A stretch of DNA of 64,000 nucleotides. Source: Phycisphaerae bacterium. Lineage in GTDB: Bacteria; Planctomycetota; Phycisphaerae; Sedimentisphaerales; Anaerobacaceae. This document shows positions 1 to 64,000 of this stretch, in pieces. The DNA lies in the NCBI GenBank assembly GCA_012744475.1, contig JAAYBV010000053.1, forward strand, positions 1 through 64,000, read 5' to 3'. Position numbers and translations under genes: made by a program. The notes beneath the pieces are model-generated. The model made no database searches. It saw only the letters and a program-made list of their open reading frames with translations, and was not told where the DNA came from. Position 1 is the first letter of the stretch; every line of letters begins with the position of its first letter.

Positions 1-382
1 GCGTGCCGGCTTTCAGAGCCTGTCCCATCGCCTCATCGTCCGGAACTCCGTAGACCGAGGACTCGGTGAACAGCAGATCCAGGGCCAGCGCGCGGGCCCC
101 GCCCCGCTGGCAGAACGCAGAGATCGCTCCATAAAACTCGCGCGGCCAGGGCCAGCCGAAACTGTTCTCCCGCTGCATCCAATCCAGGCTGTCCTGATCG
201 ATGAGAATCAGCTTGATGTCGGGCGAAAGGGCCTCTCGCGCCGAGAAGAAACGAGCGCGCCATGTCCACGTGGGGGCCTCCCAGGATTCGAGGGCCCCCC
301 AGCACCACAGCAGTAACGCCGCGACGGCAGCGACCAGACCGATTGCCGCTCCTCGCAGGCATTTCGCACTATGCTTGGACAT
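1..382 (-). CDS. CHASE2-domain membrane sensor protein, C-terminus outside window
   Basis: An open frame runs from an ATG at 382 off the left edge (127 codons seen). Residues about 10-28 form a hydrophobic segment, followed by an extracytoplasmic region with CHASE2 hallmarks: a W-RARFF segment, 'IKLILIDQDSLDWM', 'GWPWPREFYGA' and 'GGARALALDLLFTE'. CHASE2 is an extracellular sensor domain usually joined, after three more membrane helices, to an adenylate/guanylate cyclase, histidine kinase or serine/threonine kinase. The output domain lies beyond the window, so the enzymatic role is unknown. The frame has no stop on the left. The domain call is by motif recognition. Confidence 0.75.
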   Translation of the reverse strand, partial: MSKHSAKCLRGAAIGLVAAVAALLLWCWGALESWEAPTWTWRARFFSAREALSPDIKLILIDQDSLDWMQRENSFGWPWPREFYGAISAFCQRGGARALALDLLFTESSVYGVPDDEAMGQALKAGT

Positions 383-430
383 GGCACCCACATTCAATCA
401 ATGAGCGCGGCCAACGATCATTCGCCTCAG

Positions 431-458
431 GTACGGGCGAATGATCATTCGCCCCTAC
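431..458. repeat. Palindromic repeat, family A (GGGCGAAT-ATTCGCCC)
   Basis: A 28-bp near-perfect palindrome with arms GGGCGAAT/ATTCGCCC and centre GATC, closed by GTA...TAC. Near-identical copies lie at 2008, 38067, 43059 and 45020. The TAG stop of the M48 protease gene lies in its right arm. Confidence 0.85.
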
Positions 459-1381
459 TTGCCCGCCAAAAGGGATTGCATGGCGGCCGCAAACCGCTGC
501 TGGCGGACGACCTCGATGCCCGCTCCCGAGCCGGCAATGCCTGAACGAAGCGCATCGGCCCGACTGGCGGCCGAGGGATGCGTCTTGGCGAATCCCAACC
601 CGCCCGAGTTGCTCAGCCGTTCATCCATCCGCTGGAGCATGGTGAGGATCGCGGTCTCCGGGTAGCCGGCCCGCTTCAGGATCTTCACCGCGCCGCCGTC
701 TGCGAGGTTTTCCTGTTTGCGCGAGTAGCCGCTGGTGGTAAGGGTCATGACCACGTCGCCCACCGATCCCTCGAATTCTTCCGTCAGGGCCGCCAGCTCT
801 TCGCTGCCCAGTTGTTTGGCGGACTCGGCGGCGATGATCGTGAACGCTTCGGTCACGCGGCCCTGCTTGATCGCGCTGAGTCCGTGTTTCATCGAGACGT
901 GGCAGATCTCATGCGCCAGCACAGCCGCCAGCTCATCCTCGTTCTGGCAGCATTGCACCATCCCTCGCGTCACGAGGATCAGCCCGCCCGGCGCCGCGAA
1001 GGCGTTGATCTCGTCGGAGTCCAGCAGCAGGAAGTGATAGCCGCCGAAGGTCTCGGGACGGTCGGAGAAGACCACCAGCGACTGACCCAGCAGGTTCAGA
1101 TACGCGTTCGCCTCCGGCTGATCCAGCGGCGGATAACTCTCGAACACCTGCGCTGCGACGGCTCGCCCGATGTAATATTCCTGTTCCGGCGTCAGATCCT
1201 GCCAGCTCTTCTCAACGGCCTTGGCGCCGCGTTTGACCGATTCCGCCTCCGAGTCGGTCAGCACGCCCGTGGCCTTACCGATTTCGGCGCCGACCTCGCC
1301 CACCTCTCCGCAACCGCAGAACAGCACCGGGGCCAACAGACTCGCCGCCAGGATGGCTGCAAACCAAGATCTGTCGTTCAT
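455..1381 (-). CDS. M48 family zinc metalloprotease, probable lipoprotein
   Basis: This 308-residue protein starts at 1381 with a signal sequence whose cysteines (residues 22 and 24) make a somewhat degenerate lipobox, so envelope anchoring is probable. The catalytic HEICH motif (157-161, HExxH) and a downstream ENLAD segment, which supplies the third zinc ligand in M48 enzymes, are both present. Residues 115-140 (LLLDSDEINAFAAPGG) match the conserved region before the active site in BepA/YfgC and Oma1-like quality-control proteases. The frame stays open upstream, but the ATG at 1381 overlaps the stop of the SH3 gene as ATGA, which fixes the start and implies translational coupling. The TAG stop lies in a palindromic repeat. 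Confidence 0.85.
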   Translation of the reverse strand: MNDRSWFAAILAASLLAPVLFCGCGEVGEVGAEIGKATGVLTDSEAESVKRGAKAVEKSWQDLTPEQEYYIGRAVAAQVFESYPPLDQPEANAYLNLLGQSLVVFSDRPETFGGYHFLLLDSDEINAFAAPGGLILVTRGMVQCCQNEDELAAVLAHEICHVSMKHGLSAIKQGRVTEAFTIIAAESAKQLGSEELAALTEEFEGSVGDVVMTLTTSGYSRKQENLADGGAVKILKRAGYPETAILTMLQRMDERLSNSGGLGFAKTHPSAASRADALRSGIAGSGAGIEVVRQQRFAAAMQSLLAGK

Positions 1382-1842
1382 TGGGCACCTCCCGCCAGAT
1401 TGCCCTGGGCTCGGAACGACGTGATCTGATCGGGCGTCACCTGGAATTGGGACATCCTGTCCACCCAGGTGTAGTCCAGTTTCCCGTCCGCCCTCATCTT
1501 GGTTTCGACCTGCTCGTTGAAGCCCTTGCCCGCCAGGGCGACCTCGTCGGAGGATACGCCGGTAGCGGCGTCTGAAGTCCCGGCGCTCATGGCGATTCGC
1601 TTCTTGGTGAGGGCTGACTCGTGCAGCCAGCCTGTCGTTCCGTCCGGCATGGTCACTTGGCACCAGCCGTTCTGCGCAACTCCGGCCTCGACAACCGCTC
1701 CGTAGTCCACCGTGGCGACGGCCTTACCCAATTGCGAAGGCGTCGCACGCACCTTGGCATTGCGCACCTGGACGCTCATCGGCCCGGCGAGCGCTGCGCC
1801 CGCCATGATCGCCAGCAGCACCGCAAGAACCTTGATCTTCAT
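1378..1842 (-). CDS. Secreted SH3-domain protein
   Basis: A 154-residue protein with a signal peptide (MKIKVLAVLLAIMAGAALA). Residues about 20-75 form a bacterial SH3 domain ('VQVRNAKVRATPSQLGK', 'NGWCQVTMPDGTTGWLHES'). Such domains usually bind peptidoglycan or partner proteins in the periplasm. An upstream in-frame ATG at 1866 exists, but the ATG at 1842 gives the clean signal peptide. The stop overlaps the start of the M48 protease gene by 4 bp, so the two proteins probably act together at the envelope. The C-terminal half has no recognised fold. Confidence 0.8.
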   Translation of the reverse strand: MKIKVLAVLLAIMAGAALAGPMSVQVRNAKVRATPSQLGKAVATVDYGAVVEAGVAQNGWCQVTMPDGTTGWLHESALTKKRIAMSAGTSDAATGVSSDEVALAGKGFNEQVETKMRADGKLDYTWVDRMSQFQVTPDQITSFRAQGNLAGGAQ

Positions 1843-2007
1843 ACGTTCTATCTCCTGTGAAAGCATGTCTCATCGGTGCCGTCTCAAACCAAAACGCGCA
1901 TCGGACGGCACAGGCTACAATGATATCGAGCGCGATTCCAAAAGCAAGCTGGCACATCTACTTGGTACAGATTGTACCCCCGCGCAGGCTGGACGAATGA
2001 CACCCTC

Positions 2008-2035
2008 GTACGGGCGAATAATCACTCGCCCCTAC
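2008..2035. repeat. Palindromic repeat, family A
   Basis: A 28-bp copy of the family A palindrome (CGGGCGAATAATCACTCGCCCCTAC). It lies in the 323-bp gap between the divergent SH3 and DUF3592-like genes. The rest of that gap (1843-2165) shows no gene or clear promoter. Confidence 0.8.
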
Positions 2036-2165
2036 CCACGTCTTCTGCGAAAATCCGCAGGAAAGAACACCTTGTTCTCAATCAGGGTGGCCTTGGTGTA
2101 CGATAGATCGACCAGGGTTCGAAGTACGCAACTGCGGTGCCGTGATCTCTATGTTGGGGTGGTCC

Positions 2166-2618
2166 ATGAAGAAGTCGAACAGTACGCGTCTGATTCTTGT
2201 CGCGGTTGGCATCCTGCTGGTTCTTTTCGGACTTCGAGGCGTGGCTCTGGGGCTGGTCGGCAAGACGGCGCAGGCCAGTGTCACCGAAGTCGAGGAGGCT
2301 GCCGGCCAGCACAACGACCCCATGGAGCACAACTATCAGATTTCCTATCGTTTCAGCGTCAACAGCAAGGACTACACCGGCAGCTTCACACAGAAGAGGG
2401 TGTACAACACCGCGACGCTGCCATCCGTAGGCGGCACGGTCTCGGTCCGCTATCTCTCCGCTGCTCCCGCCATCAACGGCGGTCCGGACACGGGGCCGGT
2501 GGGTGGGCTGGTCTTCGGCGGCCTGGGGCTGCTGTTGCTGTTTCTGGGCATCAGGCCTGCCAGGCCCGTTGCATCGGCTGCGTCTGCGGAAAACACCCAG
2601 GCTGACTCCCAGGGCTAA
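2166..2618 (+). CDS. DUF3592-like membrane protein
   Basis: A 150-residue protein with two hydrophobic segments (about residues 6-29 and 113-133) flanking a soluble loop. The loop has the pattern 'NYQISYRFSVNSKDYTGS' followed by 'YNTATLPSVGGTVSVRY', as in DUF3592 proteins (membrane proteins of unknown function). The ATG at 2166 is preferred over an in-frame ATG at 2142 because it starts just before the first membrane helix. It is the last chromosomal gene before the integrated element. No partner is evident. Confidence 0.7.
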   Translation: MKKSNSTRLILVAVGILLVLFGLRGVALGLVGKTAQASVTEVEEAAGQHNDPMEHNYQISYRFSVNSKDYTGSFTQKRVYNTATLPSVGGTVSVRYLSAAPAINGGPDTGPVGGLVFGGLGLLLLFLGIRPARPVASAASAENTQADSQG

Positions 2619-2740
2619 CCGGGCCCTCCTGGCAAAAGCGCCAAGGACACGGACGGCGACGGAGGACAAGCCGTTTGCAGTGGTGAACCGGGAGAGCGTC
2701 TGACGTAAGACAAAATGTGTCAAGGTGTTGCGAAGCGTCA

Positions 2741-2762
2741 ATGGGCCGGGTTGGATTCGAAC
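2741..2762. repeat. attL: 22-bp direct repeat of the tRNA-Tyr 3' end
   Basis: Positions 2741-2762 are identical to 24228-24249, which includes the T-arm and 3' acceptor of the intact tRNA-Tyr gene. The core reads ATGGGCCGGGTTGGATTCGA plus AC. This copy has no tRNA 5' part beside it, so it is the displaced 3' end left by integration. The two copies bound a 21.5-kb element with its integrase beside the other copy. Confidence 0.93.
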
Positions 2763-2962
2763 ATGCCCCACTGGCGCCGTCAAAACCCGCGATTTCGAGC
2801 AGCGAGAGTGCGCCAAACTACACACCGCGCGCACCGGACAGCACACCTGACCCCGACTTGGCTCAGATCGTGGCGGCCTGGCCGGACCTGCCGGACGATG
2901 TGAAGCGGAACATCCTGCACCTGGTCAAGAGCCACAGGCCGACCCCTGGGACGCCCGGATAG
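2741..2962 (+). pseudogene. Detached C-terminal tail of the element's integrase
   Basis: From the ATG inside the att core this frame reads MGRVGFE, the same seven residues that end the homologous part of the integrase at 22989-24248, and then 66 more residues before a stop. The tail ends 'DPDLAQIVAAWPDLPDDVK' and 'RNILHLVKSH', which I recognise as a usual C-terminus of planctomycete tyrosine integrases. When the element is circular the two halves join in frame into a 486-residue integrase. In the integrated state the segment has no promoter of its own and is probably silent. The join is read directly; the function of the tail is inferred. Confidence 0.8.
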
Positions 2963-3037
2963 AACGTAACCCTGTGCCGTGCGGGCTTCTCGTGCGAGCG
3001 GCCGGCGGCACCGAACCCTTTGGATGGAGGCCCAACG

Positions 3038-3316
3038 ATGGAAAGCGAACGAGACGCGATGACCCCGCAGAGGCAGCCGAAAGACCTGATGGCGACGTGG
3101 CTGGAGCAGCGGCCGCTGGACACGATGCTGGCCGTGAGCCTGTCCTGGTCCCTGTCGGACGGCGACCACGGTGACCCGGATCTGCTCAATGCCGTGCTGG
3201 ACAAGTACCACGATGCCCTGATGGACGCGGCCAAGCAGGGCGCGGCGGAGCTGGACGAGGAAGGCAGGATGATGCTCGGCGCATGGATGGCAGCGGAGGC
3301 ACTGACCGAGCAGTGA
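3038..3316 (+). CDS. Hypothetical protein of the integrated element
   Basis: A 92-residue acidic protein with a strong ribosome binding site (GGAGG, 7 bp before the ATG). An in-frame TTG at 3020 is a less likely start. The sequence (TWLEQRPLDTMLAVSLSW, then AVLDKYHDALMDAAKQGAA) looks helical and soluble, with no motif I recognise. It lies just inside the left end of the element, apart from the minus-strand defence genes, and would be read in the same direction as the integrase in the circular form. Confidence 0.55.
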   Translation: MESERDAMTPQRQPKDLMATWLEQRPLDTMLAVSLSWSLSDGDHGDPDLLNAVLDKYHDALMDAAKQGAAELDEEGRMMLGAWMAAEALTEQ

Positions 3317-3386
3317 GAAGGCGACGGGGGCCGGGGGACACGACAGCCCGCACCCGGCCCCCCCCCTGGAAAAGGGAAGGAAACGA

Positions 3387-3548
3387 ATGAGCAACGCGAT
3401 CGCGGCTGGGCGGCTGGATAAGACGAGGGACGGGCAAGGACCCCGGACACGGACAGGCTATCGCGGCCCCGCCCCCACCGGGGGGAGCCCCCCCAGCACC
3501 CCCTCCCCCACGGTACTATCTCTCGCCTTCTCCGGCCGGACCTCGTGA
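3387..3548 (+). CDS. Possible small protein, 53 residues
   Basis: A short frame with a good ribosome binding site (GGAAGG, 4 bp upstream). The product is basic at the start and rich in Pro, Gly, Ser and Thr afterwards, without a recognisable domain. It sits in the otherwise empty stretch 3317-3593, which is unusually C/G-homopolymeric. It may be a chance frame. Confidence 0.3.
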   Translation: MSNAIAAGRLDKTRDGQGPRTRTGYRGPAPTGGSPPSTPSPTVLSLAFSGRTS

Positions 3549-3593
3549 CATGCGTGGCAAGGTGGGCAACTTAGGCAGGAGGCAAGCAACAGC

Positions 3594-3926
3594 ATGACTG
3601 ACAGCGAAACCGCAAACCGAATCCGACGGATCGAGGACGACTTGCGAAGGTGGTATGCGCATATCCCGGACCTCTACCACGGCGCCTTCCGCCGGCTGTG
3701 GCTCAGGGCGATCCAGGGCCGAAGCAAGGCGGCGGCGATCAAGTGCAAGTGCCTCGATTGCGTCTGCTGGCAGCAGAGTGAGGCGGGCGACTGTGGCGTG
3801 TATCATTGCCCGCTGTACCCCTACCGCCCGGGGGCACGCGATAGGGAGGCTTACGACATTGCGGTTCGCCGCGTAATGGCCTGTTCTGCGCCACAGGAGG
3901 CCCGTGGCGAGGCAGATACGGAATGA
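3594..3926 (+). CDS. Cysteine-rich hypothetical protein, possible zinc binder
   Basis: A 110-residue protein preceded by GGAGG. The N-terminal half is helical (RIRRIEDDLRRWYAHIPDLY). The middle carries 'KCKCLDCVCWQQSE' followed by 'CGVYHCPLYPYRPG', a cluster of cysteines and a histidine consistent with a small zinc-binding fold. I recognise no function. It sits on the element between the integrase tail and the minus-strand defence genes. A 19-codon frame at 4045-4104 downstream is too short to call. Confidence 0.6.
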   Translation: MTDSETANRIRRIEDDLRRWYAHIPDLYHGAFRRLWLRAIQGRSKAAAIKCKCLDCVCWQQSEAGDCGVYHCPLYPYRPGARDREAYDIAVRRVMACSAPQEARGEADTE

Positions 3927-4137
3927 TCGGCCCGGCGGGGGCCTCCTGTGGAGCGGGTCCCATGCGGTACGGTATGTTTTGGCCGGTCGACGGCTGGCTT
4001 CTCCAGCGGATCGAGCAGACAGACTATCGAAAGAGGAACCGCCAATGACATGGACGCGGGCAGCTCTTCGGACGGCCCGCGCTGGAATCATCGAAGAGTG
4101 GTAGAGAACTCAGGCGCCGCACGTATGTGTTGGCCCG

Positions 4138-4572
4138 TCAGAAGACCTCTTGGGGCTCGATATGCAACCACTTGTCTCGTTTGAGCAGGTAGAGTTGGGG
4201 GCACTTCCCACGTTTCCATTCGGACAGCACAACGGCCTTCGCTCTATGATACTTGGCGACCTTCTTCAGCCGCTCGATATCCTCCTGCGTCGGAAACCCG
4301 GCGTTGCCGCCCTTGACTTGGATCAGCACGATATCGAGGATGTCGCCCCGCTTGAGTGCATCGTTCTGCATGGCATGGTTCTTCCGCACCGCCAGCAAAT
4401 CGACGATGCCCCTCGACTCACAACCGTTGGGGCCAACGAAATCCACGATGTGCCATCGCACCCGCTTCGACCGATTCCAGCTAATGAGCCACGAAGTCAT
4501 CGTCTTTGCCCAGCGGCACGTCCGCGATGCCTTCGCCGGCGCAGCACTGCGTTTCTTCGATCCTCTGTTCAT
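4138..4572 (-). CDS. PD-(D/E)XK-like nuclease domain protein
   Basis: A 144-residue protein. The segment 'ESRGIVDLLAVRKNHA' followed by 'DILDIVLIQVKGG' gives a D...(I/Q)xK arrangement typical of the PD-(D/E)XK nuclease core, with Gln before the catalytic Lys as in some Mrr-like and Holliday-resolvase-like enzymes. The first 35 residues are basic and may be a linker. Its ATG overlaps the stop of the 74-residue gene as ATGA, making it the last member of a three-gene coupled set that ends the defence cluster. Nuclease activity is inferred; cleavage or mere recognition cannot be told apart. Confidence 0.6.
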   Translation of the reverse strand: MNRGSKKRSAAPAKASRTCRWAKTMTSWLISWNRSKRVRWHIVDFVGPNGCESRGIVDLLAVRKNHAMQNDALKRGDILDIVLIQVKGGNAGFPTQEDIERLKKVAKYHRAKAVVLSEWKRGKCPQLYLLKRDKWLHIEPQEVF

Positions 4573-4793
4573 CTCTGCTTTGAGATCCTCCCGCTCGGTG
4601 TCCGCAGCCGCAGGATGTTGTCAGCATGCCCCAGCACGTCCTTCGCCCGGTCGCAGTTCCGTTTCTCAAAGGCTTTCGAGCCGACGCCCTTGACGAAGTC
4701 GATCTCGGCCTCAATCTCCTCCAGGAGCATCTCAAACACCGCTGGTACGTTCGTAGGATTGTTCTCGATCACATTGCTCTCTCGTTCTGTCAA
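4569..4793 (-). CDS. Small acidic helical protein, coupled to nuclease genes
   Basis: A 74-residue protein with a strongly predicted helix (VFEMLLEEIEAEIDFVKGVG) and a second helical stretch (NCDRAKDVLGHADNI). Both its start (4793-4791) and its stop (4571-4569) form ATGA overlaps with its neighbours, so it is translated together with the helix-hairpin-helix protein and the PD-(D/E)XK-like protein. Its size and position suit a subunit or adaptor of those two, but no family is recognised. Confidence 0.6.
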   Translation of the reverse strand: MTERESNVIENNPTNVPAVFEMLLEEIEAEIDFVKGVGSKAFEKRNCDRAKDVLGHADNILRLRTPSGRISKQR

Positions 4794-5380
4794 TCCGGTC
4801 GGTCGTTCTCACCCGATTCACGCACCGCATCGAAATGCCAGAGGGCCAGTTCGATTTGACGCAACGAGCATCCACCAAGCTCAGGTAGCTCATCCTTCAG
4901 TACCAGTAACCTCTTGCGGAACTCCACGTAGTCTGTCGCTGTGTAGCTGCTATGATCCTTCTGCATATCGAGTACGACGAAGACTCGCTCATCCATAATT
5001 GCGAACTCGTCTGGATTCCACGCGGTCAACAGAGCACTCGCTGTGCGTTCCCCGACGCCACTTAGGGCAGCCAATTCGTGCAAGGCTTGCTTGATGGCTT
5101 CGTCCTGAAACGGGGGACCGCCCAATTTCAACATGGCCTTCCGCCATTGCCCATTCACCTGCTCAGCCCGGTGACACAACCGACCGAAGGGACGCGGCGA
5201 TTTCCAGTGGCAGACATTCCGATATAGGGCCAGGGGTATTTCTTGGCGGTTCGCACGCCATTTCAGCGAGCCCTCATGAAAGAACGCCTTATCGTCCTTC
5301 GGTAAGTGTGGAGCAAGATGTCTGATGAAACACTTGTAGTCGTATGGATCGTCGGGTGGGCTGCCATACTTGTATTTCAT
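4790..5380 (-). CDS. Helix-hairpin-helix protein resembling DNA glycosylase-type folds
   Basis: A 196-residue protein with a clear helix-hairpin-helix at 105-120 (ALSGVGERTASALLTA), followed by 'WNPDEFAIMDERVF', the arrangement seen in HhH-GPD DNA glycosylases and OGG-like proteins where an Asp follows the hairpin (here D126 or D130). The N-terminal region is shorter than in true glycosylases. RBS AGGAGA precedes the ATG. It begins a tightly overlapping three-gene set. Known HhH proteins of this kind bind DNA non-specifically or excise bases; activity here is inferred. Confidence 0.65.
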   Translation of the reverse strand: MKYKYGSPPDDPYDYKCFIRHLAPHLPKDDKAFFHEGSLKWRANRQEIPLALYRNVCHWKSPRPFGRLCHRAEQVNGQWRKAMLKLGGPPFQDEAIKQALHELAALSGVGERTASALLTAWNPDEFAIMDERVFVVLDMQKDHSSYTATDYVEFRKRLLVLKDELPELGGCSLRQIELALWHFDAVRESGENDRPD

Positions 5381-5426
5381 ACAGATCTCCTACATGATTG
5401 TCCAGCCGCCGGGAACGGTCATGGTA

Positions 5427-5774
5427 TCACTCCCTCATGCGATAGAGGCCACAGCTTGTTCCGGATGGTGTTATGCCGGGAAGGCTGAGTTCTCTCACGT
5501 CGAGATGGTAGGTCTCAATCTCGTCCGAGGCTCCCAGTGCGACGCCGATCCTCTGTGCCGGTCCTACGTACGCGCCGCCGCCTTTGCCCACGGCCCGCCC
5601 ATATTTCTTCTCAAGTACCTCGCAGATCGGGTCCTGCTCTTTCTGCAACAGAAGCCATATCTGGTATGCCGTTAGAAATAGCCGTTCATGGTTCCCACCT
5701 CGTCTCTTCCGCTTTCGGACCTTGCTCAGGACCCTCATGCACGACTGAACGATCTCCTTCTCTGTGATAGACAT
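5427..5774 (-). CDS. Hypothetical protein of the defence cluster
   Basis: A 115-residue protein with RBS GGGAG before its ATG. The N-terminus is strongly basic (RVLSKVRKRKRRGGNHERLF), followed by a hydrophobic helix 'LTAYQIWLLLQKEQDP' and a glycine-rich turn 'GRAVGKGGGAYVG'. This suggests a small nucleic-acid-binding protein, but no family is recognised. It sits between the DUF6998-like gene and the helix-hairpin-helix gene on the same strand with gaps of 17 and 46 bp, so it is almost certainly co-transcribed. Confidence 0.6.
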   Translation of the reverse strand: MSITEKEIVQSCMRVLSKVRKRKRRGGNHERLFLTAYQIWLLLQKEQDPICEVLEKKYGRAVGKGGGAYVGPAQRIGVALGASDEIETYHLDVRELSLPGITPSGTSCGLYRMRE

Positions 5775-5791
5775 CTCAGTCTCCCATCATG

Positions 5792-6286
5792 TTAGTTTCC
5801 AGTCTTGCGATTCTTCACCGGGGGCCATACACACTTGGCCTTCTGCTTAAAGGACAATATGCTCGGATTCCGCCGCTTCTGGCGGTCAATCAGATCGATG
5901 ATAGCGCGGTAATCGCCACGCCATATCTCGGCGATCTGGTAGTCGTGTGTCATCAGCACCAACAGTGCGTAATCAAACTCATGGGGAGAGAAACTGCCCA
6001 CGCGCCCTGAATCGGAAGGCAAACCGGGGGACTCGCTGCGCCGGCTCTTGATCTGCACACGCTTGTCGTCGTTGTCCATTGCATCAAAACCTTGGCTACG
6101 AGGATCGACACACATGCGAAGCCCTAACAAGTCGCAGCACAGTACCTCGCCGGCCTCGCCCGTGATTCCCAGCTTTCGCTTGTCTGGAACCGTCCTCTCA
6201 TAGTCCAGTGCGGCACTGATTGCCTCTCGAATTGCCTTCAGCATCGCTGGCGTGACGGGAATTGTATCTGCTCTCTCGGTAGCCAT
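5792..6286 (-). CDS. DUF6998-like PD-(D/E)XK-type protein
   Basis: A 164-residue protein. 'GITGEAGEVLCCDLLGL' followed by 'GFDAMDNDDKRVQIKSR' gives a conserved Glu, then Asp, then Q-I-K in the order of a PD-(D/E)XK nuclease core, matching my memory of DUF6998 proteins near restriction systems. A GTG at 6298 is an alternative start, but the ATG at 6286 is preferred. It lies 17 bp after the 59-residue gene (TGA at 6303) in the same cluster. Enzymatic activity is inferred from motif order only. Confidence 0.6.
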   Translation of the reverse strand: MATERADTIPVTPAMLKAIREAISAALDYERTVPDKRKLGITGEAGEVLCCDLLGLRMCVDPRSQGFDAMDNDDKRVQIKSRRSESPGLPSDSGRVGSFSPHEFDYALLVLMTHDYQIAEIWRGDYRAIIDLIDRQKRRNPSILSFKQKAKCVWPPVKNRKTGN

Positions 6287-6302
6287 TCCATAACCCACAG
6301 AA

Positions 6303-6482
6303 TCAAGTGGCTGACCTACGAATCAGGTTACTGTTGCGTTCGAGATCGCCATCGCGGATCAGGAGGCGGATGGCGTACTTGAGGCGGTGCTGGATTCTCT
6401 TTCCGGTGTTCGTGAAGCCCAGGTAGCGGGCAGCGTTGACGATGGCGTCCACCTCCGGGTTCTCGATCTCAAGTCGAGTCAT
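6303..6482 (-). CDS. Small 59-residue protein coupled to the DCD gene
   Basis: A short frame whose ATG (6482-6480) overlaps the stop of the DCD-domain gene as ATGA. The product (EVDAIVNAARYLGFTNTGKR, then IQHRLKYAIRLLIRDGDL) looks like a winged-helix or DUF3320-like fold, which occurs at the ends of some defence-associated helicases. The low match to chance composition and the exact coupling support it as a real gene. It may bind DNA or bridge partners of the cluster. Confidence 0.6.
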   Translation of the reverse strand: MTRLEIENPEVDAIVNAARYLGFTNTGKRIQHRLKYAIRLLIRDGDLERNSNLIRRSAT

Positions 6483-6898
6483 TTCTCGGGTTCTCCGAAA
6501 AGAGGCAGGAGCTTCTCTGCCACATCGCGACCGTGAACCGGATACTGCGGGGCCGGTGCTCCGGAGGCCAACTGGCCCATTCCCACGCCCGCCTTCGTCA
6601 GGATGTAGGCGGCATCACTGACCCGCCGGATTTCGCCGACTGGCTCGACACGCACCTGCGCCGCAAACCTGCCGTTCCATGCTTCCGGCTCCATATTCAT
6701 CGCAGCGCCGGAGCAGGCACGGAACACTCCGATCAGCACGTCCCTGTTGACATTCAGCAGCAGCCCCATATCTCCCGGCTGTATTTCGTCCAGGTATTCG
6801 AATCTTCGGGCCATATCACCGAACAGGCGGCGTCGGAGGCACTCCTCTTCGGTGCGATCATCGCAGAGCATGATGAAGCATCTTTCAGAGCCGGCCAT
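6479..6898 (-). CDS. DCD-domain protein, possible modified-base reader
   Basis: A 139-residue protein. 'CFIMLCDDRTEEECLRRRLF' at the start, 'IQPGDMGLLLNVNRDVLIGV' in the middle and 'AWNGRFAAQVRVEP' match the order of conserved blocks in the DCD (development and cell death) domain, first described in plants, where a PGD-like turn, an L-x-G-x-F/V-x-A strand and a final P/AAQVR strand occur. Prokaryotic DCD domains belong to the EVE/PUA-like set proposed to read modified bases and often sit beside restriction genes, as here. RBS AAAGGGGA precedes the start. It is translationally coupled to the 59-residue gene downstream. Confidence 0.65.
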   Translation of the reverse strand: MAGSERCFIMLCDDRTEEECLRRRLFGDMARRFEYLDEIQPGDMGLLLNVNRDVLIGVFRACSGAAMNMEPEAWNGRFAAQVRVEPVGEIRRVSDAAYILTKAGVGMGQLASGAPAPQYPVHGRDVAEKLLPLFGEPEK

Positions 6899-7007
6899 TC
6901 AGTCCCCTTTCACTCCACTGGTATCCCTAATCCCATCTTGTATCTGTGCTGCACATTGGCAGCCGGTCCACTCGATTCAAATACATCATGTCAGGTGCTG
7001 CTGCCAA

Positions 7008-7736
7008 TCAATATGTCCATGTCTCATGGGCGAGCGGAGCGCGATTAAGTGCTTCCTTGTGCAGTCGCCACTGGGGCATGAACCGATCCATGTGGTCTCT
7101 GAAGCGGTCGGTGTGATGTCGCTCCAGGAGGTGTACCATCTCGTGCACAATGATGTACTCCAGGCACGCCGAAGGCTTCTTCGCCAGTTCGAGGTTGACC
7201 CAGATCCTGCGGTCCGAGATGTTGCATGTCCCCCACCGAGTCTTCATTCTCTTGATGCCCCACGCGGCGACCTTCACCCCCACTATCGGCTCCCACTTGG
7301 CGATCAGTCCCGGAATCTGCTCTCGCAGGCGCCTGCGATACCAGCGGTGGAGCACGGCCTCCCGCCTCTCTCTACCAGTTCCCGGCGGCACTCGCAGCCT
7401 CAAGGTGGTGTTGTTCGGCAGACAGATGCCTGCCGGCCCCGGATGCTCCACTACATCGAGCCGGTAACGCCGGCCCTGTACATAGTGGCTTTCACCCGTA
7501 ATCATCTCGCGTTCGGATTGGCGATCCTGCTCTTCAAAGCCCCTCTTCTGCCGACGAATCCACCCCAAGCGCGAAATCACAGCAAGCCGGACAGCTTCGT
7601 CGTCAAGACGCAACGGCACGGCCACGCGAACCCGACCCTTCGGTGGGTAAACGGCTACGTGGAGGTTCTTAATGTCCTTGCGGACAACGTCCACGGTCAT
7701 GCCTCGCACTTCGATACTGTGCCGCTCAGTAGTCAC
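7008..7736 (-). CDS. YgjP/WLM-like zinc metallopeptidase linked to type I restriction
   Basis: A 242-residue protein with the zinc motif HEMVH (198-202) and the preceding 'MKTRWGTCNISDRRIWVNL' block that typifies the YgjP-like (DUF45, SprT-related) metallopeptidases. These very often lie directly after hsdR. The frame extends upstream into hsdR, but a GTG at 7736 with RBS GGAG 7 bp away, 11 bp overlapping the hsdR stop, is the likely start; an ATG at 7700 is the alternative. The substrate is unknown; known relatives are thought to process or protect DNA-protein complexes. Confidence 0.8.
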   Translation of the reverse strand: MTTERHSIEVRGMTVDVVRKDIKNLHVAVYPPKGRVRVAVPLRLDDEAVRLAVISRLGWIRRQKRGFEEQDRQSEREMITGESHYVQGRRYRLDVVEHPGPAGICLPNNTTLRLRVPPGTGRERREAVLHRWYRRRLREQIPGLIAKWEPIVGVKVAAWGIKRMKTRWGTCNISDRRIWVNLELAKKPSACLEYIIVHEMVHLLERHHTDRFRDHMDRFMPQWRLHKEALNRAPLAHETWTY

Positions 7737-10700
7737 GTTGGCTCTCCACGATCCTGTAGATCGCGTCCACAAGTCCCTCGTCGTCGCCGATCGCAGAACG
7801 GATTGCGTTGCGAACCTCGATCCGCTTGGCGCGCATGCCCCGCCAGTCGTCCTTCTTGATGCTCCGGATGGCGGTATCGACCTGAACCGCCAGTTGTTCA
7901 TCCTGGTCCAGGTTGTCGTACAGGGCACGGCGCGCCGGGCTGTTGATGCTGGCCGGGTATGACGATTGGCTCTCCGGCTTGCTCACCCTCTTGGTCAATT
8001 CGACGATCCTTGCCAGATACGCCTGGTAGTCCAGCGCCTCTTTCTTGCGTGTCTGGATCAGGGCATCGAGCAGTTCCGACATTTTCTCGTAGTACTTCGG
8101 GTTGACGGCCATCTCGTCGATGATGAGCCTGCGGACGTTGTTCTCAATCGTCTCGGCCATTGCCTCGGGGTTCTGGCGGATGCCCGCCGGCAGCGCCTCG
8201 ACCGCGCCCTCGCCGCGTTCGACGATCAACTGCACGAGTGTCACGTCGTCAAAAGCCGACACCTTTTCACTCTCCTCCGCCCGGATGTACATGTCCAGCA
8301 GATACCGCATGGCCGGTTCGTACATCTTCATGTCAATGTAGTCCCCGCTGGCCAGCTTCACCTCATCCCGCACCTTCCCGTAATAGTCCACTTCCGCCTT
8401 GATCTCCTTGGCTTCCTCTTCCGAGTATCCAGCCTCGACAATCTCATTGGCCAGGTTGGCATAGGCCCGCAGGAATGCCCCGGCCAACTTGTAGAGCGCC
8501 ACGCGCTTCGGCTCGTTGTCCTTCAATTGCTGAGCATTGCCGCTTTCGGCGGCACAGAAGAACCGGACATAGGCCGCCGTATCTCGCGGCGGCTCCACCG
8601 GCTCACACAGCGCCTTGATCGATTCACGCACCTCCTCCAAACGCTCCCGGCCCGTTGCCAGCCGATCCTTCAACAATCCCGCAACATCCTCGGCATCGTA
8701 GCCCTCGAAGGCCTCCCCCGTGTAGTCTTTGATCGATTTCTCCAGCGACTTGAACAGGTCTTTGTAGTCGATGATGTAGCCGTACTCTTTGTCATCGCTA
8801 TCGAGGCGGTTGACGCGACAGATCGCCTGGAACAGCCCGTGATCCTGCATCTGCTTGTCGATGTAGAGACAGGTCGCCGGCGGCGCATCGAAGCCGGTCA
8901 GCAACTTGTCCACGACGATCAGCAGCTTCATCTGGCCCGGTTCTTTGACAAACCGCTTCTTGACCTCCTTCTCGAACGTCTCGACCTTGTACATGGCCGA
9001 CTCTTCGGGCTCGTTGAAGTGCGCCGCGAGCATCTTGCGGTAAATCTCGTACTGCCGCAGCTTCTCGGTCATCCCCTCGCCGCTTTCCTCCCCCTTGATA
9101 TCGGCCGGTCCCGGCCGGTACGAGGTAATGATTGCGCACTTGCCCGCCAAGTCGGTCTTCTGGAACATCTCAAAGAACTGGCAGGCCGAATAGATGCTCC
9201 CAGAGATCAGCAGCGCGTTGCCATACCCACTCTTGAGACGGTCCCGCGTCTCCATATCCATCAAGATATCGGAGACGATCTTCGCCAGGCGATCCCGCGC
9301 GCTGAGCACCTTCTGCATCGTACCCCAGCGCTGCTTAAGCTGCGCCTTGGCCAGGTCAGTCAAGCCTTTGGTTTTGCTCTCGAACCACTGGTCGATCTTC
9401 TCCTGCGACGTGATGCTCTGGTCGATATCGCGGGCCTCGTACTTCAGGTCCAGCACGACCTTGTCGGCAACCGCCTCGTCGTACTTGTACGTGTGGATGT
9501 AGGGACCGAAGACCTCGATGCTCTTCTGCTTGTCCTTCTTCAGCAGCGGCGTCCCCGTGAACCCGATCAGCATCGCCCCCGGCAACAGCGTTTTCATCGC
9601 CTCGTGCAGCTTGCCCGACTGGGTGCGGTGGCACTCATCCACAAAGACGAAACTCTCGCCCTTGGCGTAGAATCCCTTCGGCAGACTCTTCTTGATCTCC
9701 TCGACGTAGACGTCGATGTCCTTATCGCTCGCTTCTTCGCCCGCGCCGAACTTGTGGATCAGCGAGCAGACCAGCCATTCCTCGCTCATGTTGAGCACCC
9801 GCACCAGGTCCGCTCCGCTTTTCGTTCGGTAGATGTCCTCGCTGACACCGTTGAAGCGCATCTCGATCTGGTCGTCCAACTCTGTCCGGTCGGTAATGAC
9901 CAGAACACGAGCATCCTTCACGTTCTCACGCAGCCACTTGGCCAGCCAAATCATGGTCAGCGTCTTGCCGCTGCCCTGCGTGTGCCAGATGATTCCGCCC
10001 TCGCGCCGTTTGATGTATTGTTGGGCGGCACGGACACCGAAGTATTGATTGTGCCGGCAGGTCTTCTTGGTCCCGGCATCGAAGACGATGAAATCGTGGA
10101 CGATCTCCAGCAGGCGATCTTTGCGACAGATCTGGCTCAGTTCGCGTAGCAGTGGATTGTCGCCGGCCGCCGGATGAGCGTCCTTTTCCTTCCACCGCAG
10201 ATAGTACCTTTCCGGCGTCTCGATCACGCCGTAACGCAGGCCCTCGGTCTCGTTACCCGCCATCACGAACTGCACCGTCGCATAGAACGGCCGGATGAAC
10301 TCCTTCTTCTGGCTGTCCAAGTTCTGCCGAATACCTTCGGACACGGACACCGTCGAGCGCTTCAACTCCAGCACACCCATCGCGATCCCATTGACGTACA
10401 GCACCACGTCCGGCCGCTTGGTGTGCTCGCCCGCGACCGTCACCTCCTCGGCGACGGCGAAGTCGTTGTTCTCGGGATTCTCCCAGTCGATTAGCCATAC
10501 AGTAACGTTCTGCTCACCAACGTCCGGTCGTACCTTCACCCCGTATCGCAGCAGGCCGTACACCTCGCGATTGGCGTCGTAGAGCGTCTTGCTGCCGCTC
10601 AGTGCCCGGGCCTTGCCCAGTTGGTACAGCACCTTGCCGATGATCTTGTCGTCGTGGCCCTGTCTCTTGAGCCATTTGGCGAGCAGCTCTTCCTCGACGT

Positions 10701-10815
10701 TGCTGTTGCCGTCACGGTCCTTCCAGTAGCCCAGATAGCTGTACTCCAATGCGTTCAGGAAGAACTCAACCACCCGCTTCTGCGTTCTCGCTTCCTTTTC
10801 GCCTACCATACTCAT
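7726..10815 (-). CDS. hsdR: Type I restriction endonuclease subunit R
   Basis: A 1029-residue motor and nuclease subunit of a type I restriction system, which translocates DNA using ATP and cuts at a distance from the target. A PD-(D/E)XK nuclease is seen at D136 and E150-L-K152 ('RPDVVLYVNG', 'MGVLELKRS'). The helicase has Walker A GSGKT (281-285), Walker B-like DECHR (393-397) and 'FTGTPLL' (motif III). The long upstream frame is spurious: translation starts at ATG 10815 (MSMVGEKEAR), 16 bp after the stop of the preceding gene. Length is normal for the family, and no key residue is missing. Confidence 0.93.
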   Translation of the reverse strand: MSMVGEKEARTQKRVVEFFLNALEYSYLGYWKDRDGNSNVEEELLAKWLKRQGHDDKIIGKVLYQLGKARALSGSKTLYDANREVYGLLRYGVKVRPDVGEQNVTVWLIDWENPENNDFAVAEEVTVAGEHTKRPDVVLYVNGIAMGVLELKRSTVSVSEGIRQNLDSQKKEFIRPFYATVQFVMAGNETEGLRYGVIETPERYYLRWKEKDAHPAAGDNPLLRELSQICRKDRLLEIVHDFIVFDAGTKKTCRHNQYFGVRAAQQYIKRREGGIIWHTQGSGKTLTMIWLAKWLRENVKDARVLVITDRTELDDQIEMRFNGVSEDIYRTKSGADLVRVLNMSEEWLVCSLIHKFGAGEEASDKDIDVYVEEIKKSLPKGFYAKGESFVFVDECHRTQSGKLHEAMKTLLPGAMLIGFTGTPLLKKDKQKSIEVFGPYIHTYKYDEAVADKVVLDLKYEARDIDQSITSQEKIDQWFESKTKGLTDLAKAQLKQRWGTMQKVLSARDRLAKIVSDILMDMETRDRLKSGYGNALLISGSIYSACQFFEMFQKTDLAGKCAIITSYRPGPADIKGEESGEGMTEKLRQYEIYRKMLAAHFNEPEESAMYKVETFEKEVKKRFVKEPGQMKLLIVVDKLLTGFDAPPATCLYIDKQMQDHGLFQAICRVNRLDSDDKEYGYIIDYKDLFKSLEKSIKDYTGEAFEGYDAEDVAGLLKDRLATGRERLEEVRESIKALCEPVEPPRDTAAYVRFFCAAESGNAQQLKDNEPKRVALYKLAGAFLRAYANLANEIVEAGYSEEEAKEIKAEVDYYGKVRDEVKLASGDYIDMKMYEPAMRYLLDMYIRAEESEKVSAFDDVTLVQLIVERGEGAVEALPAGIRQNPEAMAETIENNVRRLIIDEMAVNPKYYEKMSELLDALIQTRKKEALDYQAYLARIVELTKRVSKPESQSSYPASINSPARRALYDNLDQDEQLAVQVDTAIRSIKKDDWRGMRAKRIEVRNAIRSAIGDDEGLVDAIYRIVESQRDY

Positions 10816-10831
10816 AGCGTCCGACTCCGCA

Positions 10832-11332
10832 TCAGTCACCGTACTGACGGTCCAGGTATGCACGAATGCCCTGGTTGCTCCACTCCATCGCTTCCGAATA
10901 GACGTGCGACTCCAGAAGATAGTCCACGATCGCGATATCGCGTACGGGATCGGCGCTCCGGTCCTCTGGTGGTTCGTCCTGCCACTCTTGCGCCTCGCGT
11001 GTCTGCAGCCAGACCGCCGCCTTTTCGTGGGAAGCCAGGTCCTCCACATGGCCGCTGACGATGGCTCGCACCGTCTCATCGTAGGCGAACCAGAAGGCCG
11101 ATTTCTCATATTGGAGCTGCACACAGATTTCGTCCCACGTGTTCGCCAGTCCGGAATCGTCCCCTGACATCAACTCCTTCATGGACTGAAGATGCGCAAT
11201 GACCTTTCTCGTAATGCGATCGCAGATGGCCTCCGCGAATCGCTCGATCACAGCAGACTCCGACAAGGCTCCCATCAGCGCCCCTCCGATTGCATAAATG
11301 GCCTCTGCCTCACGGCGCGACTCTCCCGCCAT
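10832..11332 (-). CDS. Hypothetical protein between AlbA_2 gene and hsdR
   Basis: A 166-residue mostly helical protein with no motif I recognise. It includes 'AIGGALMGALSESAVIERFA' near the start and 'VRDIAIVDYLLESHVYSEAM' near the end. It sits 16 bp before hsdR on the same strand and 62 bp after the AlbA_2 gene, so it is transcribed with the restriction genes. Small helical proteins at this place in type I clusters may act as specificity or anti-toxicity partners, but nothing here proves it. Confidence 0.65.
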   Translation of the reverse strand: MAGESRREAEAIYAIGGALMGALSESAVIERFAEAICDRITRKVIAHLQSMKELMSGDDSGLANTWDEICVQLQYEKSAFWFAYDETVRAIVSGHVEDLASHEKAAVWLQTREAQEWQDEPPEDRSADPVRDIAIVDYLLESHVYSEAMEWSNQGIRAYLDRQYGD

Positions 11333-11394
11333 CCGTTGTGGTCTATCCCGCGTTTTCTACATTTATTCTGCAAAGACGCCATTTTATTCTGCAT

Positions 11395-13053
11395 TCATTC
11401 TGCGAGCCGCCACTCCGGAGTCTTGCGCGGGCCAGTATTTCTGATGCGTCCGCCCCGTCGCCACTTGGTAATCAGGTTGCTTATCTTGTTTCTTTTCTGC
11501 TCGTCATCCAGGGCATCGCTCAGCTTGTTCCAGAGCAGCTTGTCGATATCCTGCCGCGAAGCCTTGCCGAATTTCTCCAGAAAGTCAGTGACCAGCTTGC
11601 CGTAAAATGCGTCATCCTGTGCTCGGGTCCGGATATAGTCGGCCTTGCTCTCTGTCGCCTTCGCCACCACGGCAGAAACATGCAGATTGGGTTTGCGCCC
11701 CTCGATCAACCCCGCACGGCGCAAGCGTTTCACCATCGCATCGTCCACCAGCAAACGCTTCTGCACACGATCCAAGGCCACGATGTCTGCCAACGGCAGA
11801 TCTGTCTTCTGCATCAGCAGGCGTGTGTATGCGGGATTGACAATACTGCCATACACGGTCATCCGCACCACGCTCGGCTCGTGCAGGTCGTAGTCCGGCA
11901 TCGGAAAATAGCGTCGCGCTTGCCCTACGTGCATTTCGTGAATGCCGTATCCCATGGTGTCGATCATGTTCAGTTCCGTCATCGCTTGAGCCAAAAATGG
12001 GTTGCGGTAACGGCGGGGTGTCCTATGGCCCGTGACGTAGTCGTCCGGCTGACCCTCGAAGAAGTTCCCCTCATTCTCGAAAACCAGTCGGTCGGGCCGC
12101 TCTGTAACAACGATGCGGCCATTGCGGATGTAGTCCTGATGGGCGATGCAGTTGTGCAACGCTTCGAGCACCACCTTGCGATCGTACTTGGCCATCTCCA
12201 CGGCCAGCAGGGCATCGTCAGGCAGAATACGGATCTGGATGTTGCGAATCCTCTGGTACAGCACAGATGTGTTCAGCAGAAATGGCGGACCAAAGTGTTC
12301 GTAAGCCCGCTCCGGTCCCTCCAGGCTCCAGGTCATCTGAGCCGGATGGGGTAGCAACAGATGCGCCGACTCTGATTTGCCCAGTAACAACACGGCAGCA
12401 CGCGTCAACTTGCCGTCACGTGTCAGGCGTGCGCGATCGAGAAACGCCTCCAGTGGCCAGTTCTTCACTTCGTTGGCCTTGAACCGGTTTGCGTACTTCG
12501 TGGCAAACGACTCGCGCGCCTGCAACACGGCAGATTCATCGAGGTGGCTCAATATGGCGTCGGGGACTACACATGCAGACCAGTCCGCTGCTGTCGTCTG
12601 TTTCCGTATCTCATCCAGCTTGTCCAACCCCAGGCTGGTCAGGCTTTCCCCTGCCCGAGCGTAATAGTGGCCTGTCCAGGCAATGGGCATCCCTGAAGGG
12701 GCAGCGGGAATCTCGAATAGGACGACGCGGCCATCAGGATGGTGCAATTCGTGGATGTTGCGGAAAGTGACGCTGGGCTCGGTGCCCTGTGCAATCTGCA
12801 TTTTCAGACTCTGAAGTCGCTCTGCCTGCAACCGATAGTCTGATCCCACCACGGCACGAGACGTGTTGTTGACCCCGAATACGAGCCAAGCGCGCTCCTC
12901 ACCTCGCAAGTTGGCTTCGTTTGCCAGCGCCGAGAAATACTTGCCGATGTCCGGTGTCGAATAATCGCACTGCGCCTGCTTGAACTCCACGACCTCGCTT
13001 TCCCAGGCGACGAGCAGCTCCTCAAGGACTTTCATGAGATGCGCCTGATCCAT
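11395..13053 (-). CDS. AlbA_2 (Schlafen-like) ATP-binding transcriptional regulator-type protein
   Basis: A 552-residue protein. The N-terminal 'ESEVVEFKQAQCDYSTPDIG' and 'GEERAWLVFGVNN' blocks are the AlbA_2 (Schlafen) domain. 'ALHNCIAHQDYIRNGRIVVT' and 'RLVFENEGNFFEG' match the GHKL-like C-terminal part of the RecG-like/COG2865 family, and the tail (about 440-552) looks like winged helices. Such proteins recur between hsdS and hsdR in type I clusters and may regulate or add anti-phage function. RBS GGAGG lies upstream, overlapping the end of the HsdS-like fragment. Confidence 0.85.
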   Translation of the reverse strand: MDQAHLMKVLEELLVAWESEVVEFKQAQCDYSTPDIGKYFSALANEANLRGEERAWLVFGVNNTSRAVVGSDYRLQAERLQSLKMQIAQGTEPSVTFRNIHELHHPDGRVVLFEIPAAPSGMPIAWTGHYYARAGESLTSLGLDKLDEIRKQTTAADWSACVVPDAILSHLDESAVLQARESFATKYANRFKANEVKNWPLEAFLDRARLTRDGKLTRAAVLLLGKSESAHLLLPHPAQMTWSLEGPERAYEHFGPPFLLNTSVLYQRIRNIQIRILPDDALLAVEMAKYDRKVVLEALHNCIAHQDYIRNGRIVVTERPDRLVFENEGNFFEGQPDDYVTGHRTPRRYRNPFLAQAMTELNMIDTMGYGIHEMHVGQARRYFPMPDYDLHEPSVVRMTVYGSIVNPAYTRLLMQKTDLPLADIVALDRVQKRLLVDDAMVKRLRRAGLIEGRKPNLHVSAVVAKATESKADYIRTRAQDDAFYGKLVTDFLEKFGKASRQDIDKLLWNKLSDALDDEQKRNKISNLITKWRRGGRIRNTGPRKTPEWRLAE

Positions 13054-13056
13054 AGG

Positions 13057-13182
13057 CTACCCTTCCTCCTTGGAGGCTGGCTCCGGCCTAACCAATCGGG
13101 TGCAGCCGGTAAGGAACTGCTGCATCGTGCCATGCCTGGCCCTGCCCGCATCACAGAAACCCTTGGCCGTAATCTCGCTCAT
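13057..13182 (-). pseudogene. Short frame with HsdS C-terminal signature, probable remnant
   Basis: A 41-codon frame containing 'TMQQFLTGCTRLVRPE', which repeats the motif found at both conserved regions of HsdS (MQQLLTGKTRL and MMQQLLTGRIRLVKAE). It lies between the nuclease gene and the AlbA_2 gene. It looks like the 3' end of a second hsdS copy left after recombination or deletion. Its last codons include the ribosome binding site of the next gene. It could still be translated, as the start has a normal ATG, but a function is doubtful. Confidence 0.55.
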
Positions 13183-13184
13183 GC

Positions 13185-14120
13185 TTACCCCTTCGTCAGC
13201 TTGAAGCTCACCTGGTATCGGTAGAAGTCGATATTGCTGGCCGCCTGGAGGGCGCGGCGCAGCCGCAGGTCATCTTCCATCGCGATGATAACGCCGCGCA
13301 CCGTTTGGCCTGGTTCGGCCAGCTCCTCGATCACATAGCCCATATACCGCTGAATCTGGCCCACCACCACGTCGCTGGCCCGGCCCTTTTTCAACTCAAC
13401 CACCAGCAGTTCACGCTTGTCCTTACTGACGGCAAGGATATCCATCGGTCCCGTGTCGCTCGGGTACTGCTGGCCGACCAGCTCGCCTTCTTCCTCGAAG
13501 ATGTCGTAGGAGCTGCCAAGGACAGTCCCGGCCCAGTTCTGCACGAGGAAATCCTCCAGGTGGCTCTCCAGGGCAAAGGCCTGCGGGTCTTCCACGTCGG
13601 CATCGCTGGCAATCAAAGCCGGCGGAGTTTTCCCGGATCGAAGGCCTTCTATTTCGTCGGCATATTTGCTGATGTTGCTAACCGTCCCGGCCGACCCGGC
13701 GGAGTTCTTCAACTCCTGGCTCATCTCCTCGCGAGCGATGAGGTCCTCGCACCACCGGACATCCCGGCAATGCGCCAGGGACCTCTCGGGTCTGTACTGG
13801 TAATCCGATGTCACCTCCCCGACATAGTAGGCTCCGCTGCCATTCGGACACAGCACGACGTCACCGATCCCCATCCCTCTACAGACCGTATGGAGCATCC
13901 CGCAGGCCAATCCCGCCGCCACCTTCGACTTGTCCGGATGCCTTTCAAGGTAGATGGGTACAAACTGCCTGTTGAACTCGCGCCAATTGTCTGGGAGTCT
14001 GCCCGTCAGGTCGATGTCGGCCAACCAGCCGGCCCCGATGTACCCTTCTGCATGGCACTCGGCGGCGCGGATGCTCCCCTTGTCGGCCATGATCCGGTAG
14101 TACTTTTTCGCTGGTATCAT
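13185..14120 (-). CDS. Nuclease with NucS/PD-(D/E)XK-like C-terminus and PUA/EVE-like N-terminus
   Basis: A 311-residue protein. The C-terminal half has 'LEDFLVQNWAGTVLGSSYDI' and 'GPMDILAVSKDKRELLVVEL' followed by KKG: an E...D...ExK nuclease core as in NucS/DUF91 enzymes. The N-terminal 130 residues ('GMGIGDVVLCPNGSGAYYVG') resemble a PUA/EVE-like reader domain, as in some Mrr-type restriction proteins. The ATG overlaps the hsdS stop as ATGA. Together this suggests an auxiliary restriction enzyme that senses modified or marked DNA; that role is inferred. Confidence 0.75.
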   Translation of the reverse strand: MIPAKKYYRIMADKGSIRAAECHAEGYIGAGWLADIDLTGRLPDNWREFNRQFVPIYLERHPDKSKVAAGLACGMLHTVCRGMGIGDVVLCPNGSGAYYVGEVTSDYQYRPERSLAHCRDVRWCEDLIAREEMSQELKNSAGSAGTVSNISKYADEIEGLRSGKTPPALIASDADVEDPQAFALESHLEDFLVQNWAGTVLGSSYDIFEEEGELVGQQYPSDTGPMDILAVSKDKRELLVVELKKGRASDVVVGQIQRYMGYVIEELAEPGQTVRGVIIAMEDDLRLRRALQAASNIDFYRYQVSFKLTKG

Positions 14121-15277
14121 TTCGTTCCCTCCGCTTTCACCAACCGGATGCGGCCGGTCAGGAGTTGTTGCATCATGCCCTGCTTGATCTGCTTGGTCTT
14201 GTCCCGCCGACGCTCCAACGCCGCGATCTCCGCGTCCATGTCGGACAGGACGGCAGTGATGGCCTGCTGCTCTCCCACCGATGGGACAAGAAAATCTCGC
14301 TCCTTCAAGAACTTGAAATGCCTATTATAGCCGGTGGGCTCGATGCCAGAGTGCTGAAGCTGATAGGCGTAAAAGCGCGTACATCCATCTGCCTTGGCCA
14401 GAAGTACCTGTGTTCCATCTGCTCCGACCACGAAATCAAAATCGACGAACTTCACAATGCAGGTATGGTCGCCGAAAACGATGACTCCACCACTAGGACA
14501 TGGCAAGTGCTTATCGGAGCGGTCTGAGAACCCAATCACAAGTTCTTGGCCTTGATCGATAACAGGATACCGTCCCAGACTCGCGTAGTCGCGTGCCTGG
14601 ATCTGGTGAGCTTTCACGTTGAGCCTTGTCAGAACAGCGGCGAACGGCTTCGTTTCCCACGTTCCGGTGAAGCCGGGGAGGCGGGTTTTGCCGGTGAGCA
14701 GTTGCTGCATGGCGGCCTGCCGGATGGCCCGCTTCTTGGCAATCAGCGCCTCCAACGCCCCGAGCAACCCATCCACATCCGACAACGCCTCCGCAATGGC
14801 CTGCTGTTCGTGAATCAGCGGGACTGGGATGAGCATGCCCGCGATCATCTCCATGCGAACCGAGTCAACGGATGACTTGGCTGTCATAGACATGATGCGG
14901 TCGTAGAAACGAGTGCTGAACTGATAGAAGAAATAGAGGCCATCCAGGTGGTCGGAGAACTCGGTTATCCGGTAAACACGCTGATGTACATCAAATCGAC
15001 CGTTGATGTAGTGAAAGACTTTGCCAGTCCCAACACCGTCGCCAGCCGTGAGGACTGCTTCACCTTCATAGGAATATGAGTTGATCCGTTCGACCTGTTG
15101 CGACCGGACGAAGAAGGGATACTGGCCGTCATCTACCCGATCCTGCGTATTCCTCGATCCAGTCTTAATGGAAGCGTGATCGTCAATGCGTGCCAGACTC
15201 CAATCCTCAGGAATCAGGCCCACCTCTGTCTGCTTGTATCCTTTGGGAGCCTTGGGTTGTGCCACGCTCTCGCTCAT
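14117..15277 (-). CDS. hsdS: Type I restriction-modification specificity subunit S
   Basis: A 386-residue specificity subunit with the usual two target-recognition domains (about 20-150 and 215-335), each followed by a conserved helical region. The repeats 'AIAEALSDVDGLLGALEALI' / 'MQQLLTGKTRLPGF' and 'AITAVLSDMDAEIAALERRR' / 'MMQQLLTGRIRLVKAE' show the internal duplication typical of HsdS. The first TRD fixes one half-site and the second the other; the target cannot be read from the sequence. An ATG at 15283 is possible, but the ATG at 15277 forms ATGA with the hsdM stop. Confidence 0.9.
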   Translation of the reverse strand: MSESVAQPKAPKGYKQTEVGLIPEDWSLARIDDHASIKTGSRNTQDRVDDGQYPFFVRSQQVERINSYSYEGEAVLTAGDGVGTGKVFHYINGRFDVHQRVYRITEFSDHLDGLYFFYQFSTRFYDRIMSMTAKSSVDSVRMEMIAGMLIPVPLIHEQQAIAEALSDVDGLLGALEALIAKKRAIRQAAMQQLLTGKTRLPGFTGTWETKPFAAVLTRLNVKAHQIQARDYASLGRYPVIDQGQELVIGFSDRSDKHLPCPSGGVIVFGDHTCIVKFVDFDFVVGADGTQVLLAKADGCTRFYAYQLQHSGIEPTGYNRHFKFLKERDFLVPSVGEQQAITAVLSDMDAEIAALERRRDKTKQIKQGMMQQLLTGRIRLVKAEGTK

Positions 15278-17715
15278 GCCCACACCAGCCCCATGTTCTT
15301 CAGGTGACCTTCCACCTTTTCGCTGAACGCTTCAACCTCCCGTTCCAGTTCGGGCAGTGGTCGGGCGTAGCGTTCTTCCAGTTCCGTAACCCGACCGGCA
15401 AGTTGCTGTGCCAGTCGCTGGACCTCGCCCTCGATGGCGGTCTGGATGGAGGCGAGCCACTTGTCTTCGACGACCAGCGTCTTGATCTCGGCCTCGCTGA
15501 GCTTGGGGTACTTGGCCAGCACCTGCTTGTCGAGTTCTTCCTGCAAATCCTTGACGGCCTTCTTCGCAAGCGATTCGGCATCGAGCAGTTGGGCGCACGT
15601 CTCCAGGGCCTCGCGTTCGTCGGCGAACTCAGGATCGTCGCCGATCTCGTTGAGCCGGGCGTTGACGCCGGTCTTGCTGGCCTTGCCCTTATCGTTGGTG
15701 GCGTCTTCGAGCAACCCCTCTTCGCCCGTGTTCTCCTCGACGAACTCCTCCAGCATGCGCATCGCCTCGTCGAGCCTGGCCTGGGCCTCGTCGATGGCGG
15801 CCTGCTCTCTGACGAAGTAGCGGGCGACGATCAGGGCCGGTGGCAGCAGGTCCATCTTGTACTTCTTGCGTTTGACCGTCAGGTCCGGCGTCTCCTTGAT
15901 CTTCCGCTCCTTGTCGTCGATGACGGCACGGGGCTGGGCCGCTTCTACCCACCCATCGGCGGCGATCAGGTAGACGTCGTCCTGCATCACCTCGGCCCAG
16001 TAGTCCATCAGCCGCTGGTACACATCGTACCGGTCGAGCAAGGGAACATCGGCGAAGCGGACGAGCAGGTCTTCCGACAGCCTGTGGATCACTTCCTTGG
16101 GCTTATCGTTGACCTTCAGCCCTTTCAGGAGCAGCTCATGGGCCTTGCGCCACTTGGCGTAGAGGGCAGCGACCCTGGCGGCATAGGCCTTGAACTCGTC
16201 ATGATCGCCGATAGTGGCCTTGACCTTCTGCGTTTCGACGCGCGGCTCGCAATAGCCCTTGCGGCCGTTGTTCTTGAACAGGGCCTTCCGCAGGGAGGGG
16301 AACACCAACCAGTACACCTCCAGGGCGTCGATGTCGCAGTTGGGGATGCCGCCGTTGAGGTGGGCATCGAGATCGTGCAGGTCCTCCGGCTCGGACGGGT
16401 CGATGTAGCGCGGAATGTTGAGGTTGTAGTCGTTGGCCGGACTGGCGATCTCGGCCACGGGGACCATGCGCGAATAGCGCGCCAACTCCCGCTGGTGGTT
16501 GAACACATCGACGATCCTGTGGATGTCCTGGGCGCGGAGGCGGTTCTTGTTACCGTCCTTGACGAAGCCCTTGGAGGCGTCGATCATGAAGATGCCGGTG
16601 CGGGCGTGGGCGTTCTCCTTGTCGATGATGACGATGCAGGCGGGGATGCCTGTACCATAGAAGAGGTTGGCGGGCAGGCCGATGATCCCCTTGATGAGGC
16701 CGCGATGGATGAGGTTGCGGCGGATGTCGGCTTCCTTATTGCCGCGAAAGAGGACGCCATGCGGCAGGATGATCGCGCCCTTGCCCTTGCTCTTGAGCGA
16801 TTTTATCAGGTGCAGCAGGAAGGCATAGTCGCCGTTCTTGGCCGGCGGGACGCCGTACTCGAAGCGGCCAAACTCGTCGTTGGTGGGATTGAGACCATTG
16901 GACCAGGCCTTGGACGAGAACGGCGGATTGGCGACGGCAAAGTCAAACGTCTTCAGTCCGCGATCCGTTGTGAAGTGCGGCGCGGCCAGCGTATTGCCCC
17001 GCCACAGGTCGGCCGTCGGATGGCCGTGCAGGATCATGTTCATCCGGGCCAAGGCCCAGGTGGCGACGTCCATCTCCTGCCCGTAGATCGTGATGCGGCG
17101 TGGCGCTTCGTCGGCGGCCTTGAGCAGCAGCGAGCCGGAGCCGCAAGTCGGGTCGTAGATGGTATCGCTGGGCTGGGTCTGCGGGCCGACGCCGACGACC
17201 TTGGCCATGATCCGCGAGACCTCGGCGGGCGTGTAGAACTGGCCTTTGCTCTTGCCGCTCTCCGTGGCGAAGTGCCGCATGAGGTACTCGTAGGCGTCGC
17301 CAAGCAGATCGTCGCCCTCGGCCCGATTGGCGCGAAAGTCCAGGCCGTCGAAGATCGCCACGAGCTTGGAGAGGCGGTCAACCATGTCCTTGCCGCTTCC
17401 GAGCTTGTCTTCGGCGTTGAAGTCGGCCTGGTCGATGACACCCTTGAGATCGTTGGCCTCGGCGAGCTTGCCGATGATCTTGTTGATCTTATCGCCGATC
17501 TCCTTGTCGCCCTTGAGCTTGACCATGTCGGCAAAGCCGCCGCCTTTGGGCACGTCAATGACGGCGTCGCTCTTGCCGGCGTACTTGTCCGAGACGTACT
17601 TCATGAACAGCAGCGTCAGGATGTAGTCCTTGTACTGCGAGGCATCCATGCCGCCGCGCAGCTCGTCGCAGCTTTGCCACAGCGAGCTGTACAGTTGTGA
17701 TTTCTTCAGAGCCAT
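15274..17715 (-). CDS. hsdM: Type I restriction-modification methyltransferase subunit M
   Basis: An 813-residue N6-adenine methyltransferase subunit. It has the N-terminal HsdM helical domain ('QLYSSLWQSCDELRGGMDAS'), AdoMet motif DPTCGSGS (188-195) and catalytic NPPF (263-266). The C-terminal third is a long charged helical extension (from about 640), so it is longer than classical HsdM. The ATG at 17715 follows RBS GGAAGG. It is the first gene of the defence cluster, and the cluster promoter should lie in 17716-17778, where I see no strong consensus. Confidence 0.93.
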   Translation of the reverse strand: MALKKSQLYSSLWQSCDELRGGMDASQYKDYILTLLFMKYVSDKYAGKSDAVIDVPKGGGFADMVKLKGDKEIGDKINKIIGKLAEANDLKGVIDQADFNAEDKLGSGKDMVDRLSKLVAIFDGLDFRANRAEGDDLLGDAYEYLMRHFATESGKSKGQFYTPAEVSRIMAKVVGVGPQTQPSDTIYDPTCGSGSLLLKAADEAPRRITIYGQEMDVATWALARMNMILHGHPTADLWRGNTLAAPHFTTDRGLKTFDFAVANPPFSSKAWSNGLNPTNDEFGRFEYGVPPAKNGDYAFLLHLIKSLKSKGKGAIILPHGVLFRGNKEADIRRNLIHRGLIKGIIGLPANLFYGTGIPACIVIIDKENAHARTGIFMIDASKGFVKDGNKNRLRAQDIHRIVDVFNHQRELARYSRMVPVAEIASPANDYNLNIPRYIDPSEPEDLHDLDAHLNGGIPNCDIDALEVYWLVFPSLRKALFKNNGRKGYCEPRVETQKVKATIGDHDEFKAYAARVAALYAKWRKAHELLLKGLKVNDKPKEVIHRLSEDLLVRFADVPLLDRYDVYQRLMDYWAEVMQDDVYLIAADGWVEAAQPRAVIDDKERKIKETPDLTVKRKKYKMDLLPPALIVARYFVREQAAIDEAQARLDEAMRMLEEFVEENTGEEGLLEDATNDKGKASKTGVNARLNEIGDDPEFADEREALETCAQLLDAESLAKKAVKDLQEELDKQVLAKYPKLSEAEIKTLVVEDKWLASIQTAIEGEVQRLAQQLAGRVTELEERYARPLPELEREVEAFSEKVEGHLKNMGLVWA

Positions 17716-17778
17716 CCAGCGCCTTCCCAAGGGACCTCCGCTGCCGCACATTTCGGCTTACCCTCCGTCGCCGAAGCG

Positions 17779-18168
17779 GTGGTCGCTACCCGCATACCGA
17801 CTTCTCTGCCATATCGCGACCTCTCAGAGTACCTCGCGTATGGGATTTGGCCGAGCCCTGAGGTTAGTATCGGCAGAAACGCCCCAGAAATCCAATCGTT
17901 TCTGGACCTTTGGCCCGAGTACGCCCAGCCGGTCCTCCAGACGGGCCGGCCACGGAAGGACACCGACCTGTCGAGCACGATGGAGAACCTGCTGGCCGCC
18001 GAATCGCCCACCGACCAGGAGCGGCTGCTCCAACTGATCCACAAGCACGGGGAAGCGAAGGTCATGGAGGCCCTACGGAAGAGCCCCGTCCCCCAAGAGC
18101 GGTACGGATCGCCGCCTGCCGACTTGACTCGCTCCGACGAATCCGCGATAATGGCGACAGGACACTGA
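17779..18168 (+). CDS. Hypothetical protein of the element backbone
   Basis: A 129-residue protein divergent from hsdM. The C-terminal half is helical ('LLAAESPTDQERLLQLIHKH'); the N-terminus is Pro-rich. I recognise no domain. It is followed after 12 bp by a damaged gene, and the two may be parts of one decayed phage-type gene. A later start is possible. Confidence 0.4.
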   Translation: MVATRIPTSLPYRDLSEYLAYGIWPSPEVSIGRNAPEIQSFLDLWPEYAQPVLQTGRPRKDTDLSSTMENLLAAESPTDQERLLQLIHKHGEAKVMEALRKSPVPQERYGSPPADLTRSDESAIMATGH

Positions 18169-18180
18169 GGAAGTACGGTT

Positions 18181-18797
18181 ATGAAGAAATCCAGCGGACG
18201 TTCGGCCACCAATACAGCCAAGCTGTTGGAGCGGATGTTTTTAGGGGCATTGCAGGCGGCCAGAGGATTGAGGAACCCGGCGGAGGCGAAGGCCGCCGAG
18301 AAGGCATGGCTGGACCTGGGGCGCAAGCAAGGCCTGGATACGGAGAAGGTGTTGAAGCTCCTGGAGCGCAGGAGCGCGCAGCGCCGCCAGGAGAACGGCC
18401 TTGGCTTCCTGCCCGTGGTGGACGAAGGCAGTACCACGAGATCGACGTCGGTGGCATCCCAGTCGAGCAGCAAGCCAGAGGCCAACCCTCCAAACCCGTA
18501 GCGCCCCGTGACATCGTCGACTACGTCCGCCGCCATTTCCGCGTCCCCGTCAAGGGCAAGGCGACCCACCGGCCCAAGATGCGGGCCGGTTGGTTCGATC
18601 CGCACGCCGTCGGCATCCGCCTGGTCGACCGGCAGCAACTGGGGACCGCCATCCACGAGCTGGGTCACTACATCGACTGGCACCTGGAGGAGCGCTGGAG
18701 CAAAAAGCCCCCGTCGGCGGCGATCCGCAAGGAACTGCTCGAACTGGGCAAGGCCCTCTACGGCAAGAGGAAACCGCCCGGCGGCTACTCACCGTAG
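18181..18797 (+). pseudogene. Frameshifted, truncated fragment with HELGHY peptidase motif
   Basis: Frame 1 reads 'MKKSSGRSATNTAKLLERMF' to about 18427; the homologous continuation ('RQYHEIDVGGIPVEQQ', 'DIVDYVRRHFRVPVKG') is in another frame up to 18797 and contains HELGHYIDWH, a zincin motif. Such a segment is normal inside very large phage or plasmid polyproteins, where it continues with a GYxAEGWAEF block; here it stops at GGYSP. So it looks like a decayed piece of a larger protein with one frameshift. A sequencing error is the alternative for the shift but not for the early stop. Confidence 0.6.
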
Positions 18798-19279
18798 ACA
18801 ATAGGACAATAGATAGACATTTGGACTGAACATACTCACCAGACCGCCCATACCCAATAGACGCTCCAATGACTCTACTCGCCGGAGAATGCCCAACTGC
18901 TTGATCCGACACGAGTTCACGGACCTGCGGGCAGCCTGACGTCATACGCGAGTTTCTCGCGGCTCTCCTTGTCGAGAAGTGTGAGCCTGAACGCGCAGAC
19001 CGACCCCAACAACAACAGAACATGGAGCACGTGTTTCATGGTCGCCTCCTTTGGGGGCCCTACCAGTCATTGAGGAATGGAGCCCGCTCCAGGAACTGTC
19101 GGCGTTCGTGGGCCAGGACTTGAGCGATTCCGTCCGGCTGGCGGGCAGAGCCGAACGGGGGTAGAATGGGGCCATGCCTGATTGCACAACACACACGCGA
19201 CGATTCACGGGCGGCTGGGCTCTCGGGCCCTGGGCGTGCAACCCTGGCAAGGCCGCCCTCCTCTTTTGCCGAATTGCAC
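18798..19279. other. Gene-poor stretch between pseudogene and 238-residue gene
   Basis: A 482-bp stretch with only one plausible short gene (18917-19039, minus). A plus-strand frame continues upstream of the next gene from 19166, but its first 38 residues look non-coding. I see no clear promoter, hairpin or repeat. Confidence 0.5.
18917..19039 (-). CDS. Possible small secreted or membrane peptide, 40 residues
   Basis: The ATG at 19039 follows a full GGAGG 5 bp away. The product begins with a short basic-hydrophobic signal-like stretch (MKHVLHVLLLLGSVCAFRL) and ends with a charged tail. It may be a tiny element-encoded membrane peptide, or chance. No similarity is recognised. Confidence 0.35.
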   Translation of the reverse strand: MKHVLHVLLLLGSVCAFRLTLLDKESREKLAYDVRLPAGP

Positions 19280-19996
19280 ATGAAGACCAAGAACCTTGTT
19301 CAAGATCTACGGGCGCTCTCTTGCCAAGTGAAGAGCTGGCTGGACGCGCGACATAAGGCTGGCGAAATCGTCTGCGGCCGGGACCGGGACCGCCTGACCT
19401 TCCTGCTGACGACGAAGGATGCGTTTGAGCGCGTGTACGTGGCCCTGCTACTGGACCACGGGCACGCCGCCGAAGCTTTCAAGCAACTGTATGACGCCAT
19501 TGTCGCCTCGCTGTCGCAGTCAGAGATCGACGATCCGCAGGGATGGGCGGACACAGTACTTTCCTCGTGTCGCGATCTGATGTTGCGATGTCACGGCCTT
19601 GCGAAGGAGATGGAGGCCGAACCGCCGCGCGGGGGTAAGGCGGTATTGACGGAAAGCCGGTGTGAACACACGGAAGACTTTGCGAGCGTTACGTGGTATG
19701 GATCTGATTTTCAATTCAACCCAACGCAAGCTCGGTGCGTCGGGGTCTTATGGCGTGCATGGCAGCGCCTCGCCGATCGTGCGCCGGCGGTTCATCAACG
19801 CACCATTCGCGACGAGATCGAGTCCCAGAACGCAGACTTTCGGCTGGCTCACGTCTTTCGTTCCGCGGGTGTCATGCACCCCGCGTGGGGTACAATGATT
19901 CACAGCGCCGGCGGCGGACGGTTCTACCTGGACAAGCCCGTCAACACGGAGTCCCTGAAGGGACGGTCGAAGCGTAAGACGATCCGCCGAAAATAA
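19280..19996 (+). CDS. Hypothetical element protein, possible winged-helix C-terminus
   Basis: A 238-residue protein. Residues 1-110 are helical ('LRALSCQVKSWLDARHKAGE', 'AFERVYVALLLDHGHAAEAF'). The C-terminal part, starting 'YGSDFQFNPTQARCVGVLWR', resembles the winged-helix-like domain of hypothetical proteins carried on planctomycete integrative elements. The stop is followed by the small HTH gene. The role is unknown; DNA binding is a guess from the C-terminal pattern. Confidence 0.6.
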   Translation: MKTKNLVQDLRALSCQVKSWLDARHKAGEIVCGRDRDRLTFLLTTKDAFERVYVALLLDHGHAAEAFKQLYDAIVASLSQSEIDDPQGWADTVLSSCRDLMLRCHGLAKEMEAEPPRGGKAVLTESRCEHTEDFASVTWYGSDFQFNPTQARCVGVLWRAWQRLADRAPAVHQRTIRDEIESQNADFRLAHVFRSAGVMHPAWGTMIHSAGGGRFYLDKPVNTESLKGRSKRKTIRRK

Positions 19997-20086
19997 GTCC
20001 CCGCCACAGCGAAATCACGTCGAATCCCGGAATAATCCCGGTTTCAACCACAGTTTCGACACACCCCGACTTGCTATGGTTGTAGC

Positions 20087-20338
20087 ATGTCGAATACATC
20101 AACTGACACTTTGATCGGTCTGAATAGCCTGTCGAACCGCATGGGCCTTCCGATGCGGTGGTTGAAACAGGAAGCACTCAATGGGCGACTGCCTCACATT
20201 CGGGCAGGACGTCGGCTCCTGTTCAATCCGCGCGCCGTAGAGAGATTTCTTTCCAATCGCGCTGCACACGAAGGTCTGCAATCTTGCGCCGAGCGAGCCG
20301 GTCGACGAAAGGAGAACCTATGCACCACCCGGCCATAA
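20087..20338 (+). CDS. Helix-turn-helix (excisionase/MerR-like) DNA-binding protein
   Basis: An 83-residue protein with a HTH_17-type pattern: 'GLNSLSNRMGLPMRWLKQEA' then 'NGRLPHIRAGRRLLFNPRAV'. It corresponds to a winged HTH in which a recognition helix is followed by a beta wing (IRAGRRLLFN), as in Xis-like directionality factors and MerR relatives. It precedes the RepA-like gene on the same strand, so a replication or excision regulator is likely. The region 20339-20497 after it holds no other gene. Confidence 0.75.
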   Translation: MSNTSTDTLIGLNSLSNRMGLPMRWLKQEALNGRLPHIRAGRRLLFNPRAVERFLSNRAAHEGLQSCAERAGRRKENLCTTRP

Positions 20339-20497
20339 AAAAGGCCGTTCGGGCGGGCACCCGGGGACGGCCAAGAGAAACAGGACGAAACGACCGTACC
20401 ACCTTGCCCCCGCCGAGTCAACCCCCTACGCCCGCAAGCTCTCGCCGCGCCGCGATCGCACGTTGCCCGCGCGGCCCTTGGTCCAGGAGGCGCGCCC

Positions 20498-22030
20498 ATG
20501 ATCCTCAACGTCCCCCACGACGAAGCTGCTGAAGCGGCGGTGCTCGGCTCGATGATCGTGGATTCGCGATGCATCCCCGCCGTACTCGCAAGCGGGCTGT
20601 CAGTAGAGGATTTTTACCTTTCTGAACATAGGGAAATCTTCGCCGCCATCCTTTCCGCACACGATCGCATCCAATCGAACGGCGACGGCCACGTGGACGG
20701 CCTGCTCGTGCGCGAAGAATTGGAGCGTCGCAAGACGTTGGACAAAATTGGCGGCACGGACTACTTACAGCAAGTCACGGACACGGTCCCATCGGCGGCC
20801 AACATTGGGTACTACGCGGGCATCGTCCGGGACCGCCACGTCCGACGTCTGATGCTCGCTGCTGGCGAGAAACTGTTGCGGGGCGCTACCGATCTGGCAC
20901 AGGACGTCGGCGAAGAGGTGGCAGGCGCTCGTATGGATTTGGCTGAGATCGTGAGCCCCCAACACGACACCGCGCCCAACATTGAAATCATCAACGCCGC
21001 AACGTGGCTGACGTCCGAGCCACCCGCGTGCGACCAGATTCTCGCGGATACGGTCGATCGTGGCGACAAAACGGCGATCATTGGATCAAGCAAACTACGC
21101 AAAAGCTTCTTTCTCCTTCAACTGGCTCTATCCATCGCCAGTGGTAGGGATTTTCTTGGATGGTCCGTGCCGCAGTTCCGGCGTGTGTTACTTGTCCAAT
21201 TGGAAGTCCAACAGCATCACTTTCACCGCCGTGTCCGGCGGATGGCGGCGGCTCTGGAGCTGACGCCGGAGGACCTTGAAGACCGCTTACTCATCATCAA
21301 TGCGCGCGGTCTTGGCCTGTCCGGCGCCGCCGGGATTGAGGCGATTCGGGCCACCGTCGAACCATTCATGCCGGAGCTGATCGGCTTTGACCCGTTGTAC
21401 AAGCTCGCTACGGGGGCGGAGAACGCCGCCGAGGATATGAAGGTAATTCTTGGTCTCTTTGACCAAGTGACAGAGCAGACCGGAGCGGCGGTCCTCTACG
21501 TCCATCACGATGCCAAGGGATTCTCCGGCGACAGGGACATCCGGGACCGGGGAGCGGGCTCCAACGTCCTCAGCCGGGATTACGACGCGGCCTTTGCCCT
21601 GACCCCGCACTCAGTCGAGGACGATGCCGTCGTCGTCGAGACCCTGTTGCGGAACTACGCGCCCCAGCAGCCGATGACTATTGGCTGGGTAAATGACCTG
21701 AACGGCGGCTACTGCTTCGGCCCCCGCCCTGACCTGGCGGCGACAAAAAAAACCAGCACGACCGCTCGGGCGAAGGATAACGTCTCGTTCGAGACATGCC
21801 ATCCCATCGCCCTACAGTTGGTGAAGGCTGGCCCCATGCTGATCGGCGAATTTAAGGACATTCTGAGAGAGAAGACCGGCGTCGGTCAGAAGCGAATCGA
21901 CAGGTACGTTCGATGGGCGTTGACCAAGGGCGAAGAGCCTCTGGACGTGCTTGAGCAACGATCTAAAGGCAGGCATGAAAAACGGATCGGAACGCCAACC
22001 CAAATTCAACGTTTGCGGGAACAAGAATGA
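20498..22030 (+). CDS. RepA-like ATPase with DnaB N-terminal domain
   Basis: A 510-residue protein. Residues 1-125 match the DnaB helicase N-terminal domain ('DEAAEAAVLGSMIVDSRCIP', 'GGTDYLQQVTDTVPSAAN'). Residues 185-400 form a RecA-type (AAA_25/RepA) ATPase with Walker A GSSKLRKS (196-203) and Walker B 'LIGFDPLY'; 'AVLYVHHDAKGFSGDRD' is the RepA motif that follows. The C-terminus is a winged-helix-like region. The combination suggests an element replication helicase, supported by the iteron-like repeats directly downstream. The Walker A has SSK where the usual form is (A/P)xK. Confidence 0.8.
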   Translation: MILNVPHDEAAEAAVLGSMIVDSRCIPAVLASGLSVEDFYLSEHREIFAAILSAHDRIQSNGDGHVDGLLVREELERRKTLDKIGGTDYLQQVTDTVPSAANIGYYAGIVRDRHVRRLMLAAGEKLLRGATDLAQDVGEEVAGARMDLAEIVSPQHDTAPNIEIINAATWLTSEPPACDQILADTVDRGDKTAIIGSSKLRKSFFLLQLALSIASGRDFLGWSVPQFRRVLLVQLEVQQHHFHRRVRRMAAALELTPEDLEDRLLIINARGLGLSGAAGIEAIRATVEPFMPELIGFDPLYKLATGAENAAEDMKVILGLFDQVTEQTGAAVLYVHHDAKGFSGDRDIRDRGAGSNVLSRDYDAAFALTPHSVEDDAVVVETLLRNYAPQQPMTIGWVNDLNGGYCFGPRPDLAATKKTSTTARAKDNVSFETCHPIALQLVKAGPMLIGEFKDILREKTGVGQKRIDRYVRWALTKGEEPLDVLEQRSKGRHEKRIGTPTQIQRLREQE

Positions 22031-22040
22031 GACCCGGTCT

Positions 22041-22171
22041 TAGAATCGGCAGAGTCGACAATAGACTCGGCAAGCGCTTGCCGACTCTAAGGAGTCTTAG
22101 ACTTCCCCCCCTTTAGGGGGGGAGAGTCTACCGACTCTATCCGCGACCTCAAAACTCCGTTGCCGACTCTA
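22041..22171. repeat. Iteron-like repeats and inverted repeats, possible element origin
   Basis: Three direct copies of CCGACTCTA (22081, 22131, 22163) and related inverted copies (AGAGTCGAC near 22051, TAGACTCGG at 22062) lie within 130 bp. TAGACTCGGCAAG/CTTGCCGACTCTA makes a near-perfect inverted repeat (22062-22089), and CCCCCCTTTAGGGGGG forms another hairpin (22106-22121). The region follows the RepA-like gene. Such a layout suits a replication origin or autoregulatory operator. It is inference from sequence pattern. Confidence 0.6.
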
Positions 22172-22205
22172 AAACTGGTGAGCAGTAGAAACAGGGGGAT
22201 CGAGA

Positions 22206-22430
22206 ATGTACTGGTTGCGATACGAATGGACGTGCAGTCGTTGCCGGGCGGTCGAAATGGTCGAGCACGACATCCTGCACGACAACCCCCAATATCCCAA
22301 GAGCTGGCAGGTGGCGAAAATTGGCCAGGAGAGGAAGCTTCTGTGCGGCCGTTGCGTCGAAGCGCTTTTGCTGGCACTGAACGGCCAGCAGGAACGGGTG
22401 CCGGTCGTTGGCGCCGGGGGCGAATCATAG
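22206..22430 (+). CDS. Small zinc-ribbon-like protein
   Basis: A 74-residue protein with two CxxC pairs ('CSRC' at residues 10-13 and 'CGRC' at 47-50) about 34 residues apart, consistent with a small zinc ribbon. The rest is helical. It lies between the repeat region and the excisionase-like gene. No function is recognised; nucleic acid binding is possible. Confidence 0.55.
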   Translation: MYWLRYEWTCSRCRAVEMVEHDILHDNPQYPKSWQVAKIGQERKLLCGRCVEALLLALNGQQERVPVVGAGGES

Positions 22431-22548
22431 AGAATCCAATCGAGAAGGAACGTGACATGAATGGTAGACAATCGTTGACATCGAGGAAGCTGGCCGAACG
22501 CCAGGGGTAGCGTGCCGCCGCGTCAGGCAAAACGAAGGAGCAAGACAA

Positions 22549-22851
22549 GTGAACATCTACAAACCTATCGCAGACCCCGCGCCGGAGCCGCTGCTGGTCA
22601 ATGCGAAGCAGGCGGGCCGAATGTTGAGCGTGTGCGAACGTACGATCTTCAATCTGGTCGGGCGGGGCGAGCTGAGGCCGATTCGCATCGGCAAGAGCAT
22701 TCGGTTCTCGATCGAAGACCTCAAGGCGTGGATCGCGCGACAGCAGAACAAATCTCAAAACCCGAAAGATTGTCTTAGACTTGGCGTCGGACGAAAAGTA
22801 CAATATGAGTATGGCGAAGACCAGAGCACGCATGGGAAGGCCGCCGATTGA
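22549..22851 (+). CDS. Excisionase-like HTH_17 protein
   Basis: A 100-residue protein starting at GTG with RBS GAAGGAG. 'LLVNAKQAGRMLSVCERTIF' then 'NLVGRGELRPIRIGKSIRFS' and 'IEDLKAWIARQQ' is the canonical HTH_17/Xis arrangement: a helix-turn-helix with a short wing. The gene lies 440 bp upstream of the integrase and overlaps the RHH-like gene, so it is the likely directionality factor for excision. Confidence 0.85.
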   Translation: MNIYKPIADPAPEPLLVNAKQAGRMLSVCERTIFNLVGRGELRPIRIGKSIRFSIEDLKAWIARQQNKSQNPKDCLRLGVGRKVQYEYGEDQSTHGKAAD

Positions 22852-23020
22852 CCCGAAAGACCTGCGGGGACGCCGGGTGACACTTCGGTTCACCACGGCG
22901 GAGTTCCGGCAGTTGGCGCGGGACGCGAAGCTGGCGGGAGTGGCCGTAGGCGAGTTCCTCAGGCAGTGTTGGCGAAAGGAGCACGATCGTGGCGACGGTT
23001 GCGAGAACGAAATCAGGTAG
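22805..23020 (+). CDS. Small RHH-like or mobilisation-type protein
   Basis: A 71-residue protein. 'RGRRVTLRFTTAEFRQLARD' followed by 'AKLAGVAVGEFLRQCW' resembles a ribbon-helix-helix unit as in relaxosome accessory proteins (MobC-like). It overlaps both the excisionase gene and the integrase start, so the three are co-translated. A TTG at 22781 could also start it. It may assist recombination or conjugative transfer. Confidence 0.65.
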   Translation: MSMAKTRARMGRPPIDPKDLRGRRVTLRFTTAEFRQLARDAKLAGVAVGEFLRQCWRKEHDRGDGCENEIR

Positions 23021-24257
23021 CCGGCGAATCCTGTACGTGGACCCCCGAGACGGACAGCGCAAGACTCTCTGGCTTGGGCAATGCTCCGAGCGGGTGGCAC
23101 AGGGAGTCTCGGGCAAGTTCCAGGACCTGTTGAACGCGATAGCCTTGGGAATGCCCGTCGATCCCGACGTGCTCCGTTGGCTCGACAAGCTGTCCGATGA
23201 GTTTCACGGCAAGCTGGCGGACACCGGTCTTGTGCCGCCGCGACAGACGGCCCGCTTGGGCGAGTTCCTAAACGGCTACCGCGACAGCCGGACGGACCTC
23301 AAGTCGCAGACCCGCGTTCACATGGGCCACGCGATCCGCAACTTGATCGACTTCTTCGACGAACAGAAACCCCTGCGGGACGTGAGCGAGCAGGATGCTC
23401 GGGAGTTCCGCAACTACCTCGTCGAGCAGAAGCTTGCCGAAGCGACGATCCGGCGCCGAACGGGGTTGGCTCGCCAGTTCTTCACGGTCGCACGGAAACG
23501 CAAGCTGATTCCGGCGAACCCGTTCAAACAAGATGGCCTTCCGACATCGGTAGGCGGCAACGCCAGCCGGCGGTTCTTCGTTACCCGCGAGATGACCGAG
23601 CAAATCCTCCAGGCATGCCCGGACGCGGAGTGGCGGCTGTTGATCGTCCTGGCCCGCTACGGCGGCCTCAGAACGCCAAGCGAGAGTCTGCGTCTCCGCT
23701 GGCGGGACATCGACATCGAGCGAAAGCGGTTCACGGTGACCAGCCCGAAGACGGAGCACCACGCCGGCCACGAAAGCCGAATCGTGCCGCTGTTCTGGGA
23801 AGTGGCGGAGGCGCTGGACGAGGCGTTCACGACGGCACCGGAGGGAGCCGAGTTCTGCATCACCCGCTATCGGCTCAACAACCTGAACCTCAGAACGCAG
23901 TTCCAGCGGATCATCAAGAGGGCCGGGCTGCAACCCTGGCCCCGGCTGTGGCAAAATCTTCGATCCAGCCGCCAGTCGGAATTGTGCGGGGACTTCCCCG
24001 AGCACGTAGTCTGCTCGTGGCTGGGCAACAGCAAGGCGGTGGCCCGAGAGCACTACCTGCAAGTCCGTGAGAGTGACTTCGAACGGGCCGTCGAGAGAGT
24101 GCGCAGCGCTACACACTCCCTGCACGAACCACCATGTACCACCATGCAGGCCCCCCCCACGGAAGGCCATGAAAACGCGGATTTGGCGCATGACACCCCC
24201 CTGTGCATGACCATGCAAACAGGGGGGATGGGCCGGGTTGGATTCGAACCAACGTAG
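22989..24257 (+). CDS. Tyrosine-family site-specific integrase
   Basis: A 422-residue recombinase starting at GTG (RBS AAGGAG). It has an N-terminal SAM-like core-binding domain (about 88-180) and a catalytic domain with 'YGGLRTPSESLRLRW' (R228), 'LWQNLRSSRQSEL' (R325/R328 in place of the usual HxxR) and 'WLGNSKAVAREHYLQV' (nucleophile Y356). The Leu-Arg-Ser-Ser variant is normal in planctomycete integrases. The last nine codons lie in the att core and the tRNA-Tyr gene, so the C-terminus depends on the integration state. It probably integrated the element that carries it. Confidence 0.93.
   Translation: MATVARTKSGSRRILYVDPRDGQRKTLWLGQCSERVAQGVSGKFQDLLNAIALGMPVDPDVLRWLDKLSDEFHGKLADTGLVPPRQTARLGEFLNGYRDSRTDLKSQTRVHMGHAIRNLIDFFDEQKPLRDVSEQDAREFRNYLVEQKLAEATIRRRTGLARQFFTVARKRKLIPANPFKQDGLPTSVGGNASRRFFVTREMTEQILQACPDAEWRLLIVLARYGGLRTPSESLRLRWRDIDIERKRFTVTSPKTEHHAGHESRIVPLFWEVAEALDEAFTTAPEGAEFCITRYRLNNLNLRTQFQRIIKRAGLQPWPRLWQNLRSSRQSELCGDFPEHVVCSWLGNSKAVAREHYLQVRESDFERAVERVRSATHSLHEPPCTTMQAPPTEGHENADLAHDTPLCMTMQTGGMGRVGFEPT
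24228..24249. repeat. attR: 22-bp direct repeat inside tRNA-Tyr
   Basis: Identical to 2741-2762. It spans the 3' end of the intact tRNA-Tyr gene and the end of the integrase frame. Integration at a tRNA 3' end, with the gene restored by the element's own copy, is the standard behaviour of this integrase class. Confidence 0.93.
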
Positions 24258-24311
24258 GCTCACGCCAACGGGTTTACAGCCCGTTCCCTTTAGCCACTCG
24301 GGCACCGACCC
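24229..24311 (-). tRNA. tRNA-Tyr (GUA anticodon)
   Basis: On the minus strand this 83-nt gene has acceptor arms GGGTCGG/CCGGCCC with a G-U pair, a long variable arm as expected for tRNA-Tyr, T-loop GTTCGAATC and anticodon GTA in the loop CTGTAAA. The discriminator is A, and no CCA is encoded. It is intact only because the element supplied the last 22 bp. It serves as the attachment site. Confidence 0.93.
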
Positions 24312-24431
24312 AAACGCTTGTCAACCTCTTAAGTCGCCGAAACCATTATTAGACGAAAAACCGCGTGCCTTGTCAACCTCTGGCTGGCGATTTTCTTCGT
24401 CCAGCCAAGCGTCCGGCTGGTTTCGCGAGAC

Positions 24432-25841
24432 CTATGCCATGGGAAAGTAGTCCCTGGCGTTGTTGTAGCAGATATCCTCCACCATCTTCCCGAGCAAGCC
24501 CATGTCGTCGGGCAGCAGGCCGGCCTCGACGTCGCTGCCGAGCAGATTGCACAGGGTCCGTCTGAAGTACTCGTGCCGTGGATAGGACAAGAAGCTCCGC
24601 GAATCGGTCAGCATGCCGACGAAGCGGCTCAGCAGGCCCATGTTGGCCAGCGTCCGCATCTGGCACTCCATCCCGTCCTTCTGGTCGAGGAACCACCAGC
24701 CGGAGCCCCACTGCATCTTGCCAGGGGTCGAACCGTCCTGGAAGTTGCCGATCATCGTCGCCAGCAGAGCGTTGTCGCGAGGATTGAGGTTGTAGAGAAT
24801 CGTCTTGGGCAGCTTCCCTCGGCTGTCCAGACGGTCCAGGAATCTGGCCAGCGGCCCGGCGATTTCGAAATCCCCGATCGAGTCGCATCCGATGTCCGGC
24901 CCGAGTCTCCGGTACAGGCGGGTGCAGTTGTTCCGCAGCGCGCCGAGATGAAGCTGCTGAACCCAGCCGCGTTCGGCGTCCATCGAGCCGAATTCCATCA
25001 TCATCGCCGACTTGAACTGGAGCTTTTCGTGCGTGGTCAACTCCTCGCCCGCACGGATCTTGCCGAAGATAACACGGACCTCGTGCTCGGTGTAATCCTC
25101 CGCATACGCGGTCTCCAGGCCGTGATCGGAGAGCCGACAGCCGTGCTCGTGGAAGTATGTGTGCCGCTCCGACAGCGCATCGAGATAGCCGTCGAAGCTG
25201 GTGATGTCCATGTCGCACAGCGAGCCCAGTTTGTCGATGAAGACGTTCAGCATCTCGAGATCTTCCACGGCCATCGCCGAATCGGGCCGCCAGGCGGCAT
25301 GCACCTTGATCTCGAAGCCGTCTTCGCGGATCTTGCGATGGTGTTCGAGAGAGTCGAGCGGCCCTTCCGTGGTGCAGACCAGCCTGACGTTCATCTTGCG
25401 CAGGATGTTGCGGACGCTGAACTCAGAGCTGCGCAGCATCTCGCTGCACTCGTGGTAGATGTCCCTGGCGGTCTGAGGGTTCAGCAGTCGCCCTGTGATC
25501 CCGAATGGCTCGCGCAGCTCCAGATGGGTCCAGTGGTACAGCGGATTGCCGAGACAGAAGGGCACGGTCGCGGCCCACTTCTCGAACTTTTCGTAATCGC
25601 CGGCGTTGCCGGTGACGTACTTCTCCACAACGCCGTTGGTCCGCATGGCCCGCCACTTGTAATGGTCCCCATGGAGCCAGGCCTGGGTCAGATTCTCGAA
25701 CCGGTGGTCGGCGGCGATCTGGTGGGCGGGAAGGTGGCAGTGGTAGTCGTAGATCGGCATCTGGGCGGCGTGGTCGTGATACAGACGCCGGGCCGTCCTG
25801 GTCTGAAGCAGAAAATCCTCGGTCAAGAAGTGGCTGGTCAT
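24432..25841 (-). CDS. uxaC: Glucuronate isomerase
   Basis: A 469-residue enzyme that interconverts D-glucuronate and D-fructuronate (also galacturonate and tagaturonate), the first step of hexuronate breakdown in the cytoplasm. It has the amidohydrolase-like metal motif 'YDYHCHLPAHQIAADH' near the N-terminus, and conserved blocks 'FDGYLDALSERHTYFHEHGC' and 'GSGWWFLDQKDGMECQM'. Length matches the family (about 470). The ATG at 25841 is preferred; a TTG 12 bp upstream is unlikely. It lies beside the element and just upstream of other sugar genes on the same strand. Confidence 0.95.
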   Translation of the reverse strand: MTSHFLTEDFLLQTRTARRLYHDHAAQMPIYDYHCHLPAHQIAADHRFENLTQAWLHGDHYKWRAMRTNGVVEKYVTGNAGDYEKFEKWAATVPFCLGNPLYHWTHLELREPFGITGRLLNPQTARDIYHECSEMLRSSEFSVRNILRKMNVRLVCTTEGPLDSLEHHRKIREDGFEIKVHAAWRPDSAMAVEDLEMLNVFIDKLGSLCDMDITSFDGYLDALSERHTYFHEHGCRLSDHGLETAYAEDYTEHEVRVIFGKIRAGEELTTHEKLQFKSAMMMEFGSMDAERGWVQQLHLGALRNNCTRLYRRLGPDIGCDSIGDFEIAGPLARFLDRLDSRGKLPKTILYNLNPRDNALLATMIGNFQDGSTPGKMQWGSGWWFLDQKDGMECQMRTLANMGLLSRFVGMLTDSRSFLSYPRHEYFRRTLCNLLGSDVEAGLLPDDMGLLGKMVEDICYNNARDYFPMA

Positions 25842-25886
25842 AGCAGGTTCCAAAGATGAGAAAGAAAGACAGAGGGTGTTCGGCGT

Positions 25887-26120
25887 CTACGTGTCGTCGT
25901 CTTGGTCGCCTCGGGCCTGCCGCTTGGCCACGGGCTTCTTAAAGGCGGCCATCTGCTTGGCCCAGTCGGACACCTCGCTCTGCGTCTTCTTGAATTGCTC
26001 GGAGCGCGGCTTCGGCAGCTTCTTTTCCTCCTGACGCATCTTGTACTCGTGGATGCCGTAGACGATCCACCCGCCCGCCACGACGATGACTCCGACGATC
26101 ATGACGATCTTGAACCACAT
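25887..26120 (-). CDS. Small single-pass membrane protein
   Basis: A 77-residue protein with one hydrophobic helix (WFKIVMIVGVIVVAGGWIVY) followed by a charged tail rich in Lys and Gln. The ATG at 26120 was chosen because upstream residues look non-coding. It is of unknown function and sits between the uronate isomerase and the FMN reductase genes on the same strand. Confidence 0.6.
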   Translation of the reverse strand: MWFKIVMIVGVIVVAGGWIVYGIHEYKMRQEEKKLPKPRSEQFKKTQSEVSDWAKQMAAFKKPVAKRQARGDQDDDT

Positions 26121-26249
26121 GGCGTCTTCCCTTTTTGTGCACCCGACCTTCTCGATCCCGACGCACGTAGGGATCGGCATCGGGACCCGGCGCCCGACCA
26201 GTCCGAATCGTACCGGAATCCTCTGGCGCGGTCAACCTGCACGGGTGGA

Positions 26250-26804
26250 TCATTTCAGCCGGCGCGTCCAGGCGACCAGCGCCGTCAGAAGGTCGGCGAT
26301 CTTCTCTCTGGTCTTCTCGTCGGTCAGGCGGCCGGCCGAATCGATTTTGTCCTGAGCGGCGGCGACCAGGACTTCCGGCTGGTTCAACGGGTGCATGTTC
26401 AGGAATACGCAGGACTGGCGCAGGTGGTATTGGGCCCGCGCGGTCCCCAGGATTCCGACGGAGGCGCCCATGATCGCGACCGGTTTGTCGGCGAAGGAAT
26501 TGTCGCCATAGGGCCGCGAGGCCCAGTCGATGGCGTTCTTGAGCACGCCGGGCATAGAGAAGTTGTATTCCGGCGTGGCGATCAGCAAGGCGTCGGCCGC
26601 CTTGATCTCGGCTTTGAAATCCTTGACCTTCGCCGGTGGGTTGCTCTCCAGGTCCTCGTTGAAAGGGGGAATCCCTTCGAGATCGAAGACCCGGAGCTCT
26701 GCTCCCTTGGGTGCCAGCTCGCCGGCGGCGCGCAGCAGCGCCTTGTTATACGAACCCTTTCTCAAACTGCCCGCGAACCCGAGAATTCTGACCGTCTGTG
26801 CCAT
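26250..26804 (-). CDS. NADPH-dependent FMN reductase
   Basis: A 184-residue flavodoxin-like reductase. 'ILGFAGSLRKGSYNKALLRA' is the phosphate-binding loop of the FMN_red family, and 'ALLIATPEYNFSMPGVLKNA' plus 'IDWASRPYGDNSFADKPVAI' are the other signature blocks. It reduces FMN, azo dyes, quinones or metal ions with NAD(P)H; the exact substrate cannot be told. The start at 26804 has a GGGAG-type site. The upstream frame extension in 26805-27053 is not coding. Confidence 0.9.
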   Translation of the reverse strand: MAQTVRILGFAGSLRKGSYNKALLRAAGELAPKGAELRVFDLEGIPPFNEDLESNPPAKVKDFKAEIKAADALLIATPEYNFSMPGVLKNAIDWASRPYGDNSFADKPVAIMGASVGILGTARAQYHLRQSCVFLNMHPLNQPEVLVAAAQDKIDSAGRLTDEKTREKIADLLTALVAWTRRLK

Positions 26805-27026
26805 GTCGGTTGCTCCCTGCCCTGCGTTGTGTGATGTGGCCGCACCCACGCGCGTCCATCCTCGTGCACTACGATGTCCGACCGGTCGAGGTTCCAATCG
26901 AGCTGCGGGCGGCGTCGACGTCGCATGCGTTCGTAGTGGTCCGCCGCGGCGGGCTACTTTCGAGCTTGTGTATGCCCCTTCGGCACGCTCAGGGCAAGCT
27001 CTTGCGGGCACACTGAGGACGTCGAC

Positions 27027-27055
27027 GAAAAAGGGTGAGCCACCGGGGCTCACCC
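27027..27055 (-). terminator. Rho-independent terminator of araA
   Basis: On the minus strand a 9-bp stem (GGGTGAGCC/GGCTCACCC) with a 5-nt loop is followed by TTTTT. It lies 39 bp after the araA stop. Confidence 0.8.
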
Positions 27056-27093
27056 TCTCGTGCTGTCGATAGGATCACTCAGTACGAAAGCCT

Positions 27094-28602
27094 CTACAGG
27101 CCCTTGGCGAGCATGTAGTACATCTCGTTCCAGCGAAGCTCTTTCTTGAAATCGTAGATCTTCGTGCCGGCATCGATCTGGACATACTCGATGCCCGCCA
27201 TCTCGGTGAAATCCTGCATGTGCTCGCTGGTCAGGGCCATGCTGAAGCCCGTGTGGTGCGCGCCCCCGGCGAGAATCCAGGCGGCAGCGCCGATCTTGAG
27301 GCTGGGCCTCGGCACCCAGACGACCCGCGCCACCGGCAGCTTGGGCAGGGCGGCGTCCGGCGGGACCACGTCCACCTCGTTGACGATCATGCGGAAACGG
27401 TTGCCCATGTCGACCAGCGAGGCGTTCAGGCCCGGGCCCGTCGGGACGTTGAAGACCAGCCGGCAGGGATCGTCCTTGCCGCCGATGCCGAGCGGGTGCA
27501 CCTCCAGCGAGGGCGTGCCATCGGCGATGGAGGCGCAGACTTCGAGCATGTGCGCGCCGAGGACCTTCGGGCCGGCCGAGTCCAGATGGTAGGTGTAGTC
27601 TTCCATGAAACTGGTGCCGCCGGGAAGACCGGCGGCCATGACCTTCATCGCGCGGACTACAGCGGCGGTCTTCCAGTCGCCCTCGGCGCCGAAGCCGTAG
27701 CCGTCGGCCATCAGACGCTGGACCGCCAGGCCCGGCAGTTGCTTCAGGCCGTGCAGGTCCTCGAAATTCGTGGTGAAGGCCTTGAAATTCCCTTCCTCCA
27801 GGAAGCGGCGCAGGCCGATCTCGATGCGGGCCGCCTCACGCAGTGCTTCTCGTTTCTTGCCGTCCTTGCTGATCGGCTGGGCGAGTTTGTAAGTCGCCTC
27901 GTATTCGGCCGTGAGCTTGTCGATCTCCTTCTCCGTGACGTTGTTCACTCTCGCGACGAGGTCGCCGACGCCGTAACCATACACGGAATATCCGAGCTGC
28001 TTCTGGGCCTCGACCTTGTCGCCTTCGGTGACCGCGACCTCTCGCATGTTGTCGCCGAATCGCACCACCTTGGCTCCCTGGGTGTCGTGCCAGGCGCAGG
28101 CGGCGCGGGCCCATACGCCCAGCTCCGCCTGGACTCCCTTCTCCTGCCAGTGGCCGACGATGACTTTGCGGTTGCGGCGCATCCGCGTGCAGATGAACCC
28201 GAACTCACGACCGCCGTGAGCGCTCTGGTTGAGGTTCATGAAGTCCATATCGATTTGGGCCCAGGGGATGTCCCGGTTGAACTGCGTGTGCAGATGAACG
28301 AAGGGCTTGCTCAGGGCCTTGAGACCGGCGATCCACATCTTCGCCGGCGAGAAGGTATGCATCCACGTGATCAGGCCGATACAGTTGGGCGTGGTGTTGG
28401 CCTTCATGCAGAGATCGTAGATCGCTTCCGGCGTCGTGAGAACCGGCTTGAAAACCACCTTCACCGGCACAAGCTTGGAGCGGGAAAGGGCCTGGGCGAT
28501 CTCTTTGGAGTCTTGCGCGACCTGTTCGAGGGTCTCGGGGCCATAGAGGTGCTGGCTCCCGGTGGCAAACCAGGCTTCCAGTTTCTTGATATCCTCAATC
28601 AT
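27094..28602 (-). CDS. araA: L-arabinose isomerase
   Basis: A 502-residue cytoplasmic enzyme that converts L-arabinose to L-ribulose, the first step of arabinose catabolism. Family blocks visible are '[20 protein letters not shown]' at the start, '[20 protein letters not shown]' and '[19 protein letters not shown]' (metal and substrate region). An RBS GGAG precedes the ATG at 28602; the ATG 12 bp upstream lacks this spacing. Length equals that of E. coli AraA. No araB or araD is seen in the window. Confidence 0.95.
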
Positions 28603-28827
28603 AGGGTTCTCCATCCAAATACCTGTTGTTCAGCCTGTTGTGGAACTCCAATCAGCTTACCACCGGGCCGGTCCCCATGTCCATCGGGAACTGAGGTTTT
28701 GTGAGGGGCAAACCAGGGTGGCTGCGCGGTGTTGAACGTCACCGTCAGGAAATGGTGAATCCTGATTCGGACACTGGCGGTTTCTTCGCGATCGCGGAGG
28801 TCTCAAGTCGCAAAGTGGCGATTCGCC

Positions 28828-28859
28828 GGCAGGGGGCGAACGCTCCTTCGCCCCCTGCC
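28828..28859. repeat. Palindromic repeat, GGCAGGGGGCGAA variant
   Basis: A 32-bp inverted repeat with arms GGCAGGGGGCGAA/TTCGCCCCCTGCC. Its core resembles family A. It ends 10 bp downstream of the gnd stop codon. There is no T-run, so it is not a classical terminator. The rest of 28603-28868 shows no gene. Confidence 0.7.
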
Positions 28860-28868
28860 GCGCGGGCG

Positions 28869-30320
28869 TCAGACGACGTAGGTCGAGGCGGAGGTTTCGC
28901 CGCCGCGGCCGGTCCAGTTCGTGTGGAAGAATTCGCGTCTCGGCTTGTCCACGCGCTCGTACGTGTGCGCGCCGAAGTAGTCGCGCTGCGCCTGGAGCAG
29001 GTTTGCCGGCAGGCGGGCGTGACGGTAGCCATCGAAATAGGCCAGGGCGGTGCTGATGGCCGGGATGGGAATGCCCAGCTCGGCCGCCGTCATCACGACG
29101 CGACGCCAGGAGGCCTGGGCTTTCTGCACGGCCTTCTTGAAGAACGGGTCGAGCAGCAGATTCGTCAGGTTGGGATGGTTGTCGAAGGCTTCCTTGATCT
29201 TGCCGAGGAAGACCGAGCGGATGATGCAGCCGCCGCGCCACATCAGGGCGATGCCGCCGTAGTTGAGGTTCCAGTGATGCTCGGCCGCCGCCGCCCGCAT
29301 CAGTTGATAGCCCTGGGCGTAGCTGACGATCTTCGCGGCATAGAGCGCATGACGCAGGTCCGTGAGGAACGCCGTCTTGTCGCCCTGGAATTTCGTCTTC
29401 GGGCCGGAGAGAATCTTTGAGGCCGCGACGCGTTCATCCTTCAGCGCTGAAAGGCATCGGGCGAACACCGCCTCGGCGATCAGCGTCAGCGGCTGGCCCA
29501 GGTCCAGCGCCTCGACCGCGGTCCATTTGCCCGTGCCTTTCTGCCCGGCGGTGTCGAGGATCAGGTCGATCACCTCGTTGCCGTCCTCATCCTTGTAGGC
29601 CAAAATGTCCCGCGTGATCTCGATCAGGTACGAGTTCAGCTCGCCCTTGTTCCAGGTTGCGAACGCTTTGTGCATCTCCTGGTTCGTCATGCCGAGACCT
29701 TCCTTCATCATCTGATAGGTCTCGCAGATCATCTGCATGTCACCGTATTCGATGCCGTTGTGGACCATCTTGACGAAGTGGCCGGCACCGTTTTCGCCGA
29801 CCCAGTCGCAGCAGGGCTCGCCGTCGTCGGTCTTGGCGCAGATCGATTGGAGGATGGGCTTGACGGTGGGCCAGGCCTTGGGCGATCCGCCGGGCATCAT
29901 GGAGGGCCCCAGCAGAGCGCCTTCCTCGCCGCCGGAGACACCGGTGCCGATATAGAGCTTGCCCTGGCTCTCGACGTGCGCGGTCCGGCGGATCGTGTCG
30001 GGGAAGTGGCTGTTGCCGCCGTCGATGATGATGTCACCCGCCTCCAGGTGCGGCAGCACGTGCTCGATGAACTCATCCACCGGCGAGCCGGCCTTGACCA
30101 TCAGCATCACCTTGCGCGGCTTCTTGAGGTTCGCGGCCAACTCCTCGATCGAGTGGCAGCCGATGATCTTCTTGCCCTTGGCCCGACCGTTGACAAAGTC
30201 GTCCACCTTCGAGACGGTCCGGTTGAAGCAGGCGACCGTGAAGCCCTTGCTCTCCATGTTCAAAATCAGATTCTCGCCCATGACCGCCAGACCGATCACG
30301 CCAATATCCGCTTTCGCCAT
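28869..30320 (-). CDS. gnd: 6-phosphogluconate dehydrogenase, decarboxylating
   Basis: A 483-residue enzyme of the oxidative pentose phosphate pathway, converting 6-phosphogluconate to ribulose 5-phosphate with NADP reduction. The Rossmann motif 'IGVIGLAVMGENLILNMESK', the substrate loop 'GVSGGEEGALLGPSMMPGG' and the signature 'GHFVKMVHNGIEYGDMQMIC' are all present. Length is typical (about 470-485). The start at 30320 has RBS AAAGGAG; the upstream frame extension overlaps tandem repeats and is non-coding. Confidence 0.95.
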   Translation of the reverse strand: MAKADIGVIGLAVMGENLILNMESKGFTVACFNRTVSKVDDFVNGRAKGKKIIGCHSIEELAANLKKPRKVMLMVKAGSPVDEFIEHVLPHLEAGDIIIDGGNSHFPDTIRRTAHVESQGKLYIGTGVSGGEEGALLGPSMMPGGSPKAWPTVKPILQSICAKTDDGEPCCDWVGENGAGHFVKMVHNGIEYGDMQMICETYQMMKEGLGMTNQEMHKAFATWNKGELNSYLIEITRDILAYKDEDGNEVIDLILDTAGQKGTGKWTAVEALDLGQPLTLIAEAVFARCLSALKDERVAASKILSGPKTKFQGDKTAFLTDLRHALYAAKIVSYAQGYQLMRAAAAEHHWNLNYGGIALMWRGGCIIRSVFLGKIKEAFDNHPNLTNLLLDPFFKKAVQKAQASWRRVVMTAAELGIPIPAISTALAYFDGYRHARLPANLLQAQRDYFGAHTYERVDKPRREFFHTNWTGRGGETSASTYVV

Positions 30321-30336
30321 GATGCCGCGCTCCTTT

Positions 30337-30404
30337 CTCGTCGCTCGTATCTCGTCGCTCGTATCCCAGACCCGCGCCTCCCGATGCCGAACCGCATCGG
30401 GAGG
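30337..30404. repeat. Tandem 14-bp repeat followed by hairpin
   Basis: Two perfect copies of CTCGTCGCTCGTAT (30337-30364) are followed by the inverted repeat CCTCCCGATGC/GCATCGGGAGG (30377-30404). They lie in the 330-bp gap 30321-30650 upstream of gnd and of the next plus-strand gene. Similar CCCGATG/CATCGGG hairpins occur within the 44091 and 47361 repeats. The rest of the gap has no gene. Confidence 0.6.
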
Positions 30405-30650
30405 CCAGAGCAACGGGCGAGGCCATTGTCGCGATTTTTCCCCTCCACGCAAGCCAAATCCCGCCCAAGTCGTAGGGCGTAGGCCAGAGACCCTCTGGCG
30501 TGCCCCACGACTAGAGCCGTTTTTCTGTTTTTTTTGTCAGTGTCAGTGATTTGCCTTGACGCCGTCCGATTCACGACGCACTCATTGTATGGTGCTGAAC
30601 GATTTCACGATCATGGTTGAGCTCACTTGGGGAATGCCGTGGAGAGAAGT

Positions 30651-31310
30651 GTGTACAAGATTTACTGTGCTGGTCCCCTTTTCAATCCGAAGGAACGCGA
30701 GGAAATGGGGCAGATTGCGTCGACTCTGGAAAGGGCAGGTTATTCGGTGTTCTTGCCGCAAAGAGACGGGCTGGAGTTTGCCGAGCTATTTCCTTGGTTT
30801 CTGAAGAAGGGCATCTCTGCTCAGGAGGCGCAGAAGATCCTCAATATGGCGATTTTCTCCTTAGACGTTTTTCAAGTCACCGATAGCGAGGGTCTGGTTT
30901 TGAATATGAATGGGCGGGTGCCCGATGAGGGGGCAATGGTGGAAGCCGGGATTGCATGGGCTCACAACAAGGTTGTCGTCATATTCCGAAGCGACAGTAG
31001 GTCCCTGATAGAAGGCAGCTGCAATCCTTTGGTTCTGGGGCTCTCAGATTTCTCCTGCATCGACAATTATGATGGCATTCCAGGTGCATTCGAGACGAAG
31101 TTCGCCATCATGGCAGAGCGTGCTCTGCTGGCACACGATCATGGTTTCGAGGCTGCGACCAAAAGCGGAAAAGAGATTAGCACTTATCTGGCGTCCCAAA
31201 GGTCACAGGGTGATATCGCCAAGCTACTGATTGATCTCTTCAAGGAGAGGATATGTCAGGCTTCAGAAGATCTGAAAGGGAGTTGTTCCCAGGCAAACAC
31301 GCCACCATAG
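30651..31310 (+). CDS. Nucleoside 2-deoxyribosyltransferase family protein
   Basis: A 219-residue protein. 'YKIYCAGPLFNPKEREEM' at the start and 'NMNGRVPDEGAMVEAGIAWA' (a DEG...E arrangement with the catalytic Glu of the family) match nucleoside 2-deoxyribosyltransferases, which cleave or transfer the base of deoxynucleosides. The GTG at 30651 with GGAG 6 bp upstream gives the expected start MYKIYCAG; other GTG/TTG starts are possible. It overlaps the dGTPase gene by 58 bp. GC content looks lower than that of the neighbours, which suggests transfer. Confidence 0.8.
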   Translation: MYKIYCAGPLFNPKEREEMGQIASTLERAGYSVFLPQRDGLEFAELFPWFLKKGISAQEAQKILNMAIFSLDVFQVTDSEGLVLNMNGRVPDEGAMVEAGIAWAHNKVVVIFRSDSRSLIEGSCNPLVLGLSDFSCIDNYDGIPGAFETKFAIMAERALLAHDHGFEAATKSGKEISTYLASQRSQGDIAKLLIDLFKERICQASEDLKGSCSQANTPP

Positions 31311-32446
31311 GCACTCACGGCAGGCAGGTGTCAGAGGACGAGGACGACTTCCGAACGGATTTTCAGCGAGACGTCCACAGGATCATCTACTCCCAGTCGT
31401 TTAGACGCCTGCGACACAAGACCCAGGTCTTCTATTTTCCGCAGAATGACCACGTGAGCACGCGGATGGATCATGTGCGCTTCGTGGCGTCCGCCTCGCG
31501 CACTGTAGCCCGATGTCTCAGGTTGAATGAGGATTTGGCAGAAGCCATTGGTCTGGCTCATGATATCGGTCATGCTCCATTCGGCCATCAAGGAGAGACC
31601 TTTCTTTCTGCAATCATAGACAGCTGTCAGTGCCCTGAGCTAAAACGACGGATGCCCACTTTCTCTCACGAGGTATACGGGCTTAGGGTAGTAGATGCCA
31701 TCGCCAAACGTGACAGAGAGCCACCGGGGCTCAACCTGACGTGGGAAGTCAGAGATGGTATCGTTTCACACTGTGGCGAGGATTTCAAAACCTGTCGCCT
31801 TGAACCCGCAGGGAATGAGAAGGATCTGGATCGGATACAGACCCGTGCTGATGCAGGCAATCCGGCGACATTGGAGGGGTGTATTGTCCGCCTGATCGAC
31901 AAGATTGCCTATGCGGGTAAGGACATGGAAGACGCTCTCGAGGCCGGACTCATAGGCACTGAGCAAGTGCCGGTCAATATCAGGGAGCGTCTCGGAATGA
32001 CCAACGGACAAATCGTTCGGACGCTCGTCGGAGACATGGTCAGGGAGAGCTCTGGAAAAGACTATATAGCGATTTCTCCTGATCTCGGCAGCCTCCTCCA
32101 TGACTTGATCGAGTTCAACAGCCGACACATATACCACAGTCCTCAGGCTGAGGGGTACAAGAGCCAAGCTGGAAAGACGATCCAGTATCTCTTTGATGAT
32201 CTTCGGAAGGAACTTCGTGCGAGGAAGAGATTTACGTCAGACAGGTATCCTCCGAGGGAGAAGAAGGATGATTCTGTCCCGCTTCCGTACAGGATTCTCG
32301 AACAATTCGTTACGCAGGACATGAAAGATGTCTACAGAGCCGACGATCCCGATGAATTGATTGTACTGGATTTTGTCGCGGGCATGACAGATAGCTTTGC
32401 GATTCGCTCCGTGTCGGATGTATTCATCCCCAGGATGACTGTCTGA
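31253..32446 (+). CDS. dgt: HD-domain dGTP triphosphohydrolase
   Basis: A 397-residue HD phosphohydrolase that hydrolyses dGTP to deoxyguanosine and triphosphate. Signature blocks: 'YSQSFRRLRHKTQVFYFPQN' and 'RMDHVRFVASASRTVAR' (H74), HD at 103-104 (LAHDIGHAPFGHQGE), and the distal Asp in 'IVRLIDKIAYAGKDMEDA'. RBS AAGGAGAGG precedes the ATG. It is translated from within the deoxyribosyltransferase gene, so the two act on deoxynucleotides together. dGTPases restrict phage growth in other bacteria, so a defensive role is possible. Confidence 0.9.
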   Translation: MSGFRRSERELFPGKHATIGTHGRQVSEDEDDFRTDFQRDVHRIIYSQSFRRLRHKTQVFYFPQNDHVSTRMDHVRFVASASRTVARCLRLNEDLAEAIGLAHDIGHAPFGHQGETFLSAIIDSCQCPELKRRMPTFSHEVYGLRVVDAIAKRDREPPGLNLTWEVRDGIVSHCGEDFKTCRLEPAGNEKDLDRIQTRADAGNPATLEGCIVRLIDKIAYAGKDMEDALEAGLIGTEQVPVNIRERLGMTNGQIVRTLVGDMVRESSGKDYIAISPDLGSLLHDLIEFNSRHIYHSPQAEGYKSQAGKTIQYLFDDLRKELRARKRFTSDRYPPREKKDDSVPLPYRILEQFVTQDMKDVYRADDPDELIVLDFVAGMTDSFAIRSVSDVFIPRMTV

Positions 32447-32485
32447 TTTGCGTGTCTTGGCGACCGCCGGTACTTTGCCAACGGT

Positions 32486-33763
32486 CTATTGGAAGCGGGC
32501 GCGGGTGGACCAGAGGCCAAGGGCGGGGTTGGAGATGTAGAAGATTCGTTCGCCGGCGACGTCGTTCGGGCCGTCTTTGAGTTTCTTCGGGTCGTACTTA
32601 GCTATCATCCGGGCAAGGTCGGCGTAGCGGAAGTTGACGCTTTCGATCTGCTCTTGGGTCAAGTGCCCCGGGCAGTAGGTGACGCGGAAGCGGTCCTCCG
32701 TCGAGCCATGGATCAGATGGGCGGCGGCGCTGAGGTTGGCGCGAAGGTCCTCGTTCTCGGCGACCAGTTGCAGGACCCGGTCAGTGCCGACGTAGCCGTA
32801 CTTGCGGATCAGCCGATCGATCTCCTTATCCTCGCCGAACTCGCGCAGGCCCGGCGCCAGGACGATCAGCTCGCCCCCGTCGGCCATCGCCATTCGCGTG
32901 CGGTAGATGCTCTTGTTGCCCAGCCAGGTGCTCTTGAATTCCTGAGGCTCCAGGTAGACAACCACCTTCTGCAAGGGCTTGTCGAGCATCTGGAAGTTCA
33001 CCTTCAGCGAAAGCTCGGCGGCGAGGTTGAAACACTCAATGTCGTCGCCGATGAACAGCCCGCGTGTGACCTGGCCGCTCTCGGCCGCGGCGACCACCGT
33101 CAGCACGTAGACGATCGGCATGTCCCTGGCGAAGTGGTCGGAGGCATAGTTCAACACGCGGCGGACGGGCGTGTCAGCCCGGCCCATCATGCGTTCCATC
33201 CCGTAGACGGCGCCGAGATAGTGGCTCTTGTTGATCCCCTCGACCCCGCCGGTGCCGACAAAGACGTTCTTGTTGTAGTTGGCCATGCCGACAACTTCGT
33301 GCGGCACGACCTGACCGATCGACAAGATCAGGTCGAACCCGCCCTCGACCAACAGCTTGTCCACCTGCGCGGGCCACGGGAAGTCCAGCTTGCCCTCACT
33401 GACCTCCTTGATGAACTCGCCGGGCACCTCGCCCAACGTCACCAACCCGCCGCGCCAATCGTGTTCGCGGAAGAGGCCGAGCGGGACGTCGCCGAACATC
33501 CGCCGGATCTCCGGCTCGGTCATCGCGAAATGCGTGCCCACCGCCGGCAGAATGTCCGTGAGCGCCTCGCCATAGTACTGCCGCGCGTAACGGGTCAGCT
33601 CGCCCGCGCGCGAATAGAATCGCGTGATGTCCGGCGGCAAGGCCAGGACCTTGCGCCGTTGGCCCAGCTTGTTCAGCGCCTCGAAGAGACCTTGCTGCAG
33701 GTCCTCGGCGCTGAGATTGTCACTTTCTCTGCCGCGACGGTAATAGAGCATGATGTCTTCCAT
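32486..33763 (-). CDS. LarA-like (DUF2088) nickel-pincer enzyme family protein
   Basis: A 425-residue protein of the LarA superfamily, whose founding member is lactate racemase using a nickel-pincer cofactor. Seen: 'LPPDITRFYSRAGELTRYAR' near the start, 'VGTHFAMTEPEIRRMFG', 'GQVVPHEVVGMANYNKNVF' and 'VGTGGVEGINKSHYLG', which carry the conserved His and Lys residues. Many LarA homologues act on other 2-hydroxyacids, so the substrate is open. No larB, larC or larE is in the window. An ATG at 33751 is an alternative start. Confidence 0.8.
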   Translation of the reverse strand: MEDIMLYYRRGRESDNLSAEDLQQGLFEALNKLGQRRKVLALPPDITRFYSRAGELTRYARQYYGEALTDILPAVGTHFAMTEPEIRRMFGDVPLGLFREHDWRGGLVTLGEVPGEFIKEVSEGKLDFPWPAQVDKLLVEGGFDLILSIGQVVPHEVVGMANYNKNVFVGTGGVEGINKSHYLGAVYGMERMMGRADTPVRRVLNYASDHFARDMPIVYVLTVVAAAESGQVTRGLFIGDDIECFNLAAELSLKVNFQMLDKPLQKVVVYLEPQEFKSTWLGNKSIYRTRMAMADGGELIVLAPGLREFGEDKEIDRLIRKYGYVGTDRVLQLVAENEDLRANLSAAAHLIHGSTEDRFRVTYCPGHLTQEQIESVNFRYADLARMIAKYDPKKLKDGPNDVAGERIFYISNPALGLWSTRARFQ

Positions 33764-33784
33764 TTCCGGACGGATCCGGGATTC

Positions 33785-34738
33785 CTACTTGTGAACAATC
33801 AAGAGGTTCTGCTTCTCCGTTCTGTCGATGGTGATTACGAAGTGGCGCAGGAGGTCCGAGCCGATCCCCATCCTCACAGGAACCTGGCAGGGGGAAGGGT
33901 GTTGGATCGGGGCCACACAGTACCGCCGGATCGTAAATTCGAAGCTACCCAGGCTCACGGCCAGTTCGGCCGGGGGCTTCTCGCTGCCGGTCAGCATCGT
34001 AGGATCGACCATTGTCTTGCTGCTGCCGGTGTCGATATGAATCACGCACTCGACGCCGTTCACTTTGCCCAGGACGTACACGCCGTACTTGTGGTACTCC
34101 GGCGGATCCAGCAACTCGATGGACTCATAGTCGCTCGATCCTTTCAGGGCCGCCGGGAAGGGCCTGTGGGTCAAGCCCAATTTGCCCCTGCGATAGTCCT
34201 GCGTGAATCGATAGCCGGCGAAGTACTCCAGGCCGATCAAGCCCTCATGTGGTACGGACGAGAAGATCCGCCAGTCGGCAAGCGTGCCCTCCTGGTCCTC
34301 GTAACGGTCGCCGAAGACCTCCAGCGAATTCACCCGGATCCGCTTCACTTTTCCGCGGATTGTCCCGTCCGCCCAATACGTGTTGGTCTCCTCCAGAACG
34401 GTGTAGTCCGCCCGTTCATGAACGGCCGTGGTGATCTGAAAACCCTTGCTGCAGCCGTAATCGAACAGCAACCGGAATGGCTTGCCATTGAGCCGAACGT
34501 CCACCTCCGGACATCCTGCCAGCGACATGTGCAGGGGCTTGATGTCGCCGGCGTCGTACTGAAGCTCGGTCTGCCAGTCCGCGCTGGGGTACGGGTGGCC
34601 ACCGACCAGCATTCCCCGGGAGCAGCCGGCCACAAGCAGAGACAGCAGGGCGAGTGCGACGCCATATCGACCCGCCGAGATGCCCCTCGGGCCATTGGCC
34701 GGCTTCTCATCGTGTCTCCTGGAATGGCAACCCAGCAT
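33785..34738 (-). CDS. Lipoprotein with retropepsin-like aspartic protease domains
   Basis: A 317-residue protein. The ATG at 34738 is followed by a basic stretch, a hydrophobic helix and the lipobox LVAGC (C39), so it should be anchored in the envelope. Two copies of an aspartyl-protease fold appear: 'FRLLFDYGCSKGF' (a degenerate D-T-G) and 'CVIHIDTGSSKTMVD', the second with a full DTGS motif. Soluble retropepsin-like proteins of bacteria have one or two such domains. The ATG at 34801 is rejected because the upstream frame overlaps the HAD gene. Catalytic activity is plausible only for the second domain. Confidence 0.7.
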   Translation of the reverse strand: MLGCHSRRHDEKPANGPRGISAGRYGVALALLSLLVAGCSRGMLVGGHPYPSADWQTELQYDAGDIKPLHMSLAGCPEVDVRLNGKPFRLLFDYGCSKGFQITTAVHERADYTVLEETNTYWADGTIRGKVKRIRVNSLEVFGDRYEDQEGTLADWRIFSSVPHEGLIGLEYFAGYRFTQDYRRGKLGLTHRPFPAALKGSSDYESIELLDPPEYHKYGVYVLGKVNGVECVIHIDTGSSKTMVDPTMLTGSEKPPAELAVSLGSFEFTIRRYCVAPIQHPSPCQVPVRMGIGSDLLRHFVITIDRTEKQNLLIVHK

Positions 34739-34746
34739 GGGAATCC

Positions 34747-35658
34747 CTATCTCTGCCACGGGGGCGAATCGAAGAAGACGCGGTCGAATTCCGCGATCCA
34801 CCGGGCCTCGTACGCGCCCGCATACTTGCCCTGGATGAACCTGTCGAACGCGTCATCGTGGAATCGCTTCCATGACTCGCTTTCGTGACCCGGATGGATC
34901 GGGTAGAACATCGCCTCGTTCGCCCGCGCCGCCTGCATGTCGCCGGGGGTATCGCCGATCATCAAGACGTGGGTCTTCTCGTATTTGCCTTCGGTGGCAT
35001 GCCGGAGCTGATCGGTCTTGTTGCCCATCTCCTGGCCCGCAATAATCGTTACGTACTGGGCGATTTGGTGTTCGGCCCATTCCCGTTCCAGCGCCTTCTG
35101 CGATGCCGACGAGATGACGGCGATGTCGGCCTGTGCCGCGATCTTCTCCAGGCTCGCGCGCACGTAGGGGAAGGGCGGGATAGTCTTGACCATGTCGTCG
35201 ATGACCCGGTCGGCTCGCCGGCTCCACTGGAGGGCCATCTCGAGTTCTCTCCTGGCCGCCGGATCGGTGGCCAGATCAATGGCTTCCAGCAGGCCGGCGT
35301 TGCTCAGGACGCTGTTCGGGTCGTCGACCCACTGGAAATAGTGCGGGAAGTGGGGAATCTCGAAGCCGGACCGTTTGACCATTGGATGGGCCGGCAACAG
35401 TTCGGCGATGACGCTCCTGGCCGTCTGGTGGCGGTTGGCGCCGCGCGTCCGCGAGTAAAGCGCCGCAAAGTCTATACACTCGCGCACCGCCTGGGCGACC
35501 GGCTGCAAGCCGAATGAAACAGTCATCTCCGGGCAGAAGCAGCTCTGTTGCTTGGCCGCCATCGTTTCGAACGCGCAACCGTCCGAGTCAATGCCCACAA
35601 AGAACCTGTGCCGAGGCTGATGGTCCTTCAAAGGCTGGGCCGGATCGATCTTCGTCAT
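34747..35658 (-). CDS. HAD-superfamily hydrolase
   Basis: A 303-residue protein with HAD motif I near the start ('FFVGIDSDGCAFET', first Asp nucleophile), motif II S/T in 'DIAVISSASQKALEREWAEH', and motif III/IV 'HVLMIGDTPGDMQAARANEA' (K in 'GNKTDQLRH' and D-x-x-x-D). It is longer than simple phosphoglycolate phosphatases, with a large helical cap (about 40-170). Substrate unknown. The ATG at 35658 has RBS GGGTGGA. It precedes the retropepsin-like lipoprotein gene by 8 bp, so the two form an operon. Confidence 0.8.
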   Translation of the reverse strand: MTKIDPAQPLKDHQPRHRFFVGIDSDGCAFETMAAKQQSCFCPEMTVSFGLQPVAQAVRECIDFAALYSRTRGANRHQTARSVIAELLPAHPMVKRSGFEIPHFPHYFQWVDDPNSVLSNAGLLEAIDLATDPAARRELEMALQWSRRADRVIDDMVKTIPPFPYVRASLEKIAAQADIAVISSASQKALEREWAEHQIAQYVTIIAGQEMGNKTDQLRHATEGKYEKTHVLMIGDTPGDMQAARANEAMFYPIHPGHESESWKRFHDDAFDRFIQGKYAGAYEARWIAEFDRVFFDSPPWQR

Positions 35659-35836
35659 TCGTTTCCACCCTGCGTTTGTGAGCACGGTCCAATCGACAGA
35701 CGCCCTTAGGTTAAGAGGAAGGCCGGGCCAAAGACAATCAAAAAGAGCCGGACCCGATCTGATTTGCCATAGATTGCCGCCAGCGCCGACGCTATTCTAT
35801 GTGCAGGTTTCGCGAACCCTTTGGATGGGCCGATAT

Positions 35837-36712
35837 ATGAACGAGTTGCTTCTGAGAGTCGAGACCCTGTGCGCCGAGGTCGATTCGACGATCCTGCTCG
35901 GGGCGGGCGCAGGCATGGTGGTGGTCGGGCTGTTTCTCTGGCTGGGCGGGGCCCGCTACGGCACGATTGTGATCGCCCTGTTGGGCGCCGCCGTCGGGGC
36001 GATGATCGGATTGCTCGTCAGCCAGAAGGCGGGCCTGGGCCCATTCCTGTGCATGGCGGTCGGCGCGGTGATCCTGAGTATCCTGTCGATTGCGGCGCGG
36101 AACGGCCTGGTGATCGTGCTGGCCACGGTGATCTTCGCGCTGCTGGCGGCGACGGTGTACACCAGCTACGTTCTGGACCGCCAGCCTGCCGATCCCGGCG
36201 CGCCGGGACGCAGTGCCGCGCCCGGAAGCAGCTTCGCGGCGTCGGGCGAGCCGCAATTCGTCTATCAGTCCTTCAGCAGCATGGACCCGAACAGCCGGCA
36301 GGCCTACATCGACAATCTGGGCGGCTCGAAGGAAGACTTCCAGAGTCGTTTGAAGGTGATGCTTGCCGACCTGTGGCGGGCCTTGGGGCCGTACCGGTGG
36401 TACCTGCTCGGCGCGATCCTCATCGGCGGCGTCGGTGGCTTCCTGCTGATCTGGTTCATCAAGAACGTGGTTCTTCCCCTGTGCTACAGCGTCGTCGGCG
36501 CCACTGCGGCGCTGCTCGGCGCCCAGGTGCTCCTGCTGGGCCTGGGGGCGCACGTCGTGAACGATCTGGCGCCGCGGCCGTGGATTGTCCCGGCGGCGTT
36601 CGGCTCGATGACCCTGATCGGGTGGGTGCGCCAACTCCTGGCCGGGCGCAAGCGCCACGCCAGGGCCGAGGAAGGTCCCAAGGAGCCGGAACGCCGCGAG
36701 GGGAAGAAATAG
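35837..36712 (+). CDS. Multi-pass membrane protein of unknown function
   Basis: A 291-residue protein with about seven hydrophobic segments: four in the first 110 residues ('ILLGAGAGMVVVGLFLW', 'GTIVIALLGAAVGAMIGLLV', 'FLCMAVGAVILSILSIAA', 'VIVLATVIFALLAATVY'), then a 90-residue soluble loop rich in Pro, Gly and Ser, and three or more near the end. The ATG at 35837 or 35825 both fit. It lies 54 bp before an acyltransferase gene on the same strand and could export or bind its substrate. No family is recognised. Confidence 0.6.
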   Translation: MNELLLRVETLCAEVDSTILLGAGAGMVVVGLFLWLGGARYGTIVIALLGAAVGAMIGLLVSQKAGLGPFLCMAVGAVILSILSIAARNGLVIVLATVIFALLAATVYTSYVLDRQPADPGAPGRSAAPGSSFAASGEPQFVYQSFSSMDPNSRQAYIDNLGGSKEDFQSRLKVMLADLWRALGPYRWYLLGAILIGGVGGFLLIWFIKNVVLPLCYSVVGATAALLGAQVLLLGLGAHVVNDLAPRPWIVPAAFGSMTLIGWVRQLLAGRKRHARAEEGPKEPERREGKK

Positions 36713-36766
36713 ACTCTGTCGGTCCGATACGACCTGTGGACCTGTTCAAACGGATAGGAGGTCGGC

Positions 36767-37837
36767 GTGCCGCCGGAACGACAGCGAAGCATTCAGTACA
36801 TCAACGTGCTGCGGATTCTGGCCATCTATGCGGTGGTCACCGCCCACGTGGCCATCTGGCTGACGATGGCGACCCAGCCCTTCGTCTTCCACTGGTGGCT
36901 GGGGTGCTGGCTGTTTTACCTGGGGCATTTCTCGATTCCCGTCTTCGTGATGATCAGCGGCGCGCTGCTGCTCGATGACGCGCGTCGCGAGTCGGCCGGG
37001 CAGTTCTACCGGCGCCGCATGTTCCGCGTGGGCATCCCGCTGGTGGTCTGGACGGTTGTGTATCTGCTGGTCCGGCGTTTCGTTGACCATGAGCCGCTTT
37101 CGGCCGGCTCCATCGTCCAGTTGATCCTTGCGGGCGATCCGTACTATCACCTGTGGTTCCTCTACATGATCTTCGGCCTGTACTTGATCACTCCCGCTCT
37201 GCGGACGTTCGTTCGCTACGCCGCCCCGGGGCAGCGGTGGTTTGTGATCGTGCTCGGGCTGGTCCTGGCCAACGCGTATTTCCAGACCGATGTGCTGCTC
37301 TGGGACAACCGGCGGTCGATCTTCACAATGTTCATTCCGTTCATCGCGTTCTACCTGTGCGGCTACGAGATCCGTCTGATCGACCCGAAGAAGGTCGCGA
37401 CGCGATACCTCGTCCTGGCGGTGGTCCTCTCGGCGCTGTACCTGGCTGCGTTCTCCGGCGTCTTCGTCGAGCGGGCCGGCGGCGTGGGCGTCCGCTACCT
37501 GTTCGACTTCTACAGTCTGCCGATGGTCTTTCTGTCGATCGGCATCTTCTGGGCCGCCTATCTTTGGGACGCCGAGCACCCACCTGTTCAGGGCATCCGC
37601 CGGACGGCCCTGGAGTGGGTCGCATCCACCGTCATGGGCATCTACGTGCTGCACCCGCTCGTGCTCACCATCCTGCGGGCCAGGCTCGGCAAACACGCCG
37701 TCGTGGGGGCCAATCACGATTCGCCCACATCCTTCCTGCTGGGTGTCACTGTCGTTCCGCTGGCGGTTTTCGTCGTGTGTTATCTGATCACCTCGCTGCT
37801 GATGAACGTACCCGTAGTGAAACGAACGGTCTGCTGA
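36767..37837 (+). CDS. Acyltransferase 3 family membrane protein
   Basis: A 356-residue protein starting at GTG (RBS GGAGG). 'RSIQYINVLRILAIYAVVTA' with HVAIW, then 'FYLGHFSIPVFVMISGALL' and several further hydrophobic helices, give the acyltransferase 3 pattern (O-acetylation or succinylation of surface sugars or lipids, as in OafA, WecH and NodX). The substrate is unknown. Near the C-terminus, bases 37703-37728 match the family A repeat and encode GANHDSP, so the repeat lies inside the coding region. Confidence 0.88.
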   Translation: MPPERQRSIQYINVLRILAIYAVVTAHVAIWLTMATQPFVFHWWLGCWLFYLGHFSIPVFVMISGALLLDDARRESAGQFYRRRMFRVGIPLVVWTVVYLLVRRFVDHEPLSAGSIVQLILAGDPYYHLWFLYMIFGLYLITPALRTFVRYAAPGQRWFVIVLGLVLANAYFQTDVLLWDNRRSIFTMFIPFIAFYLCGYEIRLIDPKKVATRYLVLAVVLSALYLAAFSGVFVERAGGVGVRYLFDFYSLPMVFLSIGIFWAAYLWDAEHPPVQGIRRTALEWVASTVMGIYVLHPLVLTILRARLGKHAVVGANHDSPTSFLLGVTVVPLAVFVVCYLITSLLMNVPVVKRTVC

Positions 37838-37891
37838 AACGAATCAGGAAATCGGGAACAAACCGCCACTATGAAGACCCGCGTCAAAACG

Positions 37892-38047
37892 CGAAATCTG
37901 AAGCACGAAACACGAAATCCGAAACAAACTCGAATGAGGCAAATTCGAATGTCCCAAATTCCCGGCCGCAGGCCGCTTTCGAGTTTCGGGTTTTGGGCCT
38001 TCGTGCTTGTTTCGCATTTCGCTATTCGGGTTTCGGATTTGGCGCAG
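37892..38047. repeat. Family B repeat, about 150 bp
   Basis: A 156-bp AT-richer segment with inverted ends (GAAATCTGAAGCACGAAA ... TTTCGGATTTGG) and a GC-rich hairpin centre (CCGGCCGCAGGCCG). A second copy lies at 42738-42890. It reads as a dispersed intergenic element. It occupies most of the gap 37838-38114, where no gene is seen. Confidence 0.8.
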
Positions 38048-38066
38048 ACGGATCCGTTGCGGATAC

Positions 38067-38094
38067 GTAGGGGCGAATAATCATTCGCCCCTGC
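38067..38094. repeat. Palindromic repeat, family A
   Basis: A 28-bp copy of the palindrome (GTAGGGGCGAATAATCATTC, then GCCCCTGC). It immediately follows the family B repeat and precedes the RBS of the flavin reductase gene. Confidence 0.8.
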
Positions 38095-38114
38095 TGACGA
38101 AGGAGGCTTTGACG

Positions 38115-38660
38115 ATGAAGAAACCGGTGCTGCTGAATCAGGCGAAATGGATCATCGAGCCCGGCTGCGTGGTGCTGGTGGCCGGAGGTACAATGGAGCA
38201 CGCCAACCTGATGACCTTCAGTTGGCAGACGCCCATCCACACGGCCGATCCGTGCATGATCCTGCTGGTGGTCAACCGCGTCCGGTACACGTACGAGCTG
38301 ATCCGCCACAACCACGAGCTGACGATCAACGTCCCGGGCGAATCGCTGCTGAAGCAGACGCACCTGGCCGGCACGATCAGCGGGCGGGGAATCGACAAAT
38401 TCGCCCATTGCGGCCTGACGCCGACGCCGGCCAACGTCGTGGCGCCGCCGCTTGTCGCTGAGTGCGCCGGGCATCTGGAATGCCGGATCGTCGAGACGCA
38501 TGGCGTGCATACCCACGACCTGCTGATCTGCGAAGTGGTTCACGCCTCGGCCGAAGCGGACTTCTTCGATGGGGCCTGGATCCCCGAGCGGTTCCACACG
38601 CTGCACTACATGCAGGGCACGAAGTACGGCCTGCTGACCCGCCGTGTCGACGTCGGGTGA
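38115..38660 (+). CDS. Flavin reductase-like (FMN split barrel) protein
   Basis: A 181-residue protein with RBS AGGAGG. 'NQAKWIIEPGCVVLVAGGTM', 'ANLMTFSWQTPIHTADPCMI' and 'VRYTYELIRHNHELTINVPG' match the flavin reductase-like family, which binds FMN in a split barrel; members reduce flavin with NAD(P)H or serve in electron transfer or hydroxylation. The substrate is not clear. A repeat begins 2 bp after the stop codon. Confidence 0.85.
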   Translation: MKKPVLLNQAKWIIEPGCVVLVAGGTMEHANLMTFSWQTPIHTADPCMILLVVNRVRYTYELIRHNHELTINVPGESLLKQTHLAGTISGRGIDKFAHCGLTPTPANVVAPPLVAECAGHLECRIVETHGVHTHDLLICEVVHASAEADFFDGAWIPERFHTLHYMQGTKYGLLTRRVDVG

Positions 38661-38662
38661 TT

Positions 38663-38696
38663 GCAGGGGCGTCTCGGCGCGCCGGGACGCCCCTAC
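38663..38696. repeat. Palindromic repeat, GGGCGTCCCGGCGCGCC type
   Basis: A 34-bp GC palindrome (GGGGCGTCTCGGCGCGCCGG, then GACGCCCCTAC). The same unit occurs at 44193-44225. It starts 2 bp after the stop of the flavin reductase gene. Confidence 0.8.
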
Positions 38697-38715
38697 CTTG
38701 TGGACAGAGGTTTTG

Positions 38716-38838
38716 CTATACTACCAGTTCTGAGGTAGAAAGGACCTCAACGACGTAAAGGACCTGAAGGACGAGGCTCGTCTTCCGTCCTTTCGGTCCC
38801 TCAGGTCGTTTTCGTCCCTTCGTCCTTCGCAGGAGACT
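38716..38838. repeat. Imperfect inverted repeat of AAGGACCT units before a CDS
   Basis: The stretch AAGGACCTCAACGACGTAAAG, AAGGACCTGAAGGACGAG and the complementary GTCCTTTCGGTCCCTCAGG and GTCCTTCG form a large stem-loop upstream of the Tat-exported protein gene. It may be a dispersed repeat or a 5' leader structure. I see no other gene in 38661-38842. Confidence 0.45.
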
Positions 38839-38842
38839 TCTC

Positions 38843-39808
38843 ATGAGCAATGGCTTGATCCCACTGAATCGTCGCAGCTTTTTGAAGACATCTCTGGTCG
38901 GGGCCGGTGCGCTGGCGCTGAGCTTCGAGGAACGGGCCTTGCTGGCCGCAGGGGCCAATCTCGATTCGCCCCCACCCGCTGCGGATTCACCTTCGGCTGA
39001 TGGCATGCCGACGGGTCGGATCGGCAAGGTGACGATCAGCCGGATGTTCACCGGCGGCAACCTGATCAGCGGCTTCGCCCACAGCCGCGACCTGCTCTAC
39101 GTCTCGGCGCTTCTGAAGACCTACTTCACCGACGACAAGGTGATGGAGACGCTCGCCCTGTGCGAGGAGATGGGCATCAACACCGCCATCCTCCGGCTCG
39201 ACGACCACTGCAAGAGAATCCTGCGTCGTTACTGGGACGAGCGGGGCGGCGCCATCCAGTGGATCGCCCAGCTCAAGGTCGGCCCGGACGATTTCGGCCA
39301 AATCGACGAGGCGATCGACCACGGCGCCATCGGTGCGTTCGTCCACGGCGGCATCAGTGACGCCTGCGTGGAGCAGGGACGTGTGGGCGTGCTGGCCGAG
39401 GCGGTCAAGCGGATCCAGGCTCGCGGCGTCATCGCGGGCGTCGGCGGCCACAAGATCGAGGTCCCGATGGCGTGCGTCGAGGCGGGCATCGAGCCGGACT
39501 TCTATATGAAGACCCTGCACAGCGGCGCCTACTGGTCCGCCGACGGCCGGCCGGAAAACGACAACATCTGGTCCAAGACGCCTGAGAAGACGATCGAATT
39601 CATGCGGACCGTCAAGACGCCCTGGATCGCCTACAAGGTGATGGCCGCCGGAGCGATTCACCCGAGCCAGGCCTTCCGATACGCCTACGAGAACGGCGCC
39701 GATTTCATCTGTGCCGGCATGTTCGATTTCCAGGTCCGCGAGGACGTCATCCTCGCCAACCAGATCCTCGCCGGACCGCTGGCCCGCCAACGCCCCTGGT
39801 GCGCGTAG
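38843..39808 (+). CDS. Tat-exported TIM-barrel protein, aldo-keto reductase-like
   Basis: A 321-residue protein with a twin-arginine signal (NRRSFLKTSLVGAGALAL, residues 9-26), so it should be exported folded. After a Pro-rich linker, the domain (about 57-318) is a TIM barrel. 'GKVTISRMFTGGNLISGFAH' and 'VMETLALCEEMGINTAILRL' resemble the start of aldo-keto reductase-like and related DUF barrels; 'ADFICAGMFDFQVREDVILA' lies near the end. There is no iron-sulphur cluster motif. The reaction is not known. Bases 38948-38975 in the linker match the family A palindrome (GANLDSPPP). Confidence 0.7.
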   Translation: MSNGLIPLNRRSFLKTSLVGAGALALSFEERALLAAGANLDSPPPAADSPSADGMPTGRIGKVTISRMFTGGNLISGFAHSRDLLYVSALLKTYFTDDKVMETLALCEEMGINTAILRLDDHCKRILRRYWDERGGAIQWIAQLKVGPDDFGQIDEAIDHGAIGAFVHGGISDACVEQGRVGVLAEAVKRIQARGVIAGVGGHKIEVPMACVEAGIEPDFYMKTLHSGAYWSADGRPENDNIWSKTPEKTIEFMRTVKTPWIAYKVMAAGAIHPSQAFRYAYENGADFICAGMFDFQVREDVILANQILAGPLARQRPWCA

Positions 39809-39898
39809 GCCGGAAGACCAAAAGGTAAAGTGCAAAATGCGAAACTGAGGAAGTCATCCGCCGAAGGCGGATTCCACAATCTTGATCTTTGCTGTTTG

Positions 39899-42610
39899 CT
39901 ATTTGACTGTCTCTGCGATTTCCCACCAGAGCCTCGGATAGCCCTGCCCCTCATCGATCCACCACAGGTCGTCGGTCCCGTTGGCGGTCTCGCCCACGAA
40001 ATCCCACCCCGCGTCGAGATACGTCGCCGCTGTCTGCATCTGGGCCGTCGTCAACCCCGTCCCGGTCGGGCTGGTCTTCTGCCCACTCGTCTCGATGTCC
40101 CAGAAGGAGTTGAAGACACCGAAACTGCCACCGGAATTCCACCCGACCAAGCCACCGACGCGTTCCTGGCCGCTCACATGGCCTGTCGAGTGGCAGTTCG
40201 TGACTGTGCCGTCACGTCGGTATCCGATCAGACCGCCGACTTGTTGTGTTCCCACAGCCACGGCCTTCGAGTAGCAGTCTGTGATTGAACTGAAACTTGA
40301 GCCCGCCAGACCGCCGATCTCGTCGAAACCGTCCACCGTTCCTGTCGAACAGCAAGTTGCGATTGTACTGTCCTTGAAGTTGTACCCCACGAGGCCACCC
40401 ACCATCCTCCTGCCTGTGACACTGCCGTGGGAGCGACAACCAACCACATCGCCGGCGCAGTCGCGTTCGCGTGACGTGAATAGTCCGTTCAGGCCCAACA
40501 CGCCACCCACGTAGACGTCGCCAGTGATGTCACATAGTGTGCTGCTATTTGCAGTGGTGCCAACATTCCTTCCGACCAGACCGCCGACGCAATCATCGCC
40601 GGTCACGAGGCTTGTGGCATTGCAGTCGATCACCGTCCCGGCATTATCACCCACGAGACCGCCGACGGGTGAGCCGCCCGTGACCGCGCAGCTTGAAGAA
40701 CAATTCTGGACGGTGCCTTGGTTGTCTCCGACCACGGCGCCGACACTTCCGTCTCCCGATACACGGCCCCCAACCACATGACAATTAGCGACGTTCCCTT
40801 CCGCCAGATGGCCTACCATTGCACCGATGCAGTTCCCCTCGCCGGCGTCAATGTCCGGCTCCAGCAAGGCGAGATTCCTGATCTCGGCGATTGCGCCGGC
40901 GACGTACCCGAACATCCCCACAAGCTCTTGGCCCTGAGATCGCCGGGTGAGATGTGCGATCGCGTGGCCATTGCCGTCGAAGACCCCGACGAACGGTCTT
41001 TGGTCGTTTCCGATGATGTTGAAGGTGTCTCCTGGGTAGCTTGACAGGTCAATGTCTGCCATCAGTCTGAAATGGGCGTCCCACTCGTACACGCACAAGC
41101 TAACCAGGCCGAGTTGCTCGGCAGTGTGGACCATGTATGGTCTCTCCGCTGTTCCTTCGCCCTCCACGAACATCAGCCTGAACTCCTTGTCCCACTCGCA
41201 AGGAAACAGATCGATTACTTCTGAATCCTCGACCGTGCGAATCAGGTAAGGGTCGTCGCTCGTTCCGGTGCCCACCAAGAAATCAGACAACCGAACTGCC
41301 GCAATATCCTGGCCAGCCCGGCCTTCCCACCAGAGCCTTGGGTAGTCATTGCCCTCGTCGATAGTCCAAATCCCCTCGTTGCCACAGGTGGCCCAGCCAA
41401 GGTAGGTCTCGCCCATCTGCATCTCGGACGTGGCCATGCCGACTCCGCCGGCACTGGTTGTTTGCCCGCTCGTCTCCACATTCCAAAAGGACTGGAAGAC
41501 GGTTCCTGAACCTTCGCCGAAGCAGATCAGACCACCAGCATTCCGATCGCCGGTGACTGCGCTCACCGAGTAACAGTTGATGACATCTCCATAATAGTTG
41601 TAAGCCACGAGTCCGCCCGCTGATTGGACACCTGTCACGCAGGTTGCCGAGTAGCAGTTCACGATAGCTCCACTGTTGACTGCCACAAGACCGGCGGCAT
41701 CCCAAGTACTGGTGACCGTGCCGCCCTGCACATAACAGTTGCGCACAGTCCCCGACCTGAGGTGGCCTACCAGCGCGGCTACGCCAGACACGTTGGGATC
41801 GACCACGCCTATATTCTTGATTTCCGCGTTGGGATTGTGAATATACATGAACACTGCCCCCCCACCGCCCTCTGTGCAGGTGAGCCGGGAAATCGTGTGG
41901 CCGCCGCCGTCAAAGACACCGGTAAACGGCACTTGATCTCGCATAACACTGTACCCGATGGCGTTGAAATCGGAACTGCCGCTGGCCGACAGGTCGATAT
42001 CGGCGGTCAGCACAAAGTGTTTGTTCCAGTCGTTGCGGTGCGTGCCGATGGCGTTCATGTGCTCGGCGGTGGCGATCTGGTAGGGGGTGTTGGGCTCGCC
42101 CGTGCCTCCGGCGTATTTGCGGGTGGCGACGGCGTCGATGGCGAAGATGAAGAAGTCGGCGCTGTTGGGCGGCGGGGTGGTTTCGCCCGTCAGCCGCACT
42201 GTGTCGTCGGTGAACATCACTGTCAGTCCGACCGTGCTGCCGTCGACGGTCTGACCGGTGAACTCGATGGCGTCGTCTGCTACGATCCCGCGCAAGCCCG
42301 TCAGGTTGAAGGCCGCGTTCGGATCGAGCGTTCGCATCGGTTCCGTCGCGTCGACGGCGTTGGCGTCGACCTGCTCGAATCGGGCGGTCCCCGCGTCGGG
42401 ATCGACGATCAGGCAGAACTGGCCCTCGACTGAGTACGTCCAGTGGACGCCCGCAAAGCCGCCCGTCTGCACGATCGTGCTCTGCTCGGGCGAGAACACG
42501 TACCGATCTGCCCGGACGCCCGTTTCATCGGCTTGGGTCGTCGCCACGAGAAGCGACAGGCCAAGCAGTGCAAAGACCCACATGTAATTGCGTGTTTTGC
42601 CCGCTTCCAT
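39899..42610 (-). CDS. Large secreted GLUG-repeat surface protein
   Basis: A 903-residue protein with a signal peptide (MWVFALLGLSLLVATTQA) after the ATG at 42610 (RBS AGGAGG). From about residue 200 it is built of repeats such as 'GGLVGYNFKDSTIATC', 'GGLVGDNAGTVIDC' and 'VGGLIGYRRDGTVTNC': the GLUG motif, which folds into a beta-solenoid and is common in surface and adhesin proteins. Blocks ending 'DYPRLWWEGRAGQDI' and 'GYPRLWWEIAETV' occur about 375 residues apart (near 525 and 900). No C-terminal sorting signal is seen. It probably binds surfaces or carbohydrates. The frame upstream of 42610 translates a repeat and is not coding. Confidence 0.85.
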   Translation of the reverse strand: MEAGKTRNYMWVFALLGLSLLVATTQADETGVRADRYVFSPEQSTIVQTGGFAGVHWTYSVEGQFCLIVDPDAGTARFEQVDANAVDATEPMRTLDPNAAFNLTGLRGIVADDAIEFTGQTVDGSTVGLTVMFTDDTVRLTGETTPPPNSADFFIFAIDAVATRKYAGGTGEPNTPYQIATAEHMNAIGTHRNDWNKHFVLTADIDLSASGSSDFNAIGYSVMRDQVPFTGVFDGGGHTISRLTCTEGGGGAVFMYIHNPNAEIKNIGVVDPNVSGVAALVGHLRSGTVRNCYVQGGTVTSTWDAAGLVAVNSGAIVNCYSATCVTGVQSAGGLVAYNYYGDVINCYSVSAVTGDRNAGGLICFGEGSGTVFQSFWNVETSGQTTSAGGVGMATSEMQMGETYLGWATCGNEGIWTIDEGNDYPRLWWEGRAGQDIAAVRLSDFLVGTGTSDDPYLIRTVEDSEVIDLFPCEWDKEFRLMFVEGEGTAERPYMVHTAEQLGLVSLCVYEWDAHFRLMADIDLSSYPGDTFNIIGNDQRPFVGVFDGNGHAIAHLTRRSQGQELVGMFGYVAGAIAEIRNLALLEPDIDAGEGNCIGAMVGHLAEGNVANCHVVGGRVSGDGSVGAVVGDNQGTVQNCSSSCAVTGGSPVGGLVGDNAGTVIDCNATSLVTGDDCVGGLVGRNVGTTANSSTLCDITGDVYVGGVLGLNGLFTSRERDCAGDVVGCRSHGSVTGRRMVGGLVGYNFKDSTIATCCSTGTVDGFDEIGGLAGSSFSSITDCYSKAVAVGTQQVGGLIGYRRDGTVTNCHSTGHVSGQERVGGLVGWNSGGSFGVFNSFWDIETSGQKTSPTGTGLTTAQMQTAATYLDAGWDFVGETANGTDDLWWIDEGQGYPRLWWEIAETVK

Positions 42611-42737
42611 GAGTTGTCGTCCTCCTCTCGGCCCGAATCCGGGCCAAGCCCACATTCCGCCGGCTCGCTCATACGCCTCCGGCCGCCAGCTATTAGTATA
42701 GCAGGAGAGGCCCTCCGGTTCAATCGCCAGAGGGACT

Positions 42738-42890
42738 GAAACTCGAAGCACGAAACCCGAAATCCGAAACAAATTCGAATGACGCAAATACGAATGTCCC
42801 AAACTCCCGGCCGAAGGCCGTTTTCGGATTTGAGGCTTTGGGCCTTCGAGCTTGTTTCGGATTTCGAGTTTCGGATTTCGGATTTGGCGC
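42738..42890. repeat. Family B repeat, second copy
   Basis: A 153-bp segment matching 37892-38047 in order and content: GAAGCACGAAACCCGAAATC at one end, GTTTCGGATTTCGAGTTTCG near the other, with the CCGGCCGAAGGCCG hairpin in the middle. It lies in the gene-free gap 42611-43072 upstream of the GLUG gene. Confidence 0.8.
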
Positions 42891-42900
42891 AAGCGCGGTG

Positions 42901-43027
42901 GGTGGCAGCCTCAAATGCGCTAGCGTTTGGGGATGGTGAAACGCTGAGGAAGTCCCGCGACGCCCGGCCACCCCGCCAGTCCGCCATCCCCAAGGCTTCG
43001 CTGCGCTGCGCCTTGAGGCTGCCACAC
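42901..43027. repeat. Family C repeat, GTGGCAGCCTCAA inverted element
   Basis: An approximately 127-bp element with inverted ends GGTGGCAGCCTCAA ... TTGAGGCTGCCAC. Related elements lie at 44091-44184 and 47361-47466. It adjoins the family B copy on one side and the family A copy on the other. Confidence 0.75.
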
Positions 43028-43058
43028 GCAAGCTTGCGCCATCGGAATAGGGTCCGGC

Positions 43059-43086
43059 GTAGGGGCGAATGATCATTCGCCCCTAC
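43059..43086. repeat. Palindromic repeat, family A, containing a stop codon
   Basis: A perfect 28-bp palindrome (GTAGGGGCGAATGATCATTC, then GCCCCTAC). The TGA stop of the sugar isomerase/epimerase gene (43073-43075) lies in its centre. Confidence 0.85.
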
Positions 43087-44071
43087 TTTTGATGCAGGCC
43101 AGGGACTCTTTCGCGGTGCGGTCGAGGTTCTCGATGTCGCCGCCGCCGTCGAGGACTTCGCACATCTCGTAGGCGATATAGCCCTGGTAGCCGATCTCGC
43201 GGAGGGCTGCAAAGAAGGTTTTGTAGTCGATGATGCCCTTGCCGAGCGGGACGGCCCGCAGCACCGTGCCCTGTTCGAGGAAGTTGGTCAGGTTGCGGCT
43301 GTAGTGGTACCGCGGCTGGCGCACGTAGTCGGCGGCGGTCGTGTGGATCATATACGGGGCCATCTTCCGGACGGAGGCCCGCAGCTCGTCGGCGCCAAGG
43401 CCCTGGAGCGTGGGCGTCCACGGATCGTACGCGGCCTTGACGTTGGGCAGGTTCACCTCGTTGAGCAGCCAGAGCATGGTGTCGTGGTGCGCGCCGATGT
43501 CGTGGTGGTTCTGCACGGCCAGGGTGATGCCGTATTTAGCGGCTTCTTTGCCCGCCAGGCGCAGACCCTCGACGACCGTCGCATACTGCCTGTCATACGG
43601 GATGTCGGGCCGCTCGTAGCCGGTGAAGACGCGGACCACGTCGGTGCCGAGGTCGCGGGCGAGCCTGGCCAGCTCTCCCACATACGCGGCCTGGATCTCG
43701 ACGTTCGGGATGCCCAGCTTGTCGCTGCCGGCGGTGAAGTCGGTGTAGCCGGCCAGGCAGACCAGCTCAAGGCCCAGCCCTTCGATCCGTCGTCGCAACG
43801 CCTGACGCGCCGCCTCGTCGTAGTCCAGCGGCGAAACGTGCGGACGCTTGGCCATCAGCATCACGCCGTCGTAGCCCAGCTCCTTGGCCTTCACGAGAAA
43901 CTCGTCGACCGTCAGCTTCGCCTGGCCGCGCCACACGCCGGCGTAGCTGACCGAATGCAGGCAGGTCTTGATCTTGAAGTCGCTCGGATTGCCCGTCGGC
44001 GTCTTCTGGGCGAATGAGTTTCCGATACACAGCATACACACGATCGATGCGGCAACAACTGGCTTTAGCAT
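43073..44071 (-). CDS. Secreted sugar phosphate isomerase/epimerase-like TIM barrel
   Basis: A 332-residue protein with a signal peptide (MLKPVVAASIVCMLCIGNSF). The domain shows 'KELGYDGVMLMAKRPHVSPL', 'GTDVVRVFTGYERPDIPYDR', 'YGITLAVQNHHDIGAHHDTM' and 'GYQGYIAYEMCEV', matching xylose isomerase-like/AP endonuclease 2 barrels, with His and Glu ligands for a metal. RBS AAGGAG precedes the ATG at 44071. Family members include inosose dehydratases and hydroxypyruvate isomerases; export points to a carbohydrate-related role. The last residues (SRGE) and stop come from the palindromic repeat. Confidence 0.85.
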   Translation of the reverse strand: MLKPVVAASIVCMLCIGNSFAQKTPTGNPSDFKIKTCLHSVSYAGVWRGQAKLTVDEFLVKAKELGYDGVMLMAKRPHVSPLDYDEAARQALRRRIEGLGLELVCLAGYTDFTAGSDKLGIPNVEIQAAYVGELARLARDLGTDVVRVFTGYERPDIPYDRQYATVVEGLRLAGKEAAKYGITLAVQNHHDIGAHHDTMLWLLNEVNLPNVKAAYDPWTPTLQGLGADELRASVRKMAPYMIHTTAADYVRQPRYHYSRNLTNFLEQGTVLRAVPLGKGIIDYKTFFAALREIGYQGYIAYEMCEVLDGGGDIENLDRTAKESLACIKSRGE

Positions 44072-44090
44072 GGCAGCGCTCCTTGTAGGG

Positions 44091-44184
44091 TGTGTGGCAG
44101 CCTCAAGCGTCCCGATGTACATCGGGAGGGATGGCTTGCTCCTGGAGACCATCCCCAAGTCCTGCGGACTTGAGGATGCCACCC
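44091..44184. repeat. Family C repeat, second copy
   Basis: An approximately 94-bp element with TGTGTGGCAGCCTCAAG ... ACTTGAGGATGCCACCC ends and an inner palindrome CCCGATGTACATCGGG. It lies between the epimerase-like gene and the AsmA-like gene. Confidence 0.7.
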
Positions 44185-44192
44185 GACGTTGG

Positions 44193-44225
44193 TACGGGCG
44201 TCCCGGCGCGCCGGGACGCCCCTAC
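44193..44225. repeat. Palindromic repeat, GGGCGTCCCGGCGCGCC type, containing a stop codon
   Basis: A 33-bp GC palindrome (GTACGGGCGTCCCGGCGCGC then CGGGACGCCCCTAC). The TAG stop of the AsmA-like gene (44222-44224) is in its last bases. Confidence 0.8.
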
Positions 44226-45001
44226 GGTTTGACGATGTCTTTGAGGCCCTCGGTGATTCCGCGTCCAATCTGCTCGGCGCTGTTCTTGCCGTTTCCGAAG
44301 ATGATCCGGCCGATGTCGATGGCCTTGTCCAGCACGTTGCTCAGGCCGGAGATCATCTCCTTGGGCAGCACGTCGCCCCCCTGTTCGGCGATGCCCATCG
44401 CCACCGCCAGCAGGACCTTGGTGGCCAGCGCCGCGACGTCCATCCGCTCGTTGCGCCCCAGATCGGTCATCTCGATCGTGCCGAGCTTGAACGTCACCGT
44501 GTCGGCCTGTCCCGGGATCGGCAGCAGCTTGACCAGCACCGTGACGTTCGTGATTTCGAGATGATCGATTACCAGTTTCTTGCCCGAAGGCTGTCGGTCT
44601 CGCTCCAACGCCCCGATGACCTCGTGCAGGTTGTTGTCGAGACCCTTCTGCTCGATGAAGACCTTCATGCCGTCGAGCCGGATGTTCCTGATGAGCACCT
44701 CGTCGCTCAGCAGCGACTTTGTCTCGACCTCAATGGCGCCCTGGCTCAGATCGAGCAGCGTCGTCTGACTGTAGCCGGGCGGGTTGCCCACCGCGAGGGT
44801 CTCCAGTCCCAGAGTCCCCGCCAAGATTGACAGGTCGGCCTTCGCGACGTCCACCGGGACCTTGAGGGCCTTGGTGCCGGCCTTGCCGATCGCCACCCGC
44901 ACAGCGCTGTCGGCGAAGAAGTTGACGCCGAGCGCGCCACCCACGACAATCACCAGGCCGATCACGAAGACGGACTTGATGGATTTGAGTTTCTTACGCA
45001 T
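44222..45001 (-). CDS. AsmA-like envelope protein
   Basis: A 259-residue protein with an N-terminal membrane anchor ('SVFVIGLVIVVGGALGVN') followed by a mainly beta region. 'LETLAVGNPPGYSQTTLLDL' and 'SDEVLIRNIRLDGMKVFIEQ' are of the kind found in AsmA/TamB-type proteins, which line lipid or protein paths between membranes. It is shorter than AsmA. It lies 43 bp downstream of murA on the same strand, so a cell-envelope role fits. Its stop is in the 44193 repeat. Confidence 0.6.
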   Translation of the reverse strand: MRKKLKSIKSVFVIGLVIVVGGALGVNFFADSAVRVAIGKAGTKALKVPVDVAKADLSILAGTLGLETLAVGNPPGYSQTTLLDLSQGAIEVETKSLLSDEVLIRNIRLDGMKVFIEQKGLDNNLHEVIGALERDRQPSGKKLVIDHLEITNVTVLVKLLPIPGQADTVTFKLGTIEMTDLGRNERMDVAALATKVLLAVAMGIAEQGGDVLPKEMISGLSNVLDKAIDIGRIIFGNGKNSAEQIGRGITEGLKDIVKP

Positions 45002-45019
45002 GGCGATTCTCTCACTCGG

Positions 45020-45048
45020 GATAGGAGCGAATCATCATCCGCCCCTAC
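45020..45048. repeat. Palindromic repeat, family A, containing the murA stop codon
   Basis: A slightly degenerate copy (GATAGGAGCGAATCATCATC, then CGCCCCTAC). The TAG stop of murA (45045-45047) is in its right arm. Confidence 0.75.
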
Positions 45049-46322
45049 GGGGCGGGCGCGTCCTCGCGGAAGATCTGCGCGCCGAGCGGATTGAGCCGCT
45101 CTTCGATGCGCTCGTAGCCCCGGTCGATATGGTAAACTCGGTTGATGATCGTTGTGCCTTCCGCGGCCAGGCCCGCCAGGACCAGGGCCGCCGAGGCCCG
45201 CAGGTCAGAGGCCATCACCGGCGCGGCGACCAGGTTCTTGACGCCCGCGACGATGACCGCCGGACCCTCCTTACGAAGGTCCGCCGCCATGCGGTTCAGT
45301 TCCGCCACGTGCATGAAGCGGTCGGGGAAGATCTTCTCGATGACCACGCTGTTGCCCTCGGCCAGCGCCAGCAGCGCCATGAGCTGCGCCTGGAGGTCGG
45401 TTGGGAAGCCGGGGTACGGCTGCGTCGTCACGTCGGTGGGACGCAGATGGTCGGTCCCGGCCACGACACAGCCGTCGGCCGTCGGCTCGACCGTAACGCC
45501 GACGTTGCGCAGTTTGTCCACGACCGCCATCAAGTCGTCGAGCCGGCAGTTGACGAGCTTCAGCTCGCCTCGCGTGATGGCGGCCGCCACCATGAATGTC
45601 CCGGCCTCGATGCGGTCGGGAATGACCCTGTACTGGACGGGATGGAGGTGCGGCACGCCCTCGATCACCAGCCGCGGCGAGCCGATCCCGCTGATCCGGG
45701 CGCCCATCGCGTTAAGGCAATTGGCCAAGTCGCTGATCTCCGGCTCGCAGGCGGCCGACTCGACGACGGTTCGCCCCTTGGCCAGGGCGGCGGCCATCAT
45801 CACGTTGGCGGTCCCCAGAACGGTCGAGCCGAACGAACCGCCGAGGAAGATGCTCGCGCCGCGCAGGCCCTTGGGGGCTTCGGCGATGACGTAGCCGTTC
45901 TTCAGGTGGATCTCGGCGCCGAGCTCGCGCAGCCCTCGCACGTGCAGATTGATCGGGCGGTCGCCGATCGCGCAGCCGCCAGGCATCGAGACCTCGGCCC
46001 GCCCGCACCGCGCCAGCAGCGGGCCCAGAATGCAGATGCTGGCGCGCATCTTGCGGACGATCTCGTAGTCGCCCACCGGGTTGCTGATGACGCTGGCGTC
46101 GATGCGCATGGGCTCGTCAGCGTCCCGCTCGACCCGGCAGCCCAGCGTTTGCAGCAGGTCTCCGAACAGCCGCACGTCGGACAGCCGGGGAACGCCCGCC
46201 AGCGACGATTGGCCCTCCGCGAGTATGGCCGCCGCCATGATCGGCAACGCCGCGTTTTTCGAGCCGTTGACGGTGACCTGACCGGAAAGACGGACCGGTC
46301 CCTCAATCCGAAATATGTCCAT
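45045..46322 (-). CDS. murA: UDP-N-acetylglucosamine 1-carboxyvinyltransferase
   Basis: A 425-residue enzyme that adds enolpyruvate to UDP-GlcNAc, the first committed step of peptidoglycan synthesis. The catalytic cysteine is C117 in 'SMPGGCAIGDRPINLH', which makes it a fosfomycin-sensitive type. Other blocks: 'GQVTVNGSKNAALPIMAAAI' and 'GFPTDLQAQLMALLALAEGN'. Length is standard. The upstream frame extension is spurious: the ATG at 46322 begins MDIFRIEG. The presence of MurA shows the organism makes peptidoglycan. Confidence 0.95.
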   Translation of the reverse strand: MDIFRIEGPVRLSGQVTVNGSKNAALPIMAAAILAEGQSSLAGVPRLSDVRLFGDLLQTLGCRVERDADEPMRIDASVISNPVGDYEIVRKMRASICILGPLLARCGRAEVSMPGGCAIGDRPINLHVRGLRELGAEIHLKNGYVIAEAPKGLRGASIFLGGSFGSTVLGTANVMMAAALAKGRTVVESAACEPEISDLANCLNAMGARISGIGSPRLVIEGVPHLHPVQYRVIPDRIEAGTFMVAAAITRGELKLVNCRLDDLMAVVDKLRNVGVTVEPTADGCVVAGTDHLRPTDVTTQPYPGFPTDLQAQLMALLALAEGNSVVIEKIFPDRFMHVAELNRMAADLRKEGPAVIVAGVKNLVAAPVMASDLRASAALVLAGLAAEGTTIINRVYHIDRGYERIEERLNPLGAQIFREDAPAP

Positions 46323-46461
46323 GGCCTGTTTTCCTTGATAAGGCAGAGCCGCTCTGCCATACTTGGCCCGACCCGGCTCCGTCGGCGTAGTGTAGTGCAA
46401 CGGGGTGCGGTTTTCAACCCTCTTGGGGTCGGCTCGAGATGTTCGGCGAAAACGGAGGTCC

Positions 46462-47304
46462 ATGACGGCCATTACCATCGACCACGTTCTTACTCTGATC
46501 GGCATCGGCGTCTTCTCGACGTGGCTGGTGCGGACGTCGTTGGGACGCCGATCGCTGGTCGATTCGCCGCCACGCCGCAACGACATGCTGCCGCACGTGC
46601 CCTTCATTCCGTTCTTCCTGTGGCTGGTGGGGATCGTTGCCGTTCAGTCGGTGATCGACTCGTTTGTCCGTCCCGTCGAGGGGCGGCAGAAGGCGTTTCA
46701 GGATGCGGCGGTGCTGTGTGTCGTCGCGCTGGCGATTGCGTTCGGCGTGATTGTCCCCCTGGCGTCGATTCACTTCGCGCGGGGATTGAAGGGATTCGGC
46801 CTGCGGCTGCGCACGGTCCCGAGGGACCTCAGGGCGGCCGTTCTTCACCTCTTGGCGGTCTGGCCGCTCGTGCTGGCGGTGATTGTGGCCACAACGCAGG
46901 TCGGGCAGTGGATCAGCCAATGGTCGTCGGGCCGGGACTTCGAAATGCCCCGGCACGAGGCCCTCCAGCAGATGACCGAGTATGGGAGCGTCACACTCCT
47001 GGTGTTGCTGGCTTTCCTGGCAGTGGTGGTGGCTCCTCTGGTGGAGGAGATGATTTTCCGGGGCCTGTTCCAGACGGTGCTTCGCTCGTATCTGGCCAGG
47101 CCGTGGCCGGCCATCTTCCTGACGTCGGCGCTATTCGCGGTCGTGCATGGGGACAAGCCGCATTGGCCTGCCCTGTTCGTGCTGTCGATCGGGCTGGGGT
47201 ATGCGTATGAGAAAAGCGGATCGCTGTTCCGCCCCATCTTCATGCATGCGATGTTCAACGGGGTTGCTATCCTCGGCGCCCTGGCGGAGTCGAACCCGGC
47301 GTGA
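46462..47304 (+). CDS. CPBP (CAAX-type) intramembrane metalloprotease
   Basis: A 280-residue multi-pass protein. The motifs EE (195-196, in 'APLVEEMIFRGLFQTVLR'), 'LTSALFAVVHGDKPHWPALF' and 'PIFMHAMFNGVAILGALAE' are the three conserved motifs of the CPBP family. Family members process prenylated proteins or bacteriocin-type peptides, or work in membrane quality control; the substrate here is not known. RBS GGAGG precedes the ATG at 46462. It is divergent from murA, with 139 bp between the starts. Confidence 0.88.
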   Translation: MTAITIDHVLTLIGIGVFSTWLVRTSLGRRSLVDSPPRRNDMLPHVPFIPFFLWLVGIVAVQSVIDSFVRPVEGRQKAFQDAAVLCVVALAIAFGVIVPLASIHFARGLKGFGLRLRTVPRDLRAAVLHLLAVWPLVLAVIVATTQVGQWISQWSSGRDFEMPRHEALQQMTEYGSVTLLVLLAFLAVVVAPLVEEMIFRGLFQTVLRSYLARPWPAIFLTSALFAVVHGDKPHWPALFVLSIGLGYAYEKSGSLFRPIFMHAMFNGVAILGALAESNPA

Positions 47305-47360
47305 GGAAGACGCCCAGGGGGCTGGTCCGCGAGGCGTCTGTGAGATCGTTCTGGCAGCCG

Positions 47361-47466
47361 TGTGGCAGCGGCAAGCGCAGGCTTGCCGATGGTGATACGC
47401 GTGCCGTCGAAGCCATCGGCAAACTCCGCCTTGCTCTCCCGATGGCCATCGGGACCGCTGCCACAC
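47361..47466. repeat. Family C repeat, third copy
   Basis: An approximately 106-bp element with ends TGTGGCAGCGGCAAGC ... ACCGCTGCCACACA and an inner GATGGCCATCGGGA palindrome. It occupies part of the gap 47305-47634, which holds no gene. Confidence 0.65.
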
Positions 47467-47496
47467 ATGGCGCTCCGTGGTGGAAAACGGGCCTTG

Positions 47497-47542
47497 CCGC
47501 AGAATTCGCACAGACCCGTCCGTGAGTTTCTGCGGTTTTTTT
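47497..47542 (+). terminator. Possible terminator after the CPBP protease gene
   Basis: CCGCAGAA and TTTCTGCGG can pair with a 22-nt loop and are followed by TTTTTTT. The large loop makes it a weak candidate. Confidence 0.4.
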
Positions 47543-47634
47543 GTCGCGAAGCGGCTTTCTCGCCACTACAATGCACCCCTATATTGTCGCGAGGAGCGTA
47601 CACGATTTCGTCCGCTCCCGGAGAATGGAGAATC

Positions 47635-47976
47635 ATGGCAGAGGCACTCATGGAATTCAAAGAACCGAAGCTCAAAGTCGAATACGGGACCGAGGTCAGC
47701 ATCGTCACTTTCGCGGACGAGAATATCCTCGACGAGCAGCAGATCAAGAGACTCGAACAAGCCCTGCGTCCGGTCATCAAGGAAAATCTGAACAGGAAGC
47801 TTGTCCTGAATTTCGAAAACGTGCGGTTCATGTCGTCGGCTTTCCTGGGCCTGCTGGTGAAGGTCCACAAGAGGGTGATCGACCACGGCGGCCATTTGCA
47901 GTTGTTCAACCTCGATCCGAAGATCCAGAAGGTTTTCGAGATTACGCAACTGACGAAGGTGTTCGACATCGTGTAA
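47635..47976 (+). CDS. STAS domain, anti-sigma factor antagonist-like protein
   Basis: A 113-residue single-domain protein. 'VRFMSSAFLGLLVKVHKRV' matches the conserved SSxxLGLL segment of STAS, with the phosphorylatable Ser of SpoIIAA-type proteins at the first or second Ser. 'LQLFNLDPKIQKVFEITQL' is the usual C-terminal part. Such proteins bind anti-sigma factors or control partner-switch pathways. GGAG precedes the ATG at 47635. Its partner is not in the window, though the ECF fusion at 52757 is nearby. Confidence 0.88.
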   Translation: MAEALMEFKEPKLKVEYGTEVSIVTFADENILDEQQIKRLEQALRPVIKENLNRKLVLNFENVRFMSSAFLGLLVKVHKRVIDHGGHLQLFNLDPKIQKVFEITQLTKVFDIV

Positions 47977-48076
47977 CCGACGGCCTGCGCGAGCCTTGGC
48001 CGGCGGAGGATGGCGTCCGCTGTGAAACGGGATGAGGCGATGCAGAGGGGAATCGGCGGAATCGGTTCTGTCGATC

Positions 48077-48976
48077 CTAAGGTAGCGCGCTTCTCGGAAC
48101 GAAGAACGTGCCGCCCGCGAAGCCGTCCGGATAGGGCGGGACGCCTTCGGGCGTGGTGGAGATTTTCATGGGCACGACGTCCGAGGAGGAGTAGGTCTCG
48201 ACGTGTCCATCGGTGAAGGCTGCCCGGAGTTTCACGTCGGGCATGGCCTCCAGTGGATCGCCATCGACGGCCCAGTACGAGGACAGCAACTGGGTCTCCT
48301 CAACGATCCTGGCCCCCTTGAGTCTCTCGCAACTGCCGAACGCGCCGGGGCTGCGCCAGTGATCGTGGCCGAAGTAGTCCGTGACCAGGAGCTGATTGTA
48401 TCGCCCCATGCTGGCCGGACCGGTCGGACCTCGGAACAGCGTCTGCGATTCGGATAGATAGCCGACGTAGTTCCAGTAGAAGCAGTATGTCCCACCGAGA
48501 GGGTCGGTCCGGGGGGCTGTGTCCGGATTGTTCCAGTCGTCTCCGGCGTCCCACGCTTCCTGGAGATACTTGTAACGTTGAGGCGCGTTCGGGCAGAACA
48601 TCGTCTTGGCGTCGGGAATGTAGTCCGCCAGGTAGGCGCTCATCGCGCGATGCATCTGCGGACTTCGCTCCTTGATACCGATCATCTTCGTAGGATCGGA
48701 CCAGCTCCACTCTTCGCCGGTGCCGACGGTGGCCACCGACTGCGGATAGCGATCCTTGTTGTCCATGGCGTAGAGCGTCAGTGCGTTGCTGATCTCTCGC
48801 TGGTTGCGCATTCCCAGCAGCGCGCGCGCCTGGCGCCTGACAAGGTTTGCCGCCGGAACGAGAATGCCCATGAGCACCGAAATGATGGAAATGACCACGA
48901 TCATCTCCACCAGCGTGAAGGCCCTGGCGTCACCGGCTCCTACCGAGATGTTATGCCATCTCGTGCTGATCTCACG
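48077..48976 (-). CDS. Prepilin-type protein (H-X9-DG pseudopilin) without canonical start codon
   Basis: A 299-residue pilin-like protein. 'ARAFTLVEMIVVISIISVLM' is the prepilin signal and hydrophobic N-terminal helix, and 'AAFTDGHVETYSSS' near the end matches the H-X9-DG region typical of planctomycete pseudopilins. No in-frame ATG, GTG or TTG occurs before the signal: an in-frame TAA is followed only by an ATC at 48976, spaced 8 bp from GGAGG, so ATC may start translation or the sequence may have a base change. A good promoter lies upstream. It may be processed by a prepilin peptidase. Confidence 0.65.
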   Translation of the reverse strand, partial: REISTRWHNISVGAGDARAFTLVEMIVVISIISVLMGILVPAANLVRRQARALLGMRNQREISNALTLYAMDNKDRYPQSVATVGTGEEWSWSDPTKMIGIKERSPQMHRAMSAYLADYIPDAKTMFCPNAPQRYKYLQEAWDAGDDWNNPDTAPRTDPLGGTYCFYWNYVGYLSESQTLFRGPTGPASMGRYNQLLVTDYFGHDHWRSPGAFGSCERLKGARIVEETQLLSSYWAVDGDPLEAMPDVKLRAAFTDGHVETYSSSDVVPMKISTTPEGVPPYPDGFAGGTFFVPRSALP

Positions 48977-49454
48977 ACCCTCCGGATTTTAGGTAGTTTT
49001 TCCCTTCTACCTTTACGGTTACCCATTGTAAGGCTCTGTGTGGCCCCTGACAAGCACAATTCCTATTGTACGCCATCATTTTGACAAACGTGCGACATTT
49101 TTCATGATGGCTGCATATTGTGGCCTGGCAGGGGCAAGATCGCTATATGTAGTACCTCCGGACCTGTGTTGCTCTGCTCACTGCGAAAGAAACACATCTT
49201 CTGGCGGGCAAGGAGAGCAGATGCATAGTCCGACGCGGACGCCGAGACGCCGCATCGCTCTCCGTTGCCCTCTGGCCGGCCTCAATGCCGGCTTTCCAGA
49301 TTCCCATCACCACACTCGAGCTTGCATGACGCATGCAGGAGTTACTCCTCGGCAAACGCAATCACCCCGCCCTGATCCGAAGCCAAGATCGTATCTGTGC
49401 TGATAACGTTTCCGTACTACCCTGGGGCGCGGCCACCCACCGCGCCTCTGATCC
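48977..49454. other. Gene-free region with promoter for the prepilin gene
   Basis: A 478-bp stretch between the prepilin gene and the end of the beta-helix gene, both on the minus strand. Part of it is AT-richer than its surroundings and holds the promoter at 49025-49053. I see no gene, repeat or terminator in the remainder. Confidence 0.5.
49025..49053 (-). promoter_or_regulatory. Sigma-70-type promoter of the prepilin gene
   Basis: On the minus strand, TTGTCA (49053-49048) and TACAAT (49030-49025) are separated by exactly 17 bp. Transcription would begin near 49018, giving a leader of about 40 nt before the predicted start at 48976. Confidence 0.6.
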
Positions 49455-52043
49455 CTACCGCGGGGGCCATCCGCTCAGGCTTGCATAGGGCGTTCCGCCG
49501 TAGGCTCCCATGTTGATCCGATTGCCGTTCGGCGTGAGTTCGGCACGCGGATACTCGTCCGGGTCTCCGGTGTCGATACACGGGCTCGTCACCGAATCGG
49601 TGACCCAGTCGTCCCCTTGGGCGACGTAGCGACCATACTTGGACTTCAGGTGAAAATCGCCGTTGTCCGGATCGGCGAACAGCGGGTCCTTGTTGATGTT
49701 GCCCGCGTTCTTGTCGACCGTGCCCTGCTGGACGCAACTGTATTGTGCCTTGCACTGGAACAGGTCTCCCGTGCCGTTTTCCCAGAGGATGCAGTTGACG
49801 ATGCCCGGGTCGGCGCCGCCGTAGGCTCTGATGCCGAAGTCGTTGCGGACGATTGTCAGGTTTCTCAACGTGGGCGAGGCCCCCTGGTCACAGAGGATGG
49901 CCCCTTCACCGCAGCCGGTGATCACGAAATTCGCGACAACGCTCTGAGAGCTCTCCGCGCCCCAGAACGAGAACGCATAGCCTTTCGTCGCCATGATGAC
50001 AGCGGCATCGGCGGCGCTCTGAATGGTGATCGCTTTGCGGTTGAAGGTCACTTCATCGGCGGGGCTGAGAGAATAGACGCCCGGCCAGACGAGGATGGTG
50101 TCACCATTCCTGGCCAGATCGACGGCCCGCTTAATGGTTCGGAAGGCATAGGTCCGGCTGGACCCGCCGTATCCGTCGCTGCCGCTGGTTCCGTCGACGT
50201 GATAGACGAAGTGCTCGCGTCCCTTGCTCGCCTGCCGGGTCCCACCATAGGCGCCCATATTGATGCGATCGCCGTTGGGCGGAGGCTCTTCGCCGACCGG
50301 TTCGGACGGATCGCCTGTGTCGATGCACGGACTGTGGCCGCCGGCGGTGAGCCAGATGCTGCTGCCGGGGTTGTAGTGGCCCACCTGCGATTGCAGATGG
50401 TAGTCCTCGTTCCACGGATTGGTAAACAGTGGATCCTCGTTGATGTTGCCGTCTCCTGCGTAACCGCCCTGAATGTCGGAGTATTCGACGGGGTCGCGCA
50501 GGACCGGGTCGACGATGCTCAGTGCAGCGCCGTCGTTGTTCCAGACGATGGACGAGTTGACGAAGATATCCACGGCGGCGGACTGAATGCCGCCGGCAGG
50601 CGATCCGGATGTGGTGGAAAGCCGATTCTGCGCGATCGTGCAGTTGGCCACCGTGATGCTCGTGCGGCGCGACGCCGGCCCGAACGACGATTTCCACTCG
50701 GCGAAGATGCCGGCGCCGGCGCTGGCGGTGTTGTCGGAGAAGACACAGTTGCGGAAGGTGACATCCGTGTCACGTCCGGCGCAGTAGGCTCCTCCGCCGG
50801 TCAGATTGCCGGGGGCGAAATTGCCGGTGATGCGGGTCCCGGCGACGGTCACGATACTCTCCCAGCAGTAGAGGCCGCCGCCGAGGCTGTCGTAATACGC
50901 GGCGTTGTCCTCGATCGTGCAATTGACGATGGTGGCGCCCGACTGCCCGATCAGGCCAATGCCGGCGCCGCGACCGCCGGTCAGAGTGCCGCCGAACTCG
51001 CCGGCGACGCAGTCGTGGATGGTGCAGTTCGAGATGGTCGGGGCCCCGCCGACGCAGCCGACGCCGCCGCCGACCTCCGCGCCGCAGTCGAGGATGATGC
51101 AATCCGCAATTGTGGGACTGCTGAATTCACAATAGATGCCTCCGCCGATCGGATGGTTGGGGCTGCGGCTCCAGGACGAGGTGCTCGACGGAATCTGTGC
51201 TCCGAAGATGCGTCCGTGCCGGATGGTGAATCCCGACAGCACGCTGGCGGGCCCCTCCGAGGAGTGGAAGTAGAATCCCCGGTGCCCGTCCAGGTTGGCC
51301 GCGGAGGTAGGTTGGCAGTCGATGAACGTGCTGGAGGCCCCGCTGGTGCTGCGCACCGTGATGGCTTTGCCGCGAAAATCGATGTCGCGATTACCCTCGC
51401 CCGAATAGGTCCCGGGCGAGACTTCGATGACGTCGCCGCTGCCGGCGGCGTCGATGGCGGCCTGGATCGTGGTGAAGTTGCCCGGAACGTAAATGGTCGC
51501 CGCGGGCGAATAGAGCGACACCCTGAGGTTGTCGATCACCGCCCGTGTGCCCGAGAACGCGATGTAACAGGTTCCCTCTGCCGAAGAAATGGGCAGACTA
51601 CGGTGTCCAGCGCTCAAAGACACCGGCTCCGACCACGTCATTCCGTTGCTGGAGGTCTTGTAGGACAGGCGGCCCGGCTCCCACTGGGAGATGGTGGCCG
51701 TGCTTGGGAATGAAACGTCGATTTCCAGCGTCCCCTTCACGACTCGCTGTCCCTGGGTCGAGTCGATCGGGAAGTAGTAGCTCAGTTCGGCCGGCTGGTC
51801 CTTGTGATCGACGAAGGCCAGACCTCTGCCCTGGCTGCCGTAGAGGTAATACAGGTACGGCCCGGGAAGCGGGGTCACCCCTTCGGATCCGATCACCGAG
51901 TGGAGGTAGCTGTCCGATTGGGCTCTGTCTGTCTCGAAGTCATCGGCGTATGTGTAGGTCCAATCCGCGCGCACGGGATCCGCAGCGAAAACCCCGATCA
52001 ACAGAAACAGTATTCCGTATTGTGCAACTCTGATCGCTCTCAT
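49455..52043 (-). CDS. Secreted right-handed beta-helix protein
   Basis: An 862-residue protein with a signal peptide ('VAQYGILFLLIGVFAADPVR'). After a jelly-roll-like region (to about 180), 'NFTTIQAAIDAAGSGDVIEV' begins a pectate-lyase-type beta-helix with rungs such as 'GGGIYCEFSSPTIADCIILD' and 'GGGVGCVGGAPTISNCTIHD'. 'NGDRINMGAYGGTRQAS' and 'NGNRINMGAYGGTPYAS' recur at about 610 and 845, each after 'CIDTGDP'; this unit is frequent in planctomycete surface proteins. Function is probably polysaccharide binding or cleavage, but no catalytic residues are evident. Confidence 0.85.
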   Translation of the reverse strand: MRAIRVAQYGILFLLIGVFAADPVRADWTYTYADDFETDRAQSDSYLHSVIGSEGVTPLPGPYLYYLYGSQGRGLAFVDHKDQPAELSYYFPIDSTQGQRVVKGTLEIDVSFPSTATISQWEPGRLSYKTSSNGMTWSEPVSLSAGHRSLPISSAEGTCYIAFSGTRAVIDNLRVSLYSPAATIYVPGNFTTIQAAIDAAGSGDVIEVSPGTYSGEGNRDIDFRGKAITVRSTSGASSTFIDCQPTSAANLDGHRGFYFHSSEGPASVLSGFTIRHGRIFGAQIPSSTSSWSRSPNHPIGGGIYCEFSSPTIADCIILDCGAEVGGGVGCVGGAPTISNCTIHDCVAGEFGGTLTGGRGAGIGLIGQSGATIVNCTIEDNAAYYDSLGGGLYCWESIVTVAGTRITGNFAPGNLTGGGAYCAGRDTDVTFRNCVFSDNTASAGAGIFAEWKSSFGPASRRTSITVANCTIAQNRLSTTSGSPAGGIQSAAVDIFVNSSIVWNNDGAALSIVDPVLRDPVEYSDIQGGYAGDGNINEDPLFTNPWNEDYHLQSQVGHYNPGSSIWLTAGGHSPCIDTGDPSEPVGEEPPPNGDRINMGAYGGTRQASKGREHFVYHVDGTSGSDGYGGSSRTYAFRTIKRAVDLARNGDTILVWPGVYSLSPADEVTFNRKAITIQSAADAAVIMATKGYAFSFWGAESSQSVVANFVITGCGEGAILCDQGASPTLRNLTIVRNDFGIRAYGGADPGIVNCILWENGTGDLFQCKAQYSCVQQGTVDKNAGNINKDPLFADPDNGDFHLKSKYGRYVAQGDDWVTDSVTSPCIDTGDPDEYPRAELTPNGNRINMGAYGGTPYASLSGWPPR

Positions 52044-52756
52044 GGGAGCCGCCAAATCCGGCACCTGCTCCGGGGCTGCAAAAAGGCTCCGGGGGCAGCG
52101 AAAGCGCCGGCCCCGGAGCCTCGTGGGATATCGTGCGTTCCGTCATCACCCCTGGCGACCGACAGGCCGGGAGCTCCCTCAGCAGAGCTCCGTGCCATGC
52201 CGCGGAATGCGTCTTCGATCTTGAAGACATCCCCCCAGGTTCCACCGGTACTGTCGTCGGGTGCATCCGTGCCTTGTTGACGTCCTTGATGTGGCTGTCG
52301 TTCCCCCGGCGACCCACACGCACGATTCGACTCTGCACCCTTCCTTGCCGGATGCAGTGTAGGGATCTCGCGTGGTTCGGTCGGCCGCCATGCCGTGCCC
52401 GTCGCACGCGAGGGTTGTTCGGTCGCCCCAATCCATGGATGGATATCCAAGTTTTCCAAGAATGAGGCGATGGTGAGAAAAGCCCTCGGCGAAGCCATTG
52501 CAGAATACGGAACGGGAACCGGCCGACCCGAAAGGATGCCTTCGGCAGGCGCCTGCCCGCCATCGGCTCTCCATCCGGCTTCGATCCACCATCGAAGCCT
52601 TTCGGCTCTCGATGTTATCGGCCGTTTCCCCAACATCATCAACCCCCTTGTCAACCAACTCATCCTGTTCCGACAGAAGTATTCGCAATGAGCTTCGATC
52701 TGCTTCTATCGGAAGAAAACGCATACACAGTTAGCACCACTCCGGCCCGTTTCGCT
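52044..52756. other. Long gene-free leader region upstream of the beta-helix gene
   Basis: A 713-bp stretch between two minus-strand genes with only unconvincing frames. The last 80 bp next to the beta-helix gene hold the terminator-like hairpin. It may contain a long leader or a small RNA. No known riboswitch motif was recognised. Confidence 0.45.
52080..52120 (-). terminator. Terminator-like hairpin in the leader of the beta-helix gene
   Basis: On the minus strand a 10-bp stem (GGCTCCGGGG/CCCCGGAGCC) with a 16-nt loop is followed by TTTTT. It ends only 37 bp before the ATG at 52043. It could end an upstream transcript or serve as an attenuator for the beta-helix gene. Confidence 0.65.
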
Positions 52757-54631
52757 CTAATCCGCGAACGCTCCCCTGGCCAGTTGCACCAGCCAGAGGA
52801 TGCCCTGGCTCTGTTTGAGGCTGGTCCGCTCGGTGCCGCCCGCAGGAGCCTTGAATTCGCTCAGATCGCCGTCGAGATCCTGGAGATACTCGAAGTCCAG
52901 ATATCCCACGGGTCTCTGAGCCTGGAGGAACTCGATCCTCCGGATCACGTCTGCATCAAGATCAATGGTATAGACCAGCTTGTCTGTATCCCGAACGACT
53001 GTCACCTGGACGTCGCGTCCGTTGTTCAACAGCTCGGTCCGGAAGGAGATGCGCTGCTCGGCGGCATCGCGACGGACCGTGTCCATCACGTGCAGGCCCA
53101 TCCAGGGGCGGTTCATGCCGCTCAGGAAGCTTCCCTGAGGATAACGGGCCTTGGTCGCCCCGTTGGGGTCCTGGACGATCGCGCCGGCCGGGCCGTCGAT
53201 CAGGGTCGTCCCGTTGGCGGTGGTCAGTCGGAGCCAGGGGCTGTGTTCGCGGCTGGTCCCGTAGATGAACGGAATCCTCCCGGCGCCGGTGATGTCCTGG
53301 CCGCCGACCTGGCCGCGAATTCGCATGTACGTCCACCCGCGAGCGTGCATGGTGTCTCGATTGTCCTGCGGCGCCACGCCGGCCGACCAGTCGCTCTGGA
53401 AGTAGTCTTCCTCCAGAACGTTGCTGTGTCGGACCGTCACAGGGCGCGTCGTGCGGATCTGCCCGTCCTGCTCCTGACGCTCTACAATCACGAGCAGGTC
53501 CCGGCCCCTGGCGGTGACCGGCTGCATGCCATCCGGATTGCCGTCTGCCCGCGACAGGGCGCTCGCCATCGCGCGGCTGTCCGTCGGCAGCCTCATCACG
53601 CTCAGGTCGTTCAACCACATGCGATGATTGTTGACCGAGACGGTGCCGTCCTGATAGCAGTAGTTGGCCTGGTCGTCCTGCAGCCTCTGCTGCGACGATC
53701 CGTCGGCCTGGCTGCGAAGTTCGGCCCGCAGCATTACCGGTCCCTCGGGTCCCTCGGGGAAGTAGTACCAGAGCTTCTCTTGGGCGGCGTTCGGCGCGCC
53801 CAGAGGGGCGGCCACGTGAATGCCCGCCTCGGGCGTTGCCGCCGGCAGCTCCGGTTTGCTCGCGATGTAAGATGTCGTGGTCACCGTTCCGACGGCCAGG
53901 GCGCCCACCGCCGTAGCGGTGACGAGGGCTGTCTTGGTGGTCGCCAGACCCGCGATGCCCGCCAGGACGCCCGCCTGGGTCATCGCGGCCGGGACTGTAA
54001 GCTGAGCGGCCGCCGCCTCGCTGGGGGCGGTCATCTTGCCGAACACGACCAGGGCCGCCAGCAGGGACCCCTTGCCGAAACCATTGCGGGAAAGCTCCTT
54101 TTGCAGCGCCTTCTTGGCTCGAACGAAGAGCATCCGGGTGCTGAACTCGCTACAACCCATAGAATCGGCAATTTCGGCATACGACATGCAATCGTAGCAT
54201 CGCATGACCAGCACAGCCTTATGGCGTGTTCGCAGCTTCTGCATGGCCTTGGAGACGATCTGCTTGAGTTCCAGGCTGACCAGGGTTTCGAGCCCTCCCT
54301 GTCGTTCCCGCATGGGTCCGCGACGCCTTTCTTCTGATGCGGCAGCCTTCTTCAGAGCCTTTTCCGTTCGATGATGGCGGTGTAGCTTGTTGGTGGCGAT
54401 GCCGTACAGCCAGGACCAGAAGCGATCTGTCTGTTTGAGTTTGCCCAGTACTCTGCACATTTCTAACAAACTCTCCTGAACAATTTCTTGCGTTAGGTCC
54501 TCTTTGAGGGTCAAGCGGTAGACGTACGTGCGCAGGCGTTCCCTCGCCACGATGGCCAGTTGGTTGAGGCTCTGTCTGTCGCCTCCACGGGCCTTTTCGA
54601 CCAGTTCGATGTAGTCTGCCTGCATCTCCAT
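52757..54631 (-). CDS. ECF sigma factor fused to a membrane-anchored extracytoplasmic domain
   Basis: A 624-residue protein. Residues about 1-170 are a sigma-70 family ECF factor: 'YVYRLTLKEDLTQEIVQESL' and 'RFWSWLYGIATNKLHRHHRT' (region 2), 'KAVLVMRCYDCMSYAEIADS' (region 4). A hydrophobic span at about 230-255 is followed by about 370 residues of unknown beta-rich domain, probably outside the membrane. The fusion could let an outside signal control the sigma factor directly. The ATG at 54631 is preferred to the one at 54679, which lies in a TATAAT-like sequence; 54625 is another choice. Confidence 0.75.
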   Translation of the reverse strand: MEMQADYIELVEKARGGDRQSLNQLAIVARERLRTYVYRLTLKEDLTQEIVQESLLEMCRVLGKLKQTDRFWSWLYGIATNKLHRHHRTEKALKKAAASEERRRGPMRERQGGLETLVSLELKQIVSKAMQKLRTRHKAVLVMRCYDCMSYAEIADSMGCSEFSTRMLFVRAKKALQKELSRNGFGKGSLLAALVVFGKMTAPSEAAAAQLTVPAAMTQAGVLAGIAGLATTKTALVTATAVGALAVGTVTTTSYIASKPELPAATPEAGIHVAAPLGAPNAAQEKLWYYFPEGPEGPVMLRAELRSQADGSSQQRLQDDQANYCYQDGTVSVNNHRMWLNDLSVMRLPTDSRAMASALSRADGNPDGMQPVTARGRDLLVIVERQEQDGQIRTTRPVTVRHSNVLEEDYFQSDWSAGVAPQDNRDTMHARGWTYMRIRGQVGGQDITGAGRIPFIYGTSREHSPWLRLTTANGTTLIDGPAGAIVQDPNGATKARYPQGSFLSGMNRPWMGLHVMDTVRRDAAEQRISFRTELLNNGRDVQVTVVRDTDKLVYTIDLDADVIRRIEFLQAQRPVGYLDFEYLQDLDGDLSEFKAPAGGTERTSLKQSQGILWLVQLARGAFAD

Positions 54632-54998
54632 GCGGGGTACCCAACCCTGTAAATCACGTTTACCGGTATTCAGTGCCATTATATCAGAGTCGTGTAACGT
54701 TTTTTTCGATCCAAAGTCGATTTTCTGAGTGCCTGGAGCTTAATCTGGCTCAAGAGGGGCTTTCTTCTAACATACGGAGCCGCAAGGTCCTGGGGTCTTC
54801 GGCCGGGCCCTTGCGTGCGCTCGCCGTCGGGCAATCCCCTGTCGGACCGGTGTATTCGGCCGCGTGGCAGGGCCATGCGTTACGGGTCGCCTGCGATTTG
54901 GGGGCTAAAGTGCCCCGCCTGCCGGGTCGATACCTTTTCCCATGGGGGGACAGGAACGTGGAACATGATGTGAACACGGACCTTGCTAAGGGCCAACG
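54632..54998. promoter_or_regulatory. Intergenic region between divergent sigma and c-di-GMP genes
   Basis: A 367-bp gap. On the minus strand TATAAT (54683-54678) could be the -10 of the sigma fusion gene, but its -35 is poor. I see no other clear promoter or repeat. This region should contain the promoter of both genes. Confidence 0.35.
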
Positions 54999-57224
54999 AT
55001 GCTCGAATCTGGCGAACGTCCGGCCGGGATCGTCACTATCGGCCGCAATGACAACATCAAGCAGGCTGCCGCCAAAATGCTCGCCCACAAGGTCGGCTGC
55101 CTGATCGTCAATGATGAGAACGGCAATTTTATCGGTCTGGTGACCGAGCGGGATATCGCCCACTTCATCGCCGAGTCGGCCGAGAACGGCGATTCAGCAA
55201 CCGTTGACCGGATCATGGCCCACCAGATCATCTCGTGTGCCCCCGGCACGCCTACCAGCCAGGTCCGCGAGATCATGGCCCGTCACCGTATCCGCCACCT
55301 TCCCATCGTCGACAACGGAGTCGTCGTAGGTATCCTCTCCGCCAGGGATATCATGGGACGCCAGCTTCTGGAGGACCGAGCGGCGGCCGAGGAAGTGGCC
55401 ATGCTGTCGAACTGCCTCAAGAGCATCGACCTGAGCGAGGCGGTCGAGATCGCCGCGGCGGAGGTCCCGAAGCTGTTCGGCGCCTTCAACTGCATTCTCT
55501 GTCTCTACCCGAGCGGCCAGGAGGGGCAGACGCCGGAACTGCTCAGCTCCAATCGATGCCCCTGTCTGGGTGGGCATATGGACGAGGCGGTGACGATCCT
55601 CCAGCAATCCATTGAAGGTGGGTACTGCACGGACGGGATTTCCCCCGAGTGCGAAAGCTGCGGCGGCAAGCCCCCGCGAGTGGTCATCCCGCTTGAGATC
55701 ATCGGGCTCAAGGAGCCTGGCATCGACAAAGAGAAGCGTCTGTCCGGCTACCTGTGCATGTGCGGTCTGGACCCGGCCATCGCATCGAATCGGGAACTCA
55801 TATCCTACAAAGCCAAGCTCACCCGTGAGATTCTGACCGCTCACCTGACCAACGCCACGCGATACCAGCAGGCCCGGCTCAGTTCGCTGACCGATGCGCT
55901 GACGGGAGTGGGCTCCCGCAAGCTGCTCGAAGACAAGTTACAGGCCGAATGTGCCCGCGCGGCACGGTACAGACGTCCGTTTTCCGTGGCCATCATCGAT
56001 TTCGACCATTTCAAGATGATAAACGACGTCCTGGGCCACGCCACCGGCGACGAGGCGATCCGCCGGCTGGCCGCCTGCATGAAAGCGGAGAAACGCATCC
56101 CGGACGTGCTGGCTCGCTACGGCGGCGACGAGTTCGTCATTCTCATGCCCGAGACGAGGGCGGTCGATGCCAAGGTTCTTCTGGAGCGGATTCGCGCCAA
56201 GGCCCAGGCGATCCGGCTTCCCCAGGACACCTCCGTGTCGATCAGTTGCGGCGTGGCCGAGTGCGACTTTGAACACAACGATCCGCGGGACGTGATGCGG
56301 CGGGCAGACCTGGCGTTGTACGACGCCAAGAATTCCGGCCGAAACTGCGTTCGCATCTGGGATGCGAAAATGGCACAGCTCCTGAACGCCAACGACATCG
56401 AAATTGACCGGATCAAGTCGCTTCAACGGCGTGTGGCGGGCCTCTCAGAGAAGGCCGAGAAGATGTTCATGGAGAGCATCTGGGGCCTGGTCCAAGCCCT
56501 GGAGGCCAAGGACCCCTACGCCAAGACGCACACAGAGAACGTGATGCACTACTCGGTGGGCATTGCGCAGACGATGGATCTGGGGCCCAAGCACGTGGAC
56601 CTGATCCGGCGGGCCGCAATGATTCATGATATCGGCAAGATCGGCATTCCCGACGCCATCCTGTGCAAGCCGGATGAGCTGAACGCCCACGAGCGGGCGA
56701 TGGTCGAGCAGCATCCGATAATCGCCGTCCGCATCCTGGAGAAAATGAGCTTCCTCGAGAGGGAAGTCCAGATCGTCCGTCACCACCATGAGAAATGGAA
56801 TGGCGAGGGCTATCCCGACGGCCTGGCCAAGACCGCCATTCCACTGGGCGCACGGATCATCAGCGTGGCCGATATGTTTGACGCTCTGACCGCTGCGCGA
56901 GCCTATCATCAGACCCGCAACGTTTCGGAAGCCTTGCGGATTCTGAAGGACTCGGCTGGGTACGAACTGGACCCCGATGTGGTCGCGGCGACGGTGACTT
57001 GGTTCGAGAACATCGCCCGGCATTGCCATAAGGCATTGACCAAGCTTGTTTTGGGGGATCTTCTCCAGTGGCCGTGCGCTCCGGAGAAGGTGCGGTCATG
57101 CACCAACCTGTCGTCCGACAGGGAGCAGAAAGTTCCTGTCGAGCCGCAACGACACCCCGTCATGGTCTCCATCGGGCATGGCGATCCGGACCTCGATTCC
57201 GGCTCTCCCGGCCGGTCTTCCTGA
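54999..57224 (+). CDS. CBS-GGDEF-HD-GYP cyclic-di-GMP signalling protein
   Basis: A 741-residue protein. Two CBS repeats (about 8-125) could bind adenine nucleotides. A GAF-like region with many cysteines ('CPCLGGHMDEAVTILQQSIE', CESCGG) follows at about 140-285. The GGDEF domain has GGDEF at 375-379 and a canonical RxxD I-site (366-369), so it should be an active, product-inhibited diguanylate cyclase. The HD-GYP domain has HD 543-544 and GYP 604-606, which degrades c-di-GMP. Both synthesis and breakdown in one protein suggest switching by the sensory part. The last 50 residues look unrelated to any domain. Confidence 0.9.
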   Translation: MLESGERPAGIVTIGRNDNIKQAAAKMLAHKVGCLIVNDENGNFIGLVTERDIAHFIAESAENGDSATVDRIMAHQIISCAPGTPTSQVREIMARHRIRHLPIVDNGVVVGILSARDIMGRQLLEDRAAAEEVAMLSNCLKSIDLSEAVEIAAAEVPKLFGAFNCILCLYPSGQEGQTPELLSSNRCPCLGGHMDEAVTILQQSIEGGYCTDGISPECESCGGKPPRVVIPLEIIGLKEPGIDKEKRLSGYLCMCGLDPAIASNRELISYKAKLTREILTAHLTNATRYQQARLSSLTDALTGVGSRKLLEDKLQAECARAARYRRPFSVAIIDFDHFKMINDVLGHATGDEAIRRLAACMKAEKRIPDVLARYGGDEFVILMPETRAVDAKVLLERIRAKAQAIRLPQDTSVSISCGVAECDFEHNDPRDVMRRADLALYDAKNSGRNCVRIWDAKMAQLLNANDIEIDRIKSLQRRVAGLSEKAEKMFMESIWGLVQALEAKDPYAKTHTENVMHYSVGIAQTMDLGPKHVDLIRRAAMIHDIGKIGIPDAILCKPDELNAHERAMVEQHPIIAVRILEKMSFLEREVQIVRHHHEKWNGEGYPDGLAKTAIPLGARIISVADMFDALTAARAYHQTRNVSEALRILKDSAGYELDPDVVAATVTWFENIARHCHKALTKLVLGDLLQWPCAPEKVRSCTNLSSDREQKVPVEPQRHPVMVSIGHGDPDLDSGSPGRSS

Positions 57225-57877
57225 GTCCCGGCATCGCGCCGGGCGTGGCAGCGGCCCAGGACCTCTTCATGCCAGTACTTTCCATCGTCACCTCGCGGCT
57301 CGGCGGGGCGATCCGGTTGCGCCAAGCCTGCCAAACCCACATTAACGGTTGCATCATCGGACACGGCACGATACGCTGAACCCCTCATCTGCTGTGCGGG
57401 CACGGAGGACCGCCGAGGTGTCGTGTGGGGTATACCACAGGAGGCCCGCCTGCCCCGGGGTGGGTCAAGGCTCCATGGCTACAGCGGCGCGATCCTGCCG
57501 ATCGTCTCATCTTCGCCTGATGATCGCCCGTGTTCAATGATGGATGGCATCGGCCGAAAGGTGAAATATCCGCCCGGCGGTCGGCGTTCTTTGTCGTGCA
57601 GGAGCAGGAACGGCGGGTCCGGGCCTTCGGAAGCGACGGTTCCGTGTAACCGAAGGTGTCCGCTGAACCACTGACCCAGTGGAATGTCAGACGGAACATG
57701 TTTGCTTTCCAGCTCTTTGAAATGAAGGGAGGGAGAATCTCACGGAAAAGCACCGCGGGCATGTGACCGTCGGGAAGATCTGCCCACCATGAGGGTGGCG
57801 GATAAGTTTCCGTCGAGCCCGCCGGAATGTCTCAACAGCAGATCAAGTGAAACAGATCCATTGAAAGGAGAACGAAC
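57225..57877. other. Gene-poor region upstream of the type II secretion operon
   Basis: A 653-bp stretch. On the minus strand one frame from about 57735 down to about 57478 looks protein-like over about 80 codons (contains 'HVPSDIPLGQWFSGHLRLHG'), but it has no start codon before its stop on the upstream side, so it may be a decayed gene fragment. Nothing else is supported. Confidence 0.35.
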
Positions 57878-58468
57878 ATGGTTAGAAAAGGCATCAGTAT
57901 TGGAATCGTCGGCTGCGTCGTCGCGCTCATCGCGGCAGGTCTGTGCATCGCCCAACCCCAGGGACGCGGCGGGCAGGGCCAGGGACCTGGTGGCGAACGG
58001 GGACCGCGCGAATTCGATCCGCAGCGCATGCAACAGATGATGCAGCAGCGCATGCAGGAGCAACTGGGCGCGACCGCCGAGGAATGGAAGGTCCTTGGCC
58101 CGCGCGTAATGAAGGTCATGAACCTGAGCCGGCAGGCCAGTCCCGGCATGGGCGGTATGTTCCGCATGGGCATGGGCACACGACGTGGCGGCGCCCAGGG
58201 CGGTCCCGGTGGTCCTGAGGGTCCTGGCGGTCCTCGCGGTCCCTTCGCTCAGGGCGAGCCCACGGAAGTAGACAAGGCCTCCGAGGCATTGCAGACCACG
58301 CTGGAGAGCACTGCGGCCGCTCCCGATGAGATCAAGACCAAGCTCACCGCACTGCGGGCGGCCAAAGAGAAGGCCAAGGCCGAGTTGGCTACGGCACAGC
58401 AGGAACTCAAGCAGGTGCTGACGCTGCGACAGGAAGCCCAACTGGTGTTGATGGGCATGTTGAACTAA
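57878..58468 (+). CDS. Secreted Gly/Gln/Met-rich protein upstream of type II secretion genes
   Basis: A 196-residue protein with a signal peptide (MVRKGISIGIVGCVVALIAA) and RBS AAAGGAG. Residues 27-50 are Gly-, Gln- and Arg-rich; residues 50-68 are Met/Gln-rich ('QRMQQMMQQRMQEQLGA'); a second Gly-rich stretch (100-125) precedes a helical C-terminus. It resembles small periplasmic chaperones or metal-binding proteins of the CpxP/Spy type in outline only. It ends 18 bp before gspE, so it may be expressed with the secretion genes. Confidence 0.65.
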   Translation: MVRKGISIGIVGCVVALIAAGLCIAQPQGRGGQGQGPGGERGPREFDPQRMQQMMQQRMQEQLGATAEEWKVLGPRVMKVMNLSRQASPGMGGMFRMGMGTRRGGAQGGPGGPEGPGGPRGPFAQGEPTEVDKASEALQTTLESTAAAPDEIKTKLTALRAAKEKAKAELATAQQELKQVLTLRQEAQLVLMGMLN

Positions 58469-58486
58469 AGACCACTGGTAGGCCCC

Positions 58487-60217
58487 ATGAATACGTTGCT
58501 GGAAAAGATGGTCGAACAGGGGCTGATCGACGAATCCGCGGCCCGGGGAATCCATGGGTTGCTCGCTGCCGGCGAGCCGCCCACCCGGGCCTTCGCGGCT
58601 TGTGGATTGGCGGAGGAGGCGCTGCTGCGCTTCTGGAGCAGTCAGTTCGACTGCCCCTACGTGGAGATGGACAAGTGCGCCTTCTCCAAAGAGTTTCTCT
58701 CGCGGTTTCCGGCGCGGGTGCTCCTGGACAAGCACGTCATGCCCGTGGAGAACGGCGACGGGCGGGTGCTCGTGGTCACGAGCAATCCGTTCGACACCTC
58801 CGCGATCGATGAGCTGCGTCTGGCCACCGGCCAGGATTTCCAGGTCGGCCTGGCGCCGCTGGCGGACATCGATCGCTGCATCAAGCAGCACCTCGGCGTC
58901 GGCGCCGACACGGTACAGTCGATGCTCTCGGAGGCCGGCGAGAACGGTCTCCAGGTGATCGACACCGATTCCGACGACGACATGGATCTGACGGATGCCG
59001 CAGAGGGCGCCTCGATCATCCGTTTTGTCAACCAGATTCTCAGCGAGGCCATCGAGATGCGCGCCACCGACGTGCATATCGAGCCGTTCGAGGAGACGTT
59101 GCGCGTGCGGTATCGCATCGACGGGGTGCTCCAGGAGGCCTCGGTAGCGCCGGAGGTCAAGCAGTTCCAGGCGGCCATCGTCTCGCGCCTGAAGATTCTC
59201 AGCAAGCTCGACATCGCGGAGAAACGCATCCCCCAGGACGGGCGCATCAAGATTCGCATCGCCGACCACGAGATCGACGTGCGCGTCTCGGTGATCCCGA
59301 TGTTGTACGGCGAAGCGGTGGTGCTCCGGCTTCTGGACCGTTCTTCTGTGCTGCTCGGGCTGGACAAGCTGGGGATGTCACCGCGCGACCTGAAGGTCAC
59401 GAAGATGATCCTGGAGCGGCCGCACGGAATCATCCTGGTCACCGGCCCGACCGGCAGCGGCAAGACGACGACGCTCTACGCCGGACTTTCGCAGATCAAC
59501 GACATTCAGCGCAAGATCATCACGATTGAAGACCCGATCGAGTATCAGCTTCACGGCATCAATCAGATCCAGGTCTCGCGCAAGGCGGGATTGACCTTCG
59601 CCAGCGGCCTGCGGTCGATCCTGCGGCACGACCCCGACGTGGTGCTCGTCGGCGAAATTCGCGACGTCGAGACCGCTGAGATCGCCATCCAGGCGTCGCT
59701 GACTGGCCACCTGGTGTTCTCGACGCTGCACACGAACGATGCGCCGACGGCCCTGACGCGTCTGGTGGATATGGGAATCGAGCCTTATCTGGTCGCGTCG
59801 TCGCTGGAGGCGGTGATCGCCCAGCGTCTCGTGCGGACGATCTGCCCCGAGTGCAAGGAAGAGCTGCCCGAGCAGGAGGTGGCTCCGCTTCGTCGCCGCT
59901 TCGGCGACAGACTGCCCGCCGTCCTCTACAAGGGGCGCGGTTGCCGGAATTGCCAGGGCACCGGCTATCGCGGCCGGATGGGCATCTTCGAGATGATGGT
60001 GGTCACCGACGACGTTCGTTCTCTGATCCTTGACAATGCTTCGCCGCGCGATCTTCGCATGGCGTCGGCCAAGCAGGGGATGACCAGTCTGCGCGACGAT
60101 GGTTTCCGCCATCTGCATGCGGGCCGGACGACCGTGGAGGAGATTCTGAGAGTCACCAAGGACGACATGTTTGAGCCGATGGATACGGCCGACACGTCGC
60201 AAGAGCGGCAAGAGTAA
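58487..60217 (+). CDS. gspE: Type II secretion system ATPase GspE
   Basis: A 576-residue cytoplasmic ATPase driving pseudopilus assembly. It has an N-terminal GspE domain (about 1-150), Walker A GPTGSGKTT (320-328), 'ITIEDPIEYQLHGINQIQVS' (Asp box), 'GEIRDVETAEIAIQASLTGH' (Walker B and His box), and a C-terminal 'CPECKEEL' plus 'CRNCQGTGYRGRMGIFEM' four-cysteine zinc site. Length is typical of GspE/PilB. It begins the operon gspE-F-G-H-I-J-K. Confidence 0.95.
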   Translation: MNTLLEKMVEQGLIDESAARGIHGLLAAGEPPTRAFAACGLAEEALLRFWSSQFDCPYVEMDKCAFSKEFLSRFPARVLLDKHVMPVENGDGRVLVVTSNPFDTSAIDELRLATGQDFQVGLAPLADIDRCIKQHLGVGADTVQSMLSEAGENGLQVIDTDSDDDMDLTDAAEGASIIRFVNQILSEAIEMRATDVHIEPFEETLRVRYRIDGVLQEASVAPEVKQFQAAIVSRLKILSKLDIAEKRIPQDGRIKIRIADHEIDVRVSVIPMLYGEAVVLRLLDRSSVLLGLDKLGMSPRDLKVTKMILERPHGIILVTGPTGSGKTTTLYAGLSQINDIQRKIITIEDPIEYQLHGINQIQVSRKAGLTFASGLRSILRHDPDVVLVGEIRDVETAEIAIQASLTGHLVFSTLHTNDAPTALTRLVDMGIEPYLVASSLEAVIAQRLVRTICPECKEELPEQEVAPLRRRFGDRLPAVLYKGRGCRNCQGTGYRGRMGIFEMMVVTDDVRSLILDNASPRDLRMASAKQGMTSLRDDGFRHLHAGRTTVEEILRVTKDDMFEPMDTADTSQERQE

Positions 60218-60220
60218 ACC

Positions 60221-61432
60221 ATGGCGACATTCACCTACAAAGCGATCGACGCAACCGGACGAGAGACGGTCGACAAGCTCGTCGCCGCCGACCGCGCCAG
60301 CGCTATCGAGCAGATCTACGGCCGCAAGCTCTGCCCCGTCTCGGTGGAGAAGGCCGAAGAGGTTCGGTCGCAGGGATGGCTCTCGCGGGTCGGAGGGGTC
60401 TCCAAGCGCGAGATCGACGCCTTCACCCGCCAACTGGCCAATCTGCTGGCGGCCGGTGTGCCCATGAGCCGGGCGCTGGGCATCCTCAGTCGTGAGGCCT
60501 CCCGCACAGCCTCCAAGAAACTCTGGGCGACCGTGCACGATCAGGTCTCCGGCGGAATGCCCCTGGCCGATGCGCTGAGCCTGCATCCGAGCGCATTTTC
60601 GCCGATCTACGTGGCGATGGTGCGAGCCGGCGAAACCGGCGGCTTCCTCGACATCGTGCTCGAACAGATCGCCACGTTCCGGGCCCGCGAAGCCGATCTC
60701 AAGGGCCGCGTCAAAGGCGCCTTGGTCTATCCGATCATTCTGGCGGTGCTCTCGGCGGGCATCATGGTCTTTCTGCTGATGTTCTTCATCCCGCGTTTCT
60801 CGCAGATGTTCGAGGAATTCGGCGGTTCGCTGCCGGCGTTGACGCGATACATCGTGGCCGCCAGCGACCTTCTCGCGAAATACTGGTTTGTTCTGGTCAT
60901 TGGCATCATTCTGATCATCTTCGGCGTGCAGCGCATGCTGACGAAAGAGGAGGGCCGGCGCACGATGGAGGGGCTGCTGCTTCGAGTCCCTCTGTTCGGT
61001 ACGGGCGTGGCGCGGTTCGCGTTGGTGCGGTTCTGTCGAATGCTTGGAACGCTCGTCGGGGCCGGCGTGCCCCTGATTGCCTCGCTGCGGGTGGCCAAGG
61101 AGGCGATCGGAAACCAGGTGCTTGCCGATACGGTCAGCAGCGCCACAGAAAACGTGCAGAAGGGCCAGCCCTTGGCGCGCAGCCTGGAGGGGTGTCGCGT
61201 GCTGTTTCCGCCGGCGGTGATCGAAATGGTTTCGGTCGCGGAAGAGAGCGGGCGCCTTGACAAGGAGCTGGTCCGCCTGGCCGGCGCCTATGAAGCGGAC
61301 TTGGACCGCTACCTGAAGATGATGGTCACCCTGATCGAACCGGCGTTGTTGTTCCTCATGGCGGTGCTGGTGGGGACGGTGGTGATCGGAATGCTTCTGC
61401 CGATCTTCAACCTCCAGGAGCTGATTCGCTGA
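60221..61432 (+). CDS. gspF: Type II secretion system inner-membrane protein GspF
   Basis: A 403-residue platform protein of the secretion machine. Conserved pieces: 'FTYKAIDATGRETVDKLVAA' at the start, two copies of the T2SSF domain ('FTRQLANLLAAGVPMSRALG' and 'FCRMLGTLVGAGVPLIASLR'), and the C-terminal 'YLKMMVTLIEPALLFLMAVL'. It starts 3 bp after the gspE stop. Length is normal. Confidence 0.95.
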   Translation: MATFTYKAIDATGRETVDKLVAADRASAIEQIYGRKLCPVSVEKAEEVRSQGWLSRVGGVSKREIDAFTRQLANLLAAGVPMSRALGILSREASRTASKKLWATVHDQVSGGMPLADALSLHPSAFSPIYVAMVRAGETGGFLDIVLEQIATFRAREADLKGRVKGALVYPIILAVLSAGIMVFLLMFFIPRFSQMFEEFGGSLPALTRYIVAASDLLAKYWFVLVIGIILIIFGVQRMLTKEEGRRTMEGLLLRVPLFGTGVARFALVRFCRMLGTLVGAGVPLIASLRVAKEAIGNQVLADTVSSATENVQKGQPLARSLEGCRVLFPPAVIEMVSVAEESGRLDKELVRLAGAYEADLDRYLKMMVTLIEPALLFLMAVLVGTVVIGMLLPIFNLQELIR

Positions 61433-61522
61433 CGTCGGTGTCAGGAGCATGAGCCGGAAGAAATCGGATGCCTCTGGTGTCATCCGGCAGGCATATCAAA
61501 GTCGCAGACTGTTGGGTTGGGA

Positions 61523-62002
61523 ATGGACATGAAATCACAGCTTCAAAACACGAACGGACGTGCCTCTCGTCGGCAACGAGCTACAGGTTCTCAGGGCTTC
61601 ACGTTGATCGAGCTGATGCTGGTGCTGGTCATTCTGGCCACATTGGCGGCCGTTGTGCTGCCCAAGCTCACCGGCCGGTCCAAGCAGGCCAAGGTGACCG
61701 CTGCCGGGACGCAGATCGCCCAGATCGAAGTGGCCCTCGACGCCTTTGAGATCGATTTGGGCCGCTATCCCACGACCAGCGAAGGACTGCGGGCCCTGAC
61801 CGAGAAGCCGGCCTCGGATTCCGAAGGGTGGCAACAGCCTTATCTCAAACGCGATGTCCCCAAGGACCCGTGGGGCAGCGAGTACCAGTATCGCTATCCG
61901 GGCACCTACAACCAGGAAGGTTACGACCTCTACAGCTTCGGGCCGGACCGCAAGCTCGGCGGCGACGACGACATCGCCAACTGGTCGAAGGACAGGCGTT
62001 AA
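61523..62002 (+). CDS. gspG: Major pseudopilin GspG
   Basis: A 159-residue protein with the prepilin motif 'QGFTLIELMLVLVILATLAA', cleaved after Gly, and the GspG signature 'DLGRYPTTSEGLRALTEKP' and 'DPWGSEYQYRYPGTYNQEGY', which includes the calcium-binding region. GspG forms the main shaft of the pseudopilus. An ATG at 61529 is another possible start. Confidence 0.95.
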   Translation: MDMKSQLQNTNGRASRRQRATGSQGFTLIELMLVLVILATLAAVVLPKLTGRSKQAKVTAAGTQIAQIEVALDAFEIDLGRYPTTSEGLRALTEKPASDSEGWQQPYLKRDVPKDPWGSEYQYRYPGTYNQEGYDLYSFGPDRKLGGDDDIANWSKDRR

Positions 62003-62017
62003 CCGAACGTGGAAAGT

Positions 62018-62545
62018 ATGAGCGCGAACAGGCCACAATCTGCAAGAGCCACGGGCTTCACCCTGCTGGAACTGATCCTGGTGATGCTCATCCTCTCGAC
62101 CGTGCTGGCGATGGCGGCGCCGTCGCTACGCGGGTTCTTTGGCTCGCGCCAGGCGCAGGACACCGCCACACAGATTCTCGCGCTGACCCAGTTCGCCCGC
62201 TCCCAGGCCATCAGCGAGGGGGTCGTCTATCGGCTCAATTTCGACACGAAGGATCGCGTTTATTGGCTGACCGCCTGGAAGTCCGGGGCGTTCGAAGAGC
62301 TCGACACGGAATTCGGGCAGGTCTTCACGCTTCCCAAGGACATGGCCATGGAGCTGGAAAACGTAGACCAGGAGAAGGGGAAGGTGTTCGTGGAGTTCAC
62401 GCCGCAAGGCACGGTTACCGCGGCGACCATCCGGTTGATCGATCGCAAGGGGCAGGCCCTGGAGGTTACGTGTCCTACCGTCACGGAGTCGTTCTCGATT
62501 GTCGAGAGCGAAAAGACCTATGAGCAATACGCAGCGAGAAAATAG
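62018..62545 (+). CDS. gspH: Minor pseudopilin GspH
   Basis: A 175-residue pseudopilin with prepilin motif 'TGFTLLELILVMLILSTVLA' and the GspH beta-domain pattern 'TQFARSQAISEGVVYRLNFD' and 'FTPQGTVTAATIRLIDRKGQ'. It overlaps gspI by 26 bp. An upstream GTG at 62009 is less likely. Confidence 0.88.
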   Translation: MSANRPQSARATGFTLLELILVMLILSTVLAMAAPSLRGFFGSRQAQDTATQILALTQFARSQAISEGVVYRLNFDTKDRVYWLTAWKSGAFEELDTEFGQVFTLPKDMAMELENVDQEKGKVFVEFTPQGTVTAATIRLIDRKGQALEVTCPTVTESFSIVESEKTYEQYAARK

Positions 62546-62921
62546 GGTTCGAAGCGTCCGGCAGGGCGGCTTCACCTTCGTCGAGTTGCTGGCGACGGTG
62601 GTGCTGATCGGCATCATCATGCCGGTGGCGATGCGGACCATTTCTCTCTGCACGCGGCTGGCGGGCCAGTCCCGGCGGGAGATCGAAGCGGTCTCGCTGG
62701 CGAGCACCAAGCTGGCCGAACTGGTTGCTTCCAAGGATTGGGAAACCGGTGGCAGGGGCGGCGACTTCGGCACCGACTGGCCCGGCTACCAGTGGAACGC
62801 CGAGGTCTCCAACTGGACGGAATCGACGGTCCGTCAGCTCGATGTGGAAGTGCTCTGGACCTCGCAGGGCCGGCAGCGCCAGGTCACGCTCAGCACGCTG
62901 GTCTATCCGGAGGAGGAGTGA
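62520..62921 (+). CDS. gspI: Minor pseudopilin GspI
   Basis: A 133-residue pseudopilin with prepilin motif 'GGFTFVELLATVVLIGIIMP' and the rest matching GspI in length. 'AGQSRREIEAVSLASTKLAE' follows the hydrophobic helix, as expected. It starts inside gspH and ends 1 bp before gspJ. In the known system GspI, J and K form the pseudopilus tip. Confidence 0.85.
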   Translation: MSNTQRENRVRSVRQGGFTFVELLATVVLIGIIMPVAMRTISLCTRLAGQSRREIEAVSLASTKLAELVASKDWETGGRGGDFGTDWPGYQWNAEVSNWTESTVRQLDVEVLWTSQGRQRQVTLSTLVYPEEE

Positions 62922-62922
62922 G

Positions 62923-63684
62923 ATGACTCGCGTCCGGATCCAGATCGGTGGCTTTACGCTCTTGGAGTTGCTTGTCGCGATGACGCTGATGGTGGTCGTG
63001 GCATCCTGTCTCTATACCGCCCTCTATACCGCTTTCAACGCCCAGCGAAGCGCCCGAGCGGCGGTCGAGCCGACGTCGCAGGCGCTCAACGCCATCGAGC
63101 TGCTCAAGCAGGACATTTACGGCGTCCTGCCTCCGAAAGGGACGCTGGCCGGTGCGTTCATCGGCACCAATTCCCGAAGCAGCAACGGCGCCGACGCGGA
63201 CTATCTGGAGTTCCACACCACCCAGACCTATGCGAACACAGGCCAGCCGATGGGGGGAATCGGGAAGATCGAGCTGGCCCTGGAGGATGATGACGACGAC
63301 AACGCGGCCCAAGACAGCTACCGTCTGGTCCGCAAGGTGACCACGAATCTGCTGTCTCCCAAGGAGGTCGACCCCGAGGAGCACGTGCTGTGCCGCAATG
63401 TGATGTCTCTGAACCTGCGGTATTTCGACGGCGACAGTTGGCTGGACGAATGGGACTCCACGGAAGATGCGAACAGCCTGCCCAAGGCGGTGGAGGTCGA
63501 CATCGAGATCGCCAACCGCGTTCGACGTTCGAGCGAAGAGATGGAACGGCGCCGGCTCCTCCAGAGCTTCGCCATTCCCTGCGGCGTATCCGCTGTGGCG
63601 GCGGAAGAACAGACCGAATCGACCGGGACGTCCTCGGGGGGCGCCGGCGGCGGAGCGCCCACGGGAGGCCAGGGCGGACTATGA
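62923..63684 (+). CDS. gspJ: Minor pseudopilin GspJ
   Basis: A 253-residue pseudopilin with prepilin motif 'GGFTLLELLVAMTLMVVVAS' and 'AIELLKQDIYGVLPPKG' after the helix. Longer than most GspJ because of an acidic loop ('EDDDDDNAAQD') and a Gly-rich tail after residue 220. Its stop overlaps the gspK start as ATGA. Confidence 0.85.
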   Translation: MTRVRIQIGGFTLLELLVAMTLMVVVASCLYTALYTAFNAQRSARAAVEPTSQALNAIELLKQDIYGVLPPKGTLAGAFIGTNSRSSNGADADYLEFHTTQTYANTGQPMGGIGKIELALEDDDDDNAAQDSYRLVRKVTTNLLSPKEVDPEEHVLCRNVMSLNLRYFDGDSWLDEWDSTEDANSLPKAVEVDIEIANRVRRSSEEMERRRLLQSFAIPCGVSAVAAEEQTESTGTSSGGAGGGAPTGGQGGL

Positions 63685-64000
63685 GAACGACGCGCAGACA
63701 ATTCGTTGGGTCTTCTCGGGCCAATGGAACGATCCTGATCGTCACGATCTGGGTCGTGCTGGTCCTGGCGGGCCTGGCGCTGGTCTTCGCGCGGTCGATG
63801 CGCGTGGCCGCGATCGTCTCGACGAATCAGGTCGCTTCGGTCGAAGCCGAGTGCATCGCCGCCGGCGCGTGCCAGTACATCACCTCGGAACTCGCCGCCA
63901 ACGCGACGGATTCGAGCGCCCTGGAGCAGGACGTACCGTGGGAGTCGCTGCAGGTCGGCAAGGGCTACTTCTGGGTGCTGCGCTCCAACCTGGAAGACGA
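63681..64000 (+). CDS. gspK: Minor pseudopilin GspK-like, C-terminus outside window
   Basis: The first 106 codons are seen. 'GTILIVTIWVVLVLAGLALV' after a basic N-terminus is the GspK-type signal and helix (the prepilin Glu5 is replaced in GspK). 'AECIAAGACQYITSELAANA' fits the start of the globular domain. It is coupled to gspJ by ATGA and runs off the right edge. Confidence 0.8.
   Translation, partial: MRTTRRQFVGSSRANGTILIVTIWVVLVLAGLALVFARSMRVAAIVSTNQVASVEAECIAAGACQYITSELAANATDSSALEQDVPWESLQVGKGYFWVLRSNLED

Follow-up and report, generated by a model that had tools for sequence, protein, structure and literature searches.

Does a mobile element alter its own integrase by the act of integrating? 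This question is raised by a genomic island in a 64,000-nucleotide stretch of a Phycisphaerae bacterium (the whole stretch is called the window here), where the integrase gene runs through the attachment (att) site and ends inside a tRNA gene. Control over reversal by integrases is usually put down to accessory factors and regulation. Here it may be built into the gene itself; if this is true, the product of the reaction removes a domain.

The island and the two ends of its integrase

The window contains two exact copies of a 22-nt direct repeat, ATGGGCCGGGTTGGATTCGAAC, which form the sole such pair found across the organism's own genome. They bound a stretch with the makings of a tRNA-targeted genomic island: an integrase gene, an intact tRNA at one end and a displaced tRNA fragment at the other (Table 1). 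Between positions 7726 and 17751, AlbA/Schlafen-like and NucS-like genes sit among those for HsdR, HsdS and HsdM, an arrangement that constitutes a mobile defence island. No syntenic empty site was found in genomes of the same genus, although both island flanks are present there. Close-relative scans of viral contigs gave no paired circular copy of the island, and phage and plasmid collections gave no close relative.

Table 1. Coordinates of features in the window
Feature	Position	Strand	Remarks
Island, att to att	2741-24249	.	Exact repeat at ends; gene content
attL core, 22 nt	2741-2762	+	Copy of displaced tRNA 3' end; exact repeat
Detached integrase 3' end: core, linker and tail domain (PDLAQIVAAWPDLPDDVKRNILHLVK)	2741-2962	+	Stop 2960-2962; tail profile match; coding-level conservation
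Candidate arm-type site, right arm, GAGAGTGCGC-N4-CTACACAC	2804-2825	+	Inside tail coding sequence
HsdR, type I restriction-modification (cargo)	7726-11124	-	
AlbA/Schlafen-like protein (cargo)	11395-13053	-	
NucS-like nuclease (cargo)	13185-14120	-	
HsdS, type I restriction-modification (cargo)	14117-15283	-	
HsdM, type I restriction-modification (cargo)	15274-17751	-	
DnaB-N/AAA helicase (cargo)	20498-22030	+	
Excisionase-family HTH_17 protein (probable Xis)	22549-22851	+	Directly upstream of integrase
Short NikA-like protein	22820-23020	+	Overlaps integrase start; PF21983 27.3 bits, cut-off 27: borderline
Tyrosine integrase, integrated state, 422 aa	22989-24257	+	Ends inside tRNA-Tyr 3' end; catalytic domain intact
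Candidate arm-type site, left arm, GAGAGTGCGC-N4-CTACACAC	24095-24116	+	Inside integrase coding sequence
attR core, 22 nt	24228-24249	+	3' end of tRNA-Tyr; integrase codons 414 onwards; exact repeat
tRNA-Tyr (gta), integration target	24226-24312	-	

The integrase open reading frame points at the tRNA, crosses the core and closes after 422 codons with the sequence ...GGMGRVGFEPT. At the distal copy of the core, the same frame reads MGRVGFEHAPL...DPDLAQIVAAWPDLPDDVKRNILHLVKSHRPTPGTPG and reaches a stop at codon 74, having run 66 codons past the shared heptapeptide. The circular form of the element should encode 413 + 73 = 486 residues, compared with 422 for the integrated form. An initial annotation of this locus had given these coordinates, both lengths and the shared frame; the translated reading frame, the exact repeat and the translation of the distal copy bear it out. 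Its central claim, that integration swaps the C-terminus of the integrase, is well supported by the att pair, the in-phase tail and the relatives discussed below. We regard this architecture, in the window and in its relatives, as almost certain.

The enzyme is a tyrosine recombinase. It matches PF00589 (3.8e-10) and has the conserved R...K...R...Y series, with the HxxR motif replaced by NxxR; R228, K254, R325, W344 and Y356 are invariant in 28 aligned sequences. The core lies downstream of the active-site tyrosine, and all catalytic residues are retained in the integrated form.

Reading frames through the core among relatives

Relatives were gathered from 16 loci in species genomes and from the phylum, where 152 of 392 genomes have a match, with up to about 57 kb of upstream sequence taken for good matches. 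Many are metagenome assemblies. The integrase frame enters the tRNA in 55 of the 61 related integrases that face a tRNA within 700 nt, for which composition predicts 9.4; these and the following counts treat elements as independent, and some share a genome or ancestry. The read-through relatives span 11 kinds of tRNA. The other two frames are open into the tRNA in 20 and 10 of the 61, and the integrase stops before the tRNA in six. Chance open frames in G+C-rich DNA were considered as a source of this pattern and are ruled out by the composition expectation and the other-frame controls. Relatives whose integrase ended before the att core would have spoken against the annotated swap; for the most part the integrases of relatives run into it.

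Within the genus, the nearest integrase (68% identity; G402 contig 1, 4915276-4916535) faces a tRNA-Met rather than a tRNA-Tyr. Its frame likewise enters the tRNA, which amounts to a change of target. No distal copy of at least 13 nt was found for this element within 58 kb, in a scan that is blind to repeats extending left of the tRNA.

Distal copies were chosen by repeat length alone (at least 17 nt) for elements in which the integrase overlaps the tRNA, which gave 29 elements; repeats extending left of the tRNA were included and brought in L052, L058 and L063. The integrase frame remains open for at least 40 codons past the distal repeat in 26 of the 29, compared with 11 of the 58 other frames (Fisher 2e-10). 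When cases with shorter repeats or no tRNA call are counted too (L052, L072, L088, L092, L105 and one each in G403 and G405), an in-frame tail is present in 33 elements. The tRNA end is read in all three frames (GFEP, RIRT and EDSN), and the tail frame matches that of its own integrase. Because this same-frame continuation recurs across different islands at many different tRNAs, chance is excluded. A long tail is absent despite a distal repeat in L066, L094 and L103, where either the repeats are wrong, or the elements have decayed, or a tail is not always needed.

These counts bear on the idea that the tail is a functionless by-product, arising because attP adjoins int and high G+C content keeps the frame open. 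Long open frames do arise in G+C-rich DNA, and a few elements seem tail-free. Against this, read-through is about six times expectation, it is mainly the matching frame that is open, and at many tRNA targets and in all three frames the tail shows conservation at the protein level. We consider a by-product very unlikely.

In two tandem arrays, one on G216 contig 39 (L069 and L061) and one on G405 contig 21 (L279-L281), the inner integrase appears to be out of frame with the following tail at the core. Since the two are in different core frames, tandem neighbours would be unable to provide one another with a tail. In the viral contig L136 (841-1000), the core is tRNA-like and the integrase frame reads GLEP, with the tail motif in another frame; this contig may hold a junction of two elements, a frameshift or an assembly error. 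The mismatches in both arrays and in L136 fit junctions between different elements.

Virus records contain the gene uninterrupted. Terminal direct repeats of 119 nt and 80 nt, as in circular assemblies, occur in L120 and L128 respectively; both records carry full-length integrase genes with the tail, around cores that are tRNA-like only loosely. In L112 (44-nt terminal repeat), integrase and tail are joined with no clear tRNA core. The tail is in frame in L131, whose core agrees with the end of a tRNA-Val in 23 of 25 positions, and in L125, whose core is tRNA-Ser-like. L127, whose DNA is 82% identical to that of L125 across 1300 nt, is found integrated at a tRNA-Ser, and its gene ends in the tRNA. 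Two further records, G395 and G396, were tried as circles on the strength of circular permutation; their lengths fit and their ends do not match, so only records with terminal repeats were used as circles.

A break of frame at the junction would have told against the annotation. None occurs at the core-like segment in L120, L123/L125, L128 or L131, and L136 is the contrary case. The core thus lies inside the open reading frame, past the active-site tyrosine, with the frame open on both sides, as in phage Mx8; for the window this layout is obtained by joining two halves, and for the relatives it is read directly in virus records. It is hardly credible, on this evidence, that the tail represents a small gene of its own, abutting the att site by chance and made alone in the integrated state. 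The window core does start with ATG in the tail frame. However, distal copies do not in general have a start codon in the core, the same-frame link to the integrase over the core recurs, and unintegrated records show integrase and tail as one contiguous stretch.

The tail domain and the candidate arms of attP

A profile built from 16 tails and searched against all fetched sequence has its matches mainly at distal att sites and in integrase genes that are uninterrupted. The motif, 26 residues long, is found in more than 20 elements, and tails outside the profile set (L088, L074, L092, L072, L079, L093 and L062) are matched at 1e-8 or better. The tails of L080, L085, L086, L100, L102, L105 and L107 do not match it. 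In L080, L085, L086, L100 and L102, which form one genome group, a shorter SPAxxAVVxWLxSxPEG-like tail replaces the usual hairpin motif.

Among 23 aligned motifs, variation is greatest at third codon positions and least at second. The BLOSUM62 score per column is 1.62 in the integrase frame, whereas the remaining two frames give 0.00 and -0.04. This comparison answers positively whether the extra tail is conserved in relatives, a check that the annotation had proposed, and indicates constraint at the coding level. Judged by that constraint, the tail is a real part of the protein.

An AlphaFold2 model of the natural full-length L120 protein (28 sequences, single chain, hence silent on contacts between subunits) gives pLDDT above 90 for most of the catalytic part. 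Residues 381-460, which cover the att-encoded part, are disordered, and 458-494 form a helical hairpin (block pLDDT 73-94). The tail motif is thus predicted to be a helical hairpin, in which a Trp and a Leu are conserved, carried on a disordered linker. Foldseek relates the integrase body to the Tn1549, XerA and lambda integrases.

Folded C-terminal modules on disordered linkers are a common means of turnover control. The predicted module might therefore set the stability or dose of the integrase, for instance by marking it for degradation or capping it against breakdown, and would then change turnover or amount and not the choice of reaction. In contrast to what such a role would suggest, the hairpin is conserved and the last residues are not: tail ends vary widely (TPGTPG, KAGR, VQD, DAQ), with no common degradation tag seen by eye. 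A stability switch seems improbable to us.

Different C-terminal arrangements occur in two further cases. In the integrase of L144 (10001-11431), the peptide VINPT occurs three times after the catalytic part, with copies to either side of a core-like segment; here repeated DNA sites show as a repeated peptide. Most of the related viral integrases L160-L189 end directly past the active-site region (DWAKADL), with neither linker nor tail, and they are a natural tail-less outgroup.

Direct repeats across the core exceed shuffles in 28 of 34 elements (p at most 0.05, 40 shuffles), and inverted repeats reach the shuffle significance level in none of the 34. The typical repeat consists of an 8-nt unit, for example GCGGCGCA, present twice with a few bases between. 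In the window, the arms share a 10-nt direct repeat (shuffle p 0.025), and the 8-nt second half was read by eye. These repeats resemble arm-type sites, and the attP arms appear to lie within coding sequence.

The probable Xis gene next to the window integrase matches PF12728 (1e-10), scores above the cut-off of TIGR01764 and falls in the excisionase family phrog_66. An Xis-like gene is present within 2.5 kb in 26 of the 55 read-through relatives. The NikA-like protein might point to mobilisation or to integrase regulation.

A proposed directional switch and its known counterparts

The explanation that we favour places the whole of attP, with its left arm, tRNA-derived core and right arm, within the 3' portion of the integrase gene. 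In the circle, this gene should run from the catalytic domain through an attP-encoded linker to a tail domain that is small and helical. When the core recombines, the tail is parted from the rest and comes to lie at the far end of the element, kilobases from the resident gene, which then ends within the tRNA. This much is shown by the sequence. The full-length integrase, made from a circle or from incoming DNA, would be the integrating form, and its tail probably helps to build or hold the attP-attB complex via protein contacts. Integration would halt production of the long form and leave a short integrase with every catalytic residue, which could carry out excision together with the neighbouring Xis-like protein. 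Excision would rejoin the gene and bring back the integrating form. With no added regulator, each state would favour the step that follows it.

Taken as a whole, the architecture together with this explanation seems to us rather probable. The directional role itself is plausible and has, in our estimate, about an even chance of being right. The same weight, poised midway between belief and doubt, attaches to a broader reading: a phylum-wide integrase family with a dedicated, detachable C-terminal hairpin domain set by integration state, in which DNA rearrangement would serve as the directionality factor and attP would be doubly constrained, having to recombine and to code for the linker while tRNA target and frame changed repeatedly. 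More than 30 natural elements, a 26-residue motif and both protein forms given by sequence make the idea directly testable, and the element set holds natural controls in its tail-less and out-of-frame cases. The explanation also accounts for the odd tRNA-derived ends on such integrases and offers an extra signature for island mapping.

The SSV1-type archaeal integrases (PMC8371274) likewise have the attachment site in the integrase gene, which is altered by integration. There, the gene is fragmented, the enzyme is lost and excision is precluded without an intact gene. By analogy, loss of the tail could inactivate the window integrase, making integration a one-way lock that is opened only by full-length enzyme from another copy. 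Unlike SSV1-type fragmentation, integration in the window removes a C-terminal add-on located beyond the active-site tyrosine and leaves the catalytic domain whole. Moreover, the Xis-like genes upstream in about half of the integrated elements would serve no purpose if the elements could not excise, and PMC6070905 reports that the altered integrase of Mx8 is not inactivated. A suicide integrase is an unlikely reading of the window.

Integration also feeds back on int in ICEKp1, where promoter switching (PMC13023037) alters int expression and favours one direction. That switch acts on the 5' promoter, whereas the change in the window is at the protein C-terminus. The favoured switch would be run by an enzyme resembling the heterobivalent integrases of lambda and Tn1549 in fold, in its Pfam catalytic and SAM-like domains, in its Xis-like partner and in the direct-repeat, arm-like sites around the core. 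Lambda differs in that its attP is not part of the coding sequence and its enzyme is unchanged by integration.

The nearest parallel in layout is the Myxococcus phage Mx8, with attP within the coding sequence of int, a new int 3' end upon integration, a T-arm-like peptide (STGLEP) well before the C-terminus and an excisionase gene (uoi) preceding int. In PMC6070905, the Mx8 arrangement is called a molecular switch, and the altered integrase keeps its activity with changed specificity. The Islander paper (PMC4383910) describes the Mx8 and SSV integrases as extending across attP; the two Mx8 forms, IntP and IntR, go back to Tojo 1996 and Magrini 1999 as cited in both sources. Mx8 Int has no detectable similarity to the window integrase (BLASTP best E 2.3, spurious), and an AWPxLP-like hairpin motif was not seen by eye in the Mx8 tail. 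The window integrase would work like Mx8 Int, and homology between the two is shown no further than the superfamily. With Mx8 already built in this way (PMC6070905, PMC4383910), a state-dependent integrase is not a novelty in principle. Mx8 was the report of a one-host phage, whereas the elements studied here form a phylum-wide family with a conserved tail. As far as the mostly open-access literature shows, what is new is this Planctomycetota family, its conserved detachable domain and its freedom of frame.
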